64,000 nt of DNA from Solirubrobacter pauli. Lineage in GTDB: Bacteria; Actinomycetota; Thermoleophilia; Solirubrobacterales; Solirubrobacteraceae. Every line of letters begins with the position of its first letter. Position 1 is the first letter of the stretch. Below, piece by piece: positions 1-64,000 of the stretch. The stretch is taken from contig NZ_RBIL01000001.1 in NCBI RefSeq assembly GCF_003633755.1, positions 2,217,426-2,281,425 of the forward strand, in the 5' to 3' direction. The notes beneath the pieces are model-generated. The model had not been told where the DNA came from. It did no database searches and saw nothing but the letters and a program-made list of their open reading frames with translations. The position numbers and the translations under genes are program-made.

Positions 1-42
1 AGAACTGCCCGATCGGCCTTGTCAGGCAGATGACGATGCGGT

Positions 43-48
43 TAGTGT
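43..48 (+). promoter_or_regulatory. Putative -10 box (TAGTGT) of the 1657-aa protein gene
   Basis: TAGTGT fits TANNNT and lies 9 nt before the ATG at 58. No Shine-Dalgarno sequence is seen between them, so transcription may begin at or very near the start codon. No clear -35 element is visible. Confidence 0.35.
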
Positions 49-57
49 CGCTCCGAA

Positions 58-3000
58 ATGGGGTGGCGCGCAGCGTTCATCGTCGTGATTGCCGCGCTGG
101 CCCCGGCGCCGGCCGCGTACAGCGCCGTCTTCACCGTCACCGGCGCGGGTGAGGGCGGGACGTGCTCGGGCACGTCGTGCCCGAGCCTGCGGGCCGCGAT
201 CACCGCCGCCGAGGGGACCCGAGCCGAGGCGGATACGATCAACGTCCCCGAAGGCGTGATCGGCATCTCGGGCGACCTGGTCGTGCAGTCGGAGATGACG
301 ATCAATGGGGCCGACGCGCGCAAGACGGTCATCGACGGCGGCGCCAAGTACCGCTTGCGCACCACCGCGAGCGGGATCCTGACCCTGAACCGCTTCACGA
401 TCCGCAACGGCGCGGCGGGTGGCGGCGACATCACCGACGGCGGCGGCATCTACAACGCCGGCCGCCTGAACCTGCAGGACGTGCGGGTCACGGGCAGCAC
501 GGCGGTGCGGGGCGGCGGGATCGCGAACAACCTCGGCATCGTCGTGGCCGACAACCTGCTCGTCGACAACAACGTCGCCACCGGCGCGGGCGGCGGAGGC
601 GGCATCCTCAACGTCGCCGGCCAGGAGCTCCCGGAGCTCAGGGGCTGGCTGATCGTCACCGACACGACGATCTTCAAGAACACCGCCACCGGCACGGGCG
701 GGATCGGCGGCGTCTTCTCGACGGGCACCGGCGCCTCCGTGTCGCTGAACCGCTCGACGATCGCCGACAACGTCGGCAGCGCCACACGGGGCACGGGCGG
801 AATCTTCCCGTCGGGCAACACGCAGGCCACGGGCAGCATCGTCGCCCGCAACCTCGCCGGCAGCGCGACGGTGAACTGCTCCGACCCGCTCACCAGCGGC
901 CTGTTCAGCGTCGAGGACGACACGGACTGCGGGCTCGCGCCCGGCAACCTGAAGCCGCAGCTCGCCACCGCGTTGAGCAACCAGGGCGGCCAGGTCGACG
1001 TCCTGACGATCCCGACCACGAGCGACGCCTTCAACCGGATGCCGTTCGGCGACACCCCGTGCGAGAGCACCGACGCGCGAGGCCTCTCCCGCCCGCAGGG
1101 CACGGCCTGCGACGCGGGTGCGTTCGAGATCGACCAGCCCGCGACCGTGACCATCACGGAGGGGCCGACGGGCACGATCACCTCCACCAGCACCCAGTTC
1201 AACTTCCAGGCCAACGAGCCGGACGTGACCGTCGAGTGCGACCTCACCGGCCCGGGTCAGACCGCGGGCTTCGAGCAGTGCTACAAGTCGAACGCGCAGC
1301 CGTACTCGAACCTCGCGGACGGCCCGTACACGTTCTCGGTGCGCGCCGTCAGCGCCGCGTTCCCGAACCCGACGCCGACCACGCGCAGCTTCGTCGTCAA
1401 CGCCGCGGGCGCGCCGAACACGACGATCACGGGCGGCCCGACCGGCACCGTGGCCTCGACGTCGGCCGCGTTCACGTACACGTCGAGCGAGCCCGGCTCG
1501 ACGTTCCAGTGCGCGCTCGACGGCGCCGCGTTCGGCAACTGCCCGGCGAGCTACACCGGGCTCGCGCAGGGCGGTCACACGTTCCAGGTGCGAGCGGTCG
1601 ACGCCGCCGGTGTCCCCGACGCGACGCCCGCCTCCCGGACCTGGACCGTCGACACCGTCGCGCCGGACACGACGATCGGCAGCGGCCCGACCGGCGCCGT
1701 CGCCAGCACGACCGCGACGTTCACGTTCACCTCGCCCGAGAGCGGCGTGAACTTCCAGTGCGCGCTGGACGGCGGCGCGTTCGCGTCCTGCCCGGTCAAC
1801 TACACCGGACTCGCGCAGGGCGCGCACACGTTCCAGGTCCGCGCCGTCGACGCCGTCGGAAACGCCGACGCGACGCCCGCGTCCCGGACCTGGACCGTCG
1901 ACACGATCGCGCCCACGGTGACCATCGACACGTCCCCGGCGCGGACGAACGACACCACGCCGTCGTTCACGTTCAGCGCCAATGAGGCCGGCGTGGGCTT
2001 CCAGTGCCGGACGGACGGTGGCGCGTTCGGGGCGTGCACGTCCCCGTACACGACCGCGACGCTGGCCGAGGGCAGCCACACCGTCGAGGTGCGCGCCACG
2101 GACGCCGCCGGCAACCAGGGCGCCGCCGCGAGCCGCACGATCGTGGTCGACACGACCGCCCCGGCCGCCCCGGTCATCGGCACGGGCCCGACCAGCCCGA
2201 CCGCCGACAGCACGCCGACCTTCTCGTTCACGGGCGAGGCGGGCGCGAAGTTCGAGTGCCGGGTCGACAGCGCCGCGTTCGCCGCGTGCACCTCCCCGCA
2301 CACGACCGCGGCGCTCGCGGACGGCGCCCGGACGTTCCAGGTGCGCGCCGTCGACGCGGCGGGCAACGCCAGCCCCGCCGCCTCGCGGTCGATCACCGTC
2401 GACACCACGGCGCCCGCCCCGCCGACCTTCACCTCCCCGGCCGACAACGCGCTGCTCGCGGTCGGCACCGTGGACCTCCGCGGCACGGCCGAGGCGAACG
2501 CGACGGTGCAGCTGACCGAGGGCGCGACGTCGGCCGGCAGCTCGCCCGTGTCGGCCACGAGCACGTGGAACGTGATCGTCACGCCCACCGACGGCACGCA
2601 CACCTACTCGGCGCGGACGATCGACGCCGCCGGCAACCAGAGCACGGCGGTGACGCGTACGATCCGGATCGACACGCAGCCGCCGGACACGACGATCGCC
2701 ACCGGCCCGTCCGGGACGACCGGCGACACGACCCCGACCTGGACCTTCACCGCGTCCGAGGCGGGCTCCACGTTCGAGTGCGCGCTCGACGGCGCCCCCC
2801 ACAGCGCCTGCGCGACGCCGTTCACCGCGCCGACGCTGGCGCCCGGCACGCACACGCTGAGCGTCCGCGCCGTCGACCCGGCCGGCAACCGCGACAACAC
2901 GCCCGCGACGCGGACGATCCTCGTCGACACCTCGGCCCCCTCGGTGACGATCACGGATGGCCCGCGCACGCGGACGAACGACACCACCCCGACCTTCACG

Positions 3001-5031
3001 TTCAGCGCCGAGACGGGCGCGACGCTCGCGTGTCGCGTGGACGCGGCGGCCTTCGCGACCTGCTCGAGCCCGCACACGACGGCCGTGCTCGCGGAGGGCC
3101 AGCACACGTTCGAGGTCCGCGCCACCGACACCGCGGGGAACACCGCCACGGACCAGCGCGTGTTCACGGTCGACACGATCACGCCGCCCGCGCCCACGAT
3201 CACGTGGACGACTCCCCCCACCGACAGCACGCCGACGTTCACGTTCGCGAGCGAGACGGGTGCGACGTTCGACTGCCGGCTCGACGGCGCCGGGTTCGCC
3301 CCCTGCCAGACGCCGCTCACGACGGCGCTGCTCACGGAGGGCCCGCACCGCCTGGATGTGCGCGCGACCGACGCCGCCGGCAACCAGAGCGCCGCCGTCG
3401 GGCTCGACTTCACGGTCGACACCCTCGCGCCGAGCCCGCCGGTGATCTCGACGCCGACGGCCAACCAGTGGCTCACGGCGTCGTTCGTCACCGTCAGCGG
3501 CACGGCCGAGGCGGGCGCGTCGGTCGAGCTCCGCGAGGGCCAGTTCACGCGCGGCACGACGACCGCGACCGGCGGCACCTGGTCGATCACGGTCAACCCG
3601 GCGACCGACGGCACGCACACCTACGAGGCGACCGCCCGCGACACGGCCGGCAACACCAGCGCGGCCGCGACGCGCACGTTCCGCGTGGACACCGTCGCCC
3701 CCGCCGCGCCGGTGATCAACACCGCGACCGCGACCGGCGCGACCGTGACGCTCTCCGGCACGACCGAGCAGGACGCGACGATCCTGCTCTTCGACGGCGC
3801 GACCCAGGTCGGCACGGTCGCGGCCTCCGGCACCGGCTGGACCCGCGCGTTCACCAACGTCGCCGACGGCACGCACAGCTACACGGCCCGCGCCCGTGAC
3901 GCGGCGGGAAACACGGGTGCCGCGTCGGCGGCCCGGTCCGTGCTCGTCGACACCGGCCCTCCGGCCGCGCCCACGGTCACCGGCCCCAGCGGCCCGACCA
4001 ACCAGAGCACGCCCACGTTCACCTTCGCGGGCGAGACGACCGACTTCGCGTGCACGCTCGACGGCGCCCCGTTCGACTGCGTCTCCCCGTTCACCCCTCA
4101 GGCGCTCGCCGACGGGCCGCACGTGTTTACGGTGAAGGTCTTCGACGCCGCCGGCAACGCGAGCGCCGTCACCTCGCGCAGCTTCACCGTCGACACCGCC
4201 CAGCCGGCCCCGCCCGACGTCAGCGGCCCGGCCGGCGCGACGACCGACCCCAACCCGGTGTTCGCGTTCACGGCCGCCGAGTCCACGGTCGAGTGCCGGC
4301 TGGACGGCCCCGGCGGGCCCGGCGGCTTCGGCGCGTGCGCGTCGCCGAAGACCTTCAACGCGCTGGCGCCCGGCGCCTACGTGTTCTTCGTGCGCACGAC
4401 GGACGCGGCCGGCAACCAGTCGACGACCCAGCGGGCGTTCACGGTCACGCAGGTGCAGCAGGCGACGCCCACGCCGACGCCGACGTCGACGGTCGGGCCT
4501 GCGCAGACGCCGCAGACCGTCGTCGTCACGCCCAAGCCGGGCGGCACGGTGCTGGTCAAGGCCAAGGGCGAGACCACGTTCGCGCCGCTGGACGTGACGA
4601 AGGGCATCCCGCTCGGGTCCGAGGTGGACGTCCGCAAGGGCCGCGTGACGCTGACGTCGATCCCGCGCCCGGGCGCCGCTCCGCAGTCCGCCGACTTCTA
4701 CGGCGGCATCTTCCTCGTGACCCAGCGGGGCGGGATCACCGACCTCAAGCTGAGCGAGCCGCTCACGGGGTGTCCGAAGAGCGGCAAGGCCAGCGCCGCC
4801 GCGGGCAAGAAGTCCCGCAAGCTGTGGGGCAACGGCAAGGGCTCGTTCCGCACGTCCGGCAAGTACTCCGCCGCGACCATCCGCGGCACGATCTGGCTCG
4901 TGCAGGACACCTGCACGACCACGCTGACCCGCGTGACGCAGGGCACCGTGCAGGTCCAGGACTTCGTCAAGAAGACGAAGGTCCTGGTCAAGAAGGGCAA
5001 GCCCTACACGGCGCGCGCCAAGCGGCGCTAG
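58..5031 (+). CDS. Giant secreted multi-Ig-like repeat protein (1657 aa)
   Basis: A signal peptide occupies about residues 1-23 (hydrophobic core after MGWR, ending AYSA). Residues about 24-350 look like a right-handed beta-helix region of the CSLREAI/polymorphic-repeat kind (SLRAAITAA, then Asn/Gly-rich segments such as NGGGI-type turns). Next come about 13 Ig/cadherin-like modules of 80-95 residues. Most end in a TVDTxAP linker and carry a Cys pair (FxCxLDG...C). Three modules (from about 2430, 3440 and 3700) lack the Cys pair and instead carry a GTAEA-type sequence. After a TPTPTPTST hinge the last 170 residues form a FecR-like domain with a basic tail (KKTKVLVKKGKP). It is probably a cell-surface or extracellular structural protein; ligand unknown. 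Its stop codon directly abuts the stop of thiG, which is on the other strand. Confidence 0.8.
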   Translation: MGWRAAFIVVIAALAPAPAAYSAVFTVTGAGEGGTCSGTSCPSLRAAITAAEGTRAEADTINVPEGVIGISGDLVVQSEMTINGADARKTVIDGGAKYRLRTTASGILTLNRFTIRNGAAGGGDITDGGGIYNAGRLNLQDVRVTGSTAVRGGGIANNLGIVVADNLLVDNNVATGAGGGGGILNVAGQELPELRGWLIVTDTTIFKNTATGTGGIGGVFSTGTGASVSLNRSTIADNVGSATRGTGGIFPSGNTQATGSIVARNLAGSATVNCSDPLTSGLFSVEDDTDCGLAPGNLKPQLATALSNQGGQVDVLTIPTTSDAFNRMPFGDTPCESTDARGLSRPQGTACDAGAFEIDQPATVTITEGPTGTITSTSTQFNFQANEPDVTVECDLTGPGQTAGFEQCYKSNAQPYSNLADGPYTFSVRAVSAAFPNPTPTTRSFVVNAAGAPNTTITGGPTGTVASTSAAFTYTSSEPGSTFQCALDGAAFGNCPASYTGLAQGGHTFQVRAVDAAGVPDATPASRTWTVDTVAPDTTIGSGPTGAVASTTATFTFTSPESGVNFQCALDGGAFASCPVNYTGLAQGAHTFQVRAVDAVGNADATPASRTWTVDTIAPTVTIDTSPARTNDTTPSFTFSANEAGVGFQCRTDGGAFGACTSPYTTATLAEGSHTVEVRATDAAGNQGAAASRTIVVDTTAPAAPVIGTGPTSPTADSTPTFSFTGEAGAKFECRVDSAAFAACTSPHTTAALADGARTFQVRAVDAAGNASPAASRSITVDTTAPAPPTFTSPADNALLAVGTVDLRGTAEANATVQLTEGATSAGSSPVSATSTWNVIVTPTDGTHTYSARTIDAAGNQSTAVTRTIRIDTQPPDTTIATGPSGTTGDTTPTWTFTASEAGSTFECALDGAPHSACATPFTAPTLAPGTHTLSVRAVDPAGNRDNTPATRTILVDTSAPSVTITDGPRTRTNDTTPTFTFSAETGATLACRVDAAAFATCSSPHTTAVLAEGQHTFEVRATDTAGNTATDQRVFTVDTITPPAPTITWTTPPTDSTPTFTFASETGATFDCRLDGAGFAPCQTPLTTALLTEGPHRLDVRATDAAGNQSAAVGLDFTVDTLAPSPPVISTPTANQWLTASFVTVSGTAEAGASVELREGQFTRGTTTATGGTWSITVNPATDGTHTYEATARDTAGNTSAAATRTFRVDTVAPAAPVINTATATGATVTLSGTTEQDATILLFDGATQVGTVAASGTGWTRAFTNVADGTHSYTARARDAAGNTGAASAARSVLVDTGPPAAPTVTGPSGPTNQSTPTFTFAGETTDFACTLDGAPFDCVSPFTPQALADGPHVFTVKVFDAAGNASAVTSRSFTVDTAQPAPPDVSGPAGATTDPNPVFAFTAAESTVECRLDGPGGPGGFGACASPKTFNALAPGAYVFFVRTTDAAGNQSTTQRAFTVTQVQQATPTPTPTSTVGPAQTPQTVVVTPKPGGTVLVKAKGETTFAPLDVTKGIPLGSEVDVRKGRVTLTSIPRPGAAPQSADFYGGIFLVTQRGGITDLKLSEPLTGCPKSGKASAAAGKKSRKLWGNGKGSFRTSGKYSAATIRGTIWLVQDTCTTTLTRVTQGTVQVQDFVKKTKVLVKKGKPYTARAKRR

Positions 5032-6027
<996 letters not shown>

Positions 6028-6031
<4 letters not shown>

Positions 6032-7131
6032 GCGGCAACTCCGGCGAATCGTTGGGGGTTGGCGGGCGCCGCCCAGTCAGGCAGTGGCTCGCCGGCGAGG
6101 ACCGCGGCGACCAGGTCGGCGGTGACGGGCGTGAGCAGGATGCCGTTGCGGAAGTGGCCCGTCGCCCAGACGAGGCCGTCCAGCGCGCCCGGGCCGATCG
6201 CCGGCAGGTTGTCCGGCGTCGCGGGCCGCAGCCCGGCGATCAGCTCCTCGATCTCGAGCTCGAAGACGCCGGGGACGAGCTCGGAGAGGTCGCGCAGCAG
6301 CTCGTAGACGCCGCCCGCCGTGGGCGTCGTGTCCCAGCCGCGCTCCTCCATCGTCGCGCCGAGCACGTAGCGGCCGTCACCGCGCGGGACGAAGTACGCC
6401 TGCTCGCCGCGGATCGTGCGCTCGACCAGCCCCGGCCCGCTGCGATCGCGCAGGCGCAGCACCTGCCCCTTGACCGGCCGGACGGGGACGCGCGCGGCGG
6501 CCGGGAGGTCGAGCTTGGCGACGTCGACGCCCGCGGCGATCACGACCTGGTCGGCGCGGACGGTGCCCTCGGGCGTGATCACGCCGGTGACGCGCTGCCC
6601 GTCGACCAGCAGGCCGGTGGCCCGGGCGTGGTCGTAGACGGTGACCTTGTTGCGGAGCGCGGCGACGAGCTTGCGGGGATCGATCGAGTGGTCGCCCTCG
6701 ATCTCCAGCGCGAGCCGGACCGTCGGCGCGAGCGCGGGCTCGAGCTTGCGCGCCTGGGACGGGCGCAGCCGCTCCACGGGCAGCCCGAGGCCGCGGCGGA
6801 ACTCGGCCAGGCGGTCCAGCGCCTCGGCCTCGTCACGGTCGCGGGCGACGACGAGCGTGCCCACGGAGCGCAGGCCCGGATCCTCGAGCTCGGCGCAGAA
6901 GTCGGCGTAGCGGCGGGCGCTCTCGAGCCCGAGCTGGAGCAGGCTGCCCTCGCCGAACTCGGCCTCGGACACGGGCGCGAGCATGCCGGCGGCGACGTGC
7001 CAGGCCCCGGGCTCCCCCGCGTCGATCACGACTGCGCGCGCGCCGCGCTGCTCCGCGCGCCACGCGCAGGCGAGCCCGATCGGACCGCCGCCGACGACGG
7101 CGACGTCGAAGCTCTCTGACTGCGCTGCCAC
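6028..7131 (-). CDS. thiO: Glycine oxidase ThiO (FAD-dependent)
   Basis: FAD-dependent D-amino-acid-oxidase-fold enzyme that oxidises glycine to iminoglycine (dehydroglycine) for thiazole formation. An N-terminal Rossmann motif (VVGGGPIGLACAW) binds FAD, and C-terminal GLRPATPDNLPAIGP and WATGHFRNGILL motifs are typical of the family. Length is 367 aa. The GTG start at 7131 is placed by the GGGAGG ribosome site at 7144-7149, which also forms the 3' edge of the TPP riboswitch. It is the first gene of thiO-thiS-thiG, and ThiO rather than ThiH indicates the aerobic route. Confidence 0.95.
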
Positions 7132-7143
7132 TGGTACTGCCTG

Positions 7144-7232
7144 CCTCCCTACGCCGGCACGACCCGGATCAGGTTCGACGGTCGGCGCCCCGCTGGCACC
7201 CTCTCAGCCCGAGTCTGCGGGCTCCCGTGTTC
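7144..7232 (-). promoter_or_regulatory. TPP riboswitch (THI element) controlling thiOSG
   Basis: Read on the minus strand, the two hallmark cores are present: CTGAGAGGGTGCCAGC at about 7192-7207, and GAACCTGATCCGGGT at 7162-7176 followed by GCCGGCGTAGGGA. The arm GGGAGCCCG...CGGGCTGAGA forms P2 and P3. The 3' edge contains GGGAGG, which is also the thiO Shine-Dalgarno sequence. This suggests translational control by TPP: ligand-stabilised P1 would hide the ribosome site. No terminator stem is seen between the aptamer and thiO. Confidence 0.95.
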
Positions 7233-7257
7233 TGCGGTTCATGGTATCCCCTGGTGG

Positions 7258-7881
7258 GTGACCCCACGCGAGCGCCTGTCCACCGCGCGCCTGTATCTCG
7301 TCTGCCCCGCCCGCTCGCGCGAGTGGATCGCGGCGGCGGTGCGCGGCGGCGTCGACCTGATCCAGCTGCGCGACAAGACGCTCGACGACGCGGGGGTGCT
7401 CGAAGCGGCGAAGGCGTTCGTCGGTCACGACGCGCTGTTCATCCTCAACGACCGGCCGGACCTCGTGGAGGCGTGCGGCGCCGACGGCGTGCACGTCGGC
7501 CAGGACGACGAGTCGCCGGCCGCGGCCCGCGCGCTGATCGGTCCCGACCGGATCCTCGGCCGGTCCACGCACGAGCCGGCGCAGGCCGCCGCGGCGGACG
7601 CGGACCCCGCGGTCGACTACGTGGCCGTCGGCCCGGTCCACGCGACGCCGACCAAGCCCGGCCGCCCCGCCGCCGGCCTGCACTACGTCGCGCACGCCGC
7701 CGACACCGTGCGCAAGCCGTGGTTCGCGATCGGCGGCCTCGACGCCGCCAACGTGCACGAGGTGGTCGAGCGCGGCGCGACGCGGATCGTGGTCGTGCGC
7801 GCCATCACCGAGGCCGAGGACCCCGAGGCGGCGGCGCGCGAGCTGCGCTCCGCCCTCGAAGAGACCTCCATTGTCCGCTGA
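7258..7881 (+). CDS. thiE: Thiamine-phosphate synthase ThiE
   Basis: TIM-barrel enzyme joining HMP pyrophosphate and thiazole phosphate to thiamine phosphate. Length is 207 aa with a GTG start. Family motifs are IQLRDKT near residue 40, FILNDRPDL, GVHVGQDD, GRSTH, DYVAVGPVHATPTKPG and FAIGGLDAANV. It is divergent from thiO. The riboswitch core reads only toward thiO, so thiE is apparently not under it. The gene overlaps the next ORF by 11 nt, suggesting one transcript. Confidence 0.95.
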   Translation: MTPRERLSTARLYLVCPARSREWIAAAVRGGVDLIQLRDKTLDDAGVLEAAKAFVGHDALFILNDRPDLVEACGADGVHVGQDDESPAAARALIGPDRILGRSTHEPAQAAAADADPAVDYVAVGPVHATPTKPGRPAAGLHYVAHAADTVRKPWFAIGGLDAANVHEVVERGATRIVVVRAITEAEDPEAAARELRSALEETSIVR

Positions 7882-8419
7882 AGACGCAGACCTCGAGGCC
7901 GCCCGCGAGGCCGCGCGGCGCGACTTCGCACGCGAGCAGGCCGAAGCCGAGGCGGCCCGCGACACCGCGCGTCGCGAGAAGGCCGCACGCCAAGAGCCCA
8001 ACGCGCAGATGCGGCGCGGGTACGCCCGCGGACGCGCCCGGGACGAGGCGATCCGCGCGCAGCTGACGCCGCTCGGGCCGGACGAGCGGCCTCTCGGGCT
8101 CAAGCTGGCGTTCGCGCTCGTGCTCGTGGTGTGCGGCGCGAACGCGATCCTCGCCGTCACGCACGAGGACTACGGGTACGCGGCGTTGTTCGCGGTCGGC
8201 GGCGTCGCGCTCGCGGCCGGGCTGTGGGGGCGCGTGTACGCGGTCGTGCTGCTCGTCGAGGCGTTGCTCGCGCTCGCGATCATCTTCGCCATCCTCGCGC
8301 TGCTGTTCGCCCAGACCGTGCTGCAGGCGGCGGCGATCGCGGGGGTCGTGATCGCGTGCAGCCCGGTCTTCTGGCTGCTCATCCGCGTGATGGCGCGGAT
8401 GCAGGTGCCGCGGCAGTGA
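7871..8419 (+). CDS. Membrane protein with charged N-terminal helix, unknown function
   Basis: 182 aa. Residues 1-65 form an Ala/Glu/Arg-rich, probably coiled-coil segment (EAAREAARRDFAREQ). Three to four transmembrane segments follow (LKLAFALVLVVCGANAIL; ALFAVGGVALAAGLWG; VVLLVEALLALAIIFAILALL; AIAGVVIACSPVFWLL). The TTG start at 7871 is inferred from the overlap with thiE and a weak GAAGAGA ribosome site; the first in-frame ATG would lose the helical segment. Its stop overlaps the GTG start of the next gene. I do not recognise a family. Confidence 0.65.
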   Translation: MSAEDADLEAAREAARRDFAREQAEAEAARDTARREKAARQEPNAQMRRGYARGRARDEAIRAQLTPLGPDERPLGLKLAFALVLVVCGANAILAVTHEDYGYAALFAVGGVALAAGLWGRVYAVVLLVEALLALAIIFAILALLFAQTVLQAAAIAGVVIACSPVFWLLIRVMARMQVPRQ

Positions 8420-9150
8420 CCGCGGCGGAGGCGATCGCGGTCGCCGCGGCCGGCTTCGGCGCGGGTGGCGTGAACACGATCGTCGGCTCGGGGTCGCTGA
8501 TCACGTTCCCGACGCTGCTCGCCGTCGGCTACCCGTCGGTGGTCGCGAACGTGTCCAACTCGGTCGGGCTCGTGCCGGGCGGGATCAGCGGCGCGATCGG
8601 CTACCGGCGCGAGCTGCGCGGCCAGTGGCGGCGGGTCGGCTTCCTCGCCGTCGGCACGACGATCGGCGCGCTGCTCGGCGGCATCCTGCTGCTCGAGCTG
8701 CCCGAGTCCGTGTTCGACGCGGTCGTCCCGATCCTGATCCTGCTCGCGGCGGTGTTGATGGCCGTCAAGCGCACGCCCGCCGCGCACGCCGACCACGAGC
8801 GCAACGCGGCCGGCATCAGCGCCTCGTTCGCCACCGGCATCTACGGCGGCTACTTCGGCGCGGCGCAGGGGATCATCCTGATGTCGCTGCTGCGCTTCTG
8901 CTACCCGGACGACCTGCAGCGGATCAACGCGGTCAAGATCGTCTGCACGGCGGTCGCGAACGGGGTCGCGGCGGTGCTGTTCATCGCGGTGGCGGACGTC
9001 GCCTGGGAAGCCGCGGCGCTGATCGCCGTCGGCTCGATCGTCGGCGCGCAGGTGGCCGCCAAGTACGGGCGCCACATCCCCTCCGAGGTGCTGCGCTGGG
9101 TCGTGGTGGTCGTGGCGACGATCGTCGCGGTGATCCTGCTCGTGACCTGA
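8416..9150 (+). CDS. TSUP (TauE/SafE) family transporter
   Basis: A 244-aa membrane protein of the sulfite-exporter TauE/SafE family, which moves small sulfur-containing or organic anions. Two repeated halves begin FGAGGVNTIVGSGSLITFP and TGIYGGYFGAAQGIILM, with about 7-8 hydrophobic helices. The GTG at 8416 overlaps the preceding stop and gives the usual family N-terminus; the open frame extends further upstream, but that part runs antiparallel to family expectations inside the previous gene. The place after thiE hints at sulfur or thiamine traffic but does not show a substrate. Confidence 0.85.
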   Translation: MTAAEAIAVAAAGFGAGGVNTIVGSGSLITFPTLLAVGYPSVVANVSNSVGLVPGGISGAIGYRRELRGQWRRVGFLAVGTTIGALLGGILLLELPESVFDAVVPILILLAAVLMAVKRTPAAHADHERNAAGISASFATGIYGGYFGAAQGIILMSLLRFCYPDDLQRINAVKIVCTAVANGVAAVLFIAVADVAWEAAALIAVGSIVGAQVAAKYGRHIPSEVLRWVVVVVATIVAVILLVT

Positions 9151-9182
9151 GCGGGACGGCGCCACGGAGGCTCGCTCCAACC

Positions 9183-9227
9183 ACTGAGTCAAGTTCTCAC
9201 CAAAGCGGTCGAGAAGTGGACCATGAC
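9183..9227 (+). repeat. Duplicated start-region element, copy 1
   Basis: ACTGAGTCAAGTT at 9183-9195, then 14 nt of unrelated sequence, then CGAGAAGTGGACCATGAC at 9210-9227, which includes the ATG of the repeat protein. The same two boxes with the same 14-nt spacing recur at 13358-13402. The boxes may be a promoter or 5'UTR signal kept after tandem duplication. Confidence 0.75.
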
Positions 9228-12200
9228 CCCCTCCCGTGGCCTTCGTGCCCTGCTGGCCTGCACGGCGGCGCTCGTGCTGGTCCCCGGCGCCGCGCAAGCG
9301 GCGACGATCACCTCCGCGACCTCGGGTGACTGGGATGATCCCGGCACCTGGGCCGGCGGTGTAGCCCCCGGGAGTGGGGACACGGCGAAGATCAGATCCG
9401 CGAACGCCGTGGCGCTCGTCGCGGACGTCAACGTCACCGGCGTCGAGCTCGAGGGCGGCGCCAACCTCGACCTCGACGGCCACCAGCTCTCCACCAGCGG
9501 CGACGCGACGCTGGGCGGCGACTTCTACAGCACCTCCTGGCTCACGGACGGAACGCTCACGGTCGGCGGCAAGCTGTTGGTCCAGAACAGCGCGGTCAGC
9601 AACGTCGCGGTCACGGTGAACGGCACGAGCGAGTTCAGCGGCCCGCTGCCGGGTGACAGCGAGGCGTCCTCGTTCTGGCAGAGCTCGACCCTGACCCAGA
9701 CCACCGGCGACCTGACGCTCTCCGGGCACCGGTTCACCGGCGACCTGGACCCGGTTCTCGACAACACCAGCCTCTTCGTCCGCGGCACGAACGACCTCAA
9801 CGGCCGCCAGCTCACGCTCACCGGCTGGGGCGGCGTGTACTTCGAGCCGACCGCCCTGACGGGCATCGGCGGCGCGCCGATGCTCAGCGTCGGCGCGCTC
9901 ACGGTGTCGGGCATGCACCAGACGACGGTCGACTGGTCGGGCATCGTGGGTGGCGCGGCGGACCTCGACCGCGTGAACCTGATCGCCGCCGCGGCCGGTG
10001 ACGCCACCGACCTCATCTACAACAGCTCCGGCAGCACCGTGTTCGGCGGCCCGCTGACCGGCGAGTCGCTGCACGCGACCTACAGCGGAAACCCGCGCCC
10101 CGCGGCCAACCCGCTGCCGTCGGCCTCCTCGTCGAGCAGCCTCCCCGGCCACGCGCTCGTGGGCGACACGATCACGTGCGACCCCGGTACCTGGACGCCG
10201 GACGGCACCAAGGTCTACGCCTGGACGTCCGACGGCAACGTGATCGGCGGCGAGACCACCAGCACCTTCGTCGCCACGAGCAACGAGCTCGGCACCGACG
10301 TCAAGTGCACCGTCGAGGTCAGCGCCGGCGGCGTCACCGGCACGGAGGCATCCAGCAACGCGGTCCACGTCGACGTCGCGCCGGGCAACATCATCGAGCC
10401 CGAGCCGAGCTCGGCCAACGCCGATCCGACCGCGGCACGCGTCGGCGACGTCCTCACCTGCGACGAGGGCCTGTGGTCCGGGATCGCGCCGACCTACACC
10501 TACGCCTGGCAGCGCGACGGCAACCCGATCGGCGGCGCCACCGCGCGCACCTACACCGTCGTCGACGCCGACCGGGGCGCCGAGATCACGTGCTCGGTCG
10601 TCGCCAAGGACGGCCTCGCCAGCTCGTCCGCGGTCGTCTCGGTCACGGGCGTCGAGATCGCTTCCGGCCCGACGCCGACCGTCGCGCCGACCGCGACCAG
10701 CACGCGGACGCCCACCAACCGCGCGACGACGGGTGACGTGCTCACCTGCGCCCCCGGCCAGTGGAGCGCCCAGGGCACCTTCTCCTACGCCTGGAAGCGT
10801 GACGGCAACGTCATCAACGGCGCCACCGCCACCACCTACACCGTCGTCGGCGTGGACCTGGGGACGAGCCTCACGTGCTCGGTCACGCTGACGACGGCCG
10901 ACGACACCGGCAACGCGGACACCGCCGCCGTCGTGGCCGTCGCCACGCCCGCCAACTCCGTCGCGCCGGCCATCACCGGCGCCCCGCTCACCGGCAAGAC
11001 CACGACGGGCGTCCAGCTCACGTGCGCGCCGGGCACGTGGAGCGGCAGCCCGACCTACGCCTACGCGTGGAAGCGCGGCACGACCACCGTAGCGAGCACG
11101 AGCACCTACACGCCCGTCAGCGCCGACGCCGGGAACACGCTGACGTGCGAGGTCGTGGCCACCACCAACTCGATCAGCAGCGCGGCCTCCTCGTCCACGG
11201 GCGTCGCGGTGTTCATCCTCCCCGTCAACTCCGTCGCGCCCAGCGTCACGGGCACGCCGGTCGCCGGCAAGACGCGGGTCGGCCTGGCCGTCACGTGCGC
11301 GCCCGGCACGTGGAGCGAGAGCCCCACGTTCACGTACGTCTGGAAGCGCAACGGCACCCCGATCGGCGGAGCGACCGCGGGCGCGTACACGCCGGTCGGC
11401 GCCGACGTCGGCATGGCGCTGAGCTGCTCGGTGGCCGGCTCGGCCAACGGGTTCAGCGCGGCCGCCGTCGACAGCACCGGCGTCGCCGTCGTCGCCACCT
11501 CCGAGAACACCGGGGCGCCGTCGATCACCGGCGCGCCGGTGGCGGGCAAGACCACGCTCGGCGTCCAGCTGACGTGTGACCCCGGCACGTGGACGCTCAA
11601 CCCGACGCTCGACTACGCGTGGAAGCGCGGCACGACGACGGTCGCCACGACCTCCACCTACACGCCCGTCACCGCGGACGGCGGCCACACGCTCAAGTGC
11701 GAGGTCACCGCCCTCGCCAACGGCGTCCCGAGCGCCGCGGCGGCGACCGACGGCGTCGCCGTCCTCCCCGATCCGGACAACACGGTGGCGCCGTCGATCA
11801 GCGGCTCCGGGATCGTCGGCGAGGCGCTCACCTGCGCCACCGGCAGCTGGGCGGGCACGCCCGACCTGTTCGTGCGCTGGCTGCGCGGCGGCACGGTCGT
11901 CGCCTCCGGCTCGAGCGTCTACACGATCGTGCGCGCCGACCGGGGCTCCGAGCTGCGCTGCAAGGTCACCGCCACGACGCTGAGCGTCGAGCGCACCGCG
12001 CTCTCGGCGCCGGTCACCGCCAAGGCGGGCGCGCCGATCACCATCACCGAGCAGCCCGAGGCGACGCTGCCCTCGCGCAAGACGCGCGTGAGCTACACGC
12101 TCGCGCCGGACGTGGCCGTGACCGGCTGCACGCTCAACGGCGCCGCGCTCGCCTCGTGCGCGAGCCCGATCGACCTCACCGGCCTGCAGATCGCGGCGGA

Positions 12201-13302
12201 CTACGCCCTCGTCATCGCCCTCCGCAACGAGTACGGGGAGGACGAGAGTCGCACGGTGAGCTTCCAGACGGTCGTGCCGCCGGACGTCCGGCTCACGCAG
12301 GTCCCCGGTGGGAACATCGGCTGGCTGCAGTCGCTGACCGTCCGCTACGAGATCTCCGACGAGGCGACGGCGGCCTGCACGCTCGACGGCCGGCCGATCG
12401 CGTGCTCGCGCACGGAGGCGCAGTTCTTCGCTCCGGAGGAGTTCGGCACGCACGTGTTCCAGGTGACGGCCTCGTTCCCGTCCGGCAAGCAGGCCAGCGA
12501 ACGCTGGAGCTTCTTCATCTCGACCCAGGGAGCGGGGCAGCCGTACCTGCCCGGGGCCGTCAGCGTCCCGGCCTCGGCCTGGGTGAACGTGCCGTACTAC
12601 AACGGCCACTTCGACGACGTGCAGATCTCGGCGCCCTTCCCGTACGAGCGCGTGAGTGATCTCGGGAAGCCGGCCATCCGCTTCAAGGCCCCGGCCAAGG
12701 CCGGAACCTACGAGGTGTCCGCGACGGACGGCTCGCGTCGGCGGAACTACAAGATGCAGGTCACGGTCTACGACCCGGCCGCCGTGACGACCACCAGGCA
12801 GGCGGGTGGCGTGACCGACGCCAAGTCGCCGATCACCTGCCCTGAGGGGACGCCGGGCACCTTCTACAGCTGGTACGTGGACGACCGGCTCGTCCAGACG
12901 AGCACGAGCAACGAGCTGCCGGTGGCCTCCGTGCCCAAGAACGGCGTCGTGTCGTGCGCGGTCAACGATCCGGTGAAGGGCTTCACGCCGCCGGTGAAGG
13001 TGCTGCTCTCCGACGGCACGCGCCTCGGGGCGTCGGTCGGCTCCGACACCGTCTCCATGAGCGTCAGCGGCGCCGTGACGGTGGAGATCGACGTCAAGGA
13101 GAAGCGGATCACGGGCGTCTCCTCGGCCGCCAAGCCCAAGCGGGCGAAGTACACGAAGGTGAAGACGATCAAAAAGAAGCTCCGCCGCGGCTGGACGCGG
13201 GTCTCGATCGGCCGCAAGCTGCCCAAGTCGGGCTACCAGGTCACGATCAGGATCAAGAAGGGCAAGCGGTACAGCAAGCCGCTGGTCTTGAGCAAGGGGT
13301 AG
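9223..13302 (+). CDS. Secreted G8-like/Ig-repeat surface protein A (1359 aa)
   Basis: A signal peptide covers residues 1-26 (MTPSRGLRALLAC...GAAQA). Residues about 27-300 begin with a G8-like motif (SGDWDDPGTWAGGVAPGSGD) and continue as a beta-rich region. Seven Ig-like modules of about 90 aa follow, each with C-x-PG-x-W ... YAWKR(D/N)G ... C (Cys pair and core Trp). Then come a divergent module (CTLNGAALASC), another (CTLDGRPIAC), and a Lys/Arg-rich tail (PKRAKYTKVKTIKKKLRRG). The tail could bind anionic wall polymers or DNA, which is inference. It is 67% collinear in layout with the next gene and is its tandem paralogue. No enzyme motif is seen. Confidence 0.82.
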   Translation: MTPSRGLRALLACTAALVLVPGAAQAATITSATSGDWDDPGTWAGGVAPGSGDTAKIRSANAVALVADVNVTGVELEGGANLDLDGHQLSTSGDATLGGDFYSTSWLTDGTLTVGGKLLVQNSAVSNVAVTVNGTSEFSGPLPGDSEASSFWQSSTLTQTTGDLTLSGHRFTGDLDPVLDNTSLFVRGTNDLNGRQLTLTGWGGVYFEPTALTGIGGAPMLSVGALTVSGMHQTTVDWSGIVGGAADLDRVNLIAAAAGDATDLIYNSSGSTVFGGPLTGESLHATYSGNPRPAANPLPSASSSSSLPGHALVGDTITCDPGTWTPDGTKVYAWTSDGNVIGGETTSTFVATSNELGTDVKCTVEVSAGGVTGTEASSNAVHVDVAPGNIIEPEPSSANADPTAARVGDVLTCDEGLWSGIAPTYTYAWQRDGNPIGGATARTYTVVDADRGAEITCSVVAKDGLASSSAVVSVTGVEIASGPTPTVAPTATSTRTPTNRATTGDVLTCAPGQWSAQGTFSYAWKRDGNVINGATATTYTVVGVDLGTSLTCSVTLTTADDTGNADTAAVVAVATPANSVAPAITGAPLTGKTTTGVQLTCAPGTWSGSPTYAYAWKRGTTTVASTSTYTPVSADAGNTLTCEVVATTNSISSAASSSTGVAVFILPVNSVAPSVTGTPVAGKTRVGLAVTCAPGTWSESPTFTYVWKRNGTPIGGATAGAYTPVGADVGMALSCSVAGSANGFSAAAVDSTGVAVVATSENTGAPSITGAPVAGKTTLGVQLTCDPGTWTLNPTLDYAWKRGTTTVATTSTYTPVTADGGHTLKCEVTALANGVPSAAAATDGVAVLPDPDNTVAPSISGSGIVGEALTCATGSWAGTPDLFVRWLRGGTVVASGSSVYTIVRADRGSELRCKVTATTLSVERTALSAPVTAKAGAPITITEQPEATLPSRKTRVSYTLAPDVAVTGCTLNGAALASCASPIDLTGLQIAADYALVIALRNEYGEDESRTVSFQTVVPPDVRLTQVPGGNIGWLQSLTVRYEISDEATAACTLDGRPIACSRTEAQFFAPEEFGTHVFQVTASFPSGKQASERWSFFISTQGAGQPYLPGAVSVPASAWVNVPYYNGHFDDVQISAPFPYERVSDLGKPAIRFKAPAKAGTYEVSATDGSRRRNYKMQVTVYDPAAVTTTRQAGGVTDAKSPITCPEGTPGTFYSWYVDDRLVQTSTSNELPVASVPKNGVVSCAVNDPVKGFTPPVKVLLSDGTRLGASVGSDTVSMSVSGAVTVEIDVKEKRITGVSSAAKPKRAKYTKVKTIKKKLRRGWTRVSIGRKLPKSGYQVTIRIKKGKRYSKPLVLSKG

Positions 13303-13316
13303 CCACCGTGGGTGAC

Positions 13317-13348
13317 GGGCGCTCTGTGCACCTCAGCACGGAGCGTCC
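13317..13348 (+). terminator. Hairpin terminator after the first repeat-protein gene
   Basis: GGGCGCTCTGTGC (13317-13329) pairs with GCACGGAGCGTCC (13336-13348) around loop ACCTCA; 13 pairs with two G-T wobbles. Only a short GTT follows, so a U tract is weak, as is common in high-GC actinobacteria. Confidence 0.6.
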
Positions 13349-13357
13349 GTTCCCACT

Positions 13358-13402
13358 ACTGAGTCAAGTTCGGTCCATTTCTGCCGAGAAGTGGACCATG
13401 AC
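13358..13402 (+). repeat. Duplicated start-region element, copy 2
   Basis: Second copy of the element at 9183-9227: ACTGAGTCAAGTT at 13358-13370, a 14-nt spacer, and CGAGAAGTGGACCATGAC at 13385-13402 containing the start codon of the second repeat protein. The spacers differ between copies while the boxes are identical. Confidence 0.75.
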
Positions 13403-16400
13403 GTCCATTCGAGGCCTCCGTGCCCTGCTGGCCCTCGTGGCCGCGCTGCTGCTGGTCCCCGGCGGCGCCCAAGCGGCGACCATCACGTCGACCGCGTCCG
13501 GCGACTGGGACGATCCAGCCACCTGGTCCGGCGGGGTGATCCCTGACACACCGGACACGGCCGTGGTCGACGCCGGCGACGAGGTGACGCTCACGGGCGA
13601 CGTCACCGCCGGCGGCCTCGAGCTCAAGGGCACCGGCACGCTGAAGCTCAGCGGCCGGAAGCTGACGAGCAGCGGCGACGTGACGCTCGGCGGCGGTCAC
13701 GGCACGCCGTCCGCGATCTCCGGCGGTACGGTCGACGTCTCCGGCGAGCTGCGCGTCCAGAACACCTCGGTCAGCAACGTCGGCTTCACGGTCACGAACG
13801 GCTCGACCGTCTTCAGCGAGGCGCTGCCGGGTGATTCCGCGGCCTCCTCCTCCTGGCAGAGCTCGACGCTCACGCAGAGCGGCGGCCTCGCGTGGTTCAT
13901 GGGCCACAAGCTCACCGGCGCGCTGAACCCGGTGCTGCACGACACCGTCGTGACCGTCCAGGGCACCAACGACTTCGGCAGCGCGCAGCTCTCGCTCACC
14001 GGCACTGGCCCCGTCTACTTCGAGCCCACCGGGGTGTCGGGCCTCAACGGCCCCGCGATGCTCAGCGTCGGCCAGCTGCTCGTCACCGGCATGCACCAGA
14101 CCACGATCGACTGGGCGGGCATCACCGGCGGCGCCGCGGACACCGACCGCGTGAACCTGATCACCACCGCGGCCGGTGACGTCACCGACCTCATCTACAG
14201 CGACAACTCCACCACCACCTTCGGCGGCCCGCTGACCGGCGAGTCGCTGTACACCACCTACAGCGGCAACCCGCGCCCCGCGGCGAACCCGCTCCCGTCC
14301 GTGTCCTCGTCGAGCGGCCTCCCCGGCCACGCGGCCGTGGGCGACACGATCACCTGCGCCCCCGGCACCTGGACGCCCGACGGCACCAAGGTCTACGCCT
14401 GGACCTCCGACGGCGACGTGATCAACGGCGAGACGGCGAGCACCTTCACCGTGACGAGCGCCGAGCTCGGCACCGACGTCAAGTGCACCGTCGAGGTCAC
14501 GGTCAGCGCCGTCACCGGGACCGCGGAGTCCAGCAACGCGGTCCACGTCGACACGGGCCCGGTCGCGACGACGCCGCCAGCCGCGACGAGCACGCGCACC
14601 CCGAACACGTCCGCCACGACCGGTGACGTCCTCACCTGCGCCCCCGGCGTCTGGAGCCCGGACGGCCCGAAGACCTACGCGTGGAAGCGCGGCGCCACCG
14701 TCATCGGCGGCGCGACCGCGTCGACCTACACCGTCGTGCCGGCCGACCTCGGCGCCAGCGTCAAGTGCTCGGTCAGCGTCACCGTCGCCGGGGAGACGGG
14801 CACCGCGGACTCCGGCGCCGTGAGCGTCATCGCCGCGCCCGCCAGCTCGGTCGCGCCCAGCATCAGCGGCGCCGTCGCGGGAGGCACGTCCACGCCCGGC
14901 GTCCAGCTCACCTGCGCCCCGGGCACCTGGAGCGGCAGCCCGAGCCACACCTACGCGTGGAAGCGCGGCACGACGACCGTCGCCACGACCAGCACCTACA
15001 CGCCGGTGAGCGGCGACGTGGGCGGCACGCTCAAGTGCGAGGTCACCGCGACCACGAGCGGCATCAGCGCCGCTGCGACCTCGACCGGCGTCGCGATCGC
15101 CAACGCGCCGGACAACACCGTCGCCCCGGCCATCACGGGCGCGCCGGTCGCCGGGAAGACCCGCGCCGGGGGCCAGCTGACCTGCGCGCCCGGCACCTGG
15201 ACCGAGAGCCCCGCGTTCACGTACGCATGGAAGCGCAACGGCACGCCCACGGGCGTGACGACGCCGACCTTCACACCGACGAGCGGCGATGTCGGCGACA
15301 CCTTCACCTGCGCAGTGACCGCCATCGCCCACGGGCTCACCGCGCTGCCCGTCGCGTCGAGCGGCGTCGAGGTCGTCGCGACGGCCGCGAACACCGTGGT
15401 GCCGTCGATCACCGGCGCGCCCGCCACGGGCAAGACGACGCCGGGCGTCGCCCTCACGTGCGACCCGGGCACGTGGACGCTCACCCCGACGCTCGACTAC
15501 GCGTGGAAGCGCGGGTCGACCACGGTGTCCACGACGAGCACCTACACGCCGGTCGCCGCGGACGCGGGCCACACGCTCACGTGCGCGGTGACCGGCACGG
15601 CCAACGGGGTGCCGAGCGCGGCGATCAGCACGAGCGGGATCGCGGTCCTTCCGATCCCCGACAACACGGCCGCGCCGGCGATCAGCGGCTCCGGCGTCGT
15701 CGGTGAGGCGCTCACCTGCGCCACCGGCAGCTGGGCGGGCACCCCCGACCTGTTCGTGCGCTGGCTGCGCGGGCAGGAGGTCGTCGCCTCCGGCTCGTCC
15801 ATCTACAACGTCGTCCGCGCCGACCGGGGCGCCGAGCTGCGCTGCAAGGTCACGGCGACGACGCTGGGCGTGGAACGCGACGCCACGTCCGCGCCGGTGA
15901 CGGCCAAAGCCGCAGCGCCGATCACGATCGACGAGCGCCCGGAGGGGACGATCACGTCTGCCAGCACGCGCGTCGCGTACACGCTCGCGCCCGACGTGAC
16001 CGTCACCGGCTGCACGCTCAACGGCACGGCGCTGGCCTCCTGCGCGAGCCCGATCAACCTCGACGGGCTGGCGAGCAAGGCCGACTACGCGCTCGTGCTC
16101 ACCCTCCGCAACGAGTACGGCGAGGACGAGACGCGCACGGTGAGCTTCTCCACCGACCTCGGCGGCCCGTCGGTCTCGATCCTCAACTGGCCCGTCGTCG
16201 CCCTCGGCTACTCGAGGATGGACCTGCAGTTCCAGGTGAGTGCGGGCGCGATGGTGGCCTGCACCTACGACGGGCGGCCGGTGCACTGCACGCCCGCCGG
16301 GGCGCAGGTCTTGGTGACCGACCCCGGACAGCACGTGTTCGAGGTGACCGCCACCGACGCGTACGGCGCAACGGCCTCGGACCGGCGCACGCTCAGAGTT

Positions 16401-17186
16401 TTGGCGCCCGAACGCTTCCTCCCGCAGTCGGTCACCGTCGTCGCGTCCAGCGCGACCACGATCCCGGCCTCGCGCGACCTGCGCTCGCTCACGATCAAGG
16501 CCCCTGGGCTCCTGGCGGGACCCGTCGGCGGGGACAAAGCGGCGTTCGGCCTGCGGGTCTACGTGCCGGCGAAGCTCGGGAGCTACACCATCACCGTGTC
16601 CGACGGGCTCCGGAGCTCGGAGACCGTCGTCAGGGTCGTCGCCTCGGAGGAGGTGGTCGTCGACGAGACCGTGGGCGGCCTCACCGACCCCGACGCCCCG
16701 CTGGTCTGCCCGAAGGGTACGGCCGGCTCGTTCTACAGCTGGTACATCAACGACAAGCTCGTCCGCACGGACGCGAGCAACGTGTTCCCCGTCAAGCTGG
16801 TGCCCAAGACCGGCACGGTGTCCTGCAGGGTCAACGACCCCGAGGGGGGTCTCCAGCCGCCGATCAAGACGCTGATCCAGGACGGCGTCCGCATGGGCGT
16901 GACGCTCACGCCCGGTGGCGCCGTCAGCCTCGGCTTCAGTGGCGGCGGCCACGTCCAGATCATGCTCGCGGGCGAGTCCGGGACCGGCGTGCGGTCCGCG
17001 AGCGCCGCCAAGGCCAAGCCGAAGCGGGCGAAGTACAAGACGCTGAAGGTGATCGACAAGAAGGTCCGCCGGGGCTGGACGCGCGTCTCGCTGGGCCGCA
17101 AGCTGCCCAAGTCGGGCTGGAAGATCACGGTCAAGCTGAAGAAGGGCAAGCGGTACGGCAAGCCGCTGGTCTTGAGCAAGGGTTAG
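13398..17186 (+). CDS. Secreted G8-like/Ig-repeat surface protein B (1262 aa)
   Basis: Tandem paralogue of the upstream protein with the same order: signal peptide (MTSIRGLRALLALVAALLLV...GAQA), G8-like start (SGDWDDPATWSGGVIP), beta-rich region with near-identical stretches (GPLTGESL, YSGNPRPAANPLPS), Ig-like Cys-pair modules, two divergent modules and a basic tail ending KRYGKPLVLSKG like its partner. It has six C-x-PG-x-W modules instead of seven, and the 97-residue length difference equals one module. The ATG at 13398 is chosen over upstream starts because it opens the signal peptide and matches the paralogue's start region. Confidence 0.85.
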   Translation: MTSIRGLRALLALVAALLLVPGGAQAATITSTASGDWDDPATWSGGVIPDTPDTAVVDAGDEVTLTGDVTAGGLELKGTGTLKLSGRKLTSSGDVTLGGGHGTPSAISGGTVDVSGELRVQNTSVSNVGFTVTNGSTVFSEALPGDSAASSSWQSSTLTQSGGLAWFMGHKLTGALNPVLHDTVVTVQGTNDFGSAQLSLTGTGPVYFEPTGVSGLNGPAMLSVGQLLVTGMHQTTIDWAGITGGAADTDRVNLITTAAGDVTDLIYSDNSTTTFGGPLTGESLYTTYSGNPRPAANPLPSVSSSSGLPGHAAVGDTITCAPGTWTPDGTKVYAWTSDGDVINGETASTFTVTSAELGTDVKCTVEVTVSAVTGTAESSNAVHVDTGPVATTPPAATSTRTPNTSATTGDVLTCAPGVWSPDGPKTYAWKRGATVIGGATASTYTVVPADLGASVKCSVSVTVAGETGTADSGAVSVIAAPASSVAPSISGAVAGGTSTPGVQLTCAPGTWSGSPSHTYAWKRGTTTVATTSTYTPVSGDVGGTLKCEVTATTSGISAAATSTGVAIANAPDNTVAPAITGAPVAGKTRAGGQLTCAPGTWTESPAFTYAWKRNGTPTGVTTPTFTPTSGDVGDTFTCAVTAIAHGLTALPVASSGVEVVATAANTVVPSITGAPATGKTTPGVALTCDPGTWTLTPTLDYAWKRGSTTVSTTSTYTPVAADAGHTLTCAVTGTANGVPSAAISTSGIAVLPIPDNTAAPAISGSGVVGEALTCATGSWAGTPDLFVRWLRGQEVVASGSSIYNVVRADRGAELRCKVTATTLGVERDATSAPVTAKAAAPITIDERPEGTITSASTRVAYTLAPDVTVTGCTLNGTALASCASPINLDGLASKADYALVLTLRNEYGEDETRTVSFSTDLGGPSVSILNWPVVALGYSRMDLQFQVSAGAMVACTYDGRPVHCTPAGAQVLVTDPGQHVFEVTATDAYGATASDRRTLRVLAPERFLPQSVTVVASSATTIPASRDLRSLTIKAPGLLAGPVGGDKAAFGLRVYVPAKLGSYTITVSDGLRSSETVVRVVASEEVVVDETVGGLTDPDAPLVCPKGTAGSFYSWYINDKLVRTDASNVFPVKLVPKTGTVSCRVNDPEGGLQPPIKTLIQDGVRMGVTLTPGGAVSLGFSGGGHVQIMLAGESGTGVRSASAAKAKPKRAKYKTLKVIDKKVRRGWTRVSLGRKLPKSGWKITVKLKKGKRYGKPLVLSKG

Positions 17187-17193
17187 CGCCTGC

Positions 17194-17233
17194 TAAGTGG
17201 CGGCCGCGGAAGCGCTAACGTGGCCGCCACTTA
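17194..17233. promoter_or_regulatory. Perfect inverted repeat ending at the lpdA start codon
   Basis: TAAGTGGCGGCC (17194-17205) and GGCCGCCACTTA (17222-17233) form a perfect 12-bp inverted repeat with a 16-nt centre. Its last base is the A of the lpdA ATG. A TANNNT box (TAACGT, 17216-17221) lies in the centre, 11 nt before ATG. It could be an operator over the promoter, a hairpin controlling initiation, or a terminator for the upstream gene. No U run follows. Confidence 0.55.
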
Positions 17234-18600
17234 TGCCTGAGCAATATGACTGCATCGTCATCGGCTCCGGGCCGGGTGGGTATGTCGCCGCGATCCGTGC
17301 CGCCCAGCTCGGGATGAAGACCGCCGTGGTGGAGAAGGACAAAGTCGGTGGGCGTTGCCTGAACTACGCCTGCATCCCGGCCAAGGCCGTCCTGCGCGTC
17401 GCGGACATCCTCTCCGAGATCGACGAGGCCGACGAGTTCGGCATCGACGTCCCCAGCCGCGAGGTCGACTTCTCCAAGGTCTCCGTGCGCCGTGAGAAGG
17501 TCGTCAAGACCCTCACCGGCGGCGTGGCCGGCCTGATGAAGAAGAACAAGATCGACGTCATCGAGGGCGAGGGCTCGCTCGCCGACGGTGGCGTGAAGGT
17601 CGGCGACGAGGTCTACCAGGCCTCGAAGGCGATCATCCTCGCCACCGGCTCCGTGCCCAAGCCCGTCCCCGGCACCCGGTTCGGCGGCCGCGTGATCGGC
17701 ACCGAGGAAGCGTGGGCGCTCGAGACGCTGCCGAAGAAGATCGCCGTGCTCGGCGCGGGCGCGTCCGGCTCCGAGATCGCCTCGGCTTATGGGCGCCTCG
17801 GGACCGAGGTCCTGCTGTTCGAGATGCTGGACCGCGTGCTCCCGACGGAGGACGCGGACATCTCCAAGGTCGCCGGCCGCCAGCTCGCCAAGCAGAACAT
17901 CAAGATCAGCCTCGGCGTGCCGGTCGAGAACGTCCAGTCGCACGACGACAAGGTCACGTTCACGTACGGCGACAACTCCGACGAGGTCGAGTACCTGATC
18001 ATCGCCGCCGGCCGCGGGCCGGACGTCGAGGCGCTCGGGCTCGACAAGGCCGGCATCAAGCTCACCGACCGCGGCCTGATCGAGGTCGACGGCGCGCTGC
18101 GCACGTCGGTCGACAAGATCTACGCGATCGGCGACCTCGTCCCCGGTCCCGCCCTCGCGCACAAGGCGTCCGACGAGGGCGTCATCGCCGTCGAGGACGC
18201 CGCGGGGCTCAAGACGCACCCGATCGAGTACGTGGACATCCCGCGCGCGACGTTCTGCACGCCGAACGTGGCGAGCTTCGGCCTCACCGAGCAGCAGGCC
18301 CGCGACGCCGGCATGGACGTCGTCGTCGGCAAGCTCCAGTACGGCGCGGTCGGCGCGGGCACGGTCTACGGCGACCGCACCGGCGTGATCAAGATCATCG
18401 GCGACAAGAAGTACGGCGAGCTGGTCGGCGGCCACATCGTGGGCGCGAAGGCCACCGAGCTGATCCAGGAGCTGGTGAACGCCAAGGCGCTCGAGGGCGG
18501 CTACGCCGAGGTCGCGCGCATCGTCCACGGCCATCCGACCCTGTCGGAAGGCGTGATGGAGGCCGCCCGCGCCGCGGACGGCTGGTTGATCCACGGCTAG
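17233..18600 (+). CDS. lpdA: Dihydrolipoyl dehydrogenase (E3)
   Basis: FAD/NAD disulfide oxidoreductase that reoxidises dihydrolipoamide on E2 of 2-oxoacid dehydrogenase complexes. Length is 455 aa. The FAD motif is GSGPGGYVAA (residues 11-20). The redox disulfide is C42/C47 in GGRCLNYACIPAKA. The NAD motif is VLGAGASGSEIAS, and the C-terminal His-Glu pair lies in VHGHPTLSEGVMEAA. The ATG at 17233 gives the normal N-terminus; a GTG 36 nt upstream would only add a low-complexity prefix. It precedes two sets of E1/E2 genes and can serve both. Confidence 0.95.
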   Translation: MPEQYDCIVIGSGPGGYVAAIRAAQLGMKTAVVEKDKVGGRCLNYACIPAKAVLRVADILSEIDEADEFGIDVPSREVDFSKVSVRREKVVKTLTGGVAGLMKKNKIDVIEGEGSLADGGVKVGDEVYQASKAIILATGSVPKPVPGTRFGGRVIGTEEAWALETLPKKIAVLGAGASGSEIASAYGRLGTEVLLFEMLDRVLPTEDADISKVAGRQLAKQNIKISLGVPVENVQSHDDKVTFTYGDNSDEVEYLIIAAGRGPDVEALGLDKAGIKLTDRGLIEVDGALRTSVDKIYAIGDLVPGPALAHKASDEGVIAVEDAAGLKTHPIEYVDIPRATFCTPNVASFGLTEQQARDAGMDVVVGKLQYGAVGAGTVYGDRTGVIKIIGDKKYGELVGGHIVGAKATELIQELVNAKALEGGYAEVARIVHGHPTLSEGVMEAARAADGWLIHG

Positions 18601-18603
18601 GCC

Positions 18604-19143
18604 GTGGGCCAACCCCGCTTCTATTACGACCTCGCCTCCCCCGAGAGCTACCTCGTCGCCGAACGAGCGCTCCACGCGGTGGGCGAGGTCCCGGAGTGGA
18701 TCCCGGTGAGCTTCGGCCCGCCGGCGTTCCGCTGCGCGGAGGAGGTCGCCTCCTACCGCGAGGACGTCGAGCGCCGGGCGGCGGCGCTCGGCGTGCTGCC
18801 GCTCCGCTGGCCGGAGCCGTTCCCGGCCGACGAGCTGACGTGGGCGACGCTCGCCGCCACCTACGCGAAGGGCATCGGACGGGGCGTTGCGTTCGCGCTC
18901 GCCGCCCTGCGCCAGGCGTTCGCCGCCGGCCGTGACCTGGGCGAGCGCGACAACGTGCTGCTCGCCGCCGCCGCGTGCGAGATGCACCCGCAGGCCGTGA
19001 TCAAGGGCGTCGAGCTGGCGTCCACGGCGCGTGCGCTCGAGGACGCGCACGCGCGTGCCGCGGCCGACGGCGTCGACGCCGTGCCCGCCATCTGGGTCGA
19101 CGGCCAGGTGCTCGCCGGCGACCGTGCGATCCCGGCGGCATGA
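18604..19143 (+). CDS. DsbA-fold oxidoreductase (2-hydroxychromene-2-carboxylate isomerase type)
   Basis: 179 aa with a GTG start 3 nt after lpdA. FYYDLASPESYLVAERAL at the N-terminus is the DSBA/HCCA-isomerase signature (FYxDxxSPxxYL) and lacks a CxxC, so thiol-disulfide exchange through a DsbA motif is unlikely. VDAVPAIWVDGQVLAGD near the C-terminus is the thioredoxin-fold cis-Pro and strand. The family includes glutathione-S-transferase kappa-like isomerases. Its substrate cannot be told. It overlaps the next gene by 4 nt (ATGA). Confidence 0.8.
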   Translation: MGQPRFYYDLASPESYLVAERALHAVGEVPEWIPVSFGPPAFRCAEEVASYREDVERRAAALGVLPLRWPEPFPADELTWATLAATYAKGIGRGVAFALAALRQAFAAGRDLGERDNVLLAAAACEMHPQAVIKGVELASTARALEDAHARAAADGVDAVPAIWVDGQVLAGDRAIPAA

Positions 19144-19373
19144 TGCGCGCCAACCGCGCTTACGAGCTGATCGTCCACCGCCAGGGCCGCTTCTTCCGCC
19201 CGTCCGACAAGCTCGAGCAGGTCGAGGTCGTGGAGATCGACACGGGCGAGACGATCCTCTTCTGGGACACCCGCCCGCGCGACACCGGCAAGCTCGCCCG
19301 CGCCCTCCGCGCCGACCTCGCGCAGCTCGAGGCCGAGGAGTTCATCGCGCGCTGGCGCCGCTACGAGACCTAG
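19140..19373 (+). CDS. Small conserved-looking protein, unknown function (77 aa)
   Basis: 77 aa starting MMRANRAYELIVHRQG. It is predicted soluble, with beta strands (YELIVHRQGRFF, QVEVVEIDTGETILFWD) followed by helices (LARALRADLAQLEAEEFIARWRR). The start overlaps the previous stop (ATGA), so it is probably co-translated with the DsbA-fold protein. I recognise no family. Confidence 0.65.
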   Translation: MMRANRAYELIVHRQGRFFRPSDKLEQVEVVEIDTGETILFWDTRPRDTGKLARALRADLAQLEAEEFIARWRRYET

Positions 19374-19385
19374 CGTTCGATCGCC

Positions 19386-19769
19386 TCACTCCGCGACCCG
19401 TGCGAGGCGGTCGATCATCGTCTGGATGACCGGGCCGTAGGTCGCGGCGATCGCGCCTTCCAGCGGGCCGGGCGCGCGCAGGTCGACGGCGACGAGGCTG
19501 CCGGTGCCCTGCTCGACCACCCGGTGGGTCATCTCGGCCGGGCCGACCTGCCAGGTCCAGGAGCGCTCGGACTTGGCCGTGATCTTCGCGGGCACCGGGA
19601 TCACGCCGAACAGGCGCGCGGCGCCGACCGCACCCTGGCGGACCTCCGGCGAGCCGAGTCCCCAGGCACCGCGGACGTGCGGTGCCCACGCCGACCACGT
19701 GGCCGGGCGCGCCATCAGCGCCCACGCGATCGGCGCCGGCGCCGCCGAGTCAGCCGTCCAAGTCCGCAT
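19386..19769 (-). CDS. SRPBCC (polyketide cyclase/dehydrase-like) protein
   Basis: 127 aa. The pattern is that of a START/SRPBCC hydrophobic-pocket protein: an initial strand, WALMARPATWSAWAPHV (the helix after the first strand), SWTWQVGPAEMTHRVVE, and a C-terminal helix GPVIQTMIDRLARVAE. Such proteins bind lipids or small hydrophobic molecules, but the ligand is not readable from sequence. It lies 19 nt downstream of the alcohol dehydrogenase gene on the same strand and is probably co-transcribed with it. Confidence 0.75.
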   Translation of the reverse strand: MRTWTADSAAPAPIAWALMARPATWSAWAPHVRGAWGLGSPEVRQGAVGAARLFGVIPVPAKITAKSERSWTWQVGPAEMTHRVVEQGTGSLVAVDLRAPGPLEGAIAATYGPVIQTMIDRLARVAE

Positions 19770-19788
19770 GCTTTTGGGCTACCCCCGC

Positions 19789-20832
19789 TCAGGCGCGCAG
19801 GACCACCTTGAGCGCGTCATGTTCGCCCGCCGCCGCGAAGACGTCGTACGCGTCCTCGATCCGGTCGAGCGCGAACTCGTGCGTGCCGAGCTTCTCCGCC
19901 TCCATCTTCCCGTCGCGCGCGAGCTTGAGCAGCGTCGGGATCGTCGTGCCGCTCACGAGGCCGGTGGTGATCGTGATGTTCTTGATCCACAGGTCCTCGA
20001 GGTGGAGCGTGGTCGGGGCGCCGTGCACGCCGATGTTCGCGACGACACCGCCCGGCCGCACGATCCGCGTGCACAGGTCGAACGTCGCGGGGATGCCCAC
20101 GGCCTCCATCGCCACGTCCACGCCCGCGCCGTCGGTGATCGCGAGGATCTCCTGCTCGGCGTTCTCGCCACCCAGCACGGTGTGCGTCGCGCCGAAGCGC
20201 TCGGCGTGGCGCAGCCGCGAGGTCTCCATGTCGACGGCGATGATCCGCCCGGCGCCGGCGATCGCGCCGGTCATCATCGCCGCCAGCCCGACCGGGCCGG
20301 CGCCGACGACCGCCACCGTGTCCCCCGGCTGCACGCGCCCGTTCTGGACGCCGATCTCGTAGCCCGTCGGCAGGATGTCGGCGAGGAACAGCACCTGCTC
20401 GTCCGAGACGCCCTCGGGCACCACGTGCACCGAGGTCTCGGCGTAGGGCACGCGCGCGTACTCGGCCTGCACGCCGTCGATCAGGTGCCCGAAGATCCAG
20501 CCGATCCCGCCGACGGCGTCGCAGTGCGCCGCCATCCCCGCCTTGCACGGCCCGCAGCGGCCGCACGACGTGATGGCGGGCACGAGCACCCGGTCACCCT
20601 GCTTCAGCGACGACACGGCGGCGCCGGTCTCGACGACCGTGCCCACCGCTTCGTGCCCGAGGATCCGCCCCTCGGTCACGGCCGGCACGTCCCCTTTGAG
20701 GATGTGCAGGTCGGTGCCGCAGATCGTGGTCGTGTCGACCTTGACGATCACGTCGGTCGGGTCCTGGATGCCCGGATCGTCGACCTCGTCCCACGAGCGC
20801 TGCCCCGGCCCGCCGAACACCAATGCCTTCAT
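19789..20832 (-). CDS. Zinc-dependent alcohol dehydrogenase (MDR superfamily)
   Basis: 347 aa medium-chain dehydrogenase. Catalytic-zinc residues are C in TTICGTDLHI and the GHE of ILGHEAVG. A structural zinc site is complete (CGRCGPCKAGMAAHC). The nucleotide-binding motif VVGAGPVGLAAMM is present and VDMETSRL suggests NAD preference. It resembles the Tdh/formaldehyde-dehydrogenase-like branch; alcohol substrate unknown. ATG at 20832 is preferred to the adjacent GTG at 20835 because AAGGGGG then has a 4-nt spacing. It runs divergently from the pyruvate dehydrogenase operon. Confidence 0.88.
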   Translation of the reverse strand: MKALVFGGPGQRSWDEVDDPGIQDPTDVIVKVDTTTICGTDLHILKGDVPAVTEGRILGHEAVGTVVETGAAVSSLKQGDRVLVPAITSCGRCGPCKAGMAAHCDAVGGIGWIFGHLIDGVQAEYARVPYAETSVHVVPEGVSDEQVLFLADILPTGYEIGVQNGRVQPGDTVAVVGAGPVGLAAMMTGAIAGAGRIIAVDMETSRLRHAERFGATHTVLGGENAEQEILAITDGAGVDVAMEAVGIPATFDLCTRIVRPGGVVANIGVHGAPTTLHLEDLWIKNITITTGLVSGTTIPTLLKLARDGKMEAEKLGTHEFALDRIEDAYDVFAAAGEHDALKVVLRA

Positions 20833-20907
20833 CACTCCCCCTTGGTGGCTCGCCCGCCATGTTCAGGCCGTCGCGTTACCGCGCCGCTGCATGGGTATGG
20901 GGACGGC

Positions 20908-21852
20908 ATGGCGGATGGGCTCGACGCGGCGCGTGAGTGGCTCCAGGCGATGCTGCTGATCCGGCGCTTCGAGGAGCGCGCGGGCGCGATGTACGCGAAG
21001 AACAAGGTCGGCGGGTTCCTGCACCTCGCGATCGGTGAGGAGGCGACGATCGTCGGCGCCGTGCGGGCGATGCGCGACGACGACTACCTGATCTCCACGT
21101 ACCGGTCGCACGGGCACGCGATCGCGCGCGGGACCGACCCCAAGCGCGTGATGGCGGAGCTGTTCGGCAAGGCGACCGGCGTCAGCGGTGGCCGCGGCGG
21201 CTCGATGCACATGTTCGACGGCGAGCGGCGCTTCATGGGCGGCTACGGGATCGTCGGCGGCAACCTGCCGCTCGCGGCAGGGATCGCGCTCAGCAGCGAC
21301 TACCGGGAGACCGACGAGGTCACCGTCTGCGTGTTCGGCGACGGCGCCGCCAACCAGGGCACGTTCGGCGAGACGCTCAACCTCGCCGCGCTGTGGAAGC
21401 TCCCGGTCGTCTTCATGGTCACCAACAACCAGTTCGGCATGGGGACGGCGCTGGAGCGGCACACGGCGCAGACCGACCTGCACAAGCGCGGCGAGGGCTT
21501 CGGCGTGCCCGGCCTGCGCTGCGACGGGATGGACGTCGGCGACACGTACGAGGTCATGAGCGAGGCGATCGAGCGCGCCCGCACCGACCGCACGCCGATC
21601 CTCGTGGAGGCGGTCACGTACCGCTTCGCCGGGCACTCGATGGCGGACCCGGAGGAGTACCGCGAGAAGGATGAGGTCAAGGAGTGGCGGGAGCAGCACG
21701 ACCCGATCAAGAACTTCGCCGCCAAGCTCGAGGACGTCGACCTCGACGCGCTCGACGAGGAGATCGGCACGCGCATCGACGCGGCCGTCGAGTTCGCGGA
21801 GGAGTCCGACTTCCCCACGCCCGAGTCGATGCAGGACCACCTGTATGCCTGA
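20908..21852 (+). CDS. pdhA: Pyruvate dehydrogenase E1 component, alpha subunit
   Basis: ThDP-dependent decarboxylase subunit of the pyruvate dehydrogenase complex, 314 aa. The ThDP motif is intact: GDGAANQG ... VVFMVTNNQFGMG. FLHLAIGEEA, STYRSHGHAIARG, GRGGSMHMFD and RFAGHSMADPEEYR match mitochondrial and plastid-type PDH-E1alpha rather than branched-chain E1alpha. The upstream open frame extends far but ATG 20908 gives the family N-terminus. The gene overlaps pdhB by 8 nt, so the two subunits are translated in step. Confidence 0.92.
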   Translation: MADGLDAAREWLQAMLLIRRFEERAGAMYAKNKVGGFLHLAIGEEATIVGAVRAMRDDDYLISTYRSHGHAIARGTDPKRVMAELFGKATGVSGGRGGSMHMFDGERRFMGGYGIVGGNLPLAAGIALSSDYRETDEVTVCVFGDGAANQGTFGETLNLAALWKLPVVFMVTNNQFGMGTALERHTAQTDLHKRGEGFGVPGLRCDGMDVGDTYEVMSEAIERARTDRTPILVEAVTYRFAGHSMADPEEYREKDEVKEWREQHDPIKNFAAKLEDVDLDALDEEIGTRIDAAVEFAEESDFPTPESMQDHLYA

Positions 21853-22822
21853 GCTCCGGTACCGGGAGGCGCTCAACCAGGCGCTGCGCGAGGAGATGGA
21901 GCGCGACGACCGCGTCTTCATCATCGGCGAGGACATCGGCGTCTTCCAGGGCGCGTTCAAGGTCACCCAGGGCCTGTTGGAGGCGTTCGGGGACCAGCGC
22001 GTGCGGGACACGCCGATCTCGGAGAACACGATCGTCGGCGTCGGCGTGGGCGCCGCGATGACCGGGTTGCGGCCGGTCGTCGAGCTGATGACGGTCAACT
22101 TCAGCCTGCTCGCGCTGGACCAGATCGTCAACCACATGGCCGCGATCCCCTACATGTTCAACGGGCAGGTCAAGGTGCCGATGGTCGTGCGGATGCCGCA
22201 GGGCGCCGGCCATCAGCTCGGTCCCACGCATTCGCACTGCCTCGAGGCGCTCTACCTGCACGTGCCGGGCATCCTGCTCGCGGTCCCGTCCACGCCGGCC
22301 GACGCCAAGGGCCTGTTGAAGGCCGCGATCCGCGACGACAACCCGGTCGTCTTCATCGAGCACGAGTCGCTGTACGGGGCCAAGGGCGAGGTGCCCGAGG
22401 ACGCCGACCACCTCGTCGACTTCGGCCAGGCCGCGATCCGCCGCGAAGGCGAGGACGTGACGATCGTCGGCATCTCGCGGATGGCGATCACCGCCCAGCA
22501 GGCCGCGGAGACCCTGGCGGACGAGCACGACATCGCCGCCGAGGTGATCGACCCGCGCACGCTGCGCCCGCTCGACCTGCCGACGATCCTGGAGTCGGTC
22601 CGCAAGACGAACCGGTGCGTGATCGTCGAGGAGGGCTGGCCGCACGGCGGCGTCGGCGCCAACCTCGCGGCGCTCATCCAGGAGCAGGCGTTCGACTACC
22701 TGGACGCGCCGATCCAGCGGGTCACCGGCGCCGACCTGCCGATGCCGTACTCCAAGCCGCTCGAGCAGCTCGCGTTCCCGCACGCGGAGCAGATCGTCGA
22801 GCGCGTGCGTTCGATGGTCTGA
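21845..22822 (+). CDS. pdhB: Pyruvate dehydrogenase E1 component, beta subunit
   Basis: 325 aa partner of the alpha subunit; together they form the alpha2beta2 E1. Family motifs are LRYREALNQALREEM, IIGEDIGVFQGAFKVT, DTPISENTIVGVGVGAAM, RMPQGAGHQLGPTHS and EEGWPHGGVGANLAA. The ATG lies inside the pdhA stop region (8-nt overlap). A histidine kinase gene follows after 21 nt, an unusual interruption before E2. Confidence 0.93.
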   Translation: MPELRYREALNQALREEMERDDRVFIIGEDIGVFQGAFKVTQGLLEAFGDQRVRDTPISENTIVGVGVGAAMTGLRPVVELMTVNFSLLALDQIVNHMAAIPYMFNGQVKVPMVVRMPQGAGHQLGPTHSHCLEALYLHVPGILLAVPSTPADAKGLLKAAIRDDNPVVFIEHESLYGAKGEVPEDADHLVDFGQAAIRREGEDVTIVGISRMAITAQQAAETLADEHDIAAEVIDPRTLRPLDLPTILESVRKTNRCVIVEEGWPHGGVGANLAALIQEQAFDYLDAPIQRVTGADLPMPYSKPLEQLAFPHAEQIVERVRSMV

Positions 22823-22828
22823 GACAAC

Positions 22829-22834
22829 TAACCT
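22829..22834 (+). promoter_or_regulatory. Putative -10 box (TAACCT) of the histidine kinase gene
   Basis: TAACCT fits TANNNT and lies 9 nt before the TTG start at 22844, in the 21-nt gap after pdhB. It may let the kinase and E2 be transcribed separately from E1. No -35 element is obvious. Confidence 0.35.
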
Positions 22835-22843
22835 GTCCGCGCG

Positions 22844-24472
22844 TTGAGCACTCCCGGCGAGCGCGGACTGAAGGACGCGGCGCGGCACCTCGGTGCCGTC
22901 CTACCGCACGGCCGGTCGTTGCCCGAGGCGGAGTGGCAGTCCCGCCAGCGCGGGCTGCGGTGGCTGCTGTGGGCGCACGTCGTCGCCATCCCGATCATCA
23001 CGCTGCTGTTCGACCAGGGGATCGACCAGGCGGCGCTGGACCTCTTCACGCCGACGTTCTTCGCGGTGATCGCCCAGCTGCGGCGCGGCAGCCGGCGCGT
23101 GCAGTCGCTGATCGTGACCATCGGCCTGCTCTCGTGCAGCGCGCTGATCGTCCACATCACCGGCGGCCTGATCCAGGCGTACTTCCACTTCTTCGTGATG
23201 GTCGCGGCGCTGTCGCTGTACGAGGACTGGCTGCCGTTCGCCACCGCCGTGCTGTACGTCGGCATCCAGCAGACGATCACCGCGGAGATCGTCGACTACG
23301 ACGAGGCGAACTCGCCCTGGCGCTGGGCGGCCGTGCACTCGGCGTTCATCGCCGCGCTGTCGCTGGTGTGCCTCGCGACCTGGCGCGCGTCCGCGCGTGA
23401 CCGCGAGGCCTTCCGGTCACTCGTCGAGACGCTCGAGGAGGGCGTCGTGATGATCGACCGGGGCGGGACGATGGTCACGGCCAACCCGAGCGCGTCGCGG
23501 ATCCTCGGCATGGACCCGACGGAGGTGATCTCGGGGTACGGCGTCAACGGCGAGTGGTCGTTCGTCGACGTGGACGGCCGGCCGTTGCCGCTGCGCGAGA
23601 CGCCGCTGATCATCACCTCGATGACCGGGCAGCCGCAGGTGGCGGTCGTCGCGGGCCTGCGGCGCAGGCAGAAGGAGACGCGCTGGCTGTCGATCTCCAC
23701 GCGCGCCGTCGAGACCGACCGCGAGCCGCCGTACACGATCGTCGTCTCCTTCACCGATGTCACCGAGGAGCGCGAGGCCGCGGAGGCGCTCGAGCGCTCC
23801 AACACCGAGCTCTCGCAGTTCGCCTACATCGCCTCGCACGACCTGTCCGAGCCGCTGCGGATGGTGTCCAGCTACCTCGGCCTGCTGCGCCGCCGCTACC
23901 ACGGCAAGCTCGACCAGGACGCGGACGAGTTCATCGAGTACGCGGTCGACGGCGCGGCGCGCATGCGCCAGCTGATCGAGGGCCTGCTCGAGTACTCGCG
24001 CGCCGGGCGCAGCGAGGAGCCGGCCGAGCCGGTCTCGCTGTCGCTGGTGACCGCGGACGTGCTGCGCTCGCTCGCGGTGGCGATGGTCGACTCCGGCGCC
24101 GAGATCGAGATCGGCGACCTGCCCACGGTGATGGGCAACCGCGGCCAGCTCGAGCAGCTGCTGCAGAACCTCGTCGCCAACGCGCTCAAGTTCAACGGCG
24201 ACGGGCGCGCGCGCGTGTGGGTCTACGCGGAGGGCGAGGCGCACGGGATGACGCAGATCGCGGTTGCGGACGGCGGCATCGGCATCGCGCCCTCCAAGCG
24301 CGAGCACGTGTTCGAGATGTTCCAGCGACTGCACGACCGCGAGGCCTACGAGGGCACCGGCATCGGCCTGGCGGTCTGCCGCAAGATCGTCGAGCGCCAC
24401 GGCGGCCGCATCTGGGTCGACGGGCGCGAGGGCGGCGGCACCGTCTTCCGGTTCACCTTGCCGTCCGGGTAA
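22844..24472 (+). CDS. Membrane PAS-domain sensor histidine kinase
   Basis: 542 aa. Residues about 35-185 hold five or six membrane segments. A PAS domain spans about 190-305 (SLVETLEEGVVMIDRGGTM ... VVSFTDVTEERE). The HisKA H-box is FAYIASHDLSEPLRM and the HATPase_c domain carries the N box (NLVANALKFN), G1 (DGGIGI), F (FEMFQRLHD) and G2 (GTGIGLAVCRKI). The TTG start at 22844 is uncertain. No response regulator is adjacent. Its place between pdhB and E2, with gaps of 21 and 12 nt, suggests co-expression with pyruvate dehydrogenase. The FAYIASHDLSEPL form resembles phytochrome-like kinases. Confidence 0.88.
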   Translation: MSTPGERGLKDAARHLGAVLPHGRSLPEAEWQSRQRGLRWLLWAHVVAIPIITLLFDQGIDQAALDLFTPTFFAVIAQLRRGSRRVQSLIVTIGLLSCSALIVHITGGLIQAYFHFFVMVAALSLYEDWLPFATAVLYVGIQQTITAEIVDYDEANSPWRWAAVHSAFIAALSLVCLATWRASARDREAFRSLVETLEEGVVMIDRGGTMVTANPSASRILGMDPTEVISGYGVNGEWSFVDVDGRPLPLRETPLIITSMTGQPQVAVVAGLRRRQKETRWLSISTRAVETDREPPYTIVVSFTDVTEEREAAEALERSNTELSQFAYIASHDLSEPLRMVSSYLGLLRRRYHGKLDQDADEFIEYAVDGAARMRQLIEGLLEYSRAGRSEEPAEPVSLSLVTADVLRSLAVAMVDSGAEIEIGDLPTVMGNRGQLEQLLQNLVANALKFNGDGRARVWVYAEGEAHGMTQIAVADGGIGIAPSKREHVFEMFQRLHDREAYEGTGIGLAVCRKIVERHGGRIWVDGREGGGTVFRFTLPSG

Positions 24473-24484
24473 TACTGGGGTCCT

Positions 24485-25846
24485 ATGGGAGACGTCGCCA
24501 TGCCCCGCCTGTCGGACTCGATGGAAGAGGGGACCATCCTCAAGTGGCTGAAGTCCGACGGAGATGACGTCTCCAAGGGCGAAGAGCTCGTCGAGATCGA
24601 GACCGACAAGGCCAACATGACCTACGAGGCCGACGAGGCCGGGACGCTCGAGATCGTGGCCCAGGAGGGCGACACGCTCGCGGTCGGCGAGACGATCTGC
24701 CGGCTCGGCGAGGGCGGCGGCTCGTCCGACGAGGACGAGCAGCCCGAGGCCGAGGAAGAGGCCGACGAGCAGGGCGACGAGGGCGCGGCCGACGAAGCCT
24801 CCGAGGAGGAGGCAGCAGACGAGGAGCCGGAGCCCGAGGCCGAGGAGGACGCGGGCGAGGACGAGCCGGACGACGACGAGGCCGAGGACGAGCCGGACGA
24901 CGAGGCCGAGGACGAGCCGGAGGAGCCCGAAGCCGAGGAGCCTGAGCCGGGCGAGGCCGACGGCCGCGTCAAGGCGTCTCCGATCGCGCGTCGGATCGCG
25001 CAGGAGCAGGGCATCGACCTGTCGACGATCGAGGGCAGCGGCCCCGGCGGCCGGATCGTCAAGGCCGACGTCGAGCAGACCGAGGCGCAGCCCGAGCCCG
25101 AGGCGGAGCCGCAGGCCGAGGAGGAGGCGCCCAAGAAGCGTCCCTCCGACCAGGGCCGCGGCGACATCGACTACGTGGAGCTCAACCGCCTGCAGCGCAC
25201 GGTCGCGCGGCGGATGGCGGAGTCCAAGGCCACCGCGCCGGACTTCGTGATGACGGTCGAGGTCGACATGGAAGAGGCGGTCACGCTCCGCCAGCAGCTC
25301 AAGGCCGTCGCCGGCGACGCGCCCGCGCCGTCGTTCAACGACTTCGTGATCAAGGCCGCCGCGCTCGCGCTCAAGGACTTCCCGCGCGCGAACGGCGCCT
25401 ACCGCGACGGGCAGTTCGAGCAGTACTCGCGCGTGAACGTCGGCGTCGCGGTCGCCGGCCAGGACGCGCTCGTCGTGCCGACTGTGTTCGACGCCGACAA
25501 GAAGGGCCTGGGCCAGATCGCCGAGGAGGCGTGCAAGCTCGCCGAGCGCGTGCGTGACGGCAAGATCACGCCGCCCGAGCTCTCGGCCGGCACGTTCACG
25601 ATCTCCAACCTCGGCATGTACGGCATCAAGCGCTTCGTGGCCGTCATCAACCCGCCGCAGGCCGCGATCCTCGCCGTTGGCGAGCTCACGCCGCGGCCGG
25701 TCGTGCGCGACGGCGAGGTCGTGATCCGCTCGATCATGGAGCTCACGCTCACCTGCGACCACCGGATCCTCTACGGCGCCGAGGCCGCCGAGTTCCTGGG
25801 CCGCATCCGCGAGTACCTCGAGACGCCGCTGCGTCTCGCCCTCTAG
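24485..25846 (+). CDS. pdhC: Pyruvate dehydrogenase E2, dihydrolipoamide acetyltransferase
   Basis: 453 aa core of the complex; transfers acetyl from lipoyl to CoA. One lipoyl domain covers residues 1-76 with lipoyl-lysine K42 (ETDKANM). About 80 residues of Glu/Asp-rich linker follow (78-158). The E1/E3-binding domain is at about 161-195 (ASPIARRIAQEQGIDLSTI), then a second acidic linker and the acyltransferase domain from about 225. The active-site motif reads DHRILYG: the His is kept but the usual Asp of HxxxDG is Tyr, a form I recall from cyanobacterial and plastid E2. It lies 12 nt after the histidine kinase gene. Confidence 0.92.
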   Translation: MGDVAMPRLSDSMEEGTILKWLKSDGDDVSKGEELVEIETDKANMTYEADEAGTLEIVAQEGDTLAVGETICRLGEGGGSSDEDEQPEAEEEADEQGDEGAADEASEEEAADEEPEPEAEEDAGEDEPDDDEAEDEPDDEAEDEPEEPEAEEPEPGEADGRVKASPIARRIAQEQGIDLSTIEGSGPGGRIVKADVEQTEAQPEPEAEPQAEEEAPKKRPSDQGRGDIDYVELNRLQRTVARRMAESKATAPDFVMTVEVDMEEAVTLRQQLKAVAGDAPAPSFNDFVIKAAALALKDFPRANGAYRDGQFEQYSRVNVGVAVAGQDALVVPTVFDADKKGLGQIAEEACKLAERVRDGKITPPELSAGTFTISNLGMYGIKRFVAVINPPQAAILAVGELTPRPVVRDGEVVIRSIMELTLTCDHRILYGAEAAEFLGRIREYLETPLRLAL

Positions 25847-25862
25847 CCGGGAGAGGCTCGTA

Positions 25863-25890
25863 GCCCTCGCCGCGGTCAGACGGCGAGGGC
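25863..25890. terminator. Hairpin terminator of the pyruvate dehydrogenase operon
   Basis: GCCCTCGCCG (25863-25872) and CGGCGAGGGC (25881-25890) pair perfectly over 10 bp around loop CGGTCAGA. It lies 17 nt after the E2 stop. There is no U tract. Confidence 0.7.
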
Positions 25891-25946
25891 CCCGCTCGTC
25901 GGGTCAGGGGGGACCGACGACCAAGTCGAGCGAGAAGAAGATGCCC

Positions 25947-25976
25947 GAACGTCGATTCCCGCAAAATCGGACGTTC
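25947..25976. repeat. Interrupted inverted repeat in the intergenic region
   Basis: GAACGTCGATT (25947-25957) and AATCGGACGTTC (25965-25976) are complementary except for one extra G. It sits between two convergent gene ends in a locally AT-richer stretch (25850-26004). It may be a bidirectional terminator of the minus-strand gene or a protein-binding site. Nothing else is visible in this 158-base gap. Confidence 0.4.
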
Positions 25977-26004
25977 GTCCAGTCAACATAAAGCGCCTGG
26001 CACT

Positions 26005-26577
26005 TTAACTTCGGTTCGGCAGGCGCTCGGTGTCGCGGACCAGGCCGGCGGGCGACTGGTCGGTGTTGACGAAGAAGCAGATCGGGTGGCGCTCGCCCGC
26101 GCGATAGACGCAGGCGCGGTAGCGCTCGTCCTCCATCTGGCGGGTGTCCATCGTGGCGAGGCCGCCGGCGAAGTCGGGCTCCTCGCGCAGCACGTAGTCG
26201 TGCACGGCGAGGAAGACGGCCGCGCGGTCGCGCTCTTGGCCGAGGCGCGCGGAGCGGTGCGCGACCCCGCCGACCAGCAGCGCGGCGGTGATCGCGACGA
26301 GCAGCGCCGTGCCGGCGTAGTCGCGGGCGATGATGAACGGCAGGTCACGACGGCGCCGGCGCAGCGCGAGGCCGAGGAACGGTGCGACGACCGCCACGGC
26401 GAGCAGGTTCATGAACCCGACGAGCAGGACCGCGCCCACGGCGTCCCCGCCCGTTCCTTGGAACGGGAGCCGGGCCACGAGCACCGCGTCGAGCGCCGTG
26501 GCCATGGCGAATGTGGGCCATTGCCAGGCGCCGCGCAATCGCCAGCGCAGCCGCCGCAACCGGATGGACTCGACCAT
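26005..26577 (-). CDS. Membrane protein of unknown function (190 aa)
   Basis: 190 aa with the ATG at 26577. A basic N-terminus (VESIRLRRLRWRLRG) precedes two or three hydrophobic segments (FAMATALDAVLVARL; AVGAVLLVGFMNLLAVAVVAPFLGLAL; YAGTALLVAITAALLVGGV), then about 70 soluble residues, probably outside the membrane, containing RACVYRAGERHPICFFVNT with two Cys. The longer frame upstream reads through the divergent promoter region and is not used. I do not recognise a family. Confidence 0.65.
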   Translation of the reverse strand: MVESIRLRRLRWRLRGAWQWPTFAMATALDAVLVARLPFQGTGGDAVGAVLLVGFMNLLAVAVVAPFLGLALRRRRRDLPFIIARDYAGTALLVAITAALLVGGVAHRSARLGQERDRAAVFLAVHDYVLREEPDFAGGLATMDTRQMEDERYRACVYRAGERHPICFFVNTDQSPAGLVRDTERLPNRS

Positions 26578-26716
26578 CGTCGCCGTCAACGATAACCCGC
26601 CATGCCGTAGGCTCACCAGTGACCGGACAGCGACGGAGATCCCGTTCATCCGGGACGGCGCGTGCCTTGGCGATCCTGGGGCGGCGCACAGAAATCGCGA
26701 AGGAGAGACACGCCAG

Positions 26717-27760
26717 ATGGCCACCGAGACGGCCCGAACCGAAGTTCCCCCCGACGTAACCGAGCATCTCACGACAGAGGACCGAACCGGTCTGCTGCGC
26801 GCGATGCTGATGATGCGGGGGATCGAAGAACGCGCGATGACGCTCTACCGGCAGGGCAAGGTGCCAGGGAGCTTCTACGACGGGTTCGGCCAAGAGGCCG
26901 TGTCCGCCGGGGCGACGTGGGCGATGGCCGCCCAGGACCGCCTGTGCATCCTTCACCGTGATCTCGCCGCCCACATCATCCGCGGCGTCGAGCCGTGGCG
27001 GATCTTCGCCCAGTACATGGGGCGGGCCGACGGCATCACCCGCGGCCGCGACGGCAACGTCCACTTCGGGGACCGCACGAAGGGCTGCGTCGGCATGGTC
27101 TCGATGCTCCCGGACATGATGCTGATCGCCACCGGCATGGCGATGGCGTTCAAGCTGCGCGGCGAGGAGCGCTGCGCGATCACCTGGTTCGGCGACGGCT
27201 CGACCTCCCGCGGCGACTTCCACGAGGCCATGAACTGGGCCGGCGTGCAGAAGCTGCCGGTGATCTTCATCCTCGAGAACAACCAGTACGCGTACTCCAC
27301 GCCGCTGGACCAGCAGTTCGCGGTCAACCCGATCGAGCGCGCCGCCGCCTACGGCTTCCCGGGCGTCAGCGCCGACGGCAACGACCCCGAGGCGATGTTC
27401 GAGGTCGTCCGTGCCGCCCGCGAGCGCGCGATCGCCGGCGAGGGCCCGACGCTCGTCGAGGCCGTGACCATGCGCATGCACGGCCACGCCGCGCACGACG
27501 ACATGAAGTACGTCCCGACCGCCCAGGTCGAGGAGTGGCGCGCGAAGGACCCGATCGACCGCCAGGTGCGGCGCCTCGAGGCGCTCGGCGTCGACACGCA
27601 AGCCGTGCGCGACAGCGTCAAGGCCGAGATCGAGGCGGCCGTGGAGCGCGCGCTGCAGTCCCCGCAGCCTGACCCCGAGACCGTGCTCGACGGCCTGTTC
27701 GCCGACGAGCCGGCCCTGCTCGAAGACGGCAACGGCCCCTGGTCGGGCTTCCGGAGCTAG
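26717..27760 (+). CDS. 2-oxoacid dehydrogenase E1 alpha subunit, second complex
   Basis: 347 aa ThDP-dependent E1 alpha. The ThDP motif is intact (FGDGSTSRGDFHEAMN ... FILENNQYAYSTP). SFYDGFGQEAVSAGATW, LHRDLAAHIIRG, GRDGNVHFGD and MRMHGHAAHDDMKYVP place it with branched-chain or acetoin-type E1alpha rather than with pdhA at 20908. The first residues are a variable tail. GAAGGAG at 26699-26705 is the ribosome site. It starts a tight operon with its beta subunit (3-nt gap) and E2. The substrate (branched-chain 2-oxoacids, acetoin or another) is not proved. Confidence 0.88.
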   Translation: MATETARTEVPPDVTEHLTTEDRTGLLRAMLMMRGIEERAMTLYRQGKVPGSFYDGFGQEAVSAGATWAMAAQDRLCILHRDLAAHIIRGVEPWRIFAQYMGRADGITRGRDGNVHFGDRTKGCVGMVSMLPDMMLIATGMAMAFKLRGEERCAITWFGDGSTSRGDFHEAMNWAGVQKLPVIFILENNQYAYSTPLDQQFAVNPIERAAAYGFPGVSADGNDPEAMFEVVRAARERAIAGEGPTLVEAVTMRMHGHAAHDDMKYVPTAQVEEWRAKDPIDRQVRRLEALGVDTQAVRDSVKAEIEAAVERALQSPQPDPETVLDGLFADEPALLEDGNGPWSGFRS

Positions 27761-27763
27761 CCC

Positions 27764-28726
27764 ATGCCCACCATGACCTACCTGCAGGCGATCTCCGACG
27801 CCATGCGCGAGGAGATGCGCGCCGACGAGCGCGTGTTCCTCATGGGCGAGGACATCGGGACCTTCGGGGGCGCCTTCAAGGTGACCGACGGGTTCATCGA
27901 CGAGTTCGGCCCCAAGCGCGTGATGGACACGCCGCTCGCCGAGTCGGCGATCATCGGCTGCGCGATCGGCTCGGCCGTCGAGGGCCTGCGCCCGATCGCG
28001 GAGATGCAGTTCTCCGACTTCGTCTCCTGCGGCTTCGACCAGCTGGTCAACGTCGCCGGCAAGACGTACTACCGGATGGGCCTGTCGGTGAACATCACCG
28101 TCCGCCTCCCCTCCGGCGGCGGCTTCTCCGGCGGCCCGTACCACTCGCAGAACCCGGAGGCGTGGTTCATGCACGCGCCGGGCCTGAAGATCGTCGCGCC
28201 GAGCACCGCCGAGGACGCGAAGGGCCTGCTGATCAGCGCCGTGCGCGACCCCAACCCGGTGCTCTTCATGGAGCACAAGCACCTCTACCGCCGCGTGAAG
28301 GGCGACGTGCCCACCGGGTCCTACGAGACCCCATTCACGGCGCGGATCGCGCGCGAGGGCACCGACCTGACGGTGATCGCCTACGGCGCGATGGTCCACA
28401 CCGCGCTCGAGGCCACCGCGGACCTCGACGGCTCCGTCGAGGTGCTGGACCTGCGCTCGCTCGTCCCGCTCGACGAGGAGGCGATCCTCAAGAGCGTCCG
28501 CAAGACGAGCAAGGTCGTGATCGTCGACGAGGCCAACCAGATGTGCGCCGCGGGCGCCCAGGTGGCGGCGATCATCGCCGAGCGCGCCTTCGAGGACCTC
28601 GACGGCCCGGTCGTCCGCGTCGCGACGCCGGACGTGCCGATCCCGTTCTCGCCCACGCTCGAGCAGTCCGTGCTGCCGCAGGTCGACGACGTCAGGGAGG
28701 CGTGCCGTGAGCTCCTCGAGTACTGA
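27764..28726 (+). CDS. 2-oxoacid dehydrogenase E1 beta subunit, second complex
   Basis: 320 aa transketolase-like subunit. MTYLQAISDAMREEM, LMGEDIGTFGGAFKVTDGF, DTPLAESAIIGCAIGSA, RLPSGGGFSGGPYHSQNPEA and DEANQMCAAGAQVAAII are typical. SGGPYHSQNPE instead of the LGPTHS of PdhB supports a non-pyruvate or mixed substrate. The end overlaps the E2 start by 20 nt. Confidence 0.9.
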   Translation: MPTMTYLQAISDAMREEMRADERVFLMGEDIGTFGGAFKVTDGFIDEFGPKRVMDTPLAESAIIGCAIGSAVEGLRPIAEMQFSDFVSCGFDQLVNVAGKTYYRMGLSVNITVRLPSGGGFSGGPYHSQNPEAWFMHAPGLKIVAPSTAEDAKGLLISAVRDPNPVLFMEHKHLYRRVKGDVPTGSYETPFTARIAREGTDLTVIAYGAMVHTALEATADLDGSVEVLDLRSLVPLDEEAILKSVRKTSKVVIVDEANQMCAAGAQVAAIIAERAFEDLDGPVVRVATPDVPIPFSPTLEQSVLPQVDDVREACRELLEY

Positions 28727-30083
28727 CACGACGCACGTGGACGTGACGATGCCCCAGATGGGCGTCTCCGTCGCCGAGGGCACGGTCGTCGAGTGGAACA
28801 AGCAGGTCGGCGACTGGGTCGAGGCCGACGAGATCATCTGCTCGATCTCGACGGACAAGATCGACACCGACGTGGAGTCGCCCGCGACCGGCCGCGTGGC
28901 CGAGATCATCGTCGCCGTCGGCGACACGGTGGACGTGGGCGTCGTGATGGCCAAGATCGCCACGGACGCCAAGCCGGGTGAGGCGCACGCGTCCGAGAAC
29001 GGCACCGGCACGGGCGAGGCCACGGCCGCGCTGGAAGCGCCCGGCGAGGCCGGCGAGCTGTCGGGCGACACGACCGCCGACTACGAGGGCACGACCCAGC
29101 GCCGCCCGCCCCGGCCGGCCGGCGGCAACCGCCGCTTCTCGCCCGTGGTGATGCGGATGGCGGCCGAGCACAACCTCGACCTGTCGCAGATCGAGGGCTC
29201 GGGCCGTGGCGGGCGCGTCTCCAAGAAGGACGTGCTGGCGTTCCTGGAGAACGGCGGCGCCGCCGCGGAAGAGCCGCCGATGCACATCGAGTCGCCCTAC
29301 CGGCCGGACGAGCCCGCGCTCAAGCGCAAGCCCAGGCCGCGCCTGCAGCGCGTCGAGGAGGTCCCGGCCCAGGCCGCGGCCGCTCCGGCGCCCGCGGCGG
29401 CGCCCGCACCGGTGGGCGGCCAGCCGCTCTCGCGCATGCGCCAGGCGATCGGCTCGCGGATGGTCGAGTCGCTGCAGACCGCGGCGACGTGCACGACCAT
29501 CGCCGAGGCGGACATGAGCCGGATCGAGGCGGCCCGCGCCGCGGCGAAGCTCAGCTACCTGCCGTTCCAGGCCCGCGCGACGATCGAGACGCTGCTCGAG
29601 TTCCCGCAGCTCAACGCGACGCTCGAGGACGGCCAGCACACCGTCTACAGCGACGCGGTGCACCTCGGGATCGCGGTCAGCCTCGGCTCCGGCGGCCTGA
29701 TCGTCCCGGTCATCCGCGACGCGCAGGACCTGAGCGTCGAGGGCTTGGCGAAGCGCATCAAGGACATCGCCGTCCGCGCCCGCAACAACCAGCTGACGCC
29801 GGACGAGGTCAGCGGCGGCACGTTCACGATCACCAACCCCGGCGGCTACGGCTCGATCATGGCGACGCCCGTGATCAACCTGCCGCAGGTCGGCATCCTG
29901 GACACCGAAGCGGTCGTCAAGCGCCCGGTCGTGATCACGGACGAGCTCGGCAACGACTCGATCGCGATCCGCAGCATGACCTACCTCTGCATGTCGTGGG
30001 ACCACCGTGCCCTCGACGGCGCGTACGCGGCGCAGTTCCTGAGCGCGCTGCGCAAGAAGCTCGAAGCCTGGCCGATCACATAG
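28707..30083 (+). CDS. 2-oxoacid dehydrogenase E2 acyltransferase, second complex
   Basis: 458 aa. One lipoyl domain (residues 10-85) has its lysine at K51 in ISTDKIDTD, a form common in branched-chain and 2-oxoglutarate E2 proteins. The peripheral binding domain lies near 145-180 (FSPVVMRMAAEHNLDLSQI), followed by an Ala/Pro-rich linker (AQAAAAPAPAAAPAPV) and a catalytic domain ending in the complete active-site motif DHRALDG. Unlike the first E2, its linker is not acidic and its catalytic Asp is kept. GTG 28707 is supported by AGGGAGG 7 nt upstream. Confidence 0.9.
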   Translation: MSSSSTDTTHVDVTMPQMGVSVAEGTVVEWNKQVGDWVEADEIICSISTDKIDTDVESPATGRVAEIIVAVGDTVDVGVVMAKIATDAKPGEAHASENGTGTGEATAALEAPGEAGELSGDTTADYEGTTQRRPPRPAGGNRRFSPVVMRMAAEHNLDLSQIEGSGRGGRVSKKDVLAFLENGGAAAEEPPMHIESPYRPDEPALKRKPRPRLQRVEEVPAQAAAAPAPAAAPAPVGGQPLSRMRQAIGSRMVESLQTAATCTTIAEADMSRIEAARAAAKLSYLPFQARATIETLLEFPQLNATLEDGQHTVYSDAVHLGIAVSLGSGGLIVPVIRDAQDLSVEGLAKRIKDIAVRARNNQLTPDEVSGGTFTITNPGGYGSIMATPVINLPQVGILDTEAVVKRPVVITDELGNDSIAIRSMTYLCMSWDHRALDGAYAAQFLSALRKKLEAWPIT

Positions 30084-30109
30084 CCAAGAGAGAGATGGTC
30101 TGACGGACA

Positions 30110-30135
30110 CCCGCCCCGGGCTCACCCGGGGCGGG
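30110..30135 (+). terminator. Hairpin terminator of the second dehydrogenase operon
   Basis: CCCGCCCCGGG (30110-30120) and CCCGGGGCGGG (30125-30135) pair perfectly over 11 bp around loop CTCA, 26 nt after the E2 stop. No U tract follows. Confidence 0.7.
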
Positions 30136-30177
30136 GCAGGCCCTCAAGGTTCCGCCGCCCGGACCGACTCCAAGGGC

Positions 30178-32712
30178 ATGAGCCGTTGGGCCATCTACCT
30201 GGCGTTCGGCCTGCTCTCGATCGCGCTGTACCTCGCGCCGGGCCCGCTGCAGCACGCCGACGCCGTCATCGGCCTGCTCGGAGCCGTGACGGTCGTCGCG
30301 ACGCTCCTCGTGGTGATCCTCGGCCGGCCCGTCGCCCGCTTCGCGTGGGGCCTGATGGCCGCGGCGCTGCTGCTGATCTTCACCGGCGACCTGATGCCAC
30401 AGGGTCCGGGGTTCGGCCTCGACGACGTCTTCTACTTCGCGTTCTACCCGCCGATGCTGGCCGGGGTGGTGCTGCTCGTGCGCCACCGCACCCGCAGCGC
30501 CCGCGCCGGTGCGCTGATCGACGGGCTGATCCTCACGCTCGGGCTCGCGCTGCCGTCGTGGATCGTGCTGATCGCACCCTCCTTGCACGAGGGCGACCTC
30601 ACCTTCGTCGACGCGATCGTGCGCGTCGGCTTCCCGGTCGGTGATCTGCTGCTGCTGGGCGGGATCGTCCAGCTGGCGCTCGACGGCGGCCGTCGCGGCC
30701 CGGCGTTCCACCTGCTGGTCGGCAGCGTCTCCGGGCTGCTGCTGTCGGACTTCGCCACCGGCCTGATGACCGCCAGCGGGCAGACGGCGGCCGACGACCC
30801 GCTGGTCCTGGTCGCCTGGATGGTCTCCTTCGTGCTCTGGGGCACGGCGGTCCTGCATCCGTCGATGCGCACCCTGGCCGAGCTGGCGCCCGCACGCCGT
30901 GAGGTGCTGCTGACCCGCACACGGCTGATCCTGCTCACGTGCGCCTCGCTCGTCGCCCCGGTGCTCTCCCTCACGCACGACCTCCGCGAGGGTGACTGGG
31001 ACTACGCCGTGGTCCAAGCCGTGTCGCTCGCCCTGTTCGCGCTCGTCATCGCGCGCATGACCGGGCTGGCCCGCCGCGAGCGGACGCTGTCCGCCCAGCT
31101 GCACCGCCGCCACGGCGAGGACCGCTTCGCGGCGCTCATCCGCAACACGCGCGACCTGCTGCTCGTCGTCAACCCGGGCGGGGGCGTCAGCTACGCCAGC
31201 CCGTCCGTCGCGCGGATCCTCGGCACGGAGCTGACCGCGTCCTTCCTGATCCCCGAGGACCGCACGCGGGTGCGCGCGGCGCTGGCGGCGTCCGCGCAGG
31301 GCGAGGACGTGGCCCCGTTCGAGTGCACGCTCGTGGACCTCCGCGGCGATCAGCGCGTCTTCGAGGTCCACCTCACGAACCTCACCGAGGAGCAGCACGT
31401 CGGCGGCATCCTGCTCAACGCCCGCGACGTCACCGAGCGCCGGGCGTTCGAGGCGCAGCTGACCCACCAGGCCTTCCACGACCCCGTCACCGGGCTCGCG
31501 AACCGGGAGCTGTTCGTCCGCCGCGTGCGCCAGGCGATCAGCCAGGCGCGGCGCAGCGGCCACACGCTGGCCGTGCTGTTCCTCGACCTCGACGACTTCA
31601 AGCTCGTCAACGACTCGCTCGGCCACGCCACCGGCGACGAGATCCTCGTCGAGGTCGGCCGCCGGCTCGACGGCGGCGTGCGCGGCGTGGACACGGCCGC
31701 CCGCTTCGGCGGTGACGAGTTCGCGCTGCTGCTCGAGGACGTCGACAGCCACGCCGCGGCCGAGGCCGCGCGGCGCATCCTCGACCTGCTCGCGACCCCG
31801 ATCCGCACCGGCGGGCGGGAGCTGACCTTGCGCGCGAGCCTCGGCGTCTCGGTCGCCCAGGGCGCCGACCCGCGCGACGCCGAGGACCTGCTGCGCGACG
31901 CCGACGCCGCGATGTACCACGCCAAGCGCGACGGGCACGGCGGGTACCGGCTGTTCGAGCCGGCCATGCACGCCGACGTGCTCGCGCGCCTCGAGCTGCG
32001 CACCGACCTGCAGCGCGCGATCGACGCGGGCGAGCTGGAGCTGCACTACCAGCCCGTCGTCCGCCTCGTCGACGGCGCGACCACCGGCTTCGAAGCGCTG
32101 ATGCGCTGGCGTCACCCTGAGCGCGGGCTCATCTCCCCCGCCGACTTCATCCCGATCGCCGAGGAGACCGGGCTGATCGTCCCGATGGGCCGGTGGGCGC
32201 TGCTCGAGGCCACGAGCCACCTGCGCGCGCTCGGCAGCCTCTACCGGATGAACGTGAACCTGTCGGCCAAGCAGCTGCAGGACCCGGAGCTGGTCTACGA
32301 CGTGCGCGCCGCGATCGAGGGGATCGACCCACGGCGCCTGACGCTCGAGCTGACCGAGTCGATCGTGATGGAGGACACGGGCCACGCGGTCGCGCAGCTC
32401 ACCGCGCTCAAGGCGCTCGGCGTCCGGCTCGCCCTCGACGACTTCGGCACGGGCTACTCGTCGCTCGGCTATCTCAGCCGCCTGCCCGTCGACGTGCTCA
32501 AGCTCGACCGCACCTTCCTGGCCTGCGACGAGCCGAACCTGATCGCGGCGGTCGTCGGCCTCGGCCAGGCGCTCGCGCTCGACGTGGTCGCCGAAGGCAT
32601 CGAGGAGGAGGAGCAGTGGCGCACGCTGCGCGAGCTCGGCTGCCACTATGGCCAGGGCTTCCTCTTCTCCAAGCCGCTCAGCGCCGCCGATTCGCTGGCC
32701 GCCGTGCACTGA
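30178..32712 (+). CDS. Membrane PAS-GGDEF-EAL cyclic-di-GMP protein
   Basis: 844 aa. About 9-10 membrane segments fill residues 1-300. A PAS domain (RFAALIRNTRDLLLVVNPGG) is at about 315-425. The GGDEF domain has an intact active site (ARFGGDEFALLLEDV), so diguanylate cyclase activity is expected. The EAL domain keeps GFEALMRWRHP, NVNLSAKQLQ, LELTESIVME, LDDFGTGYSSLGYL, LKLDRTF and AEGIEEEEQ, so phosphodiesterase activity is also plausible. Which activity dominates cannot be read. It is a stand-alone gene between the second dehydrogenase operon and lipB. Confidence 0.92.
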   Translation: MSRWAIYLAFGLLSIALYLAPGPLQHADAVIGLLGAVTVVATLLVVILGRPVARFAWGLMAAALLLIFTGDLMPQGPGFGLDDVFYFAFYPPMLAGVVLLVRHRTRSARAGALIDGLILTLGLALPSWIVLIAPSLHEGDLTFVDAIVRVGFPVGDLLLLGGIVQLALDGGRRGPAFHLLVGSVSGLLLSDFATGLMTASGQTAADDPLVLVAWMVSFVLWGTAVLHPSMRTLAELAPARREVLLTRTRLILLTCASLVAPVLSLTHDLREGDWDYAVVQAVSLALFALVIARMTGLARRERTLSAQLHRRHGEDRFAALIRNTRDLLLVVNPGGGVSYASPSVARILGTELTASFLIPEDRTRVRAALAASAQGEDVAPFECTLVDLRGDQRVFEVHLTNLTEEQHVGGILLNARDVTERRAFEAQLTHQAFHDPVTGLANRELFVRRVRQAISQARRSGHTLAVLFLDLDDFKLVNDSLGHATGDEILVEVGRRLDGGVRGVDTAARFGGDEFALLLEDVDSHAAAEAARRILDLLATPIRTGGRELTLRASLGVSVAQGADPRDAEDLLRDADAAMYHAKRDGHGGYRLFEPAMHADVLARLELRTDLQRAIDAGELELHYQPVVRLVDGATTGFEALMRWRHPERGLISPADFIPIAEETGLIVPMGRWALLEATSHLRALGSLYRMNVNLSAKQLQDPELVYDVRAAIEGIDPRRLTLELTESIVMEDTGHAVAQLTALKALGVRLALDDFGTGYSSLGYLSRLPVDVLKLDRTFLACDEPNLIAAVVGLGQALALDVVAEGIEEEEQWRTLRELGCHYGQGFLFSKPLSAADSLAAVH

Positions 32713-32716
32713 TGTC

Positions 32717-32722
32717 TATGCT
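32717..32722 (+). promoter_or_regulatory. Putative -10 box (TATGCT) of lipB
   Basis: TATGCT lies 6 nt before the lipB ATG. GGAGG touches the ATG directly, too close to work as a Shine-Dalgarno sequence. This arrangement fits a leaderless transcript. Confidence 0.5.
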
Positions 32723-32728
32723 CGGAGG

Positions 32729-33412
32729 ATGGCCTCCGAGCTGCTCGTCACGCATCTGGGCCGCGTCGACTACCGCGAGGCGACGACGCTGCAGGAACGA
32801 CTGCGCGAGCAGGTCCAGGCGGGTGAGCTGCCCGAGCTGATGCTGCTGCTGGAGCACCCGCCGGTCTACACCGTCACGCGCCGGACCGAGTCCTCGGACC
32901 TGCCGTTCCCGGACAGCTTCTACGCCGAGCGCGGGATCGACGTCGTGCAGACGCCGCGCGGCGGCCAGCTCACCTACCACGGGCCCGGCCAGCTCGTCGG
33001 CTACCCGATCATGCGCGTGAGCAGCGTGCCCGAGTACATCCTCACGATGGAGAAGGCGCTCGTCGCCGCGCTGGCGGACGCCGGCGTGCAGGCGCAGACC
33101 AAGCTCGGCCACAAGCACGTCGGCGTGTGGGTGGGCGACAGGAAGATCGCCTCGGTGGGCGTGCACATCTCCCAGGGCGTGTCCTCGCACGGCTTCGCGG
33201 TCAACGTGACCAACGACCTGGACCCGTTCGGCTGGGTCGTGGCCTGCGGGCTGCCCGAGGTGCAGATGACGTCGGTCGCGGCCGAGGGCGTGAACGAGTC
33301 CCTCGCCTGCTTCCGCAAGCGCGCGGCGTTCCGCTTCTGCGAGGCGTTCGGCCGCCGGCAGCGGATCGTCTCGCCGGCCCGGCTGGGCATCGAGGCGCCG
33401 GTGCTCGCGTAG
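32729..33412 (+). CDS. lipB: Octanoyl-[ACP]:protein octanoyltransferase LipB
   Basis: 227 aa. Transfers octanoyl from acyl carrier protein to lipoyl-domain lysines of E2. Family motifs are LLLEHPPVYTVTRR, GGQLTYHGPGQLVGYPI, the catalytic Lys in RKIASVGVHIS and the acyl-accepting Cys in VVACGLPEVQMTS. The ATG at 32729 gives the normal N-terminus. It is followed without gap by the LLM oxidoreductase and then lipA, so the two lipoylation enzymes share a transcription unit next to their E2 substrates. Confidence 0.96.
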   Translation: MASELLVTHLGRVDYREATTLQERLREQVQAGELPELMLLLEHPPVYTVTRRTESSDLPFPDSFYAERGIDVVQTPRGGQLTYHGPGQLVGYPIMRVSSVPEYILTMEKALVAALADAGVQAQTKLGHKHVGVWVGDRKIASVGVHISQGVSSHGFAVNVTNDLDPFGWVVACGLPEVQMTSVAAEGVNESLACFRKRAAFRFCEAFGRRQRIVSPARLGIEAPVLA

Positions 33413-34195
33413 ATGGACGTCGGCGCGGCGATCTTCCTTACCGGCGAGGTGCAGCACCCGGCGGAGCTGGCCCAGCGGCTCGAGGCCGCGGGCTACGAGT
33501 CGCTGATGGTCACCGAGCACACGCACATCCCGGTTTCAGCCGGGATGGTCGACCGCGCGGGCGGGCCGCTGGCCGAGCACTACCGCCGCACGCACGACCC
33601 GTTCGTGGCGCTCGCGTTCGCGGCCGCCGCCACGGAGCGGCTCGTGGTCGGCACGAGCGTGTGCCTCGTGATCCAGCACGACCCGATCGTGCTCGCCAAG
33701 CAGATCACGTCGCTGCAGAACCTGTCCGGCGGGCGCTTCGTGTTCGGCGTCGGCGCCGGCTGGAACAAGCCGGAGATGCGCAACCACGGAACCGATCCCG
33801 ACACCCGCCACGGCAGCATGCGCGAGCGGGTCGAGGCCATGAAGGCGATCTGGACGCAGGACGAGGCCTCCTACCACGGCAAGCACGTCGACTTCGACCC
33901 GATCTGGCAGTGGCCGAAGCCCGAGGTCGTGCCGCCCGTCTTCGTCGGCGGCAACGGCCCGCGCGTCGAGGACCGCGTCCTGCGCTACGGCGACGGCTGG
34001 ATGCCGAACATGAAGGACCTCGGCGAGCTGTCCGAGCGCGTCACGGCGTTGCGCGAACGCGCCGGATCCCGCGTGCCCGTGACCTACTACGGCGCGACGC
34101 CCGAAACCCTGGAGACCATCGCGGACGCCGGCGTGGACCGCGCGCTGATCGTCCTCGATTCCGTTTCGCAACCGTCGATACCCTCAATTACGTGA
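33413..34195 (+). CDS. LLM-class flavin oxidoreductase, probably F420-dependent
   Basis: 260 aa luciferase-like monooxygenase fold. MVTEHTHIPVS, GTSVCLVIQHDPIVLAKQ, SGGRFVFGVGAGWN and VFVGGNGPRVEDRVLRYGDGWMP are typical of the actinobacterial F420-dependent branch. Cofactor choice is inferred from family resemblance only. It sits between lipB and lipA with no gap before it and a 4-nt overlap after it. A link to lipoate metabolism is not known to me. Confidence 0.85.
   Translation: MDVGAAIFLTGEVQHPAELAQRLEAAGYESLMVTEHTHIPVSAGMVDRAGGPLAEHYRRTHDPFVALAFAAAATERLVVGTSVCLVIQHDPIVLAKQITSLQNLSGGRFVFGVGAGWNKPEMRNHGTDPDTRHGSMRERVEAMKAIWTQDEASYHGKHVDFDPIWQWPKPEVVPPVFVGGNGPRVEDRVLRYGDGWMPNMKDLGELSERVTALRERAGSRVPVTYYGATPETLETIADAGVDRALIVLDSVSQPSIPSIT
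34179..34184 (+). promoter_or_regulatory. Putative -10 box (TACCCT) of lipA
   Basis: TACCCT lies exactly 7 nt before the lipA GTG and inside the end of the LLM gene. No Shine-Dalgarno sequence precedes lipA. A leaderless internal promoter is likely. Confidence 0.5.
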
Positions 34196-35187
34196 GCGAA
34201 GAGACCCCGGTACTGCGCATCCATCAAACCCGGTCGCGCGCGAACCCGGGCGGCATGGACGTCCGGAAGATCATCGGCGAGGACGTGCTGCCCTTCCGCT
34301 CGCGCAAGCCCTCCTGGTTCAAGGTCCCGCGCCCCGGCAGCGCGACCTACCGCGAGCTGTCGAAGACGATCGCCGACGAGGGCCTGCACACCGTCTGCAA
34401 GGAAGCGGCCTGCCCGAACATCGGCGACTGCTGGGACCGTGGCACCGCGACGTTCATGATCCTCGGCGACACGTGCACGCGCCGCTGCGGGTTCTGCAAC
34501 GTCAAGACCGGCAAGCCGACCTGGAACGACCCGCTCGAGCCGCTGCGCGTCGCCCGCTCGGTCGCCCGCATGAACCTGCGCCACGCCGTGATCACGAGCG
34601 TGGACCGCGACGACCTGCCCGACTACGGCGCGTCCGTCTGGTGCGGCGTCATCCGCTCCGTGCGCATGCAGGCGCCGCACACGAAGATCGAGTGCCTCAC
34701 GCCGGACTTCCGCGGCGAGGAGATGCCGCTCGCGCGCGTCATCGCCGAGCGCCCCGACGTCTTCAACCACAACCTCGAGGTCGCGCCGCGCCTGTACCCG
34801 GTCGCGCGCCGCGGCTCCACCTGGAAGCGCTCGCTGCGCGTGCTGCGCAACGCCGCCGAGATGGGCGAGGGCGAGGTCGCGACCAAGTCCGGCCTGATGG
34901 TCGGCTTCGGCGAGACGCACGAGGAGCTCGTGGACGCGTTCGGCGAGATGCGTGAGAACGGCGTCCAGATCCTCACCGTCGGCCAGTACCTGCGCCCCAC
35001 CGAGCGTCACCTGCCGGTCGTCCGGTACTGGGCGCCCGAGGAGTTCGAGGCGCTCGAGAAGGCCGCGTACGACCTCGGCTTCGAGCACGTCGCGGCCGGT
35101 CCGCTCGTGCGCTCCAGCTACCACGCGGACGAGCACGTCAAGCAGGACCGCCCGGGCGTCGGCCCGGTCGCCGCGCTCAGCGCGTGA
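34192..35187 (+). CDS. lipA: Lipoyl synthase LipA (radical SAM)
   Basis: 331 aa. Inserts two sulfurs into octanoyl-E2. The auxiliary [4Fe-4S] ligands are CKEAACPNIGDC and the radical-SAM triad is CTRRCGFC. The C-terminal RSSYHADE matches the family's RSSY motif. GTG at 34192 overlaps the LLM stop and gives the usual N-terminus; the open frame extends about 355 codons upstream in a shadow frame. Its last 11 nt overlap the convergent SIS-domain gene. Confidence 0.97.
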   Translation: MSEETPVLRIHQTRSRANPGGMDVRKIIGEDVLPFRSRKPSWFKVPRPGSATYRELSKTIADEGLHTVCKEAACPNIGDCWDRGTATFMILGDTCTRRCGFCNVKTGKPTWNDPLEPLRVARSVARMNLRHAVITSVDRDDLPDYGASVWCGVIRSVRMQAPHTKIECLTPDFRGEEMPLARVIAERPDVFNHNLEVAPRLYPVARRGSTWKRSLRVLRNAAEMGEGEVATKSGLMVGFGETHEELVDAFGEMRENGVQILTVGQYLRPTERHLPVVRYWAPEEFEALEKAAYDLGFEHVAAGPLVRSSYHADEHVKQDRPGVGPVAALSA

Positions 35188-36154
35188 TCGTCACCTTGTT
35201 CAGCCCGCGCGGCGCGTCCGGGTCCAGGCCCTTGCGCAGCGCGAGCTCGAGCGCGAGCTGCTGACCGCGCACGGAGGCCGCGATCGGCGCCAGCGCCTCG
35301 GGCAGGCCGTCGACCGGGGGCAGCAGCTGGAGGTCCGCGCCGCGCTCGGTGAGCGCGGCCACGGCCTCGTCCACATCCGCCGCGGCGGGGCCGTCGGCGC
35401 GCAGGGCGAGCACGGGCGCGCCGGGGTCCACGGCCGCGATCGGCCCGTGCAGGAAGTCGGCGACCGAGAAGCCCTGCGCGGACACGAGCGCGGTCTCGCG
35501 TACCTTCAGCGCCGTCTCCAGAGCGGCCGAGAACAGCCAGCCGCGCGCGGTGACGACGAGCTGGTGGATCTCGGCCCAGCGCTCGGCGAGCGTGGCGATG
35601 CCGTCGCCGTCGGCGAGCACGCCCGCGACCGCGTCCGGCACGCGCGCGAGGTCGCCTTCGGCCCACGGCACGTCGCCCAGGGCGGCGGCCAGCGCGGCGA
35701 ACGCCGCCATCTGCGCGCTGAAGGTCTTGGTGGCCGGGACGGCCTGCTCGGTCCCCGCGCCGAGGCCGATCACGGTCTCGGCCGCCTCGGCGAGCGGTGA
35801 GCCCTCGTCGTTGGTGATCGCGATCGCGCGGCCGCCGGTCGCGCGCAGGCGCTCGACGACGTCGACGATCTCGGGCGTCCTGCCCGACTGCGACACGCCG
35901 ACCACGAGCCAGCCGCTCGCGTCCGTCTGGGCGCCGTACCGCGTGAACAGGCTCGGCGCGGCCAGCGCGACGGGGCGCCGCGTCGCCAGCTCGAGCAGGT
36001 AGCGGCCGTAGACCGCGGCGTGGTCGGAGGAGCCGCGCGCGACGATGATCACGCCCGCCGGCCGCTGTACATCAACCGGAATCCGGCTCGAGAGCAGCCG
36101 CGCCAGAACCTCGGGCTGCTCCGCCATCTCCCGACGCATCTGGGACCCTGGCAT
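35177..36154 (-). CDS. SIS-domain sugar-phosphate isomerase/deaminase-like protein
   Basis: 325 aa with two SIS domains, as in the isomerase half of GlmS and in AgaS/NagB-II proteins. Visible motifs are MRREMAEQPEVLARLL, ARGSSDHAA, GVSQSGRTPEIVDVVE, ALKVRETA (catalytic Glu) and the C-terminal LNKVTITR. The glutaminase domain is absent, so ammonia-independent deamination or isomerisation of an amino-sugar phosphate is more likely than GlmS synthesis. The ATG at 36154 follows a TAGGGT box by 8 nt. Confidence 0.85.
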   Translation of the reverse strand: MPGSQMRREMAEQPEVLARLLSSRIPVDVQRPAGVIIVARGSSDHAAVYGRYLLELATRRPVALAAPSLFTRYGAQTDASGWLVVGVSQSGRTPEIVDVVERLRATGGRAIAITNDEGSPLAEAAETVIGLGAGTEQAVPATKTFSAQMAAFAALAAALGDVPWAEGDLARVPDAVAGVLADGDGIATLAERWAEIHQLVVTARGWLFSAALETALKVRETALVSAQGFSVADFLHGPIAAVDPGAPVLALRADGPAAADVDEAVAALTERGADLQLLPPVDGLPEALAPIAASVRGQQLALELALRKGLDPDAPRGLNKVTITR

Positions 36155-36162
36155 CGGGACCG

Positions 36163-36168
36163 ACCCTA
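36163..36168 (-). promoter_or_regulatory. Putative -10 box (TAGGGT) of the SIS-domain gene
   Basis: On the minus strand TAGGGT lies 8 nt before the ATG at 36154. No ribosome site is visible between them. Confidence 0.45.
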
Positions 36169-36173
36169 CCGGC

Positions 36174-36179
36174 TACCGT
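36174..36179 (+). promoter_or_regulatory. Putative -10 box (TACCGT) of the rhomboid gene
   Basis: TACCGT lies 10 nt before the ATG at 36190, and only 5 bp separate it from the divergent SIS-gene box, so the two promoters would overlap back to back. Confidence 0.4.
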
Positions 36180-36189
36180 ACGCCGCCGG

Positions 36190-36918
36190 ATGCTCCCGCT
36201 CCGCGACAACATCCCGACGTCACGGACGCCGTACGTCACGTACGCCTTCATCGCGGCGAACATCCTCGTCTACTTCTTCTGGCAGAAGGGCGGGCTCTCG
36301 CTCGGGGACCCGAGCAGCGTCCACTACCAGTGCAACCTGCTCGAGTGGGCGGCCACGCCGGACGAGCTGCTCGGCGACAAGCAGGCGCTCCCCGCGCAGT
36401 GCGGCACCGACGACGCCCCGACGTGGCTGACGCCGTTCACGGCCATGTTCATGCACGGCGGCCTGCTGCACCTGGGCGGGAACATGCTCTTCCTGTGGAT
36501 CTTCGGCAACAACGTCGAGGACGCCATGGGCCACGTCAAGTTCGTCGTCTTCTACCTGCTCGGCGGGCTCGCGGCCTTCGCGCTGCACGTCGCGACCGAC
36601 CTGCACTCGACGACGCCGACCCTCGGGGCCTCTGGAGCGATCGCGGCCGTCCTGGGCGGCTACGCGCTGCTGTTCCCGCGCGCCCGGGTCGTGACCGTGA
36701 TCTTCATCGTGTTCTTCTTCACCCTGCTCGAGCTGCCCGCGCTGCTGGTGCTGGGTGGGTGGTTCCTGCTGCAGGTGCTGTCGGCCTCGATGGACGCGAA
36801 CGGCGGCGTCGCCTACTTCGCCCACATCGGCGGCTTCGCGTTCGGGCTCCTGGCCGTTCGTCTATTCGCGGGCAAAAAGCGCACCGAACGCGATATCCAT
36901 CGTTCCTACACACGGTGA
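36190..36918 (+). CDS. Rhomboid-family intramembrane serine protease
   Basis: 242 aa with about six membrane helices. The catalytic Ser is in GASGAIAAVLGGY and the catalytic His in AHIGGFAFGLL. MFMHGGLLHLGGNMLFLWIFG is the loop-1/TM2 signature. The large loop between TM1 and TM2 holds two Cys (YQCNLL, AQCGTD) that could form a disulfide. Substrates are unknown. The stop overlaps the next start (TGATG), so it is co-translated with a D,D-carboxypeptidase. Confidence 0.93.
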   Translation: MLPLRDNIPTSRTPYVTYAFIAANILVYFFWQKGGLSLGDPSSVHYQCNLLEWAATPDELLGDKQALPAQCGTDDAPTWLTPFTAMFMHGGLLHLGGNMLFLWIFGNNVEDAMGHVKFVVFYLLGGLAAFALHVATDLHSTTPTLGASGAIAAVLGGYALLFPRARVVTVIFIVFFFTLLELPALLVLGGWFLLQVLSASMDANGGVAYFAHIGGFAFGLLAVRLFAGKKRTERDIHRSYTR

Positions 36919-37883
36919 TGCTCCGGCGGCGACTCATGACGCTGCTCGCGGTGACGCTGTTCGCGACCGCGGGCTACCTCTTCCTCCTGCGCGACGGGGG
37001 CGGGCCCCCGCAGGCCCGCACGCCCGCGGCCGCAGGCGCGCTCGAGGACTCCTCGACGGCCCCGCTCGCGAGCGCCGGCACGGCCCCGTCACCGCTGGCG
37101 GTGCGCCTGGACGGCGCCGCCGACCCGATCCACATCGACTTCAAGAAGCCGCCCAAGGCGGCGCTCGTGTTCGACCTCGACACCGGCCAGGTGCTCTGGC
37201 GCCGTGAGCCGACCAAGGTCCTGCCGATCGCCTCGCTGACGAAGATGATGACCGCGCTGGTCGTCGTCGACCGCGTGCCCGAGGGCGCGAAGGTCAAGAT
37301 CACCAACGAGGCGCTGCGCTACACCGGCTCGGGCGTCGGCGTGCTGCCGCGCGGCAAGTGGATCGGCGTCAACACGATGCTGCACGGGCTGATGCTGCCG
37401 AGCGGCAACGACGCGGCGATCGCGCTCGCCCAGCGCGCCGCCGGCGGCAGCGAGAAGCGCTTCATCCGCTACATGAACGAGAAGGCGCAGCAGCTCGGGC
37501 TCCAGTGCACGCGCTTCTCCACGCCCAGCGGCATCAAGGACAAGGGCAACCACTCGTGCGCGGCCGACCTCGCGGCGATCGCCCGCGCGGTGATGCTCGA
37601 GCCGCGGCTCACGAAGATCGTCAAACGCCGTCAGGCTGTGCTCCCGTTCCCGATCAAGGGTGGCCGTCTGTGGCTCTACAACCACAACCCGTTGCTCCGC
37701 GCCGGCTATCCCGGCACGACCGGCCTGAAGACCGGCTACACGGACGCCGCGGGCCGCTGCATCGTGGCCACCGCGCGCCGCGGCCCGATCAAGCTGGGCG
37801 TGGTGCTGCTCGACTCGCCCGACCCTGGCAAGCAGGCGATGCAGCTGCTCGACCGGGGCTTCAAGGCCTCAGGCGCAGCGTGA
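36918..37883 (+). CDS. D-alanyl-D-alanine carboxypeptidase (peptidase S11)
   Basis: 321 aa. An N-terminal anchor (residues 6-24) and an Ala/Pro-rich linker precede a penicillin-binding domain. The catalytic motifs are all present: SLTK (S106, K109), SGN in MLPSGNDAAIALA, and KTG in GLKTGYTDAAG. It acts outside the membrane, trimming the terminal D-Ala of peptidoglycan stem peptides. ATG 36918 overlaps the rhomboid stop by 1 nt. The usual C-terminal beta domain of PBP5-like enzymes is missing. Confidence 0.92.
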   Translation: MLRRRLMTLLAVTLFATAGYLFLLRDGGGPPQARTPAAAGALEDSSTAPLASAGTAPSPLAVRLDGAADPIHIDFKKPPKAALVFDLDTGQVLWRREPTKVLPIASLTKMMTALVVVDRVPEGAKVKITNEALRYTGSGVGVLPRGKWIGVNTMLHGLMLPSGNDAAIALAQRAAGGSEKRFIRYMNEKAQQLGLQCTRFSTPSGIKDKGNHSCAADLAAIARAVMLEPRLTKIVKRRQAVLPFPIKGGRLWLYNHNPLLRAGYPGTTGLKTGYTDAAGRCIVATARRGPIKLGVVLLDSPDPGKQAMQLLDRGFKASGAA

Positions 37884-37901
37884 CGGGGTAGGGGGTCCAT
37901 C

Positions 37902-38870
37902 GTGGCCCCTTCCCCGGAAGTCATCCGGCAGCGGCGGATCGTCGCGGTCATCGCGCTCGCCGTGCTGGCCGCGCTGCTGGTCTTCGCCATCACGCGGCTC
38001 ACCGGCTCCGACGCCGCCGAGCCGCAGCGCACCGCCGGAGGCGCCGGTGCCGAGCAGGCCGAGCCGACGCCCACGCCGGAGCCGCTCGTCGAGCTGCCGC
38101 GGGGCGGGCGCACCATCATCCCGGACTACCGCGTCGTCGCCTTCTACGGCGCGCCGCAGGACGACGAGCTGGGCATCCTCGGCATCGGCTCGCCGGCCTC
38201 GGCGGCCAAGAAGCTGGAGAAGCAGGCCAAGGGCTACGCGCGCAAGACGCGTCCGGTGATGCCGGCGATGGAGCTGATCGCGGTCACCGCCGCCGCGCAC
38301 CCCGGCGAGGGCGGCCGCTACAACCTGCGCCAGTCGGACACGATCATCCGCCGCTATCTGAAGGCCGCCCGCAAGGCCAAGGCGATCCTGATCCTGGACA
38401 TCCAGCCCGGCCGGAGCGACTTCTTCACCGAGACCAAGCGGCTGCGCAAGTGGCTCAAGGAGCCGGACGTGTCGCTCGCCCTGGACCCCGAGTGGCGGAT
38501 GGGTCCGAACGAGGTGCCGGGCCAGGTGATCGGCAGCGTCACCGCGCGCGAGATCAACGCGACCACGAGCTGGCTGAACGACCTCACCCAGCGGTACAAG
38601 CTGCCGCAGAAGCTGGTGCTGATCCACCAGTTCACCGACGACATGGTCCCGGAGCAGGACATCAAGGAGCGCAGCGAGCTCTCGATCATCCTCAACGTCG
38701 ACGGCTTCGGGACCCAGTCGCTGAAGATCGCCAAGTACAAGGACTTCACCAAGCAGGCGACCAAGCTGCGGCACGGCTTCAAGCTCTTCTACAAGGAAGA
38801 CACGAACACGATGACCCCGGCGCAGGTGATGCGCCTCCAACCCAGGCCGGACGTCGTCGTGTACGAATAG
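37902..38870 (+). CDS. Membrane-anchored extracytoplasmic protein, unknown function
   Basis: 322 aa. One N-terminal membrane segment (IVAVIALAVLAALLVFAIT) and a TPTPEP linker are followed by a soluble domain with a TIM-barrel-like strand pattern: RVVAFYGAP, PVMPAMELIAVTA, AILILDIQPGRSDF, VSLALDPEW, LVLIHQF and ELSIILNVDGFG. The conserved-looking Asp/Glu at strand ends (DIQPG, DPEW) resemble glycoside-hydrolase barrels, but I cannot name a family. The GTG is preceded by AGGGGG. It lies between the carboxypeptidase and a kinase-like gene, 3 nt before the latter. Confidence 0.7.
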   Translation: MAPSPEVIRQRRIVAVIALAVLAALLVFAITRLTGSDAAEPQRTAGGAGAEQAEPTPTPEPLVELPRGGRTIIPDYRVVAFYGAPQDDELGILGIGSPASAAKKLEKQAKGYARKTRPVMPAMELIAVTAAAHPGEGGRYNLRQSDTIIRRYLKAARKAKAILILDIQPGRSDFFTETKRLRKWLKEPDVSLALDPEWRMGPNEVPGQVIGSVTAREINATTSWLNDLTQRYKLPQKLVLIHQFTDDMVPEQDIKERSELSIILNVDGFGTQSLKIAKYKDFTKQATKLRHGFKLFYKEDTNTMTPAQVMRLQPRPDVVVYE

Positions 38871-38873
38871 GCG

Positions 38874-39509
38874 GTGCGCCGCCGACGCGAGACCGAGCAG
38901 CAGCTCCAGGACCACCTGCGGGCCGAGCTCGCGGAGCGCACGGCGCAGCTGGCCGAGGCCGAGGAGCAGGCGCGGATCGCGCTCGAGCTCTACGACGGCG
39001 TGGTCCACTCCCTGCAGGCCATCGCGCGCGACGCTGCCAACGCCGAGCAGCCCGCGATCGTGGCGACGGCGGACGAGGCCCTCGGTGAGCTGGACCGCTT
39101 GCGTGGGTTGCTGCGCGGCGACCGCGACGACGAGACCGAGCGCGGGCTGATGGCCGTCGCCACGCTGGTCGACCGTGCCCGCGAAGGCGGGATGCCCGTG
39201 ACGCTGCACATCGAGGGCACGCCCCGGCGCCTGCCCACCAGCCTCGACCAGGCCGCGTTCCGGATCGTCCGGGAGGCCCTGCGCAACGTGCACCGGCACG
39301 CGCACGGCCAGCCTGCGAGCGTCCGCGTCCTCTGGCGCGACGACGAGCTCGAGCTGCACGTCCGCAACGCCGGGCGGATCGTCGACGCCGGTGGCGACGG
39401 GCGCGGGATGACCGTCATGCGCGAGCGGGTCGCCTTCCACGGCGGTGCGCTGCGCGCGGGCGCGCTTCCCGCCGGCGGCTACGAGGTGACCGCCGTCCTG
39501 CCGCTCTAG
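38874..39509 (+). CDS. Degenerate NarL-type histidine-kinase-like protein lacking the phospho-acceptor His
   Basis: 211 aa, soluble. An N-terminal coiled coil (ETEQQLQDHLRAELAERTA) leads into a HisKA_3-like segment reading ALELYDGVVHSLQAIA. The family form is ELHDG, so the phosphorylated His is Tyr here. The ATPase domain keeps the N box (REALRNVHRHAHG) and a G-rich motif (GDGRGMTVMRERVAFHGG), though the usual DxGxG is altered to NAGRIVDAGGDG. It may bind ATP without autophosphorylating, or use the His four residues on. No response regulator is adjacent. GTG start. Confidence 0.75.
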   Translation: MRRRRETEQQLQDHLRAELAERTAQLAEAEEQARIALELYDGVVHSLQAIARDAANAEQPAIVATADEALGELDRLRGLLRGDRDDETERGLMAVATLVDRAREGGMPVTLHIEGTPRRLPTSLDQAAFRIVREALRNVHRHAHGQPASVRVLWRDDELELHVRNAGRIVDAGGDGRGMTVMRERVAFHGGALRAGALPAGGYEVTAVLPL

Positions 39510-39578
39510 TGCGTTTCGCACAAAACGGGTCGGGTATTCGGCCTGACACTTGACGTGCCAACTCCCACGTCTCGTAGG

Positions 39579-40199
39579 TCAGCGCTTCCGACGCGCGAGC
39601 CGCTTGAGGAGGCCGCGCGTCGGGACGCCTCCGACGCGGTCGACGAGCGCGCGGAGCGCGTCCAGCGCCTCCGGCGAGTCGGCCTGGAGGCGCCATTCGG
39701 CGTCGCTGTCCGCGCTCCAGCGGACGGTCGCGTACTCGTGGCGGCCGTAGAACCGGTGGATCTCGGTGTCGCCGGCGCGCGTGACCGGGCCTGGCTTGAG
39801 CTGCCCGCCCAGCCAGGCGAGCGACTTCGCGCTCGGGACCGGGCCGGTCGCGCTCAGGTGCCGGCCGCTGAGCCGGCCGGCGCTGACGAGGTCGAAGAGG
39901 AAGTCCGAGAAGCAGGCCGAGACCTGTCCGTGGTCGTCGTACACGGGCGGGTCGTCGCCCTGGTCGAGGTCGACGTAGAAGTCCGTGCCGCGCTGCGGGT
40001 CGACCGCGACCCGCAGGCGGTCCTCCAGGACGACGAGGTCGTCCAGGTGGCCGACCTCGAGCCACTCCGCGACTGCGGCGGGCAACATCACCTCATAGAC
40101 GTCGAGCGGGTGCCGATCCGCGGGGACGCCGAGCATGTCGAGCGTCGCCGCGTGGAACTCAACCTCCGGCGGCACGGCGTGCGGCCAGCAGGGCGCCAC
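39579..40199 (-). CDS. Hypothetical protein (206 aa)
   Basis: 206 aa from the GTG at 40199, which lies inside the glucokinase gene (41-nt overlap). A shorter start at 40136 (MLGVPADRHPLDV) is possible and would avoid the overlap. It is predicted soluble, alpha/beta and Asp-rich (YVDLDQGDDPPVYDD), ending in basic KRLARRKR. LPAAVAEWLEVG is loosely reminiscent of SMI1/KNR4-type proteins, too weak to name. It probably shares a transcript with the glucokinase. Confidence 0.6.
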   Translation of the reverse strand: MAPCWPHAVPPEVEFHAATLDMLGVPADRHPLDVYEVMLPAAVAEWLEVGHLDDLVVLEDRLRVAVDPQRGTDFYVDLDQGDDPPVYDDHGQVSACFSDFLFDLVSAGRLSGRHLSATGPVPSAKSLAWLGGQLKPGPVTRAGDTEIHRFYGRHEYATVRWSADSDAEWRLQADSPEALDALRALVDRVGGVPTRGLLKRLARRKR

Positions 40200-41139
40200 C
40201 GTGGGCGCCGCCCAGGTCGCCCAGCTCCGCGAGCATGATCGCGGGCGGGTCGTCGTTGACGAACAGGTGCGGGATCATCGCCTTGCGGATGCGCTCCACC
40301 CACTCCTCGCCGAGCCGGATGCCGAGCCCGCCGCCGATCACGACCGCTTCCGGGTCGAGCAGGTTGACCGCGGAGGCGACGCCGGCGCCGAGCGCCTCGA
40401 CGGCGTCCTCGAGCAGCTCGAGCGCCATCTGGTCGTCACGCGCGAGCGCCCGCTCCCAGATGCCGGAGGACAGGCGGTCGCGCCCGCGTTCCTCCATGAT
40501 CTCGAACAGGACGGTCTTCTCCTTCTGCTCCACGCGCCGCCGGGCGCGGGCCTCCATCGCGCCGCGGCCGGCGTAGGCCTCCATGCAGCCGCGGCGACCA
40601 CAGCCGCACTTGGCGCCGTCGATCCGCACGACCATGTGGCCGATCTCGCCCGCGGTGCCGCGGCCGATCCACTGGTGGCCGTCGAGGATGAGCCCGCCGC
40701 CGACGCCGGTGCCCCAGAAGACGCCGAGCAACGTCTGGTACTCGCGGGCGGCGCCGATCTGGAATTCCGCGTCGGTCGCGAGGTCGACGTCGTTGCCGAG
40801 CGAGACCGGCGTGCCGCCGAGCTCCTTCTCCAGGTGCTTGCGCAGGTTGAAGCTGCCCGCCCAGTCGCTCAGGTTCATCGCGCCCGAGACGGTGCCCTTC
40901 GTGTCGTCGACGCTGCCCGGCGAGCCGACCCCGACGCCCGCGAGATCGGCCGTCGACAGCCCGGCCTCCTCCAGCGCGCCCGTCAGCACCTCTGCCATCG
41001 CGGTGGCGATCGCTTTCGGGCCGCCTTTCAGCGGCGTCTGATCGCGCTTGGCGCCCAGGACCGTATTGTCGGCGCCCTCATCGACGACCGCGGCCTGGAT
41101 CTTGGTGCCGCCGAGGTCGATCCCTCCGTAGATGGCCAT
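40159..41139 (-). CDS. glk: ROK-family glucokinase
   Basis: 326 aa. Phosphorylates glucose (or a related sugar) with ATP. The phosphate motif is GGIDLGGTKIQAAVV, the sugar-binding region is SLGNDVDLATDAE and GEIGHMVV, and the ROK zinc motif KCGCGRRGCMEAYAG is complete. GTGVGGGLI and VVIGGGLG are typical of the fold. The ATG follows a TAAGCT box by exactly 7 nt. It is divergent from a deacetylase-family gene with 22 bp between starts. Confidence 0.92.
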   Translation of the reverse strand: MAIYGGIDLGGTKIQAAVVDEGADNTVLGAKRDQTPLKGGPKAIATAMAEVLTGALEEAGLSTADLAGVGVGSPGSVDDTKGTVSGAMNLSDWAGSFNLRKHLEKELGGTPVSLGNDVDLATDAEFQIGAAREYQTLLGVFWGTGVGGGLILDGHQWIGRGTAGEIGHMVVRIDGAKCGCGRRGCMEAYAGRGAMEARARRRVEQKEKTVLFEIMEERGRDRLSSGIWERALARDDQMALELLEDAVEALGAGVASAVNLLDPEAVVIGGGLGIRLGEEWVERIRKAMIPHLFVNDDPPAIMLAELGDLGGAHGGALLAARRAAGG

Positions 41140-41146
41140 GCCCCGC

Positions 41147-41152
41147 AGCTTA
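41147..41152 (-). promoter_or_regulatory. Putative -10 box (TAAGCT) of the glucokinase gene
   Basis: On the minus strand TAAGCT lies exactly 7 nt before the ATG at 41139, with no ribosome site between. The box sits inside the 22-bp divergent gap, so it would also lie at the 5' end of the deacetylase transcript. Confidence 0.5.
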
Positions 41153-41161
41153 AACAGGCAG

Positions 41162-42046
41162 ATGACATTCGAGATCTACTCCCACGCGCGCTGGGCCATC
41201 CCGCTGCCGCCCGGGCACAAGTTCCCGATCTCCAAGTACTCCCTGCTCGTCGAGCGGGTTTCCGGGCTCGTGACCGTGCGCGAGAGCGACCCCGTGCCGT
41301 GGGACTGGCTGGCCCTCGTCCACGAGGCGCCGCTGCTCGAGCGCATCCGCACCGGTCAGATGTCTATCCGCGAGCAGCGCGGGCTCGGCCTCCCCTGGAG
41401 CGAGGTCCTCGTCGAGCGCGGACGCCGCTCCGTCGGCGGAACTCTGGCGGCTGCGGGCTATGCGCTCGCGCACGGCATCGGCATGAACCTCGGCGGCGGG
41501 ACGCACCACGCCGGCCACGACTTCGCGCGCGGCTACTGCCTGTTCAACGACGTCGCGGTGACGCTCGCCCGCCTCCGGGCCGAGGGCCTGGCGCAGCGCG
41601 CGGTCGTCATCGACTGCGACGTCCACCAGGGCGACGGCACCGCCCAGATCCTCGGGCCCGATCCTGACGCGTTCACGCTGTCGCTGCACGGCGCGCGCAA
41701 CTACCCGTTCCAGCGGATCCCGTCCGACCTCGACGTCGACCTGCCCTCGGGTACCGGCGACGACGACTACCTGGCCGAGCTCGACCGCGCCCTCGACGTC
41801 GCGCTCGCGGACGAGTACGACGTCGCCTTCTACCTTGCCGGCGCCGACCCGTGGGAGGGCGACCGGCTCGGCCGCCTGTCCCTCACCAAGCCCGGGCTGC
41901 GCGCCCGCGACGAGCTCGTCTTGGCGCGCCTGCGCGGAATCCCGACCGTCGTCGTGCTCGCGGGCGGCTACGCGCCGGACCCGTCGGACACCGTCGACAT
42001 CAACGCCGCGACGCTCGATTGCGTGCTCGCCGAGGCCGCGCCCTAA
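41162..42046 (+). CDS. Histone-deacetylase superfamily hydrolase
   Basis: 294 aa. Zinc-dependent arginase/deacetylase fold acting on acetylated amines or lysines. GGGTHHAGHDFARGYCLFND holds the active-site His pair, DCDVHQGDGTA the zinc-binding Asp/His, and GADPWEGDRLGRL the second metal Asp. LAGGYAPD replaces the glycine-rich GGGY loop. ATG 41162 gives MTFEIYSHARW; a start 30 nt upstream would run across the divergent promoter. Substrate unknown. Confidence 0.88.
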   Translation: MTFEIYSHARWAIPLPPGHKFPISKYSLLVERVSGLVTVRESDPVPWDWLALVHEAPLLERIRTGQMSIREQRGLGLPWSEVLVERGRRSVGGTLAAAGYALAHGIGMNLGGGTHHAGHDFARGYCLFNDVAVTLARLRAEGLAQRAVVIDCDVHQGDGTAQILGPDPDAFTLSLHGARNYPFQRIPSDLDVDLPSGTGDDDYLAELDRALDVALADEYDVAFYLAGADPWEGDRLGRLSLTKPGLRARDELVLARLRGIPTVVVLAGGYAPDPSDTVDINAATLDCVLAEAAP

Positions 42047-42061
42047 GCTAGTTCCTCTCCC

Positions 42062-42133
42062 GGGGGCGTAGTGATAATGGGAGCACGGGGCCTTTGCACG
42101 GCCTAGGTAGGGGTTCGATTCCCCTCGCCTCCA
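42062..42133 (+). tRNA. tRNA-Ala (anticodon UGC)
   Basis: 72 nt. Acceptor stem GGGGGCG pairs with CGCCTCC and contains the G3-U70 wobble that marks alanine tRNAs. The anticodon stem-loop is GGGCC-TTTGCAC-GGCCT with anticodon TGC. The T arm is AGGGG-TTCGATT-CCCCT. The D arm is irregular: GTGA against GCAC has an A-G mismatch. CCA is not encoded. TAAGCT at 42044-42049, overlapping the stop of the deacetylase gene, could be its -10 box. Confidence 0.93.
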
Positions 42134-42134
42134 C

Positions 42135-42368
42135 TCATTCCCACCACTTCGGTCCGCGCTCGCCGAGCGCGACCTTGGCAGCGTGGACGCGGTCTCGGGC
42201 CGCGCGCTCGGCTTGCTCGTCGCCCTTGCGCTTGGCGTGGCCGACCGCGCTGCGGGCGCTCATCAGCTCGCTGACCAGCGCCTTCCGGCGCTCCTCCGGG
42301 ATCGACGGGTCCGTCCGGCGCCAGCGGCGGCCGTCGATCACGATCCAGCGCTCGTCCTCCGTCGCCAC
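42135..42368 (-). CDS. Small conserved-type protein (77 aa)
   Basis: 77 aa with a GTG start. MATEDERWIVIDGRRWRRTDP at the N-terminus is followed by two charged helices and the end VALGERGPKWWE. I recall similar short proteins in many bacteria under uninformative names (some labelled as biopolymer transporter Tol), with the same WRxTDPxIPE and GERGPxWW motifs. Function is unknown. It ends 1 nt after the tRNA gene on the other strand. Confidence 0.75.
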   Translation of the reverse strand: MATEDERWIVIDGRRWRRTDPSIPEERRKALVSELMSARSAVGHAKRKGDEQAERAARDRVHAAKVALGERGPKWWE

Positions 42369-42377
42369 ACCTCCGGG

Positions 42378-43385
42378 CTACCCGTTCCGGCGGATCTTGG
42401 CAGCGCGCGGCGTGCCGTCGGCGGCGAGCCAGTAGACGTATCCGGGCGAGACGGCGACGCTGCGGGCCGGCGCGGTCGTGAGGATGCGGGCGGGGCCGAC
42501 GTCCGACCAGGCGCGCAGGACGCCGTAGCGGTCGCGGGCGGCGACCGTCCGCAGGCGCGCCGCGTGCTGGCCTTGCGCCCTGGGCAGCTCGTGCCTGACG
42601 CCCGTGACCGCGTTCACATGGCCGGCGTAACCGGGCCGGACATAGGCCAGCTCGTACCCGCTGACCGCCTCGACGCCCGTCACGTCGCCGAGGCGGGTCG
42701 TGCGGCCCTTCAGGCAGACGCGTGTGTCGCGGCCCTTGCGGGTGACGACGAGGCGGCGGAAGCGGGCGACGAGACGCGCCCCGCGCCGTGCCGGGCAGCC
42801 CGCCATCGCCGTGGCTCGCACCGGCCGGCCGGCGGGAAGCGGCGTGACGCCGGGCAGGTCGATCAGCGCCGTCTTCGGCCGCCCGTTGTCGCTCTGCCAG
42901 TAGATGCGTCGACCGTGGCGCGCGTACTCGTCCAGCAAGGGGTGGTGCCCCGGGTCCAAGACCTCGCTGCGACCGTCGGCGTAGTAGGCGACGAGCCCCT
43001 TGTAGCGGCTGGCGAGCTCGCCGCCCGGGAACCACTCGTCGCCGTTCTCGGACACCGTGACGCCCGTCTGCAGGTCGAGCATCACGTCGGAGGTGTACGG
43101 TCGCGACTGGCCCTTGGAGCCGTCGTCGACGTACGTGGAGTAGGTCAGCCAGCGATCGCCGTCGACCCCGGTGATCTCGACGCCGAGGTAGTCGTCCTCG
43201 GGGGCGACGACCCGCTCGGTCCGGGTGGCGCGCAGGCAGGCGACGACGTCCTTGCCGTCGTAGGCGACGCGCACGGCGGGCGAGTCGTAGTAGACGGCGG
43301 CGGTCGGGACGGTGCGGCAGGCGGCGTCGGCGGCTGCGGGCAGGATCAGCAGGACCAGGAGGGTGAGGAGGGCGGCACGGAGCAT
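42378..43385 (-). CDS. Secreted protein, tandem paralogue 1 of 3 (335 aa)
   Basis: The signal peptide is MLRAALLTLLVLLILPAAADA, then ACRT. The mature protein looks all-beta, with repeated blocks of the type GRRIYWQSDNG, VAYYADGRSEVLDP, RFRRLVVTRKGRDTRVCLKGRTTRLGDVTGVEAV and YVYWLAADGTPRA; the last matches both paralogues almost exactly. The layout suggests a beta-propeller. It is the most divergent of the three and lies 86 nt from the next. Cys residues near the start and at GCPARR and VCLKG could form disulfides. Function unknown. Confidence 0.75.
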   Translation of the reverse strand: MLRAALLTLLVLLILPAAADAACRTVPTAAVYYDSPAVRVAYDGKDVVACLRATRTERVVAPEDDYLGVEITGVDGDRWLTYSTYVDDGSKGQSRPYTSDVMLDLQTGVTVSENGDEWFPGGELASRYKGLVAYYADGRSEVLDPGHHPLLDEYARHGRRIYWQSDNGRPKTALIDLPGVTPLPAGRPVRATAMAGCPARRGARLVARFRRLVVTRKGRDTRVCLKGRTTRLGDVTGVEAVSGYELAYVRPGYAGHVNAVTGVRHELPRAQGQHAARLRTVAARDRYGVLRAWSDVGPARILTTAPARSVAVSPGYVYWLAADGTPRAAKIRRNG

Positions 43386-43471
43386 GGGCAGGAGTCTCCA
43401 GACGGAAGGGCGTGGGTTCGATTCGGGCACCCCGCGGCCGGCTGGCGGGTTCCCGCCAGCCGCGATGGGCC

Positions 43472-44500
43472 TCAGCCGTCGAAGGTCTTGACGCGCGGCG
43501 TGCCGTCGGCGGCGAGCCAGTACACGTCGTAGGTCGAGAGCGCGATCTCCGTGGCCGGCTTGCGCGTGATCACCATCGGGCGGCGGAAGTCCCCCCAGAC
43601 GCGCAGGACGCCCTTGCGGTCGCGCGCGGCGATCGTCCACAGGTCCGCCGCGATCGGGCCGCCGGCGCTCGGAAGCTCCTTCCGCTTGCCGGTGGAGGCG
43701 TCGAGATAGCCGACGCGGCCCGGGCGGCGGTAGGCGACGTCGCTGCCGAAGACCGGCTCCACGCGCGTCGCGTCGGCGAGCGCGGTCGTGCGGCCGTTGA
43801 AGCAGACGCGCATGGCCCTGGCCACCCGCGTGATGACGAGGCGGCGATGGCGCGCCACCAGCCGCGCGCCGCGCTGCGGGGTGCAGCGAGCCATCTTCGT
43901 GGCGGGCCGCAGGCGCCGCGGGGTGGCGGCCGGACCTCGGGCGGGCAGCGCGAGCCGTGCCGTATGCGGTCCCGTCGCGGTGCGCCAGTACAGCCGGCGG
44001 CCCTGCAGCGCGAGCTCCTCACCTGAGTCCAGGTCCAGGAGCTGGGTGCGGCCGTCGGTGTACCGCGCCACCGTGCCTTCGGGGCCGGTGGTGATCTGGC
44101 CGCCGGGCACGTCGAACGCGCTCGGGGCGGAGAGCTTCGCACCCGTGTACAGGTCGAGCATGTGCGACGAGCTGCCCTCCGTCGAAGGGCTGCCGGCGTG
44201 CTCGTCCTCCGAGTAGCGCGTGGAGTCGTCCTCCTCCACGCCCCACGAGCGGTCGGTGCTGAGCCAGCGCTCGCCGTAGACCCCGGAGAACTCCAGCGTC
44301 ACGTCCTCGTCGCCGGTCCGCACGACGCGCTCGGTGCCCGTCGCCCGCACGCACGCGACGATCCCGTGATCGTCGAACCACACCTGCACGGCGGGCGAGT
44401 CGTACCAGACGTCCGCCACCGGGGCCGTCCGGCAGGCCGCGTCCGCGGCGGCCGGGAGGACCAGCAGGATCACGAGGGTGAGGAAGGCGGCGCGGAGCAT
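43472..44500 (-). CDS. Secreted protein, tandem paralogue 2 of 3 (342 aa)
   Basis: The signal peptide MLRAAFLTLVILLVLPAAADA is followed by ACRTAPVADVWYDSPAVQVW, shared with paralogue 3. Later blocks shared by the family are MARCTPQRGARLVARHRRLV, RVCFNGRTTALADATRVEPV, GPIAADLWTIAARDRKGVLR and YDVYWLAADGTPRVK. The start is joined to paralogue 3 by a 1-nt overlap (TGATG), so the two are surely co-translated. Function unknown. Confidence 0.78.
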   Translation of the reverse strand: MLRAAFLTLVILLVLPAAADAACRTAPVADVWYDSPAVQVWFDDHGIVACVRATGTERVVRTGDEDVTLEFSGVYGERWLSTDRSWGVEEDDSTRYSEDEHAGSPSTEGSSSHMLDLYTGAKLSAPSAFDVPGGQITTGPEGTVARYTDGRTQLLDLDSGEELALQGRRLYWRTATGPHTARLALPARGPAATPRRLRPATKMARCTPQRGARLVARHRRLVITRVARAMRVCFNGRTTALADATRVEPVFGSDVAYRRPGRVGYLDASTGKRKELPSAGGPIAADLWTIAARDRKGVLRVWGDFRRPMVITRKPATEIALSTYDVYWLAADGTPRVKTFDG

Positions 44501-45489
44501 CAGCGGGTGGTCCCCTTCACGCGCGGCTTGCCGTCCGCAGCCATCCAGAAGGCGTAGAACGGCGTGACGGCGATCTCCGAGGCCGGCTCGCGCGTCAGCA
44601 CGACCGGACGGCGGGCGTCACCCCAGGCGCGCAGGACGCCCTTGCGGTCACGGGCGGCGATCGTCCACAGGCTGGCGACCAGCGGCCCCGAGGCGCGCGG
44701 CAGCTCGCGCTTGACGCCGGTCGACGCGTCGACGTAGCCGATGAAGCCCGGGCGGGTGTACGCGACATCGCCCGTGGTGATCGACTGGAACCGCGTCGCG
44801 TTCCCGAGCGCCGTGGTGCGGCCGTTGAAGCAGACGTACGCGGCCTTGCCCACCCGCGTGACGACGACGCGGCGGTAGCGCGCCACCAGGCGCGCGCCGG
44901 CCTTGGGCGCGCAGCGGGTCATCGTGCGAGCGCGCTGGAGTGGCTGCGGGGCGAGCGCCGGGCCCGCCGCGGGCAGGTTCAGGAGCACGGTCCGCGGCTT
45001 GCCGTCGGTCCGCCAGTACAGCCGGCGTCCGTGGAGCGCGAAGTCGTCGCCGAACTCGGGCGAGAGCACCTCGGTGCGGCCGTCGGCGTAGTGCGCGACG
45101 ATGCCGCTCGGGTCGCTGACCACGAACCCGCCGGGCAGCGAGAACATGCCGTCCGTGACCGTGTCGCCCGTGTAGAGGTCGAGCATGTCGATCGACAGCG
45201 TCTCCACCGACGTGTTGTCGGACCAGTAGCCCGACTCCGTCCGGGTGACGAGCCAGCGCTCACCGACCACCTCGTCGAAGCTGACGGACGCCTCCGAGTG
45301 CGGCGGGCGGACGACGCGCTCGACGCCGGTGGCGCGCACGCAGGCCACGATGCCGTTGCCCTTGGCCCACACCTGCACGGCGGGCGTGTCGTACCAGACG
45401 TCCGCCACGGGCGCGGTGCGACAGGCGGCGGACGCGGTGGCGGGCAGGACGATGAGGATCAGGAGCGTCAGGAGGGCGGCGCGGAGCAT
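44500..45489 (-). CDS. Secreted protein, tandem paralogue 3 of 3 (329 aa)
   Basis: First gene of the trio on the minus strand. The start is set at the signal peptide MLRAALLTLLILIVLPATASA; upstream in-frame codons are only a prefix. The mature protein begins ACRTAPVADVWYDTPAVQVW and carries the family blocks (MTRCAPKAGARLVARYRRVV, VCFNGRTTALGNATRFQSI, GPLVASLWTIAARDRKGVLRA, YAFWMAADGKPRVK). It is closer to paralogue 2 than to paralogue 1. It diverges from phoD across a 192-bp gap. Confidence 0.78.
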   Translation of the reverse strand: MLRAALLTLLILIVLPATASAACRTAPVADVWYDTPAVQVWAKGNGIVACVRATGVERVVRPPHSEASVSFDEVVGERWLVTRTESGYWSDNTSVETLSIDMLDLYTGDTVTDGMFSLPGGFVVSDPSGIVAHYADGRTEVLSPEFGDDFALHGRRLYWRTDGKPRTVLLNLPAAGPALAPQPLQRARTMTRCAPKAGARLVARYRRVVVTRVGKAAYVCFNGRTTALGNATRFQSITTGDVAYTRPGFIGYVDASTGVKRELPRASGPLVASLWTIAARDRKGVLRAWGDARRPVVLTREPASEIAVTPFYAFWMAADGKPRVKGTTR

Positions 45490-45681
45490 GAACGCCAGTC
45501 TCCCGGCGTGCGGGCGCCGTCGCGCACCGGGAGACACGTGTCCGGGCGGCGGTCAGCCGGTGGCGGGATTCGTGGCAACCACCGTAAAGGCCGCCTGAGG
45601 CACAGACACGGAATGTTCACCCGATGAGCGTCGGTGAGGAGAAGTCTCCCGGCCGCTACGCAATTCGAGGTCTGGGGTCGA

Positions 45682-47241
45682 ATGTCTAAAGAGGGGCTGT
45701 CGCGTCGGCGCTTCCTGACGGTCGCCGGCACGGCGACCGGCGCCGTCGTGGTGTCGCAGATGCCGTTCGCGAAGGCGCGCACCGCGCCGGCGCGCTTCAC
45801 GGGGTACCCGTTCACGCTGGGGGTCGCGTCGGGCGATCCGACGCCGGACGGCGCAGTGCTGTGGACCCGGCTCGCGCCCGCGCCGCTCGCGGGCAATGGC
45901 GGGATGCCCGACCGTGACATCGCGGTCGAGTGGGAGGTCGCCAAGGACGAGGCGTTCACGAACGTCGTCGCCCGCGGCGAGGAGATCGCCACGTACGCCG
46001 ACGCGCACTCGGTGCACGCCGAGCCGCGCGGGCTGGAGCCCGGCTACGAGTACTTCTACCGCTTCCGCGCCAACGGGGAGATCAGCCCCGTCGGCCGGAC
46101 CAAGACGGCGCCCGCGGGCGCGGCGAGCGCCCTGGCGTTCGCGTTCGCGTCCTGCCAGCAGTACGAGCACGGCTACTTCACGGCCTACAAGCACATGGCC
46201 CAGGACGACCTGGATCTCGTGATCCACCTGGGCGACTACATCTACGAGTACGACTCGAACTCGTACACCGCGACCGGCGGCAACGTGCGGGCGAACTCCA
46301 ACCACGAGATCGTCAACCTCGCCGACTACCGCGAGCGCCACGCGCAGTACAAGACCGATCCGGACCTGCAGGCCGCCCACGCCGCGTTCCCGTGGCTCGT
46401 CACCTTCGACGACCACGAGATCGACAACAACTGGGCCGGCGACGTGCCCGAGGAGGGCATGCCGAAGGACTTCTTCCTGCGCCGCCGCGCGGCCGCCTAC
46501 CGCGCCTACTGGGAGCACATGCCGCTGCGCAAGGCCCAGAGGCCGACGCCGGACGGCATCCAGATCTACAAGCGCTGCGCCTACGGCAACCTGGCGACGT
46601 TCCACGTGATGGACACGCGCCAGTTCCGGTCGGACCAGGCGTGCGGCGACGGCTCGAAGGCCGGCTGCGACGACCGCAACAACCCGGCGCGCACGCTCAC
46701 GGGCGCGCAGCAGGAGCAGTGGCTCTACGACGGCCTGCAGGGCAGCCCGGCCAAGTGGCAGATCCTCGCGCAGCAGGTCTTCATGGCCCAGCGCGACTCC
46801 GCCGCCGGGGCGGGCGAGACCTTCAGCATGGACGCGTGGGACGGCTACACGGTCTCCCGCGACAAGCTGCTCGACTTCATCGACACGCGCAAGATCGCGA
46901 ACCCGCTGGTGATCACGGGCGACGTGCACCAGAACTGGGCGAACAACCTGCTGCGCGACTTCCGCGACGCGGACTCGAAGATCCTCGGGTCGGAGCTCGT
47001 CGGCACGTCGATCTCCACCACCGGCGACGGCAGCGACAGCCAGAACACGGGCGCGTTCACCGAGAACCCGTGGATCAAGTACAACAGCCAGCGCCGCGGC
47101 TACGTGCGCGTCTCGCTCGACCAGCAGGTCGCGCGCGCCGACTTCCGCACCCTGCAGTACGTCAAGCGCCCCGGCGCTCCGATCACGAACCACAGGTCGT
47201 TCGTGGTCGAAGCGGGCAACCCCGGCCTCAAGGACGCGTGA
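45682..47241 (+). CDS. phoD: Alkaline phosphatase D / PhoD-like phosphodiesterase, Tat-exported
   Basis: 519 aa. The Tat signal is SRRRFLTVAG within residues 8-17. An N-terminal Fn3-like domain (FTLGVASGDPTPDGAVLWTRL) precedes the metallophosphoesterase domain with HLGDYIYEYD, FDDHEIDNNW and VITGDVHQNWA, which hold the Ca/Fe ligands of the PhoD family. It releases phosphate from phosphomonoesters or teichoic-acid-like diesters outside the cell. The ATG at 45682 opens the Tat peptide. It overlaps the next gene by 1 nt (TGATG). The 192 bases upstream show no clear promoter box. Confidence 0.93.
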   Translation: MSKEGLSRRRFLTVAGTATGAVVVSQMPFAKARTAPARFTGYPFTLGVASGDPTPDGAVLWTRLAPAPLAGNGGMPDRDIAVEWEVAKDEAFTNVVARGEEIATYADAHSVHAEPRGLEPGYEYFYRFRANGEISPVGRTKTAPAGAASALAFAFASCQQYEHGYFTAYKHMAQDDLDLVIHLGDYIYEYDSNSYTATGGNVRANSNHEIVNLADYRERHAQYKTDPDLQAAHAAFPWLVTFDDHEIDNNWAGDVPEEGMPKDFFLRRRAAAYRAYWEHMPLRKAQRPTPDGIQIYKRCAYGNLATFHVMDTRQFRSDQACGDGSKAGCDDRNNPARTLTGAQQEQWLYDGLQGSPAKWQILAQQVFMAQRDSAAGAGETFSMDAWDGYTVSRDKLLDFIDTRKIANPLVITGDVHQNWANNLLRDFRDADSKILGSELVGTSISTTGDGSDSQNTGAFTENPWIKYNSQRRGYVRVSLDQQVARADFRTLQYVKRPGAPITNHRSFVVEAGNPGLKDA

Positions 47242-48170
47242 TGAAGCTCGCCATCGCCCTGTCGGCGGTCATCGTCGCCGTCGTCTTCGCCCTGCAGCCC
47301 GCCAACGCGGTCGACGACGCCCCGTCGAGCCGCATGCAGCTGATCGAGGTCGAGCAGCAGACGCCGTACCTGGAGTCGTTCGCGGGCGTCACCGCCGGCA
47401 CCGCCACGACGTCGATCATCCGCCGCGTCTCCGGCATCACGTTCTCGAGCCAGGCCTACGCCCAGTTCGACAACCACAACGGAGACGGCAGCCGTGCCAC
47501 CTGGCCGATCGAGGTCGAGGACGGCGACGTCTACGGGATCTCGGCGTCGTTCGTGAAGGGCCCGAGCTTCGGCATCGTCCAGCTGGCGCTCGACGGCCGG
47601 CCGCTCGGCGAGCCGTTCGACGCCTACGCCGCAGAGCTCGGGCTCGAGGCGCCGAAGTTCCTCGGCACGGTCGCGCTGGCCGAGGGCAAGCACATGCTGA
47701 CGATGACCGTCGTCGGCAAGAACGCGGCCTCGACGGACTGGCTGGGCGGCATCGACCTGCTCGTGCTGGACGCGGGCAAGGCGGCCCAGCCGACGCCGAC
47801 GGCGGTCGCGACCGCCGAGGTCGGCGGGTCGGTGCCCGCCACGCTCTCGCTCTCCCTCGGGACGCCGCCCCGGTTCGAGGCGTTCATCCCGGGCACGGAG
47901 CGCGAGTACACGGCGAGCACGCAGGCGACCGTCACGTCGTCCGCGGGTGACGCCCGGCTCACCACGAGCGAGCCCGGCTACCTCACCAACGGCGCGTACA
48001 CGCTCGCGCAGCCCCTGCAGGTGGCGCTGAGCAAGACGTCATGGGACGGGCCGATCTCCGGCGAGACCGTCGACGTGACGTTCAAGCAGGCGATCGGCGC
48101 CCGGGACCCGTTGCGCACGGGCACCTACGCGAAGACGCTGACGTTCACGCTCTCCACCACGAACCCGTAG
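47241..48170 (+). CDS. Secreted partner of PhoD with C-terminal TFTLSTTNP module
   Basis: 309 aa. Signal peptide (MKLAIALSAVIVAVVFALQPANA), then a beta-sandwich region (residues about 30-175) resembling carbohydrate-binding CBM35-like domains (IEVEQQTP, GDVYGISASFVKG, LAEGKHMLTMTVVGKNAAS). After a short hinge (TPTAVATAEVG) the last ~115 residues form a module that recurs at the C-terminus of the hydrolase at 58150 (GGSVPATLSLSLG ... SAGDARLTTSEPGYLTNGAY ... DVTFKQAIGARDPLRTGTY ... TFTLSTTNP). The module may anchor proteins outside the cell. Its start is coupled to phoD. Confidence 0.8.
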   Translation: MKLAIALSAVIVAVVFALQPANAVDDAPSSRMQLIEVEQQTPYLESFAGVTAGTATTSIIRRVSGITFSSQAYAQFDNHNGDGSRATWPIEVEDGDVYGISASFVKGPSFGIVQLALDGRPLGEPFDAYAAELGLEAPKFLGTVALAEGKHMLTMTVVGKNAASTDWLGGIDLLVLDAGKAAQPTPTAVATAEVGGSVPATLSLSLGTPPRFEAFIPGTEREYTASTQATVTSSAGDARLTTSEPGYLTNGAYTLAQPLQVALSKTSWDGPISGETVDVTFKQAIGARDPLRTGTYAKTLTFTLSTTNP

Positions 48171-48180
48171 GGAATGGACG

Positions 48181-48228
48181 CGGCGAAGCGCGGGATCCGG
48201 GGCACACTGTGGGGCCCGCGCTTCGCCG
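48181..48228. terminator. Strong hairpin terminator after the phoD operon
   Basis: CGGCGAAGCGCGGG (48181-48194) pairs perfectly with CCCGCGCTTCGCCG (48215-48228) over 14 bp with a 20-nt loop. It is 10 nt after the stop and lies between convergent genes, so it may serve both. Confidence 0.75.
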
Positions 48229-48315
48229 GAACGTCTTGCGTCCCGCCTCAATCGGGGGAATGAGGCAACCGGGATAATCGGCCGCGCCGCGCGCGGCTTG
48301 AGGTCTTCGCCGGGC

Positions 48316-49422
48316 TCAGGGCACGCCGCCCGCGTCGGTGGTCGTCGCGGACTCGGGCTGGGTCCCGAGCGTCACCGTGGCGGTCTGCTCGCGGCCGCCG
48401 CGCTCGTACTCGACCCGCACCCGGTCCCCCGGGGCGTGGGCGTCGACCGCAGCGGTCAGCTCTGCCGCGCTGCCGGTGTCCCGCCCGTCGAGCTCGGTCA
48501 GGAGGTCGCCGGCGCGCAGCCCCGCACGCGCCGCCGGGCCGCCGTCCGTCACCTCGGCGACCAGCGCGCCGTCGTCGTCGCCGGCGTCCGTCGTCTGGGC
48601 GCCCAGGTAGGCGTGCTCGGCCGTGCCGTCCTCCTCCAGCTGCGCGACCACGCCCTTGACCGTGTTCGAGGGCACCGCGAAGCCGATCCCCACGTTGCCG
48701 CCGGAGCCGGAGCTGTCGCCGGTGATGATCTGCGAGGTGATCCCCACCACGCGGGCGTCGGCGTCGAGCAGTGGGCCGCCCGAGTTGCCGGGGTTGATCG
48801 CCGCGTCCGTCTGGATGACGCCGCTGATCGAGAACCCGTTGGGGGCGGTGATCTGGCGCTGCAGCGCCGAGACGACCCCGGCGGTGAGCGTGCGGTCGAG
48901 CCCGTAGGGGTTGCCGATGGCGAACGCGGCCTCGCCGACGTCGACCTCGTCGGAGTCAGCGAGCGTGAGCGGCTCGGCCGCGCGGTCGGCGATCCGCAGC
49001 AGCGCGATGTCGGTCGACGCGTCGCTCCCGACGACGCGCGCCGCCACCGGGGAGCCCTCGCCGACCTTGACCGTCACGTCGTCGGCCTGCTCGATCACGT
49101 GGGCGTTGGTGACGATCGTCCCGGCCCGGTCGATGACGAACCCGGTCCCGGTCGCCTCACCGCTGGACTGCTCGGTGCCGAACGGGCTCGTCGTGTCCTG
49201 GGTGACCTGCGCGGTCACGAACACCACGGAGTCACCGGCCCGGTCGTAGACGCGCTCGGCCGCGCCGCCGGCCTCGGGGGCGTCCTCCACGCGGGCGCCG
49301 GCCGGCGGGTCGTCGGAATCCGCGTCGGAGTCGGTGAGCGCGACGACGCCCGCGCCGACCAGGCCGCCGATCACGGCGACGCACAGCAGGAGCAGCAGGC
49401 TTGCGGGCGAGCGGCGGGTCAT
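48316..49422 (-). CDS. htrA: HtrA/DegP-like membrane serine protease with PDZ domain
   Basis: 368 aa. N-terminal membrane anchor (residues 6-27: SLLLLLCVAVIGGLVGAGVV), acidic linker, then a trypsin-like domain with the triad in VTNAHVIEQ (His), STDIALLRI (Asp) and NPGNSGGPLL (Ser). A C-terminal PDZ domain (AGLRAGDLLTELDG) binds unfolded C-termini. It acts outside the membrane in quality control. The ATG at 49422 overlaps the stop of a 16-codon upstream ORF (ATGA); a GTG at 49434 is the alternative start. A GGTGG-like ribosome site is weak, which fits coupling to the upstream ORF. Confidence 0.9.
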   Translation of the reverse strand: MTRRSPASLLLLLCVAVIGGLVGAGVVALTDSDADSDDPPAGARVEDAPEAGGAAERVYDRAGDSVVFVTAQVTQDTTSPFGTEQSSGEATGTGFVIDRAGTIVTNAHVIEQADDVTVKVGEGSPVAARVVGSDASTDIALLRIADRAAEPLTLADSDEVDVGEAAFAIGNPYGLDRTLTAGVVSALQRQITAPNGFSISGVIQTDAAINPGNSGGPLLDADARVVGITSQIITGDSSGSGGNVGIGFAVPSNTVKGVVAQLEEDGTAEHAYLGAQTTDAGDDDGALVAEVTDGGPAARAGLRAGDLLTELDGRDTGSAAELTAAVDAHAPGDRVRVEYERGGREQTATVTLGTQPESATTTDAGGVP

Positions 49423-49469
49423 GGCAGCCACCACCGCCGGTGGTGCCGGTTCGACGCTGCAGCGCTCAT
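49419..49469 (-). CDS. Possible 16-codon leader ORF coupled to htrA
   Basis: MSAAASNRHHRRWWLP starts at 49469 behind a good ribosome site, AAGGGG at 49475-49480 with 5-nt spacing, and ends TGA inside the htrA start (ATGA). The same frame opens further upstream as a 60-aa ORF, but the ribosome site favours the short start. The HH, RR and WW doublets may slow ribosomes. It could raise or regulate htrA translation. The rest of the 280-base gap (49470-49700) holds a weak hairpin (TCGAGCG/CGCTCGA at 49608-49625) and nothing else I can name. Confidence 0.4.
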   Translation of the reverse strand: MSAAASNRHHRRWWLP

Positions 49470-49700
49470 GTGATCCCCTTCCGGCGACGGGTCACCGGCC
49501 GCCCGGTCATGGCGGCGACCCTGCGAACTCGGCGAGCCGGCGGATGAGGCGCGAGCGATCAGGCCGGGACGATGGGGCTCCAAGGGTCCACGGCGCTTCA
49601 CCCGCTGTCGAGCGCCACCGCTCGAACCGTCAGTGCTGCAGATCCCCCCACCTTTGTGGGTTCGCCGGAGCGGGGGCGTCCGGCATGTGACGGGGGCGGG

Positions 49701-50177
49701 CTACTTGTCCCAGTCGAAGTCGCGCGGCGGCTTCTGCTCGAACCAGAGCCGGTCGTGCTCGGGGGTCTCCTGGAGGAACTCCGGCGTCTCCTCGAGCACG
49801 TCGTCGTCGCTCGCGGGCTTGCCGGGGTCCAGCGCCTCGTCGGCCGGGACCTCGTCCCGCTCGTCGGCGAGCCACGGATCCTCCTCGTAGCCCGGCTCGG
49901 GCTGCGCGGGCGCCGGCGGCGCCTCCGCCTCGTTCAGCGGCGGCGCGGGCTCACGCTCGGCCGGCGCCGCTTCCGGCTCCGGATCCGGCGCGCGCACCGC
50001 GGCCGGCTCTTCTGCGGGCACAGCGACCTCGGCCTCCGGCTCGGAGGTCTGCGCGAACTCGTTGCGCGGAGGTGGACCGAGTGCCTCGCGCTCTTGGCGC
50101 GCGACATCGTCCGGATTTGCTCCGTGCTTGCGCTTGAGCTCGAGGTGCTCGCGGATGGCGTCGTCGAGAAGTCCCAT
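49701..50177 (-). CDS. Acidic, probably disordered protein (158 aa)
   Basis: 158 aa. A helical N-terminus MGLLDDAIREHLELKRKHGA is followed by a long Pro/Glu/Ala-rich segment (residues about 35-100) and an acidic end (EETPEFLQETPEHDRLWFEQKPPRDFDWDK). Ribosome site AAGGGAG precedes the ATG. The N-terminal helix may be a membrane- or protein-docking piece, with the tail acting as a flexible linker. No catalytic motif is visible. It follows the GGDEF gene by 22 nt on the same strand. Confidence 0.65.
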   Translation of the reverse strand: MGLLDDAIREHLELKRKHGANPDDVARQEREALGPPPRNEFAQTSEPEAEVAVPAEEPAAVRAPDPEPEAAPAEREPAPPLNEAEAPPAPAQPEPGYEEDPWLADERDEVPADEALDPGKPASDDDVLEETPEFLQETPEHDRLWFEQKPPRDFDWDK

Positions 50178-50199
50178 AAGGCGCCGCTCCCTTCACAGC

Positions 50200-52083
50200 C
50201 TACTCGGCCTTGACCGTCCGATTCTTACCCGAGCGTTTTGCCCGGTACAGCGCGGCGTCCGCCGCGGCCACCAGGCCTTCCTTGTCTGATTGTGGCGAGG
50301 ACACCAGGGAAGCCGCGCCGAATGACGCTGTCACCTTCAGGACACCGTCGCCGTCGAGCAGCGGCAGCTCGAGCTCCTCGATGCGCTTGCGGACGCGCTC
50401 GGCGAAGTTGAACGCACCGGCGAGATCGGTCTGCGGGAGCGCGACCGCCATCTCCTCGCCGCCGTAGCGGGCGGGCTCGTCGATCTCGCGCGCCTCCTTG
50501 CGCAGGACGCGGGCCACGGCGCGCAGCACCTCGTCGCCCTGCATGTGCCCGTAGGTGTCGTTGACGCGCTTGAAGTTGTCGATGTCGAGCATGATCAGCC
50601 CCATCTCCTGGTCATAGCGCCGCGCGCGCTCGACCTCGGCGTCCATGACCTCCTGGAAGCGCCGGTGGTTGAAGAGGCCGGTGAGCTCGTCGGTGACCGC
50701 CTGGCGCTGCACGGTCTCGTGCAGGTCGACGTTCTCCACCGATACCGCCGCCTGGCTGGTGAGGTATGAGAAGAGCTCGCGCTCGGCGTGGGAGAAGTTG
50801 CGGTCGCCGCGGGCGACCGAGACGATCGCCAGCACGCGGTCGCCGCCCTCGGTGGCGGACAGCGGCGCGGCCAGCGCGCTCGTCCCGCCCAGGCTGATCT
50901 CCGCCGCCTCGCCCGCGTCCATCACGGCGGCCTCCGCGGCGTGCAGGACGCGGTGGTAGAGGCCGGGATCGCCGGTCGTCGCGACCTCCTCCATCGGCGC
51001 GTCGGCCCGGCGGCGCATCGTGGCGCGCCCGCAGTCGCCGCCGACACCGTCGACCGCCGTCTGGACGACGATCTCGAGCACGCCGACGCGGTCCAGGCCG
51101 CGGGCGAACGACTCGCCGACGCGACGGATCGCGTCCTGCAGGCGCCCGCGCTCGCGGCGCAGCTCCTCCAGCCGGCGCTCGAGCTCCGCCGCCATCTTGT
51201 TGAACTCCCGGCCGAGCGCGGCGAACTCGTCGTTGCCCTCGGTCGGGACCTGGACGGAGAAGTCACCCCGGCCGAGCCGCTGCGCCGCGTACAGGAGCCG
51301 CTGGACCTCGGAGGACAGCGTGCGGCTGACGATCACCGCGAAGACGAACGCGAGCGCCAGGAACCCGATCAGGACGCCGATGAAGATCGCGGTGGTCGAC
51401 CGGTCGGGTGGAGTGACCTCGCCCAGCAGGCGGACGGTCACCTGGCTGTCGTTGGGCTCGGTCGCGGTGAACGCGGTGGTCCGGTAGTCCGTGCCGCCGA
51501 CTTCCACCTCGGCGCCCCGCTCGTTCGGGATCCGCGTGTTGGTGGCGCGCGGGATCGTGCTGGCCAGCACACCCCCGTCGCGCTCGACGCGCACGCCGAC
51601 CTCGAGCTGGCGGGCGATGTCGTTCGCGTACGCGTCGGCGTCGGTCGTCGAGACGGTGACCCGGCCCAGCGTCTTGCCGCTCGTGTCCTGGAACTCCGCG
51701 GACGCCGCCGCGATCGCCTCGTCCGTGCCCGGTGTGGCGAAGGTGTCGACGCCGTTGACCGTGAGCACCGCGCGGGCTCGGTTCGCGCGGGCGAGCTCGT
51801 TCAGGCGCCGCTGGATCTCCTCGTTGTCCTTCCCGTCGATCGCCGTGGCGAGCGGGACGTCGCGCAGGATCGGGGTCATCGCGGCCATCGCGTCGCGGCG
51901 GTCCTGCGCGTAGGCGTTCCGAGCGCCCACCTGTGCCTTGGTGAGCCCCGAGTCGAGCCGGAAGTTGTCCGTGCCGCCGAGCAGCTGGAACAGCACGACG
52001 CCCACCGCGATGATCGGCACGATCACGATCACCGCGAAGAACAGGCGCAGCCGGCCGCGGAAGGATGGTTGGAGCAGGGGCAT
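50200..52083 (-). CDS. Membrane HAMP-GAF-GGDEF diguanylate cyclase
   Basis: 627 aa. Membrane helix at residues 10-35, a periplasmic-type sensor of about 190 aa (dCACHE/double helix type), a second helix near 232-252 (AIFIGVLIGFLALAFVFAVIV), HAMP (RTLSSEVQRLLYAAQRLGRGD), a coiled coil, a GAF domain (GVLEIVVQTAVDGVGGDCG) and GGDEF. The active site is YGGEEMAVALP, so the usual F is M, while both acidic residues are kept. The signature LIMLDIDNFKRVNDTYGH is intact, so cyclic-di-GMP synthesis is likely. No RXXD inhibitory site stands out. Confidence 0.9.
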   Translation of the reverse strand: MPLLQPSFRGRLRLFFAVIVIVPIIAVGVVLFQLLGGTDNFRLDSGLTKAQVGARNAYAQDRRDAMAAMTPILRDVPLATAIDGKDNEEIQRRLNELARANRARAVLTVNGVDTFATPGTDEAIAAASAEFQDTSGKTLGRVTVSTTDADAYANDIARQLEVGVRVERDGGVLASTIPRATNTRIPNERGAEVEVGGTDYRTTAFTATEPNDSQVTVRLLGEVTPPDRSTTAIFIGVLIGFLALAFVFAVIVSRTLSSEVQRLLYAAQRLGRGDFSVQVPTEGNDEFAALGREFNKMAAELERRLEELRRERGRLQDAIRRVGESFARGLDRVGVLEIVVQTAVDGVGGDCGRATMRRRADAPMEEVATTGDPGLYHRVLHAAEAAVMDAGEAAEISLGGTSALAAPLSATEGGDRVLAIVSVARGDRNFSHAERELFSYLTSQAAVSVENVDLHETVQRQAVTDELTGLFNHRRFQEVMDAEVERARRYDQEMGLIMLDIDNFKRVNDTYGHMQGDEVLRAVARVLRKEAREIDEPARYGGEEMAVALPQTDLAGAFNFAERVRKRIEELELPLLDGDGVLKVTASFGAASLVSSPQSDKEGLVAAADAALYRAKRSGKNRTVKAE

Positions 52084-52126
52084 GGGAAGGAGGACGCCGC
52101 CGACCCCGCAATCTAGCTGGGAGGGC

Positions 52127-52165
52127 TATAATGGGGATTGACGGCAGGAGCCCCAATTCCTGCCG
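52127..52165 (+). promoter_or_regulatory. Promoter and leader hairpin of tRNA-Ala(CGC)
   Basis: TATAAT at 52127-52132 is a perfect -10 box. CGGCAGGA (52142-52149) and TCCTGCCG (52158-52165) form an 8-bp hairpin in the leader, 10 nt before the tRNA, and may guide 5' processing. I find no good -35 box at the right distance. Confidence 0.6.
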
Positions 52166-52175
52166 GACCGACCTT

Positions 52176-52250
<75 letters not shown>

Positions 52251-52253
52251 TCA

Positions 52254-52284
52254 GAAGAAGGCCCGCCACCGGCGGGCCTTCTTC
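52254..52284. terminator. Hairpin terminator between tRNA-Ala(CGC) and the deformylase gene
   Basis: GAAGAAGGCCCGCC (52254-52267) and GGCGGGCCTTCTTC (52271-52284) pair perfectly over 14 bp with loop ACC. TTCTTC then GTTCTC gives a partial U tract on the plus strand, and GAAGAA on the other strand serves the convergent deformylase gene. Confidence 0.85.
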
Positions 52285-52288
52285 GTTC

Positions 52289-53464
52289 TCAGCGGCGGCG
52301 CTTGCCGGCTTTGCCGCGGCTCGGCGGTGGCGGTCCGCCGGCGTCGGCGAGGATCGACGCGAGCGCCTCGTCGGCGGCCGCGGGGCCCGAGACGGGCGTC
52401 AGCGCGGCGTCGGGGGCGGCGCGGTCGGTGAACAGCACGCCGTCCAGGTGGTCGATCTCGTGCTGCGCGATCCGGGCGAGGTAGCCGTCGAGCTCCAGGT
52501 CGACGGGTTCGCCGTCGAGCGAGTGGTTGCGGACCTTGACGGCGCTGGGGCGCTCGACCTCGGCCCGCCAGCCCGGCAGGCTGAGGCAGCCCTCGGCCAT
52601 CGTCGACGTCTCGTCGGAGCGGTCGATGATCTCCGGGTCGCGCAGCAGCAACGGCGGGTTGACGCGGTCGTCGACCGCCGCCATGCGGATGCCGAGCCCG
52701 ACCTGCGGCGCGGCGAGGCCGACCCCGCCCTGCTCGTACTGCTCGCGCAGCAGCCCGGCCGCGAGGGCGCGGACGAGGTTCGGGTGCAGGTCCGGGCCGA
52801 CCGGGTGCGCGGCGCCGCGGACGACGATCGGGGCCAGCGCCCAGGCCTCCGGATCGAAGGTCGCGATCGCGACGGGCTCGATCCGGCGCGCCGCGGGCGG
52901 CTCCTCGGCGTACAGCGAGGCCAGCGCCTGCTCCGCGCGCGCGTCCGCGAGAACGGTCCGGCCGACCGGCTGGGCGCCCTCATGGTCGAGGAAGAGCGTG
53001 CCGTCGAGGATCTCGATCTCGTGCTGGAGCACGCGCGCGTGCCAGTCGTGGAACGTCTGCGTCCGCTCGTCGCCGTTGAGCGTCTGCCAGCGCACGGTGA
53101 CCGACCGTGGCCGGCGGACGTCGGCACGGACGTCCGGAAGGCACAGGTTCCCCTCCGGCCCCGTCTCCTGCTCGCCCGACGTCTCCTCGATCACGGGGTT
53201 GAACAGCGCGGCGACCTGGTCGTCGATCGCGGTGACGACGATCCGCAATCCGAGCCCGGCCATCGGCGCCGCGAGGCCCGCGCCGACCGGGCCGCGGAAC
53301 AACGCGCCGGCCAGCCCGCCGGCGAGGCGGACCCGCAGCTCGCGCGAGGTCGTGTCGAAGTCGACCGGCGCGGCGGGCCTGCGCAGCGCGTGGCCGGGGA
53401 GGCGGAGTGCGCGCACGCTGGTGCGCAGCAGCGTGAGCGGAACCGGCGTCGGGGCGGAGGGCAC
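52289..53464 (-). CDS. def: Two-domain peptide deformylase with a degenerate first domain
   Basis: 391 aa, about twice normal length. The C-terminal domain (about 195-360) has all three deformylase motifs: GVGLAAPQVG, EGCLSLPG and QHEIDHLDG, so it should remove formyl from new proteins using Fe or Zn. The N-terminal domain (about 30-175) has the same fold pattern, but its motifs read GAGLAAPMAG, EGNLCLP and QHEIEILDG. It has thus lost the Gln, the Cys metal ligand and the second His. It is probably catalytically dead and structural or regulatory. GTG 53464 follows a TACCGT box by exactly 7 nt. Upstream frame to 54160 is not used. Confidence 0.9.
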   Translation of the reverse strand: MPSAPTPVPLTLLRTSVRALRLPGHALRRPAAPVDFDTTSRELRVRLAGGLAGALFRGPVGAGLAAPMAGLGLRIVVTAIDDQVAALFNPVIEETSGEQETGPEGNLCLPDVRADVRRPRSVTVRWQTLNGDERTQTFHDWHARVLQHEIEILDGTLFLDHEGAQPVGRTVLADARAEQALASLYAEEPPAARRIEPVAIATFDPEAWALAPIVVRGAAHPVGPDLHPNLVRALAAGLLREQYEQGGVGLAAPQVGLGIRMAAVDDRVNPPLLLRDPEIIDRSDETSTMAEGCLSLPGWRAEVERPSAVKVRNHSLDGEPVDLELDGYLARIAQHEIDHLDGVLFTDRAAPDAALTPVSGPAAADEALASILADAGGPPPPSRGKAGKRRR

Positions 53465-53471
53465 GGATCTG

Positions 53472-53477
53472 ACGGTA
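53472..53477 (-). promoter_or_regulatory. Putative -10 box (TACCGT) of the deformylase gene
   Basis: On the minus strand TACCGT lies exactly 7 nt before the GTG at 53464, without a ribosome site. It faces the TATGCT box of the divergent regulator gene. Confidence 0.5.
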
Positions 53478-53507
53478 CCGGCTGACTTCTCAGTCCGCCA
53501 ACGGGCG

Positions 53508-53513
53508 TATGCT
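53508..53513 (+). promoter_or_regulatory. Putative -10 box (TATGCT) of the XRE regulator gene
   Basis: TATGCT lies 5 nt before a TTG (53519) and 11 nt before the ATG (53525). Same box sequence as at lipB. Confidence 0.45.
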
Positions 53514-53524
53514 GCCGATTGCAG

Positions 53525-54067
53525 ATGCTTGGAGACGTGATTCGGCGCCGTTGTGACGAGTTGGGGCTGTCTCAGTCCGCTTTGGCGGACCAAGTGGGCG
53601 TGCACGTGCGGCAGATCCGGCGCTACGAGCGCGGTGAGCAGCAGCCGGTGCTGGGCGTGGCGGCGAAGCTCGCCGAGACGCTCGGGGTCACGCTGGACGA
53701 GCTGGCCGGCGTGGGCGAGAGCCCGCTCGACGGCGACTGGTGGAGCGCACGGCAGGTCGCGGTGGACGGCCGGGCGTTGATCGCGACCGTCCCGGTGACG
53801 CTGCGGCGGCGGGCGCCGGACGTGCTCGCGGTGGAGGGCCGCGGCTGGCGCGGAGAGCTGCGCGTGTGGGACGAGGGCACGCTCACCGGCTGGTACGTGG
53901 GCGCGGGGCCGCCCGGGACGATGCTGTTCGTCCTGGACGCTGACAGCACACTTGCACGGGGCCGGTGGGTGGCGAGGGCGGTGGACGGCTCCGTGACGGG
54001 CGGGCATGCGGCGCTCGCTCGCACGCGCGAGGCGGCGTCCGCGGCTGTACCACGCCCGTCGGACTGA
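53525..54067 (+). CDS. XRE-family transcriptional regulator with C-terminal domain
   Basis: 180 aa. A helix-turn-helix of the Cro/C1 type spans residues about 4-60 (LGLSQSALADQVGVHVRQIRRYERGEQQP). The rest (65-165) is a beta-rich domain with LIATVPVTLRRRAPDVLAVEG and GWRGELRVWDEGTLTGWYVG that could sense a ligand. The start may instead be TTG 53519, adding two residues. It is divergent from the deformylase gene and precedes the surface protein and signal peptidase pair; it may control either, but that is only position. Confidence 0.8.
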   Translation: MLGDVIRRRCDELGLSQSALADQVGVHVRQIRRYERGEQQPVLGVAAKLAETLGVTLDELAGVGESPLDGDWWSARQVAVDGRALIATVPVTLRRRAPDVLAVEGRGWRGELRVWDEGTLTGWYVGAGPPGTMLFVLDADSTLARGRWVARAVDGSVTGGHAALARTREAASAAVPRPSD

Positions 54068-54147
54068 TTCAAGAAATTCCTCCAAACGGCCGAAGAACGT
54101 GGTCCCAACCCCACGTCCGGCCGGCGACACGGCCACGAAAGGACTGA

Positions 54148-54792
54148 GTGCCCGTGTCAAGGCTCTCCAACTTCATCCCCCGCCCCCGTCTTGCTGCCTG
54201 GCTCGCGTTCGGCGCGACGGGCCTGGCCACCGGCGCCGTCTGGGCGACCGGCTTCGCCACGGTCTCGGCCGGCAACGGCACCACCGGCGGTTCCCCCGCG
54301 CTGACCAAGACCGACGCCGTCGACGACGCCACGGCGCTCAGCACGACGGCGTCCCCCGTCAGCCCGATCGTCTTCGACTGGGACGGCCGCTGGGGCAAGG
54401 TCACCGCGCCCAAGGTCATGTTCAAGGTCGACCTGTCGGACCCCAAGTTCGCCGATCCCAAGCGTTACAACGTCGCGATCCTGCTCACGAACGTGACCGC
54501 TTTGACCGGCTGGGCCACGCTTCAGCTCGAGCTCGAGCACGTCGAAAAGGCCGCGGGCGGCACCTGCGCCGCCGCCGACTTCGACGGGACGAAGGACCCG
54601 AAGCTCCTGAACGTCGACAACCAGGACGCCGGCGTGTACTGGAACACCCTCGAGGGCGAGAAGGTCCACTGCTTCGGCATCGGCGTCACGCCGTCCCCGG
54701 TCGACTACTCGACCACCTTCCTGCGTTCCGCCCAGGACACCCCGCCGTCCGTCTTCCCGTCGTTCGTCGCGACGGTCGACCGCGCCCTGTAG
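54148..54792 (+). CDS. Putative SipW substrate: secreted TasA/camelysin-like protein
   Basis: 214 aa with a GTG start and AAAGGA ribosome site. The N-terminal stretch (residues 18-42, LAAWLAFGATGLATGAVWATGFATVSAG) looks like the SipW-type signal peptide. The rest is soluble and beta-rich with two Cys (GGTCAA, VHCFG). It has no close family that I can name. The next gene encodes a signal peptidase of the SipW type 13 nt downstream, the usual arrangement for TasA-like fibre or coat proteins. Assignment rests mostly on this pairing. Confidence 0.6.
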   Translation: MPVSRLSNFIPRPRLAAWLAFGATGLATGAVWATGFATVSAGNGTTGGSPALTKTDAVDDATALSTTASPVSPIVFDWDGRWGKVTAPKVMFKVDLSDPKFADPKRYNVAILLTNVTALTGWATLQLELEHVEKAAGGTCAAADFDGTKDPKLLNVDNQDAGVYWNTLEGEKVHCFGIGVTPSPVDYSTTFLRSAQDTPPSVFPSFVATVDRAL

Positions 54793-54805
54793 CGCACTTG
54801 AGTCG

Positions 54806-56536
54806 ATGCCGCCGACCCATCTCCTCGCAGCGCCCGGCCTCATGGCCGGGCCGACACACCGGCGCGCCGCGCGCGTCGGCGTGGTCAGGCGGGAGCGGGC
54901 CGGCGGCTTTCCTCGTTGGCTCGCCGCCGTCGTACTGATCGTCGCCGTCGCCGGCGGCCTCACGTTCCTCGGGACGTGGCCGCCGCTCGCGACGGTGATG
55001 TCGGCCTCGATGGCGCCGACGATCAACACCGGCGACGTCGTCGTGCTCCAGCGGCTCCATGCGCCCGCCAAGGTCGGCGACGTCGTCATGGTGCACGTGC
55101 CCGACGAGGCCCGCAGCCGCTACGGCTACCCACCCGTGGTGATCCACCGCGTGGCGAAGGTCGCCGCCGACGGCGCGATCACCACCAAGGGCGACGCGAA
55201 GAAGGAGGTCGACCCCTTCACCGTGCCGCGCTCGGCGGTCACCACCCGCGTCCTCACGCACATCCCCGCCGCCGGTCGCGTCTTCAGCTTCCTCGGCAGC
55301 ACCCTCGGCCTGATCTGGATGGCCGGCGGTGCCGTGATGCTGCTCGTCATGCCGCTGCTGGAGCGTTACCGCGACACCCAGCGCACCATGGGCGCGGAGC
55401 GCGAGCTCGTCCTCGACGAGCTGCGCGTCCAGGTCGAGCTGCTCCCGCGCCAGATCGAACGCGCCGTGGCCAACGCGGTCGCGGCGATCGAGCCGCCCGC
55501 GGTCCAGGCGGCGCCGACCGAGCGCCCCGTCGCGACGACCGAGCCCCGCGCGAACACCCTGTTCGCCACCCCGGACGACGCGAACGCGACGCCGTCCCCG
55601 CGCATCGTCGCGGCCGCCAAGCTCGCCGCCGTCGCGGCCACCCGGCTCGCGCCGCCGCCGGCCCCGTCCGCGCCCGACGTACCCGCCCCGCGACTCACGC
55701 CCACCGCGCCCGCGTTCACGCCGTCTGTCCCGGCCCGGTACGACGCGCCGCCGGCACCGGCCGCGCCGGTGACGCCGCTCGCGCGCATCGCGTTCGCGGC
55801 GCCCGCGTTCACGCCGGCGGTCCCCACCCACTACACCGCTGCGCCGGCCCCGTCCGCCCCGATGGCGCCGTCCTCGCGCATCGCGTTCGCGGCGCCCGCG
55901 TTCAGGCTGGCCCTCGCCGCGCCGACGCACGCCGCCCCGGCGCCGTCCGTCCCGGCGACGCCGCCCGCGCCCATCGCGTTCGCCGCGCCCGGGTTCGCGC
56001 TGGCCGTGCCCGCGCAGGCGCAGGCCGCGCAGGCGCCCGCCGCCCCCGAGGCGCCGCTCTCGCGGGGTCGCTTCAGCCCCGGCGCGTTCGTGCCGATGGT
56101 GCAGGTGAAGCCCCTCGCCGTTCCCGCGCCGCCGACGCCCGCCAGGCCGACGCCGCGGCTCGGTGCCGTTTCCGCCTTCGAACCCTCCATCGACGGACTC
56201 TCCTTCTTCGCCATGCCCGCACCCGCCGCGCCCGCTGCTCCGGCCCCTCGCCTGACGGCCGCCTCGACCTTCACGCCGCCGACCGTCGCCCGCACCCCGC
56301 TGGCGCCGCCGCCGGCCCCGGTCGCCCGGCTCGCCGCCGCTTCGACGTTCATGCCCGTGCTGACGACCACGCCGGTCACGCTGCCGGCTCCGCCCGCACC
56401 CCCGACGCCCGCGCCGCGGCTGCTCGCCGCGTCCGCCTTCCCGCCCGGGTTCACGACCGTGCCGGCCGTCACGTCCGCCCCGCCCGCGCCCGGCGCGCGG
56501 TTCTCGCGGCTCGTGCCCGCCACGCAGCGGACGTAG
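54806..56536 (+). CDS. SipW-like signal peptidase I (S26B) with a long Pro/Ala-rich tail
   Basis: 576 aa. N-terminal helix at about residues 38-58. The catalytic Ser is in MSASMAPTINTGDVVV and the general base is a His in VVIHRVAKV, which defines the Ser-His S26B (archaeal, ER and SipW) branch instead of Ser-Lys LepB. ITTKGDAKKEVDPF is the conserved domain-E-like motif. A second helix (GLIWMAGGAVMLLVMPLL) lies at about 172-190. The remaining ~370 aa are low-complexity, with repeats like PAP..RIAFAAPAFTPAVP and PRLxAASxFxP. The peptidase part alone is normal length. It cleaves the upstream gene's product by inference. Confidence 0.85.
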   Translation: MPPTHLLAAPGLMAGPTHRRAARVGVVRRERAGGFPRWLAAVVLIVAVAGGLTFLGTWPPLATVMSASMAPTINTGDVVVLQRLHAPAKVGDVVMVHVPDEARSRYGYPPVVIHRVAKVAADGAITTKGDAKKEVDPFTVPRSAVTTRVLTHIPAAGRVFSFLGSTLGLIWMAGGAVMLLVMPLLERYRDTQRTMGAERELVLDELRVQVELLPRQIERAVANAVAAIEPPAVQAAPTERPVATTEPRANTLFATPDDANATPSPRIVAAAKLAAVAATRLAPPPAPSAPDVPAPRLTPTAPAFTPSVPARYDAPPAPAAPVTPLARIAFAAPAFTPAVPTHYTAAPAPSAPMAPSSRIAFAAPAFRLALAAPTHAAPAPSVPATPPAPIAFAAPGFALAVPAQAQAAQAPAAPEAPLSRGRFSPGAFVPMVQVKPLAVPAPPTPARPTPRLGAVSAFEPSIDGLSFFAMPAPAAPAAPAPRLTAASTFTPPTVARTPLAPPPAPVARLAAASTFMPVLTTTPVTLPAPPAPPTPAPRLLAASAFPPGFTTVPAVTSAPPAPGARFSRLVPATQRT

Positions 56537-56574
56537 CTTGACCCTCGGGAACGCGGTTGCCAGTGTGCAGGCGG

Positions 56575-57018
56575 ATGCGCCGCACCCTGATCGTCGCCAA
56601 CCGGACCGCTTCGACGCCGGTGCTCTTGCAGGAGGTCGAGCGGCGGGCCGGTGAGCGGCCGACCGCGTTCACGCTGCTCGTGCCGGACCCGACGCCGGAG
56701 AACTGGTCGCTCGACGACGCCGTCGCCACGCTGCGGACGGCGGCCGCGGGCATCCACGGAACGCGCGCCGCGCAGGTCGACGGGCTCGTCGGCGGCTCCA
56801 CGGACGCGTTCGAGTCGATCCGCGCGGCGGTCGCCGGCGGCGGCTACGACGACATCGTCATCTCGACGCTGCCGAGCCGCACGTCCGTGTGGCTGCGGCG
56901 CGACCTGCCGAGCCGGGTCGAGGCGCTCGGCCTCCCGATCACGGTGATCACGCCGCCGACCTCGCACGGCTTCAGCCTGTTCAGCAAGGGCCCCGGCTCA
57001 CACGAGAGCGGCCGCTGA
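56575..57018 (+). CDS. Small alpha/beta protein, universal-stress-like
   Basis: 147 aa starting MRRTLIVANRTASTPVLLQEV. The pattern is Rossmann-like: strand TLIVANR, a helix, FTLLVPDPTPE, ... VDGLVGGSTDAFESIRAAV, DDIVISTLPSRTSVWLRRDLP and ITVITPPTSHG. It resembles universal stress proteins, but the ATP motif GxxGxG is not visible. The last 21 nt overlap the convergent beta-lactamase-like gene. Confidence 0.65.
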   Translation: MRRTLIVANRTASTPVLLQEVERRAGERPTAFTLLVPDPTPENWSLDDAVATLRTAAAGIHGTRAAQVDGLVGGSTDAFESIRAAVAGGGYDDIVISTLPSRTSVWLRRDLPSRVEALGLPITVITPPTSHGFSLFSKGPGSHESGR

Positions 57019-58110
57019 AGCCACCGCGTCGTGGAACGGCTGCGGGCTGTCGTCCGGCCCGGCCATCGCGCGCTGCGTGAGCAGCACGGCGACGGTGTCC
57101 AGCCGCGGGTCGACCGCGGCCGTCGTGCCCGACCCGCCGCTCCAGCCCCAGGCACCCGTCGCCTCGACGACGCCGGTGCCGAGGCCCCACGTCGACCCCG
57201 GGGCGAGGAAGACCTCCGGCGCGGAGGCCCGCTGCTGCGGGGTCAGCGCATTGCTCGTCAACGCCGCGCGTGACGCGTCGCCCAGGAGCTCGCCATCGGC
57301 GATCGCGCTGTAGAAGCGCAGCACGTCGCCCGCCGTGGACACGAGCCCACCGCTGAGGTGCTCGAAGCCGGGAGGACGCGCATACCGCCCGTCCGGCGGA
57401 TCGGTCAGCTCCAACCCGGCCCGCTTGGGCGTGTAGGCCGCCGCGAGCCGGGCGGGGTCGCCGACGAACGCCGTGTCGGCCATGCCGAGCGGGCCGAGCA
57501 CGCGCTCCGCCAGCAGCTCGCCCACCGACCGGCCCAGCGCCCGCTCGAGCACCAGGCCGAGCAGGTTGAAGCTCGTCTCGTACCGCCACCCCTCGCCCGG
57601 CTGGAACACGAGCGGCAGCGAGCCCACCCGCTCCAGGAACTCGTCGCCGGTGCAGTCGTGCCCCATCGCGCTCGGGAACACGCCACGCTCGATCATCGCC
57701 CGCTGCAGCGGGTTCGGCTTCAACCCCACGCCCCAGCCCGACGTCAGGGTCATCAGGTGGCGGACGGTGACCCGGCGCACGGCGGCGACCGTGTCCTCCA
57801 GCGGCCCGTCGGGATCTCGCAGCACGCGCGGCGAGGCGAGCTCCGGCGCCCACTGCGCGACCTCGTCGTCGAGCCCGATCAGGCCGTCCTCGACGAGGCT
57901 CAACAGCAGCGCGCCGCCCATCGGCTTGGTGATCGACGCGATCCGGAACTGCGTCGAGGCGCCCATCGGCGCGCTGTCGTCCTCGACGGCCGTGCGCCCC
58001 GCCGCGTGGATCTCGACGTGCCCGCGCACCCGCACCGCGCCGACGTAGCCCGGGAACCGCCCGTCGGAGTGGGCCGCGTCGGGTACCCGCCAGATGTCTT
58101 CGAAGGTCAT
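56998..58110 (-). CDS. Beta-lactamase-related serine hydrolase (class C / esterase EstB type)
   Basis: 370 aa, no signal peptide, so cytoplasmic. The nucleophile motif is SITK (FRIASITKPMGG). The Tyr motif appears as WRYETSFNLLG, and the third motif is WGWSGGSGTTA. The domain covers nearly the full length (DUF/Pfam beta-lactamase fold). Physiological role could be an esterase or D-amino-acid amidase. It is followed 39 nt upstream in reading direction by the large hydrolase gene. Confidence 0.87.
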   Translation of the reverse strand: MTFEDIWRVPDAAHSDGRFPGYVGAVRVRGHVEIHAAGRTAVEDDSAPMGASTQFRIASITKPMGGALLLSLVEDGLIGLDDEVAQWAPELASPRVLRDPDGPLEDTVAAVRRVTVRHLMTLTSGWGVGLKPNPLQRAMIERGVFPSAMGHDCTGDEFLERVGSLPLVFQPGEGWRYETSFNLLGLVLERALGRSVGELLAERVLGPLGMADTAFVGDPARLAAAYTPKRAGLELTDPPDGRYARPPGFEHLSGGLVSTAGDVLRFYSAIADGELLGDASRAALTSNALTPQQRASAPEVFLAPGSTWGLGTGVVEATGAWGWSGGSGTTAAVDPRLDTVAVLLTQRAMAGPDDSPQPFHDAVASAAALV

Positions 58111-58149
58111 GTGCAGCTCTGACTCTCCGACGCGGCCGATCTCATCGCC

Positions 58150-60381
58150 CTACGGGTTCGTCGTCGACAGCGTGAACGTCACGCGGGTCGAATACGTGCC
58201 CGTCCGCAGCGCGTCCGTGCGGCCGATCGCCTGCCGGAACGTCACGTCGACCCGCTCGTTGGCCGTCGGCCCCGCCCAGGACGACCTGGACAGCTCCACC
58301 CGCAGCGGCTGCGGGAGGCTGAACGCGCCGTTGACCAGGTGCCCGGGGTCACTCGTGGTCAGCGCCGCGTCGCCGGCCGACGACGTGACCGTCAGCGTCG
58401 TGGGCACCGCGTACTCGCGGTCCACGCCCGGGACGAACGCGCCGAAGGTCGCCGGCGCACCGAGCGACAGCGCCAGCGTCGCGGGCACCGTGCCGCCGAC
58501 GGTCCCGCCGGCCTGCGTCGCGTACTCGCGCGCCGGCGTGTAGCCCGCCGGCAGGTACTTGGGCTTGGGCGCGGCCACGACCAGGCCGCCCAGGTCGGTG
58601 CCGGGCGCGTCGACCAGCGGCAACCGCAGCTCGAGGTCGCTCACCGCCACCGACTGCTGCCCGGTCGGCGTGCGCAGGTACGGCGAGTCCTGGGCGAGCA
58701 GCTCGAGCTTGAGCACGTGCCCGGGCTGCACCGTCCACGCCTGCGGATGCAGCTGGAAGACCTGCTCGGTCGGGCCGCCGCCCGGGTTGAGCGGGCGCTG
58801 GACGCCGCGCGCGATCAGGCGCTGCGTCGCGCCGTCCACGTCGTACAGGCGCGCGGCGACCATGTCGTTGGCGCCCTTGACGTCGAGCTTGGCGATGACC
58901 GTCGGCGAGCCGGCGAGCGTGTACGCGGTCGTCGCCGGAGCGGTCTTGTAGGTCGCGGCCGACGCGTTGTCGGCGCTCGCGGTCGTGGTGCACACGTCGC
59001 CGGCGGTGAACCCGTTCGAGGGTGCGGTCCCGGGCGCGACGATCGTCTGCGCCGCCGCCCCCGTCACCCGCAGCTCGCCCGGCGCCAGCTGCGCCCAGGT
59101 CGGCGCGTGGTAGCGCGTGCCCGCTCCGCTGACGGGGCAGTGCGACGTCAGGACGTCCACGCCGCCGCGCGCGTCCGCCGGCTCGGCCCCTACGCCCTTG
59201 ACGTAGAAGTCCAGCCACGCGTTCTCCGCGGTCGCCAGCGCGGCACGGTCCGCCGCGGACCCGGACGCCGCGCGCGGCGAATGGCCGAAGTCCAGGTGGA
59301 ACATCGAGATCGGCGCCCCCGGGTGCTTGGCACGGACCCGGTTGTAGTAACGGAGCGACTCGTCGACCGGGAAGAGGTCGTCATTCCAGCCGTTGGCGAG
59401 CAGGGCGGGCGCGGGCGGGATGCTGTCGTCGATCCCGTACGCCGAGTGGTTCGCGGGCAGCTCGACCGCCATCGCGTCCGCCGCCGGCACGCCGTCGAAC
59501 GGCCCACCGGTATCGGTCAGCGTCTTCCAGCCGGTGATGTCGGCGGACGGATCAGTCCCGATTGGGGCGTAATAGCCCAGCAACGCGCCCGCGCCGTAGA
59601 GCGAGGCGTTCCAGGCTTGCTTCTGGACGCCGACGCGATGGCCGCCGCCCAGGTACGGGGCGTCGGCGACGTAGTCCAGCGACGAGCCGTTCGGGTTGAG
59701 CGCGGTGGCCAGGTCCGACCAGGTGAACTCCGGCACCGTCGCCGCGATCGCCATCGGCTTGCCGAGCGGGCTCGTCCACGGGATGGAGGAGCCGTCCGGC
59801 AGCCGCGTGCGGTTGCGCAGCGCGCCGAGCGCGATCGCCATGCCGCCGCCGTAGGAGCCGCCGGTCGCGCCGATCCTCTGCGGCTCGATCAACCCGTCGT
59901 CGGCGAGCTGGCCGAGCAGGTGCTGCGCGTCGCGCACCTCATAGGCCGAGTGCATGAGCCGGATGTAGCCCTTGCCGGCGCAGCGCGGGTCGCTGATCAT
60001 GGCGCGCCCGCACGAGCCGCCCCAGCCGCGGTCGGTCATCGTGAAGACGGCGTAGCCGCGGGTGAGCGCGCGCTGGGCGTCACCGCCCGACAGCGCGACC
60101 TTCGTCCCGCCCCAGCCGTGGAAGATCCCGATCACCGGATACGGCCCGTCGGGACCGCCCGCGGGCGCGGCCGGGAACCCGACCGCCACGTCGATCGGCG
60201 TGCCGTCCCAGCTCGGGACCTGGGCCGTGGCCGTGCCGCAGAAGCGCTGGCCGTTGGCCTGGACCGTGCAGTCGATCGGCGCCGCCGTCTTGGTGAACAC
60301 CCGGGGGATCGCCGCGTCGGCCGCGGACGGTATGACCAGGGCCGGCGCCGCGCACGCGGCCGCGGTGAGCATCCTGCGCAT
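58150..60381 (-). CDS. Secreted S15/CocE-like alpha/beta hydrolase with C-terminal TFTLSTTNP module
   Basis: 743 aa. Signal peptide (MRRMLTAAACAAPALVIPSAADA). An alpha/beta-hydrolase domain with oxyanion strand GIFHGWGGTK, nucleophile GGSYGGG, late Asp (GWNDDLFPVDES) and His (DFGHSP) follows; then a jelly-roll domain (VIAKLDVKGANDMVAARLYDVDG) as in X-Pro dipeptidyl-peptidases and cocaine esterase. The last ~115 residues match the C-terminal module of the PhoD partner at 47241. AAGGAGGAGAGAC before the ATG is a strong ribosome site. Substrate could be a peptide or acyl ester. Confidence 0.88.
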   Translation of the reverse strand: MRRMLTAAACAAPALVIPSAADAAIPRVFTKTAAPIDCTVQANGQRFCGTATAQVPSWDGTPIDVAVGFPAAPAGGPDGPYPVIGIFHGWGGTKVALSGGDAQRALTRGYAVFTMTDRGWGGSCGRAMISDPRCAGKGYIRLMHSAYEVRDAQHLLGQLADDGLIEPQRIGATGGSYGGGMAIALGALRNRTRLPDGSSIPWTSPLGKPMAIAATVPEFTWSDLATALNPNGSSLDYVADAPYLGGGHRVGVQKQAWNASLYGAGALLGYYAPIGTDPSADITGWKTLTDTGGPFDGVPAADAMAVELPANHSAYGIDDSIPPAPALLANGWNDDLFPVDESLRYYNRVRAKHPGAPISMFHLDFGHSPRAASGSAADRAALATAENAWLDFYVKGVGAEPADARGGVDVLTSHCPVSGAGTRYHAPTWAQLAPGELRVTGAAAQTIVAPGTAPSNGFTAGDVCTTTASADNASAATYKTAPATTAYTLAGSPTVIAKLDVKGANDMVAARLYDVDGATQRLIARGVQRPLNPGGGPTEQVFQLHPQAWTVQPGHVLKLELLAQDSPYLRTPTGQQSVAVSDLELRLPLVDAPGTDLGGLVVAAPKPKYLPAGYTPAREYATQAGGTVGGTVPATLALSLGAPATFGAFVPGVDREYAVPTTLTVTSSAGDAALTTSDPGHLVNGAFSLPQPLRVELSRSSWAGPTANERVDVTFRQAIGRTDALRTGTYSTRVTFTLSTTNP

Positions 60382-60430
60382 GTCTCTCCTCCTTGAGCCG
60401 GACTGACCCGCGGAGGAATCTGACAGCGCG

Positions 60431-60904
60431 TCAGCTGCCGCGCAAGTCCGCGATGACCGCGCTGGCGAGCCGCAGGCGCAGCGCCAGGATCCGCGCCAGG
60501 TCGCGCAGCATCAGGTTCGCGATCGCCGGCTCGTGCTCGTGCAGGCGGTCGAAGGCGGCGAGGTCGATCCGCACCACCTCGACGTCCGTCACCGCCTCCA
60601 GCGTCGCGCTGCGCGGGTAGCCGTCGAAGAACGACAGCTCGCCCAGCACCGACGGCGCCTCGATCTGCTTGAACGCGCCCTCGTCGCGCGGCAGCCGGAC
60701 GCCGACCGTGCCCTCGGTGAGCAGGTAGAGCGCGCGGTCGTGCTCGCCCGCCTGGACGAGCGCGAGCCCGGCGCCCACGCGCCGCACCTCGGCGTAGGAG
60801 AACACCGTGGCCCAGTCGGCCGCGGTGGCCTCGGGCAGGAACAGCAGGTCGGCGGAGTCCTCGTGCGCTTCCTCGACGAAGACGGTGAACGGTCCCTCGT
60901 GCAC
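60431..60904 (-). CDS. Cyclic-nucleotide-binding-domain protein (no HTH)
   Basis: 157 aa. One CRP-type cNMP-binding fold: VLVQAGEHDRALYLLTEGTVGV and the phosphate-binding loop VLGELSFFDGYPRSATLEAVTD (Gly-Glu and Arg-Ser-Ala). A C-terminal helix pair takes the place of a DNA-binding domain. It could be a stand-alone cAMP or cGMP sensor acting on a partner. The GTG at 60904 follows a TACGTT box by exactly 7 nt. Confidence 0.85.
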   Translation of the reverse strand: MHEGPFTVFVEEAHEDSADLLFLPEATAADWATVFSYAEVRRVGAGLALVQAGEHDRALYLLTEGTVGVRLPRDEGAFKQIEAPSVLGELSFFDGYPRSATLEAVTDVEVVRIDLAAFDRLHEHEPAIANLMLRDLARILALRLRLASAVIADLRGS

Positions 60905-60911
60905 GGGCGGA

Positions 60912-60917
60912 AACGTA
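60912..60917 (-). promoter_or_regulatory. Putative -10 box (TACGTT) of the cNMP-binding gene
   Basis: On the minus strand TACGTT lies exactly 7 nt before the GTG at 60904. No Shine-Dalgarno sequence is visible. Confidence 0.5.
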
Positions 60918-60922
60918 CTGGG

Positions 60923-61927
60923 TCAGGCGCAGAACTCGCCGAGCGCGGCGTGCTCTTTGTCCACCTGCCGACGTTGCGCCTTCGTCAGCGCCCCGAACGG
61001 CGTCAGCGTTCCGTCCGGCTTCCAGGTGCCGGCGACCGCGCCGTCGACGAGGAACGTGCCGATCGACTGCGGCATCCGGACGTGGAAGATCCGCTCGCGG
61101 TGCTCCTCCGGCAGGATGCGCGCGCGGCGGCAGTGGACGAGCAGCGCCGCGTCCCAGGTCGGGAGGAAGCGCACGGGCGCGGGCGTGTCCGGGTCCGGCA
61201 GCGGCTGCCCGGGCAGGTCGTAGAGCGGCGTGCCGTCCTCGGCCTCGTGGGTGACGAGCTCCAGCCGGGTGAGCGCGGGCTCGACCTCCTTGACTCCCAG
61301 CCCGGCCCAGTTCGCGATGTCGGCCTTGGCCGCGGGTCCGTAGCCCGTCAGGTAGCGGGCGACGAGGTGGTCGAGCGCGGCGTCCCGCTCGATCTCCGGC
61401 GCCGGGAGCCAGTCCTCCGCGCGGCCGTAGAGGTCGGCGCGGCGCTGCTCCCAGGTGCCGAACGGCGGCACGCGCACCAGGTCCACCCACGCGCCGACGC
61501 CCCGCATCGCCTCGGCGCCGATCAGCGCGACGATCTCCTTGCGCCGCAGCGGGCCCTCGCGCAGCGCCGCGTCGAGCGTCTCGGCGGCCTCCGACAGGTC
61601 GTGCCCCTTCGCCACGCGCAGCCACGCCGCGCGCCGGGCGGCGCGGATCGCGACGGTCAGCGGCCAGTAGTCGGCGGCGGAGACGAGGTGGATCGTGAAC
61701 CGCATCAGCGTGGCCTGGATGACGGTGCGCTGGTGCAGCGCCCGGGTGAGCGCGTCGCGCTCGAAGCCCTCCACGCGCGACCACAGGCCGATGTACATCG
61801 ACGGCGCGTACTGCGCCTGCAGGCACGCCATCGCGTCGAGCGCGGCGGGAAGGGGCAGCGCGCGGCGCTCGAGCAGGCCCTGGCGCGCGAGCACGGCCCG
61901 GTTCAGGTGGCGTTGGGTGAGGATCAC
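60923..61927 (-). CDS. Winged-helix DNA-binding-domain protein (HTH_42 family), copy 1
   Basis: 334 aa. Matches the winged-helix DNA-binding domain-containing family (HTH_42/YcaQ type): LTQRHLNRAVLARQGLLER, ACLQAQYAPSMYIGLWSR, ATLMRFTIHLVSAADYWPL, GYGPAAKADIANWAGL, RFLPTWDAALLVHCRRARILPEEHRERIF and GTFLVDGAVAGTWKPDG. YcaQ-like members unhook interstrand DNA crosslinks; whether this one does is unknown. The catalytic QxQ/QxD motif I would expect (LQAQ) is present. It overlaps the kinase-like gene by 4 nt. Confidence 0.82.
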   Translation of the reverse strand: MILTQRHLNRAVLARQGLLERRALPLPAALDAMACLQAQYAPSMYIGLWSRVEGFERDALTRALHQRTVIQATLMRFTIHLVSAADYWPLTVAIRAARRAAWLRVAKGHDLSEAAETLDAALREGPLRRKEIVALIGAEAMRGVGAWVDLVRVPPFGTWEQRRADLYGRAEDWLPAPEIERDAALDHLVARYLTGYGPAAKADIANWAGLGVKEVEPALTRLELVTHEAEDGTPLYDLPGQPLPDPDTPAPVRFLPTWDAALLVHCRRARILPEEHRERIFHVRMPQSIGTFLVDGAVAGTWKPDGTLTPFGALTKAQRRQVDKEHAALGEFCA

Positions 61928-62538
61928 CGCGCGGCGGCGGCCGCGATCACGTCGACCACGGTCTCCGGGGCGAGCGCGGTCGAGTCGATCACGAGGTGGT
62001 AGAGCGCGGGGTCGCGCGCGTCGCAGCCGTAGAAGTGACGCACGTAGGCCTCGCGGGCCCGGTCGCCGTCACGGCGGAGGCGCTCGGCGTCGCGCCGGTC
62101 CAGACTCTCCAGCGCCATCGCCTGCGCCACGCGGCGCTCCGGCGGGCCGTCGAGGCGCACGTGCAGGGCGTCGGGGTCCTCGTGCAGGATCAGCGCGCCG
62201 GCACGGCCGAGGATGACCGCGCCGCCCTTCGCGTGCTCGCGGATCAGGCTCTCGGTCTCGCGCCGGTAGTCCTCGCCGGCCAGCACGCCGGCCTGGACCA
62301 TCGCGCCCGCCAGCTCCGGCAGCAGCGCGAACGAGGACGCGAGCCGGCCGATCGCGTCGCCGAGCGACTCGTCGTGGGCGAGCGCGTCGTCGAGCGAGCA
62401 GCCGAGCTTCTCCGCGACGCGCGTCGGGATCGCGCGGTCGAGGAACTCGACCCCGAGGCGCTGGGCCACGGCGGGGCCGATCCGGCTTCCGCCGGCGCCG
62501 TAGGAGGCGGAGATGGTGACGAGCGGCGGCGTACGCAG
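61924..62538 (-). CDS. Cytidylate-kinase-like protein with a non-canonical start
   Basis: 204 aa. The P-loop lies in ISASYGAGGSRIGPAVAQRLG and the nucleotide-binding region in LGRAGALILHEDPDALHVRL. The visible ATG/GTG start (62469) cuts the P-loop off, so translation must begin upstream. Between the in-frame stop of the preceding gene (62542-62544) and the P-loop there is no ATG, GTG or TTG: only ATT (62539) and CTG (62536). CTG has GGAGG 6 nt before it; ATT has the same box at 3 nt. I place it at CTG 62538. It is predicted to phosphorylate a nucleotide or similar small molecule. Confidence 0.7.
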   Translation of the reverse strand: MRTPPLVTISASYGAGGSRIGPAVAQRLGVEFLDRAIPTRVAEKLGCSLDDALAHDESLGDAIGRLASSFALLPELAGAMVQAGVLAGEDYRRETESLIREHAKGGAVILGRAGALILHEDPDALHVRLDGPPERRVAQAMALESLDRRDAERLRRDGDRAREAYVRHFYGCDARDPALYHLVIDSTALAPETVVDVIAAAAAR

Positions 62539-62541
62539 AAT

Positions 62542-63534
62542 CTACCTCCAGACCAGGTCGTCCGCCAACCGCGCCGCTTCGGCCGCGGCGGCGGCGCGGG
62601 CCTCCGCGCCGACGTCCGCGAACGGCTCGATCGTGACCACGCCGTCCTCCTGCGCCCACACGCCCGCCATCACGCCGTCCACGAGGAGGACGGGCGAGAA
62701 CCACCCGCCGGGGCGGTAGATCCGCTCGGGGGCGACGGTCGCGCGGTCGTCGCGCGGCGCCGCCACGACGTACTGGTCGAACGCCGGCAGCAGGCGCACG
62801 TGCCCTTCGGGCCGGGCCGCGGCGATCGCGTCCACGTCCTCCGCGAGCGCCAGGCCGAAGTCCGTCTCGACGACGTCGTCCGGGAACCACTTGCCGGCCT
62901 GGGCGGGCGACGGGTGGCCGAACCACTTCGCCAGGTCCTCCCGCGTGGCCGGGCCGTAGCGCGTGAGGAACCGGCGCGCGACCTCCCGCGTGGCGGCCGC
63001 CGGGTCCATGCCCTCGAACGGCTCCGGGAGCGCGAAGCGGCCGTCCTGCGCGTAGATCAGCTCACCGCGGAACGCGACCGGCTTGAGCAGGTCGCCGTAC
63101 CCGCGCGCGAGGCCCGCGTGCACGGACGCCGCGAGCTCCTCGCGGCTCTTCGGGCCGTCCCGCAGCGCCTCCGGGACGCCGACGATGATCCGCTCCACGT
63201 CCTCCGGCGTGAGTTGGAAGTGCTTGAGCCACGACTTGACCTCGTACCGCGGCTTGAGCGCGGCCTGCGCGCCGACCCACAGCGGGAGCTCATCCGTGCG
63301 GTGCAGGTGCAGCGTGCCGCGCTGCGCCCACGTCTTCACCAGCGACCGATCGGCCCACAGCAGCGTCTCGACGTCCGGCGCGTCCTCGACGCGTGCGGCG
63401 AGCGTGAGCTGCGCGCTGGACAGCACCTGCGCGTGCAGGCCGCAGATGTCCGAGACGACCGCGAGCGGATCAGCCGCGCGCGCCGTCAGGTGCTGGCGCG
63501 CCATGCGCCACGCCAGGACCGACTCCCATTTCAC
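62542..63534 (-). CDS. Winged-helix DNA-binding-domain protein (HTH_42 family), copy 2
   Basis: 330 aa paralogue of the protein at 60923. Shared landmarks are WRMARQHLTAR, GLHAQVLSSAQLTLAAR, TLHLHRTDELPLWVG, RRFLTRYGPATREDLAKWFG, HVRLLPAFDQYVVAAPRDDR and VLLVDGVMAGVWAQEDG. The GTG at 63534 gives MKWESVLAWRMARQHL and overlaps the end of pyrD by 65 nt. The C-terminal domain is standard for the family; DNA-repair or regulatory role unknown. Confidence 0.82.
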   Translation of the reverse strand: MKWESVLAWRMARQHLTARAADPLAVVSDICGLHAQVLSSAQLTLAARVEDAPDVETLLWADRSLVKTWAQRGTLHLHRTDELPLWVGAQAALKPRYEVKSWLKHFQLTPEDVERIIVGVPEALRDGPKSREELAASVHAGLARGYGDLLKPVAFRGELIYAQDGRFALPEPFEGMDPAAATREVARRFLTRYGPATREDLAKWFGHPSPAQAGKWFPDDVVETDFGLALAEDVDAIAAARPEGHVRLLPAFDQYVVAAPRDDRATVAPERIYRPGGWFSPVLLVDGVMAGVWAQEDGVVTIEPFADVGAEARAAAAAEAARLADDLVWR

Positions 63535-64000
63535 TGCCGACCAGCTCCTGGATCGTGGTGGCGCCCGCCGCGCGCACGGCGCGGGCGAGCTCGGCGTTGA
63601 TGCGACGCGCCCACAGCGGCCCGCCGTAGACGAAGCCCGTGTACGCCTGGACGAGCGTCGCGCCGGCCCGCACCCGCTCGAGGACGTCGCCGGAGGTCTC
63701 GACGCCGCCGACGCTGACGAGCAGCACCTGGTCGCCCACACGCGCCCGCAGGCGCCGCAGGACCGCGAGCGAGCGGGCCTTGAGCGGGGCGCCGGAGACC
63801 CCGCCCGGCTTGGCCAGCAGCTCGGCGGGGGCGTGCAGGCCCTCGCGCGAGATCGTCGTGTTGGTGGCGATCAGCCCGTCCAGCTTCGCCTCCACGGCGA
63901 AGTCGGCGAGCTGGTCGAGCTGCTCGTCGGACAGGTCGGGTGCGAGCTTGACGAGGACGGGCTTGCCCTCCGCCTCACCGCGCACGGCGGCCAGCAGCTC
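63470..64000 (-). CDS. pyrD: Dihydroorotate dehydrogenase PyrD (class 2), 5' part outside window
   Basis: Only the C-terminal ~177 residues are here; the gene continues past base 64000. VLVKLAPDLSDEQL, GLIATNTTISREGL, GGVSGAPLKARSLAVLRRL, SVGGVETSGDVLERVRAGATLVQAYTGFVYGGP and the Ser/Lys residues around FMN fit the membrane-associated quinone-dependent class 2 enzyme. It makes orotate in pyrimidine synthesis. The C-terminus runs on about 15 residues past the conserved end (ELVGSE) and overlaps the next gene by 65 nt. Confidence 0.93.
   Translation of the reverse strand, partial: ELLAAVRGEAEGKPVLVKLAPDLSDEQLDQLADFAVEAKLDGLIATNTTISREGLHAPAELLAKPGGVSGAPLKARSLAVLRRLRARVGDQVLLVSVGGVETSGDVLERVRAGATLVQAYTGFVYGGPLWARRINAELARAVRAAGATTIQELVGSEMGVGPGVAHGAPAPDGARG

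What the first reader, a model, noticed from the sequence alone, without database searches (positions are those of the whole stretch)
52289..53464. Peptide deformylase fused to an inactive deformylase domain
Two deformylase-like domains lie in one 391-aa ORF. The second has all three motifs intact. The first keeps the fold pattern and the His-Glu pair but has lost the Gln (APM), the Cys ligand (EGN) and the second His (EIEI). Bacterial deformylases are normally single-domain, so the dead copy may regulate the live one, dock to the ribosome or form a dimer-like shape within one chain.
Basis: partly seen in the sequence, partly recalled or inferred. Interest (0 to 1): 0.8.

Follow-up and report, generated by a model that had tools for sequence, protein, structure and literature searches.

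The report
Deformylase fused to dead deformylase twin
Some Solirubrobacter soil bacteria carry an extra peptide deformylase (the enzyme that trims the formyl cap off new proteins) in which a normal catalytic domain follows a second copy that has lost its metal-binding residues; selection has kept the dead copy, but its job is unknown.

Summary
One minus-strand ORF (53464..52289, 391 aa, GTG start) holds two PF01327 domains. The C-terminal domain has all canonical motifs (GVGLAAPQ / EGCLSLP / HEIDHLDG). The N-terminal one reads GAGLAAPM / EGNLCLP / HEIEILDG, so Gln50, Cys90 and His136 (E. coli numbering) are lost.

It is not an assembly artefact. Two other Solirubrobacter species carry the same two-domain protein (88% and 67% identity), with all three substitutions identical. 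Domain 1 is as conserved as domain 2 (dN/dS about 0.2 for both in the closest pair). A frameshifted relic in another genus of the family keeps the signature M / EGNLCLP / HELELLDG.

The gene is a third, accessory PDF beside a priA-def-fmt housekeeping PDF and another single-domain PDF. In two other Solirubrobacter genomes it is absent from this exact spot, between a tRNA-Ala and a divergent XRE-type regulator.

Searches of family, order, class and phylum genomes, phages and plasmids found no other such tandem. No paper or PDB entry describing one was found.

I read it as a lineage-restricted enzyme-pseudoenzyme tandem: domain 2 deformylates, domain 1 is a retained non-catalytic scaffold or docking module. 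Domain 1's role is inference.

The parts
52289..53464 (-). Two-domain peptide deformylase gene, 391 aa, GTG start (start inferred: protein conservation with orthologues begins there)
52982..53404 (-). Domain 1, PF01327 match, catalytically degenerate (residues ~21-161)
   Evidence: E 2.6e-28; modelled as a PDF fold, core pLDDT >90
53261..53284 (-). Domain 1 motif I GAGLAAPM (Gln50 equivalent is Met)
   Evidence: sequence; invariant in 3 orthologues, GVGLAATM in relic
53135..53155 (-). Domain 1 motif II EGNLCLP (Cys90 ligand equivalent is Asn; Ser92 is Cys)
   Evidence: sequence; invariant in 4 of 4
53000..53023 (-). Domain 1 motif III HEIEILDG (His136 ligand equivalent is Ile)
   Evidence: sequence; invariant in 3, HELELLDG in relic
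52847..52981 (-). Linker with predicted helix (residues ~162-206)
   Evidence: faster-evolving: 51% identity to S. taibaiensis against 75/70% in the domains
52412..52816 (-). Domain 2, PF01327 match, canonical deformylase domain, predicted active (residues ~217-351)
   Evidence: E 1.4e-36
52703..52726 (-). Domain 2 motif I GVGLAAPQ
   Evidence: sequence
52574..52594 (-). Domain 2 motif II EGCLSLP
   Evidence: sequence
52439..52462 (-). Domain 2 motif III HEIDHLDG
   Evidence: sequence
52292..52312 (-). Basic C-terminal tail KAGKRRR, basic in all three orthologues (KAGKRRR / KAGKRRR / KPKRRR)
53525..54067 (+). Divergent XRE/HTH_3 regulator gene, 60 bp from the deformylase start; divergent neighbour in all three tandem-bearing species
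52176..52249 (+). tRNA-Ala (CGC), convergent neighbour
52254..52284 (.). GC-rich inverted repeat, likely shared bidirectional terminator of tRNA-Ala and the deformylase gene
   Evidence: read from sequence

Best explanation
This is an accessory peptide deformylase made of an active PDF domain (C-terminal) and a pseudo-deformylase domain (N-terminal) in one chain. Shown: both domains are PDF-like; domain 1 lacks two of three metal ligands and the catalytic Gln; domain 2 keeps every catalytic motif; the fusion and the exact dead-site substitutions are conserved across three species and both domains are under purifying selection; the gene is additional to the housekeeping def beside fmt. Inferred: domain 2 does all the deformylation, and domain 1 is a non-catalytic module whose emptied metal pocket is filled by Met and Ile/Leu side chains. 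Domain 1 would act as a structural partner or docking surface that positions domain 2, perhaps at the ribosome together with the basic C-terminal tail. Expression may be set by the divergent XRE regulator.
For: Two PF01327 matches. Motifs in three species. Selection: in the closest pair NG86 dN/dS 0.196 (dom1) and 0.221 (dom2); amino-acid identity 0.90/0.90, and 0.75/0.70 in the more distant pair. A relic in another genus keeps Met, Asn and Leu at the three lost positions. Domain 1 modelled with 42 aligned rows has pLDDT 80.5 and matches PDF structures at Z about 23. Housekeeping def sits in a priA-def-fmt neighbourhood (L002). Genus members without the tandem still have one or two single PDFs.
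Against: No activity, structure or expression data. The domain-1 model was made with PDF sequences in its alignment, so its fold match is partly circular (the sequence match at E 2.6e-28 is independent). The full-length model is unusable, so the domain arrangement is unknown. XRE also occurs without the deformylase in G001 and G006, which weakens the idea of a dedicated regulator. The gene is missing in four of seven genus genomes, so it is dispensable.
Confidence: 0.55

Rival explanations
1. Domain 1 is an evolving relic of a duplication: it is needed only so that the chain folds, as an N-terminal cap for domain 2, and has no separate function.
For: Domain 1 is more similar to domain 2 (42% identity) than to the other PDFs compared (34-40%); the AU test does not reject one clade for both domains (p 0.21 and 0.37); the C-terminal extensions of the two domains look alike in two of three species (shuffle p 0.011, 0.002, 0.48).
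Against: Domain 1 is as conserved as domain 2, with invariant runs such as FHDWHARVLQHEIEILDG through the dead site; a purely structural cap would not need the pocket region to be so conserved.
Confidence: 0.25
2. Domain 1 binds a ligand without cutting it (a formyl-peptide or a PDF inhibitor such as actinonin) and so senses or sequesters it.
For: Domain 1 keeps residues that contact peptide in E. coli PDF: Gly45 (G63), Glu88 (E104), Leu91 (L107), Arg97 (R113), Glu133 (E149) by motif register. Accessory PDFs are linked to actinonin resistance (PMC12690207).
Against: Hydroxamate inhibitors need the metal, which domain 1 should not hold. Domain 2 has Arg at position 97 (R300), not the Tyr that lowers actinonin susceptibility in Vibrio (PMC12690207). 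In the relic the Arg97 position is His.
Confidence: 0.12
3. Domain 1 is an enzyme with altered chemistry that uses a different metal site (for instance C108, H148 and E149).
For: C108, H148 and E149 are present in all four sequences.
Against: C108 sits two residues from the ligand position and no other substitute ligand is shared with the relic (H139 is Ala there, and the H142 stretch is deleted); the lost Gln and His are replaced by Met and Ile/Leu, which looks like packing, not chemistry.
Confidence: 0.05
4. Assembly or annotation artefact joining two genes.
For: None found.
Against: Same ORF with identical motifs in independent assemblies of S. phytolaccae and S. taibaiensis.
Confidence: 0.01

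Closest known systems
Peptide deformylase (PF01327; TIGR00079, NF001159), single-domain bacterial PDF
   Same: Domain 2 has all motifs; both domains match the family well above cut-off.
   Different: Two family domains in one chain, the first without metal ligands Cys90/His136 and without Gln50. All PDB chains listed are 147-212 residues long.
Type 3 / inactive accessory PDFs of S. aureus and S. pneumoniae (as reported in PMC12690207, citing Margolis et al. 2000, 2001)
   Same: Accessory PDF copies with substitutions in conserved motifs and reduced or no activity.
   Different: Those are separate proteins with substitutions in motifs I and II; here the dead copy is fused in cis to a live one and also lost the motif III ligand.
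def-fmt fusion of Exiguobacterium (PMC12690207)
   Same: A PDF domain fused to another domain in one gene, shown functional there.
   Different: The partner there is methionyl-tRNA formyltransferase, not a second PDF domain.
Accessory PDFs conferring reduced actinonin susceptibility (Vibrio Def2, integron PDFs; PMC12690207)
   Same: Extra PDF gene beside a housekeeping one.
   Different: Arg97 is kept in domain 2 (R300); not on a recognised mobile element; two-domain.

Membership tests
Peptide deformylase, domain 2 | PF01327 match above the curated cut-off | tested here: met
   127.6 bits against cut-off 22.8
Peptide deformylase, domain 2 | Motifs I (GxGxAAxQ), II (EGCLS), III (HExxH) | tested here: met
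   GVGLAAPQ, EGCLSLP, HEIDHLDG; motif definitions from PMC12690207
Peptide deformylase, domain 2 | Deformylase activity | not testable with these tools
   Needs enzyme assay
Peptide deformylase, domain 1 | PF01327 match above the curated cut-off | tested here: met
   100.7 bits
Peptide deformylase, domain 1 | PDF fold | tested here: met
   Model pLDDT 80.5; Foldseek and VIA-align best matches are PDFs, Z about 23 over 145 residues; the model was built with PDF rows
Peptide deformylase, domain 1 | Metal ligands Cys, His, His and catalytic Gln | tested here: not met
   Met, Asn, Ile replace Gln50, Cys90, His136 in 3 of 3 species; Met, Asn, Leu in the relic
Accessory PDF (extra copy beside housekeeping def) | A separate housekeeping def next to fmt in the same genome | tested here: met
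   L002 lies between priA- and fmt-like ORFs (read from translations); a further single PDF at L001
Actinonin-resistant accessory PDF | Arg97 to Tyr | tested here: not met
   R300 at that position by motif register
Mobile-element PDF | Location on a plasmid, phage or integron | tested here: inconclusive
   Contig of 4.26 Mb, no plasmid or phage record covers the tandem; the gene is an exact presence/absence beside a tRNA, but no integrase search was made

The most novel reading that the evidence does not exclude
A cis enzyme-pseudoenzyme pair in N-terminal protein processing, in which the dead deformylase domain still binds nascent formyl-peptides or the ribosomal exit site and controls the live domain's substrate choice or timing.
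Probability: 0.2. Interest if true: 0.65.

Novelty: new variant of a known kind. Interest (0 to 1): 0.42.

Why it matters
PDF is essential in most bacteria and an antibiotic target, and it is known as a single-domain enzyme that works alone. A selected, lineage-specific fusion to its own dead copy would add a natural example of pseudoenzyme evolution in cis. It also gives a clean test bed (three orthologues, related strains lacking the gene at the same site) for what a non-catalytic deformylase fold can do.

Tried and rejected
Artefact or frameshift: rejected (three assemblies). Standalone relatives of domain 1: the domain-1 profile over 232 order genomes and 396 phylum genomes found none; the weaker hits checked carry canonical motifs. 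Other tandems: two-domain profile over 146 family, 396 phylum and 399 class genomes found only the three species and the relic. One genome-contig scan found the same two species, but it used only two short peptide patterns. PF01327 over 246 phylum genomes listed only the best ~150 matches, so it cannot exclude weaker tandems. Plasmids and phages: no record covers 80% of the protein. Internal duplication against two separate origins: unresolved, long branches. Full-length AlphaFold with 3 rows: pLDDT 37, discarded. A first viral-contig scan was given a wrong reading frame and found nothing. Literature searches for tandem, pseudoenzyme or fused deformylases found nothing relevant.

Full report
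Observation. The ORF lies on the minus strand, 53464..52289, 391 residues. Pfam finds Pep_deformylase twice; in the genome search the two domains score E 2.6e-28 and 1.4e-36 as separate places. In E. coli numbering (register set by the motifs), Gln50 is Met68, Cys90 is Asn106, His136 is Ile152, while His132 (H148), Glu133 (E149), Glu88 (E104) and Arg97 (R113) are kept. Domain 2 has every catalytic motif. That Cys90, His132 and His136 hold the metal and that Gln50 and Glu133 assist catalysis is established knowledge of PDFs (my own knowledge; motif definitions in PMC12690207).

Relatives. The window's genome holds two further PDFs, both single-domain and canonical: L002, between priA-like and fmt-like ORFs and so the housekeeping def, and L001. 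Among seven genomes of the genus, three carry the tandem (the window; G003, matching Solirubrobacter phytolaccae KCTC 29190, 88%; G004, matching S. taibaiensis KCTC 29222, 67%), and four do not. All three have exactly GAGLAAPM, EGNLCLP and HEIEILDG in domain 1. A fourth sequence, in another genus of the family (G079, at a contig end), is broken by a frameshift in domain 1 and lacks motifs II and III in the remains of domain 2. Its domain 1 still reads GVGLAATM, EGNLCLP, HELELLDG, 44% identical to the window's. The three substitutions are therefore older than the split of these sequences, or moved between them, and have been held.

Distribution. Profiles of the whole protein and of domain 1 found nothing else in 146 family, 232 order, 399 class and 396 phylum genomes (samples for class and phylum), nor in plasmid or phage records. 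These searches would see relatives of this tandem; an unrelated PDF tandem with weaker similarity could have been missed.

Selection. Codon comparisons give NG86 dN/dS of 0.20 for domain 1 and 0.22 for domain 2 between the window and S. phytolaccae. Protein identity is 90/90% in that pair and 75/70% against S. taibaiensis; linker and tail are much less conserved in the distant pair. The dead domain is therefore maintained about as strictly as the live one.

Origin. Domain 1's best match among the PDFs compared is domain 2 (42% identity), and the C-terminal helical extensions resemble each other in two of three species. Both hint at an internal duplication. The trees leave both on long separate branches, and an AU test neither supports nor rejects one clade (p 0.21, 0.37). 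Duplication is likely but not shown.

Site. In G001 and G006 the neighbourhood aligns up to the end of tRNA-Ala (52248) and resumes at 53502, with 64 bp in place of about 1250: a precise presence/absence of this one gene. The divergent XRE regulator is present in all three tandem-bearing species, and also in G001 and G006 without the deformylase. It may regulate the deformylase, but not only it. GC content (76%, GC3 96%) fits the native genome.

Structure. A model of domain 1 with 42 aligned rows has pLDDT 80.5 (core above 90), and all listed best matches are PDF structures, Z about 23. Because PDF rows were in the alignment this confirms compatibility rather than discovering the fold. The full-length model failed, so nothing can be said about how the domains sit together.

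Mechanism. Shown: an accessory chain with one predicted active and one degenerate PDF domain, both under selection. Inferred: domain 2 deformylates; domain 1, whose pocket is likely filled by Met68 and Ile152 (Met and Leu in the relic), is a non-catalytic partner, either a cap/scaffold or a docking surface. PDF normally docks to ribosomal protein L22 by its C-terminal helix (PMC8712518). Here the chain ends in a basic KRRR-type tail conserved in all three species, which is compatible with ribosome contact but not evidence of it. Resistance to actinonin is not suggested by domain 2, which keeps Arg97.

Novelty. Inactive accessory PDFs and one PDF fusion (def-fmt) are known (PMC12690207). A fusion of an active PDF to a dead PDF domain was not found in the papers or structures searched. 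I file it as a new variant of a known kind, of moderate interest, confined to a few species.

Noticed in passing
54806-56536 (+): Weak signal peptidase (Peptidase_S26) match in the N-terminal part, followed by a long Ala/Pro-rich tail with repeats such as RIAFAAPAFTPAVPTHY; it follows a secreted-looking ORF without a Pfam match (54148-54792), resembling a TasA/SipW-like pair.
   Followed up: no
52254-52284: Strong GC-rich inverted repeat between the convergent tRNA-Ala and deformylase genes, probably a shared bidirectional terminator.
   Followed up: partly
L046/L048 (genome G079), around 1501-2409 of L046: Frameshifted relic of the tandem in another genus of the family, with domain 2 eroded, beside an unrelated ORF rather than an XRE gene.
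   Followed up: yes
53525-54067 and G001/G006/G002 homologues (L068, L069, L070): XRE-type regulator with an uncharacterised C-terminal half (WWSARQVAVDGRALIATVPVTLRR...) present with and without the deformylase; a second, about 55% identical paralogue in some genus members.
   Followed up: partly
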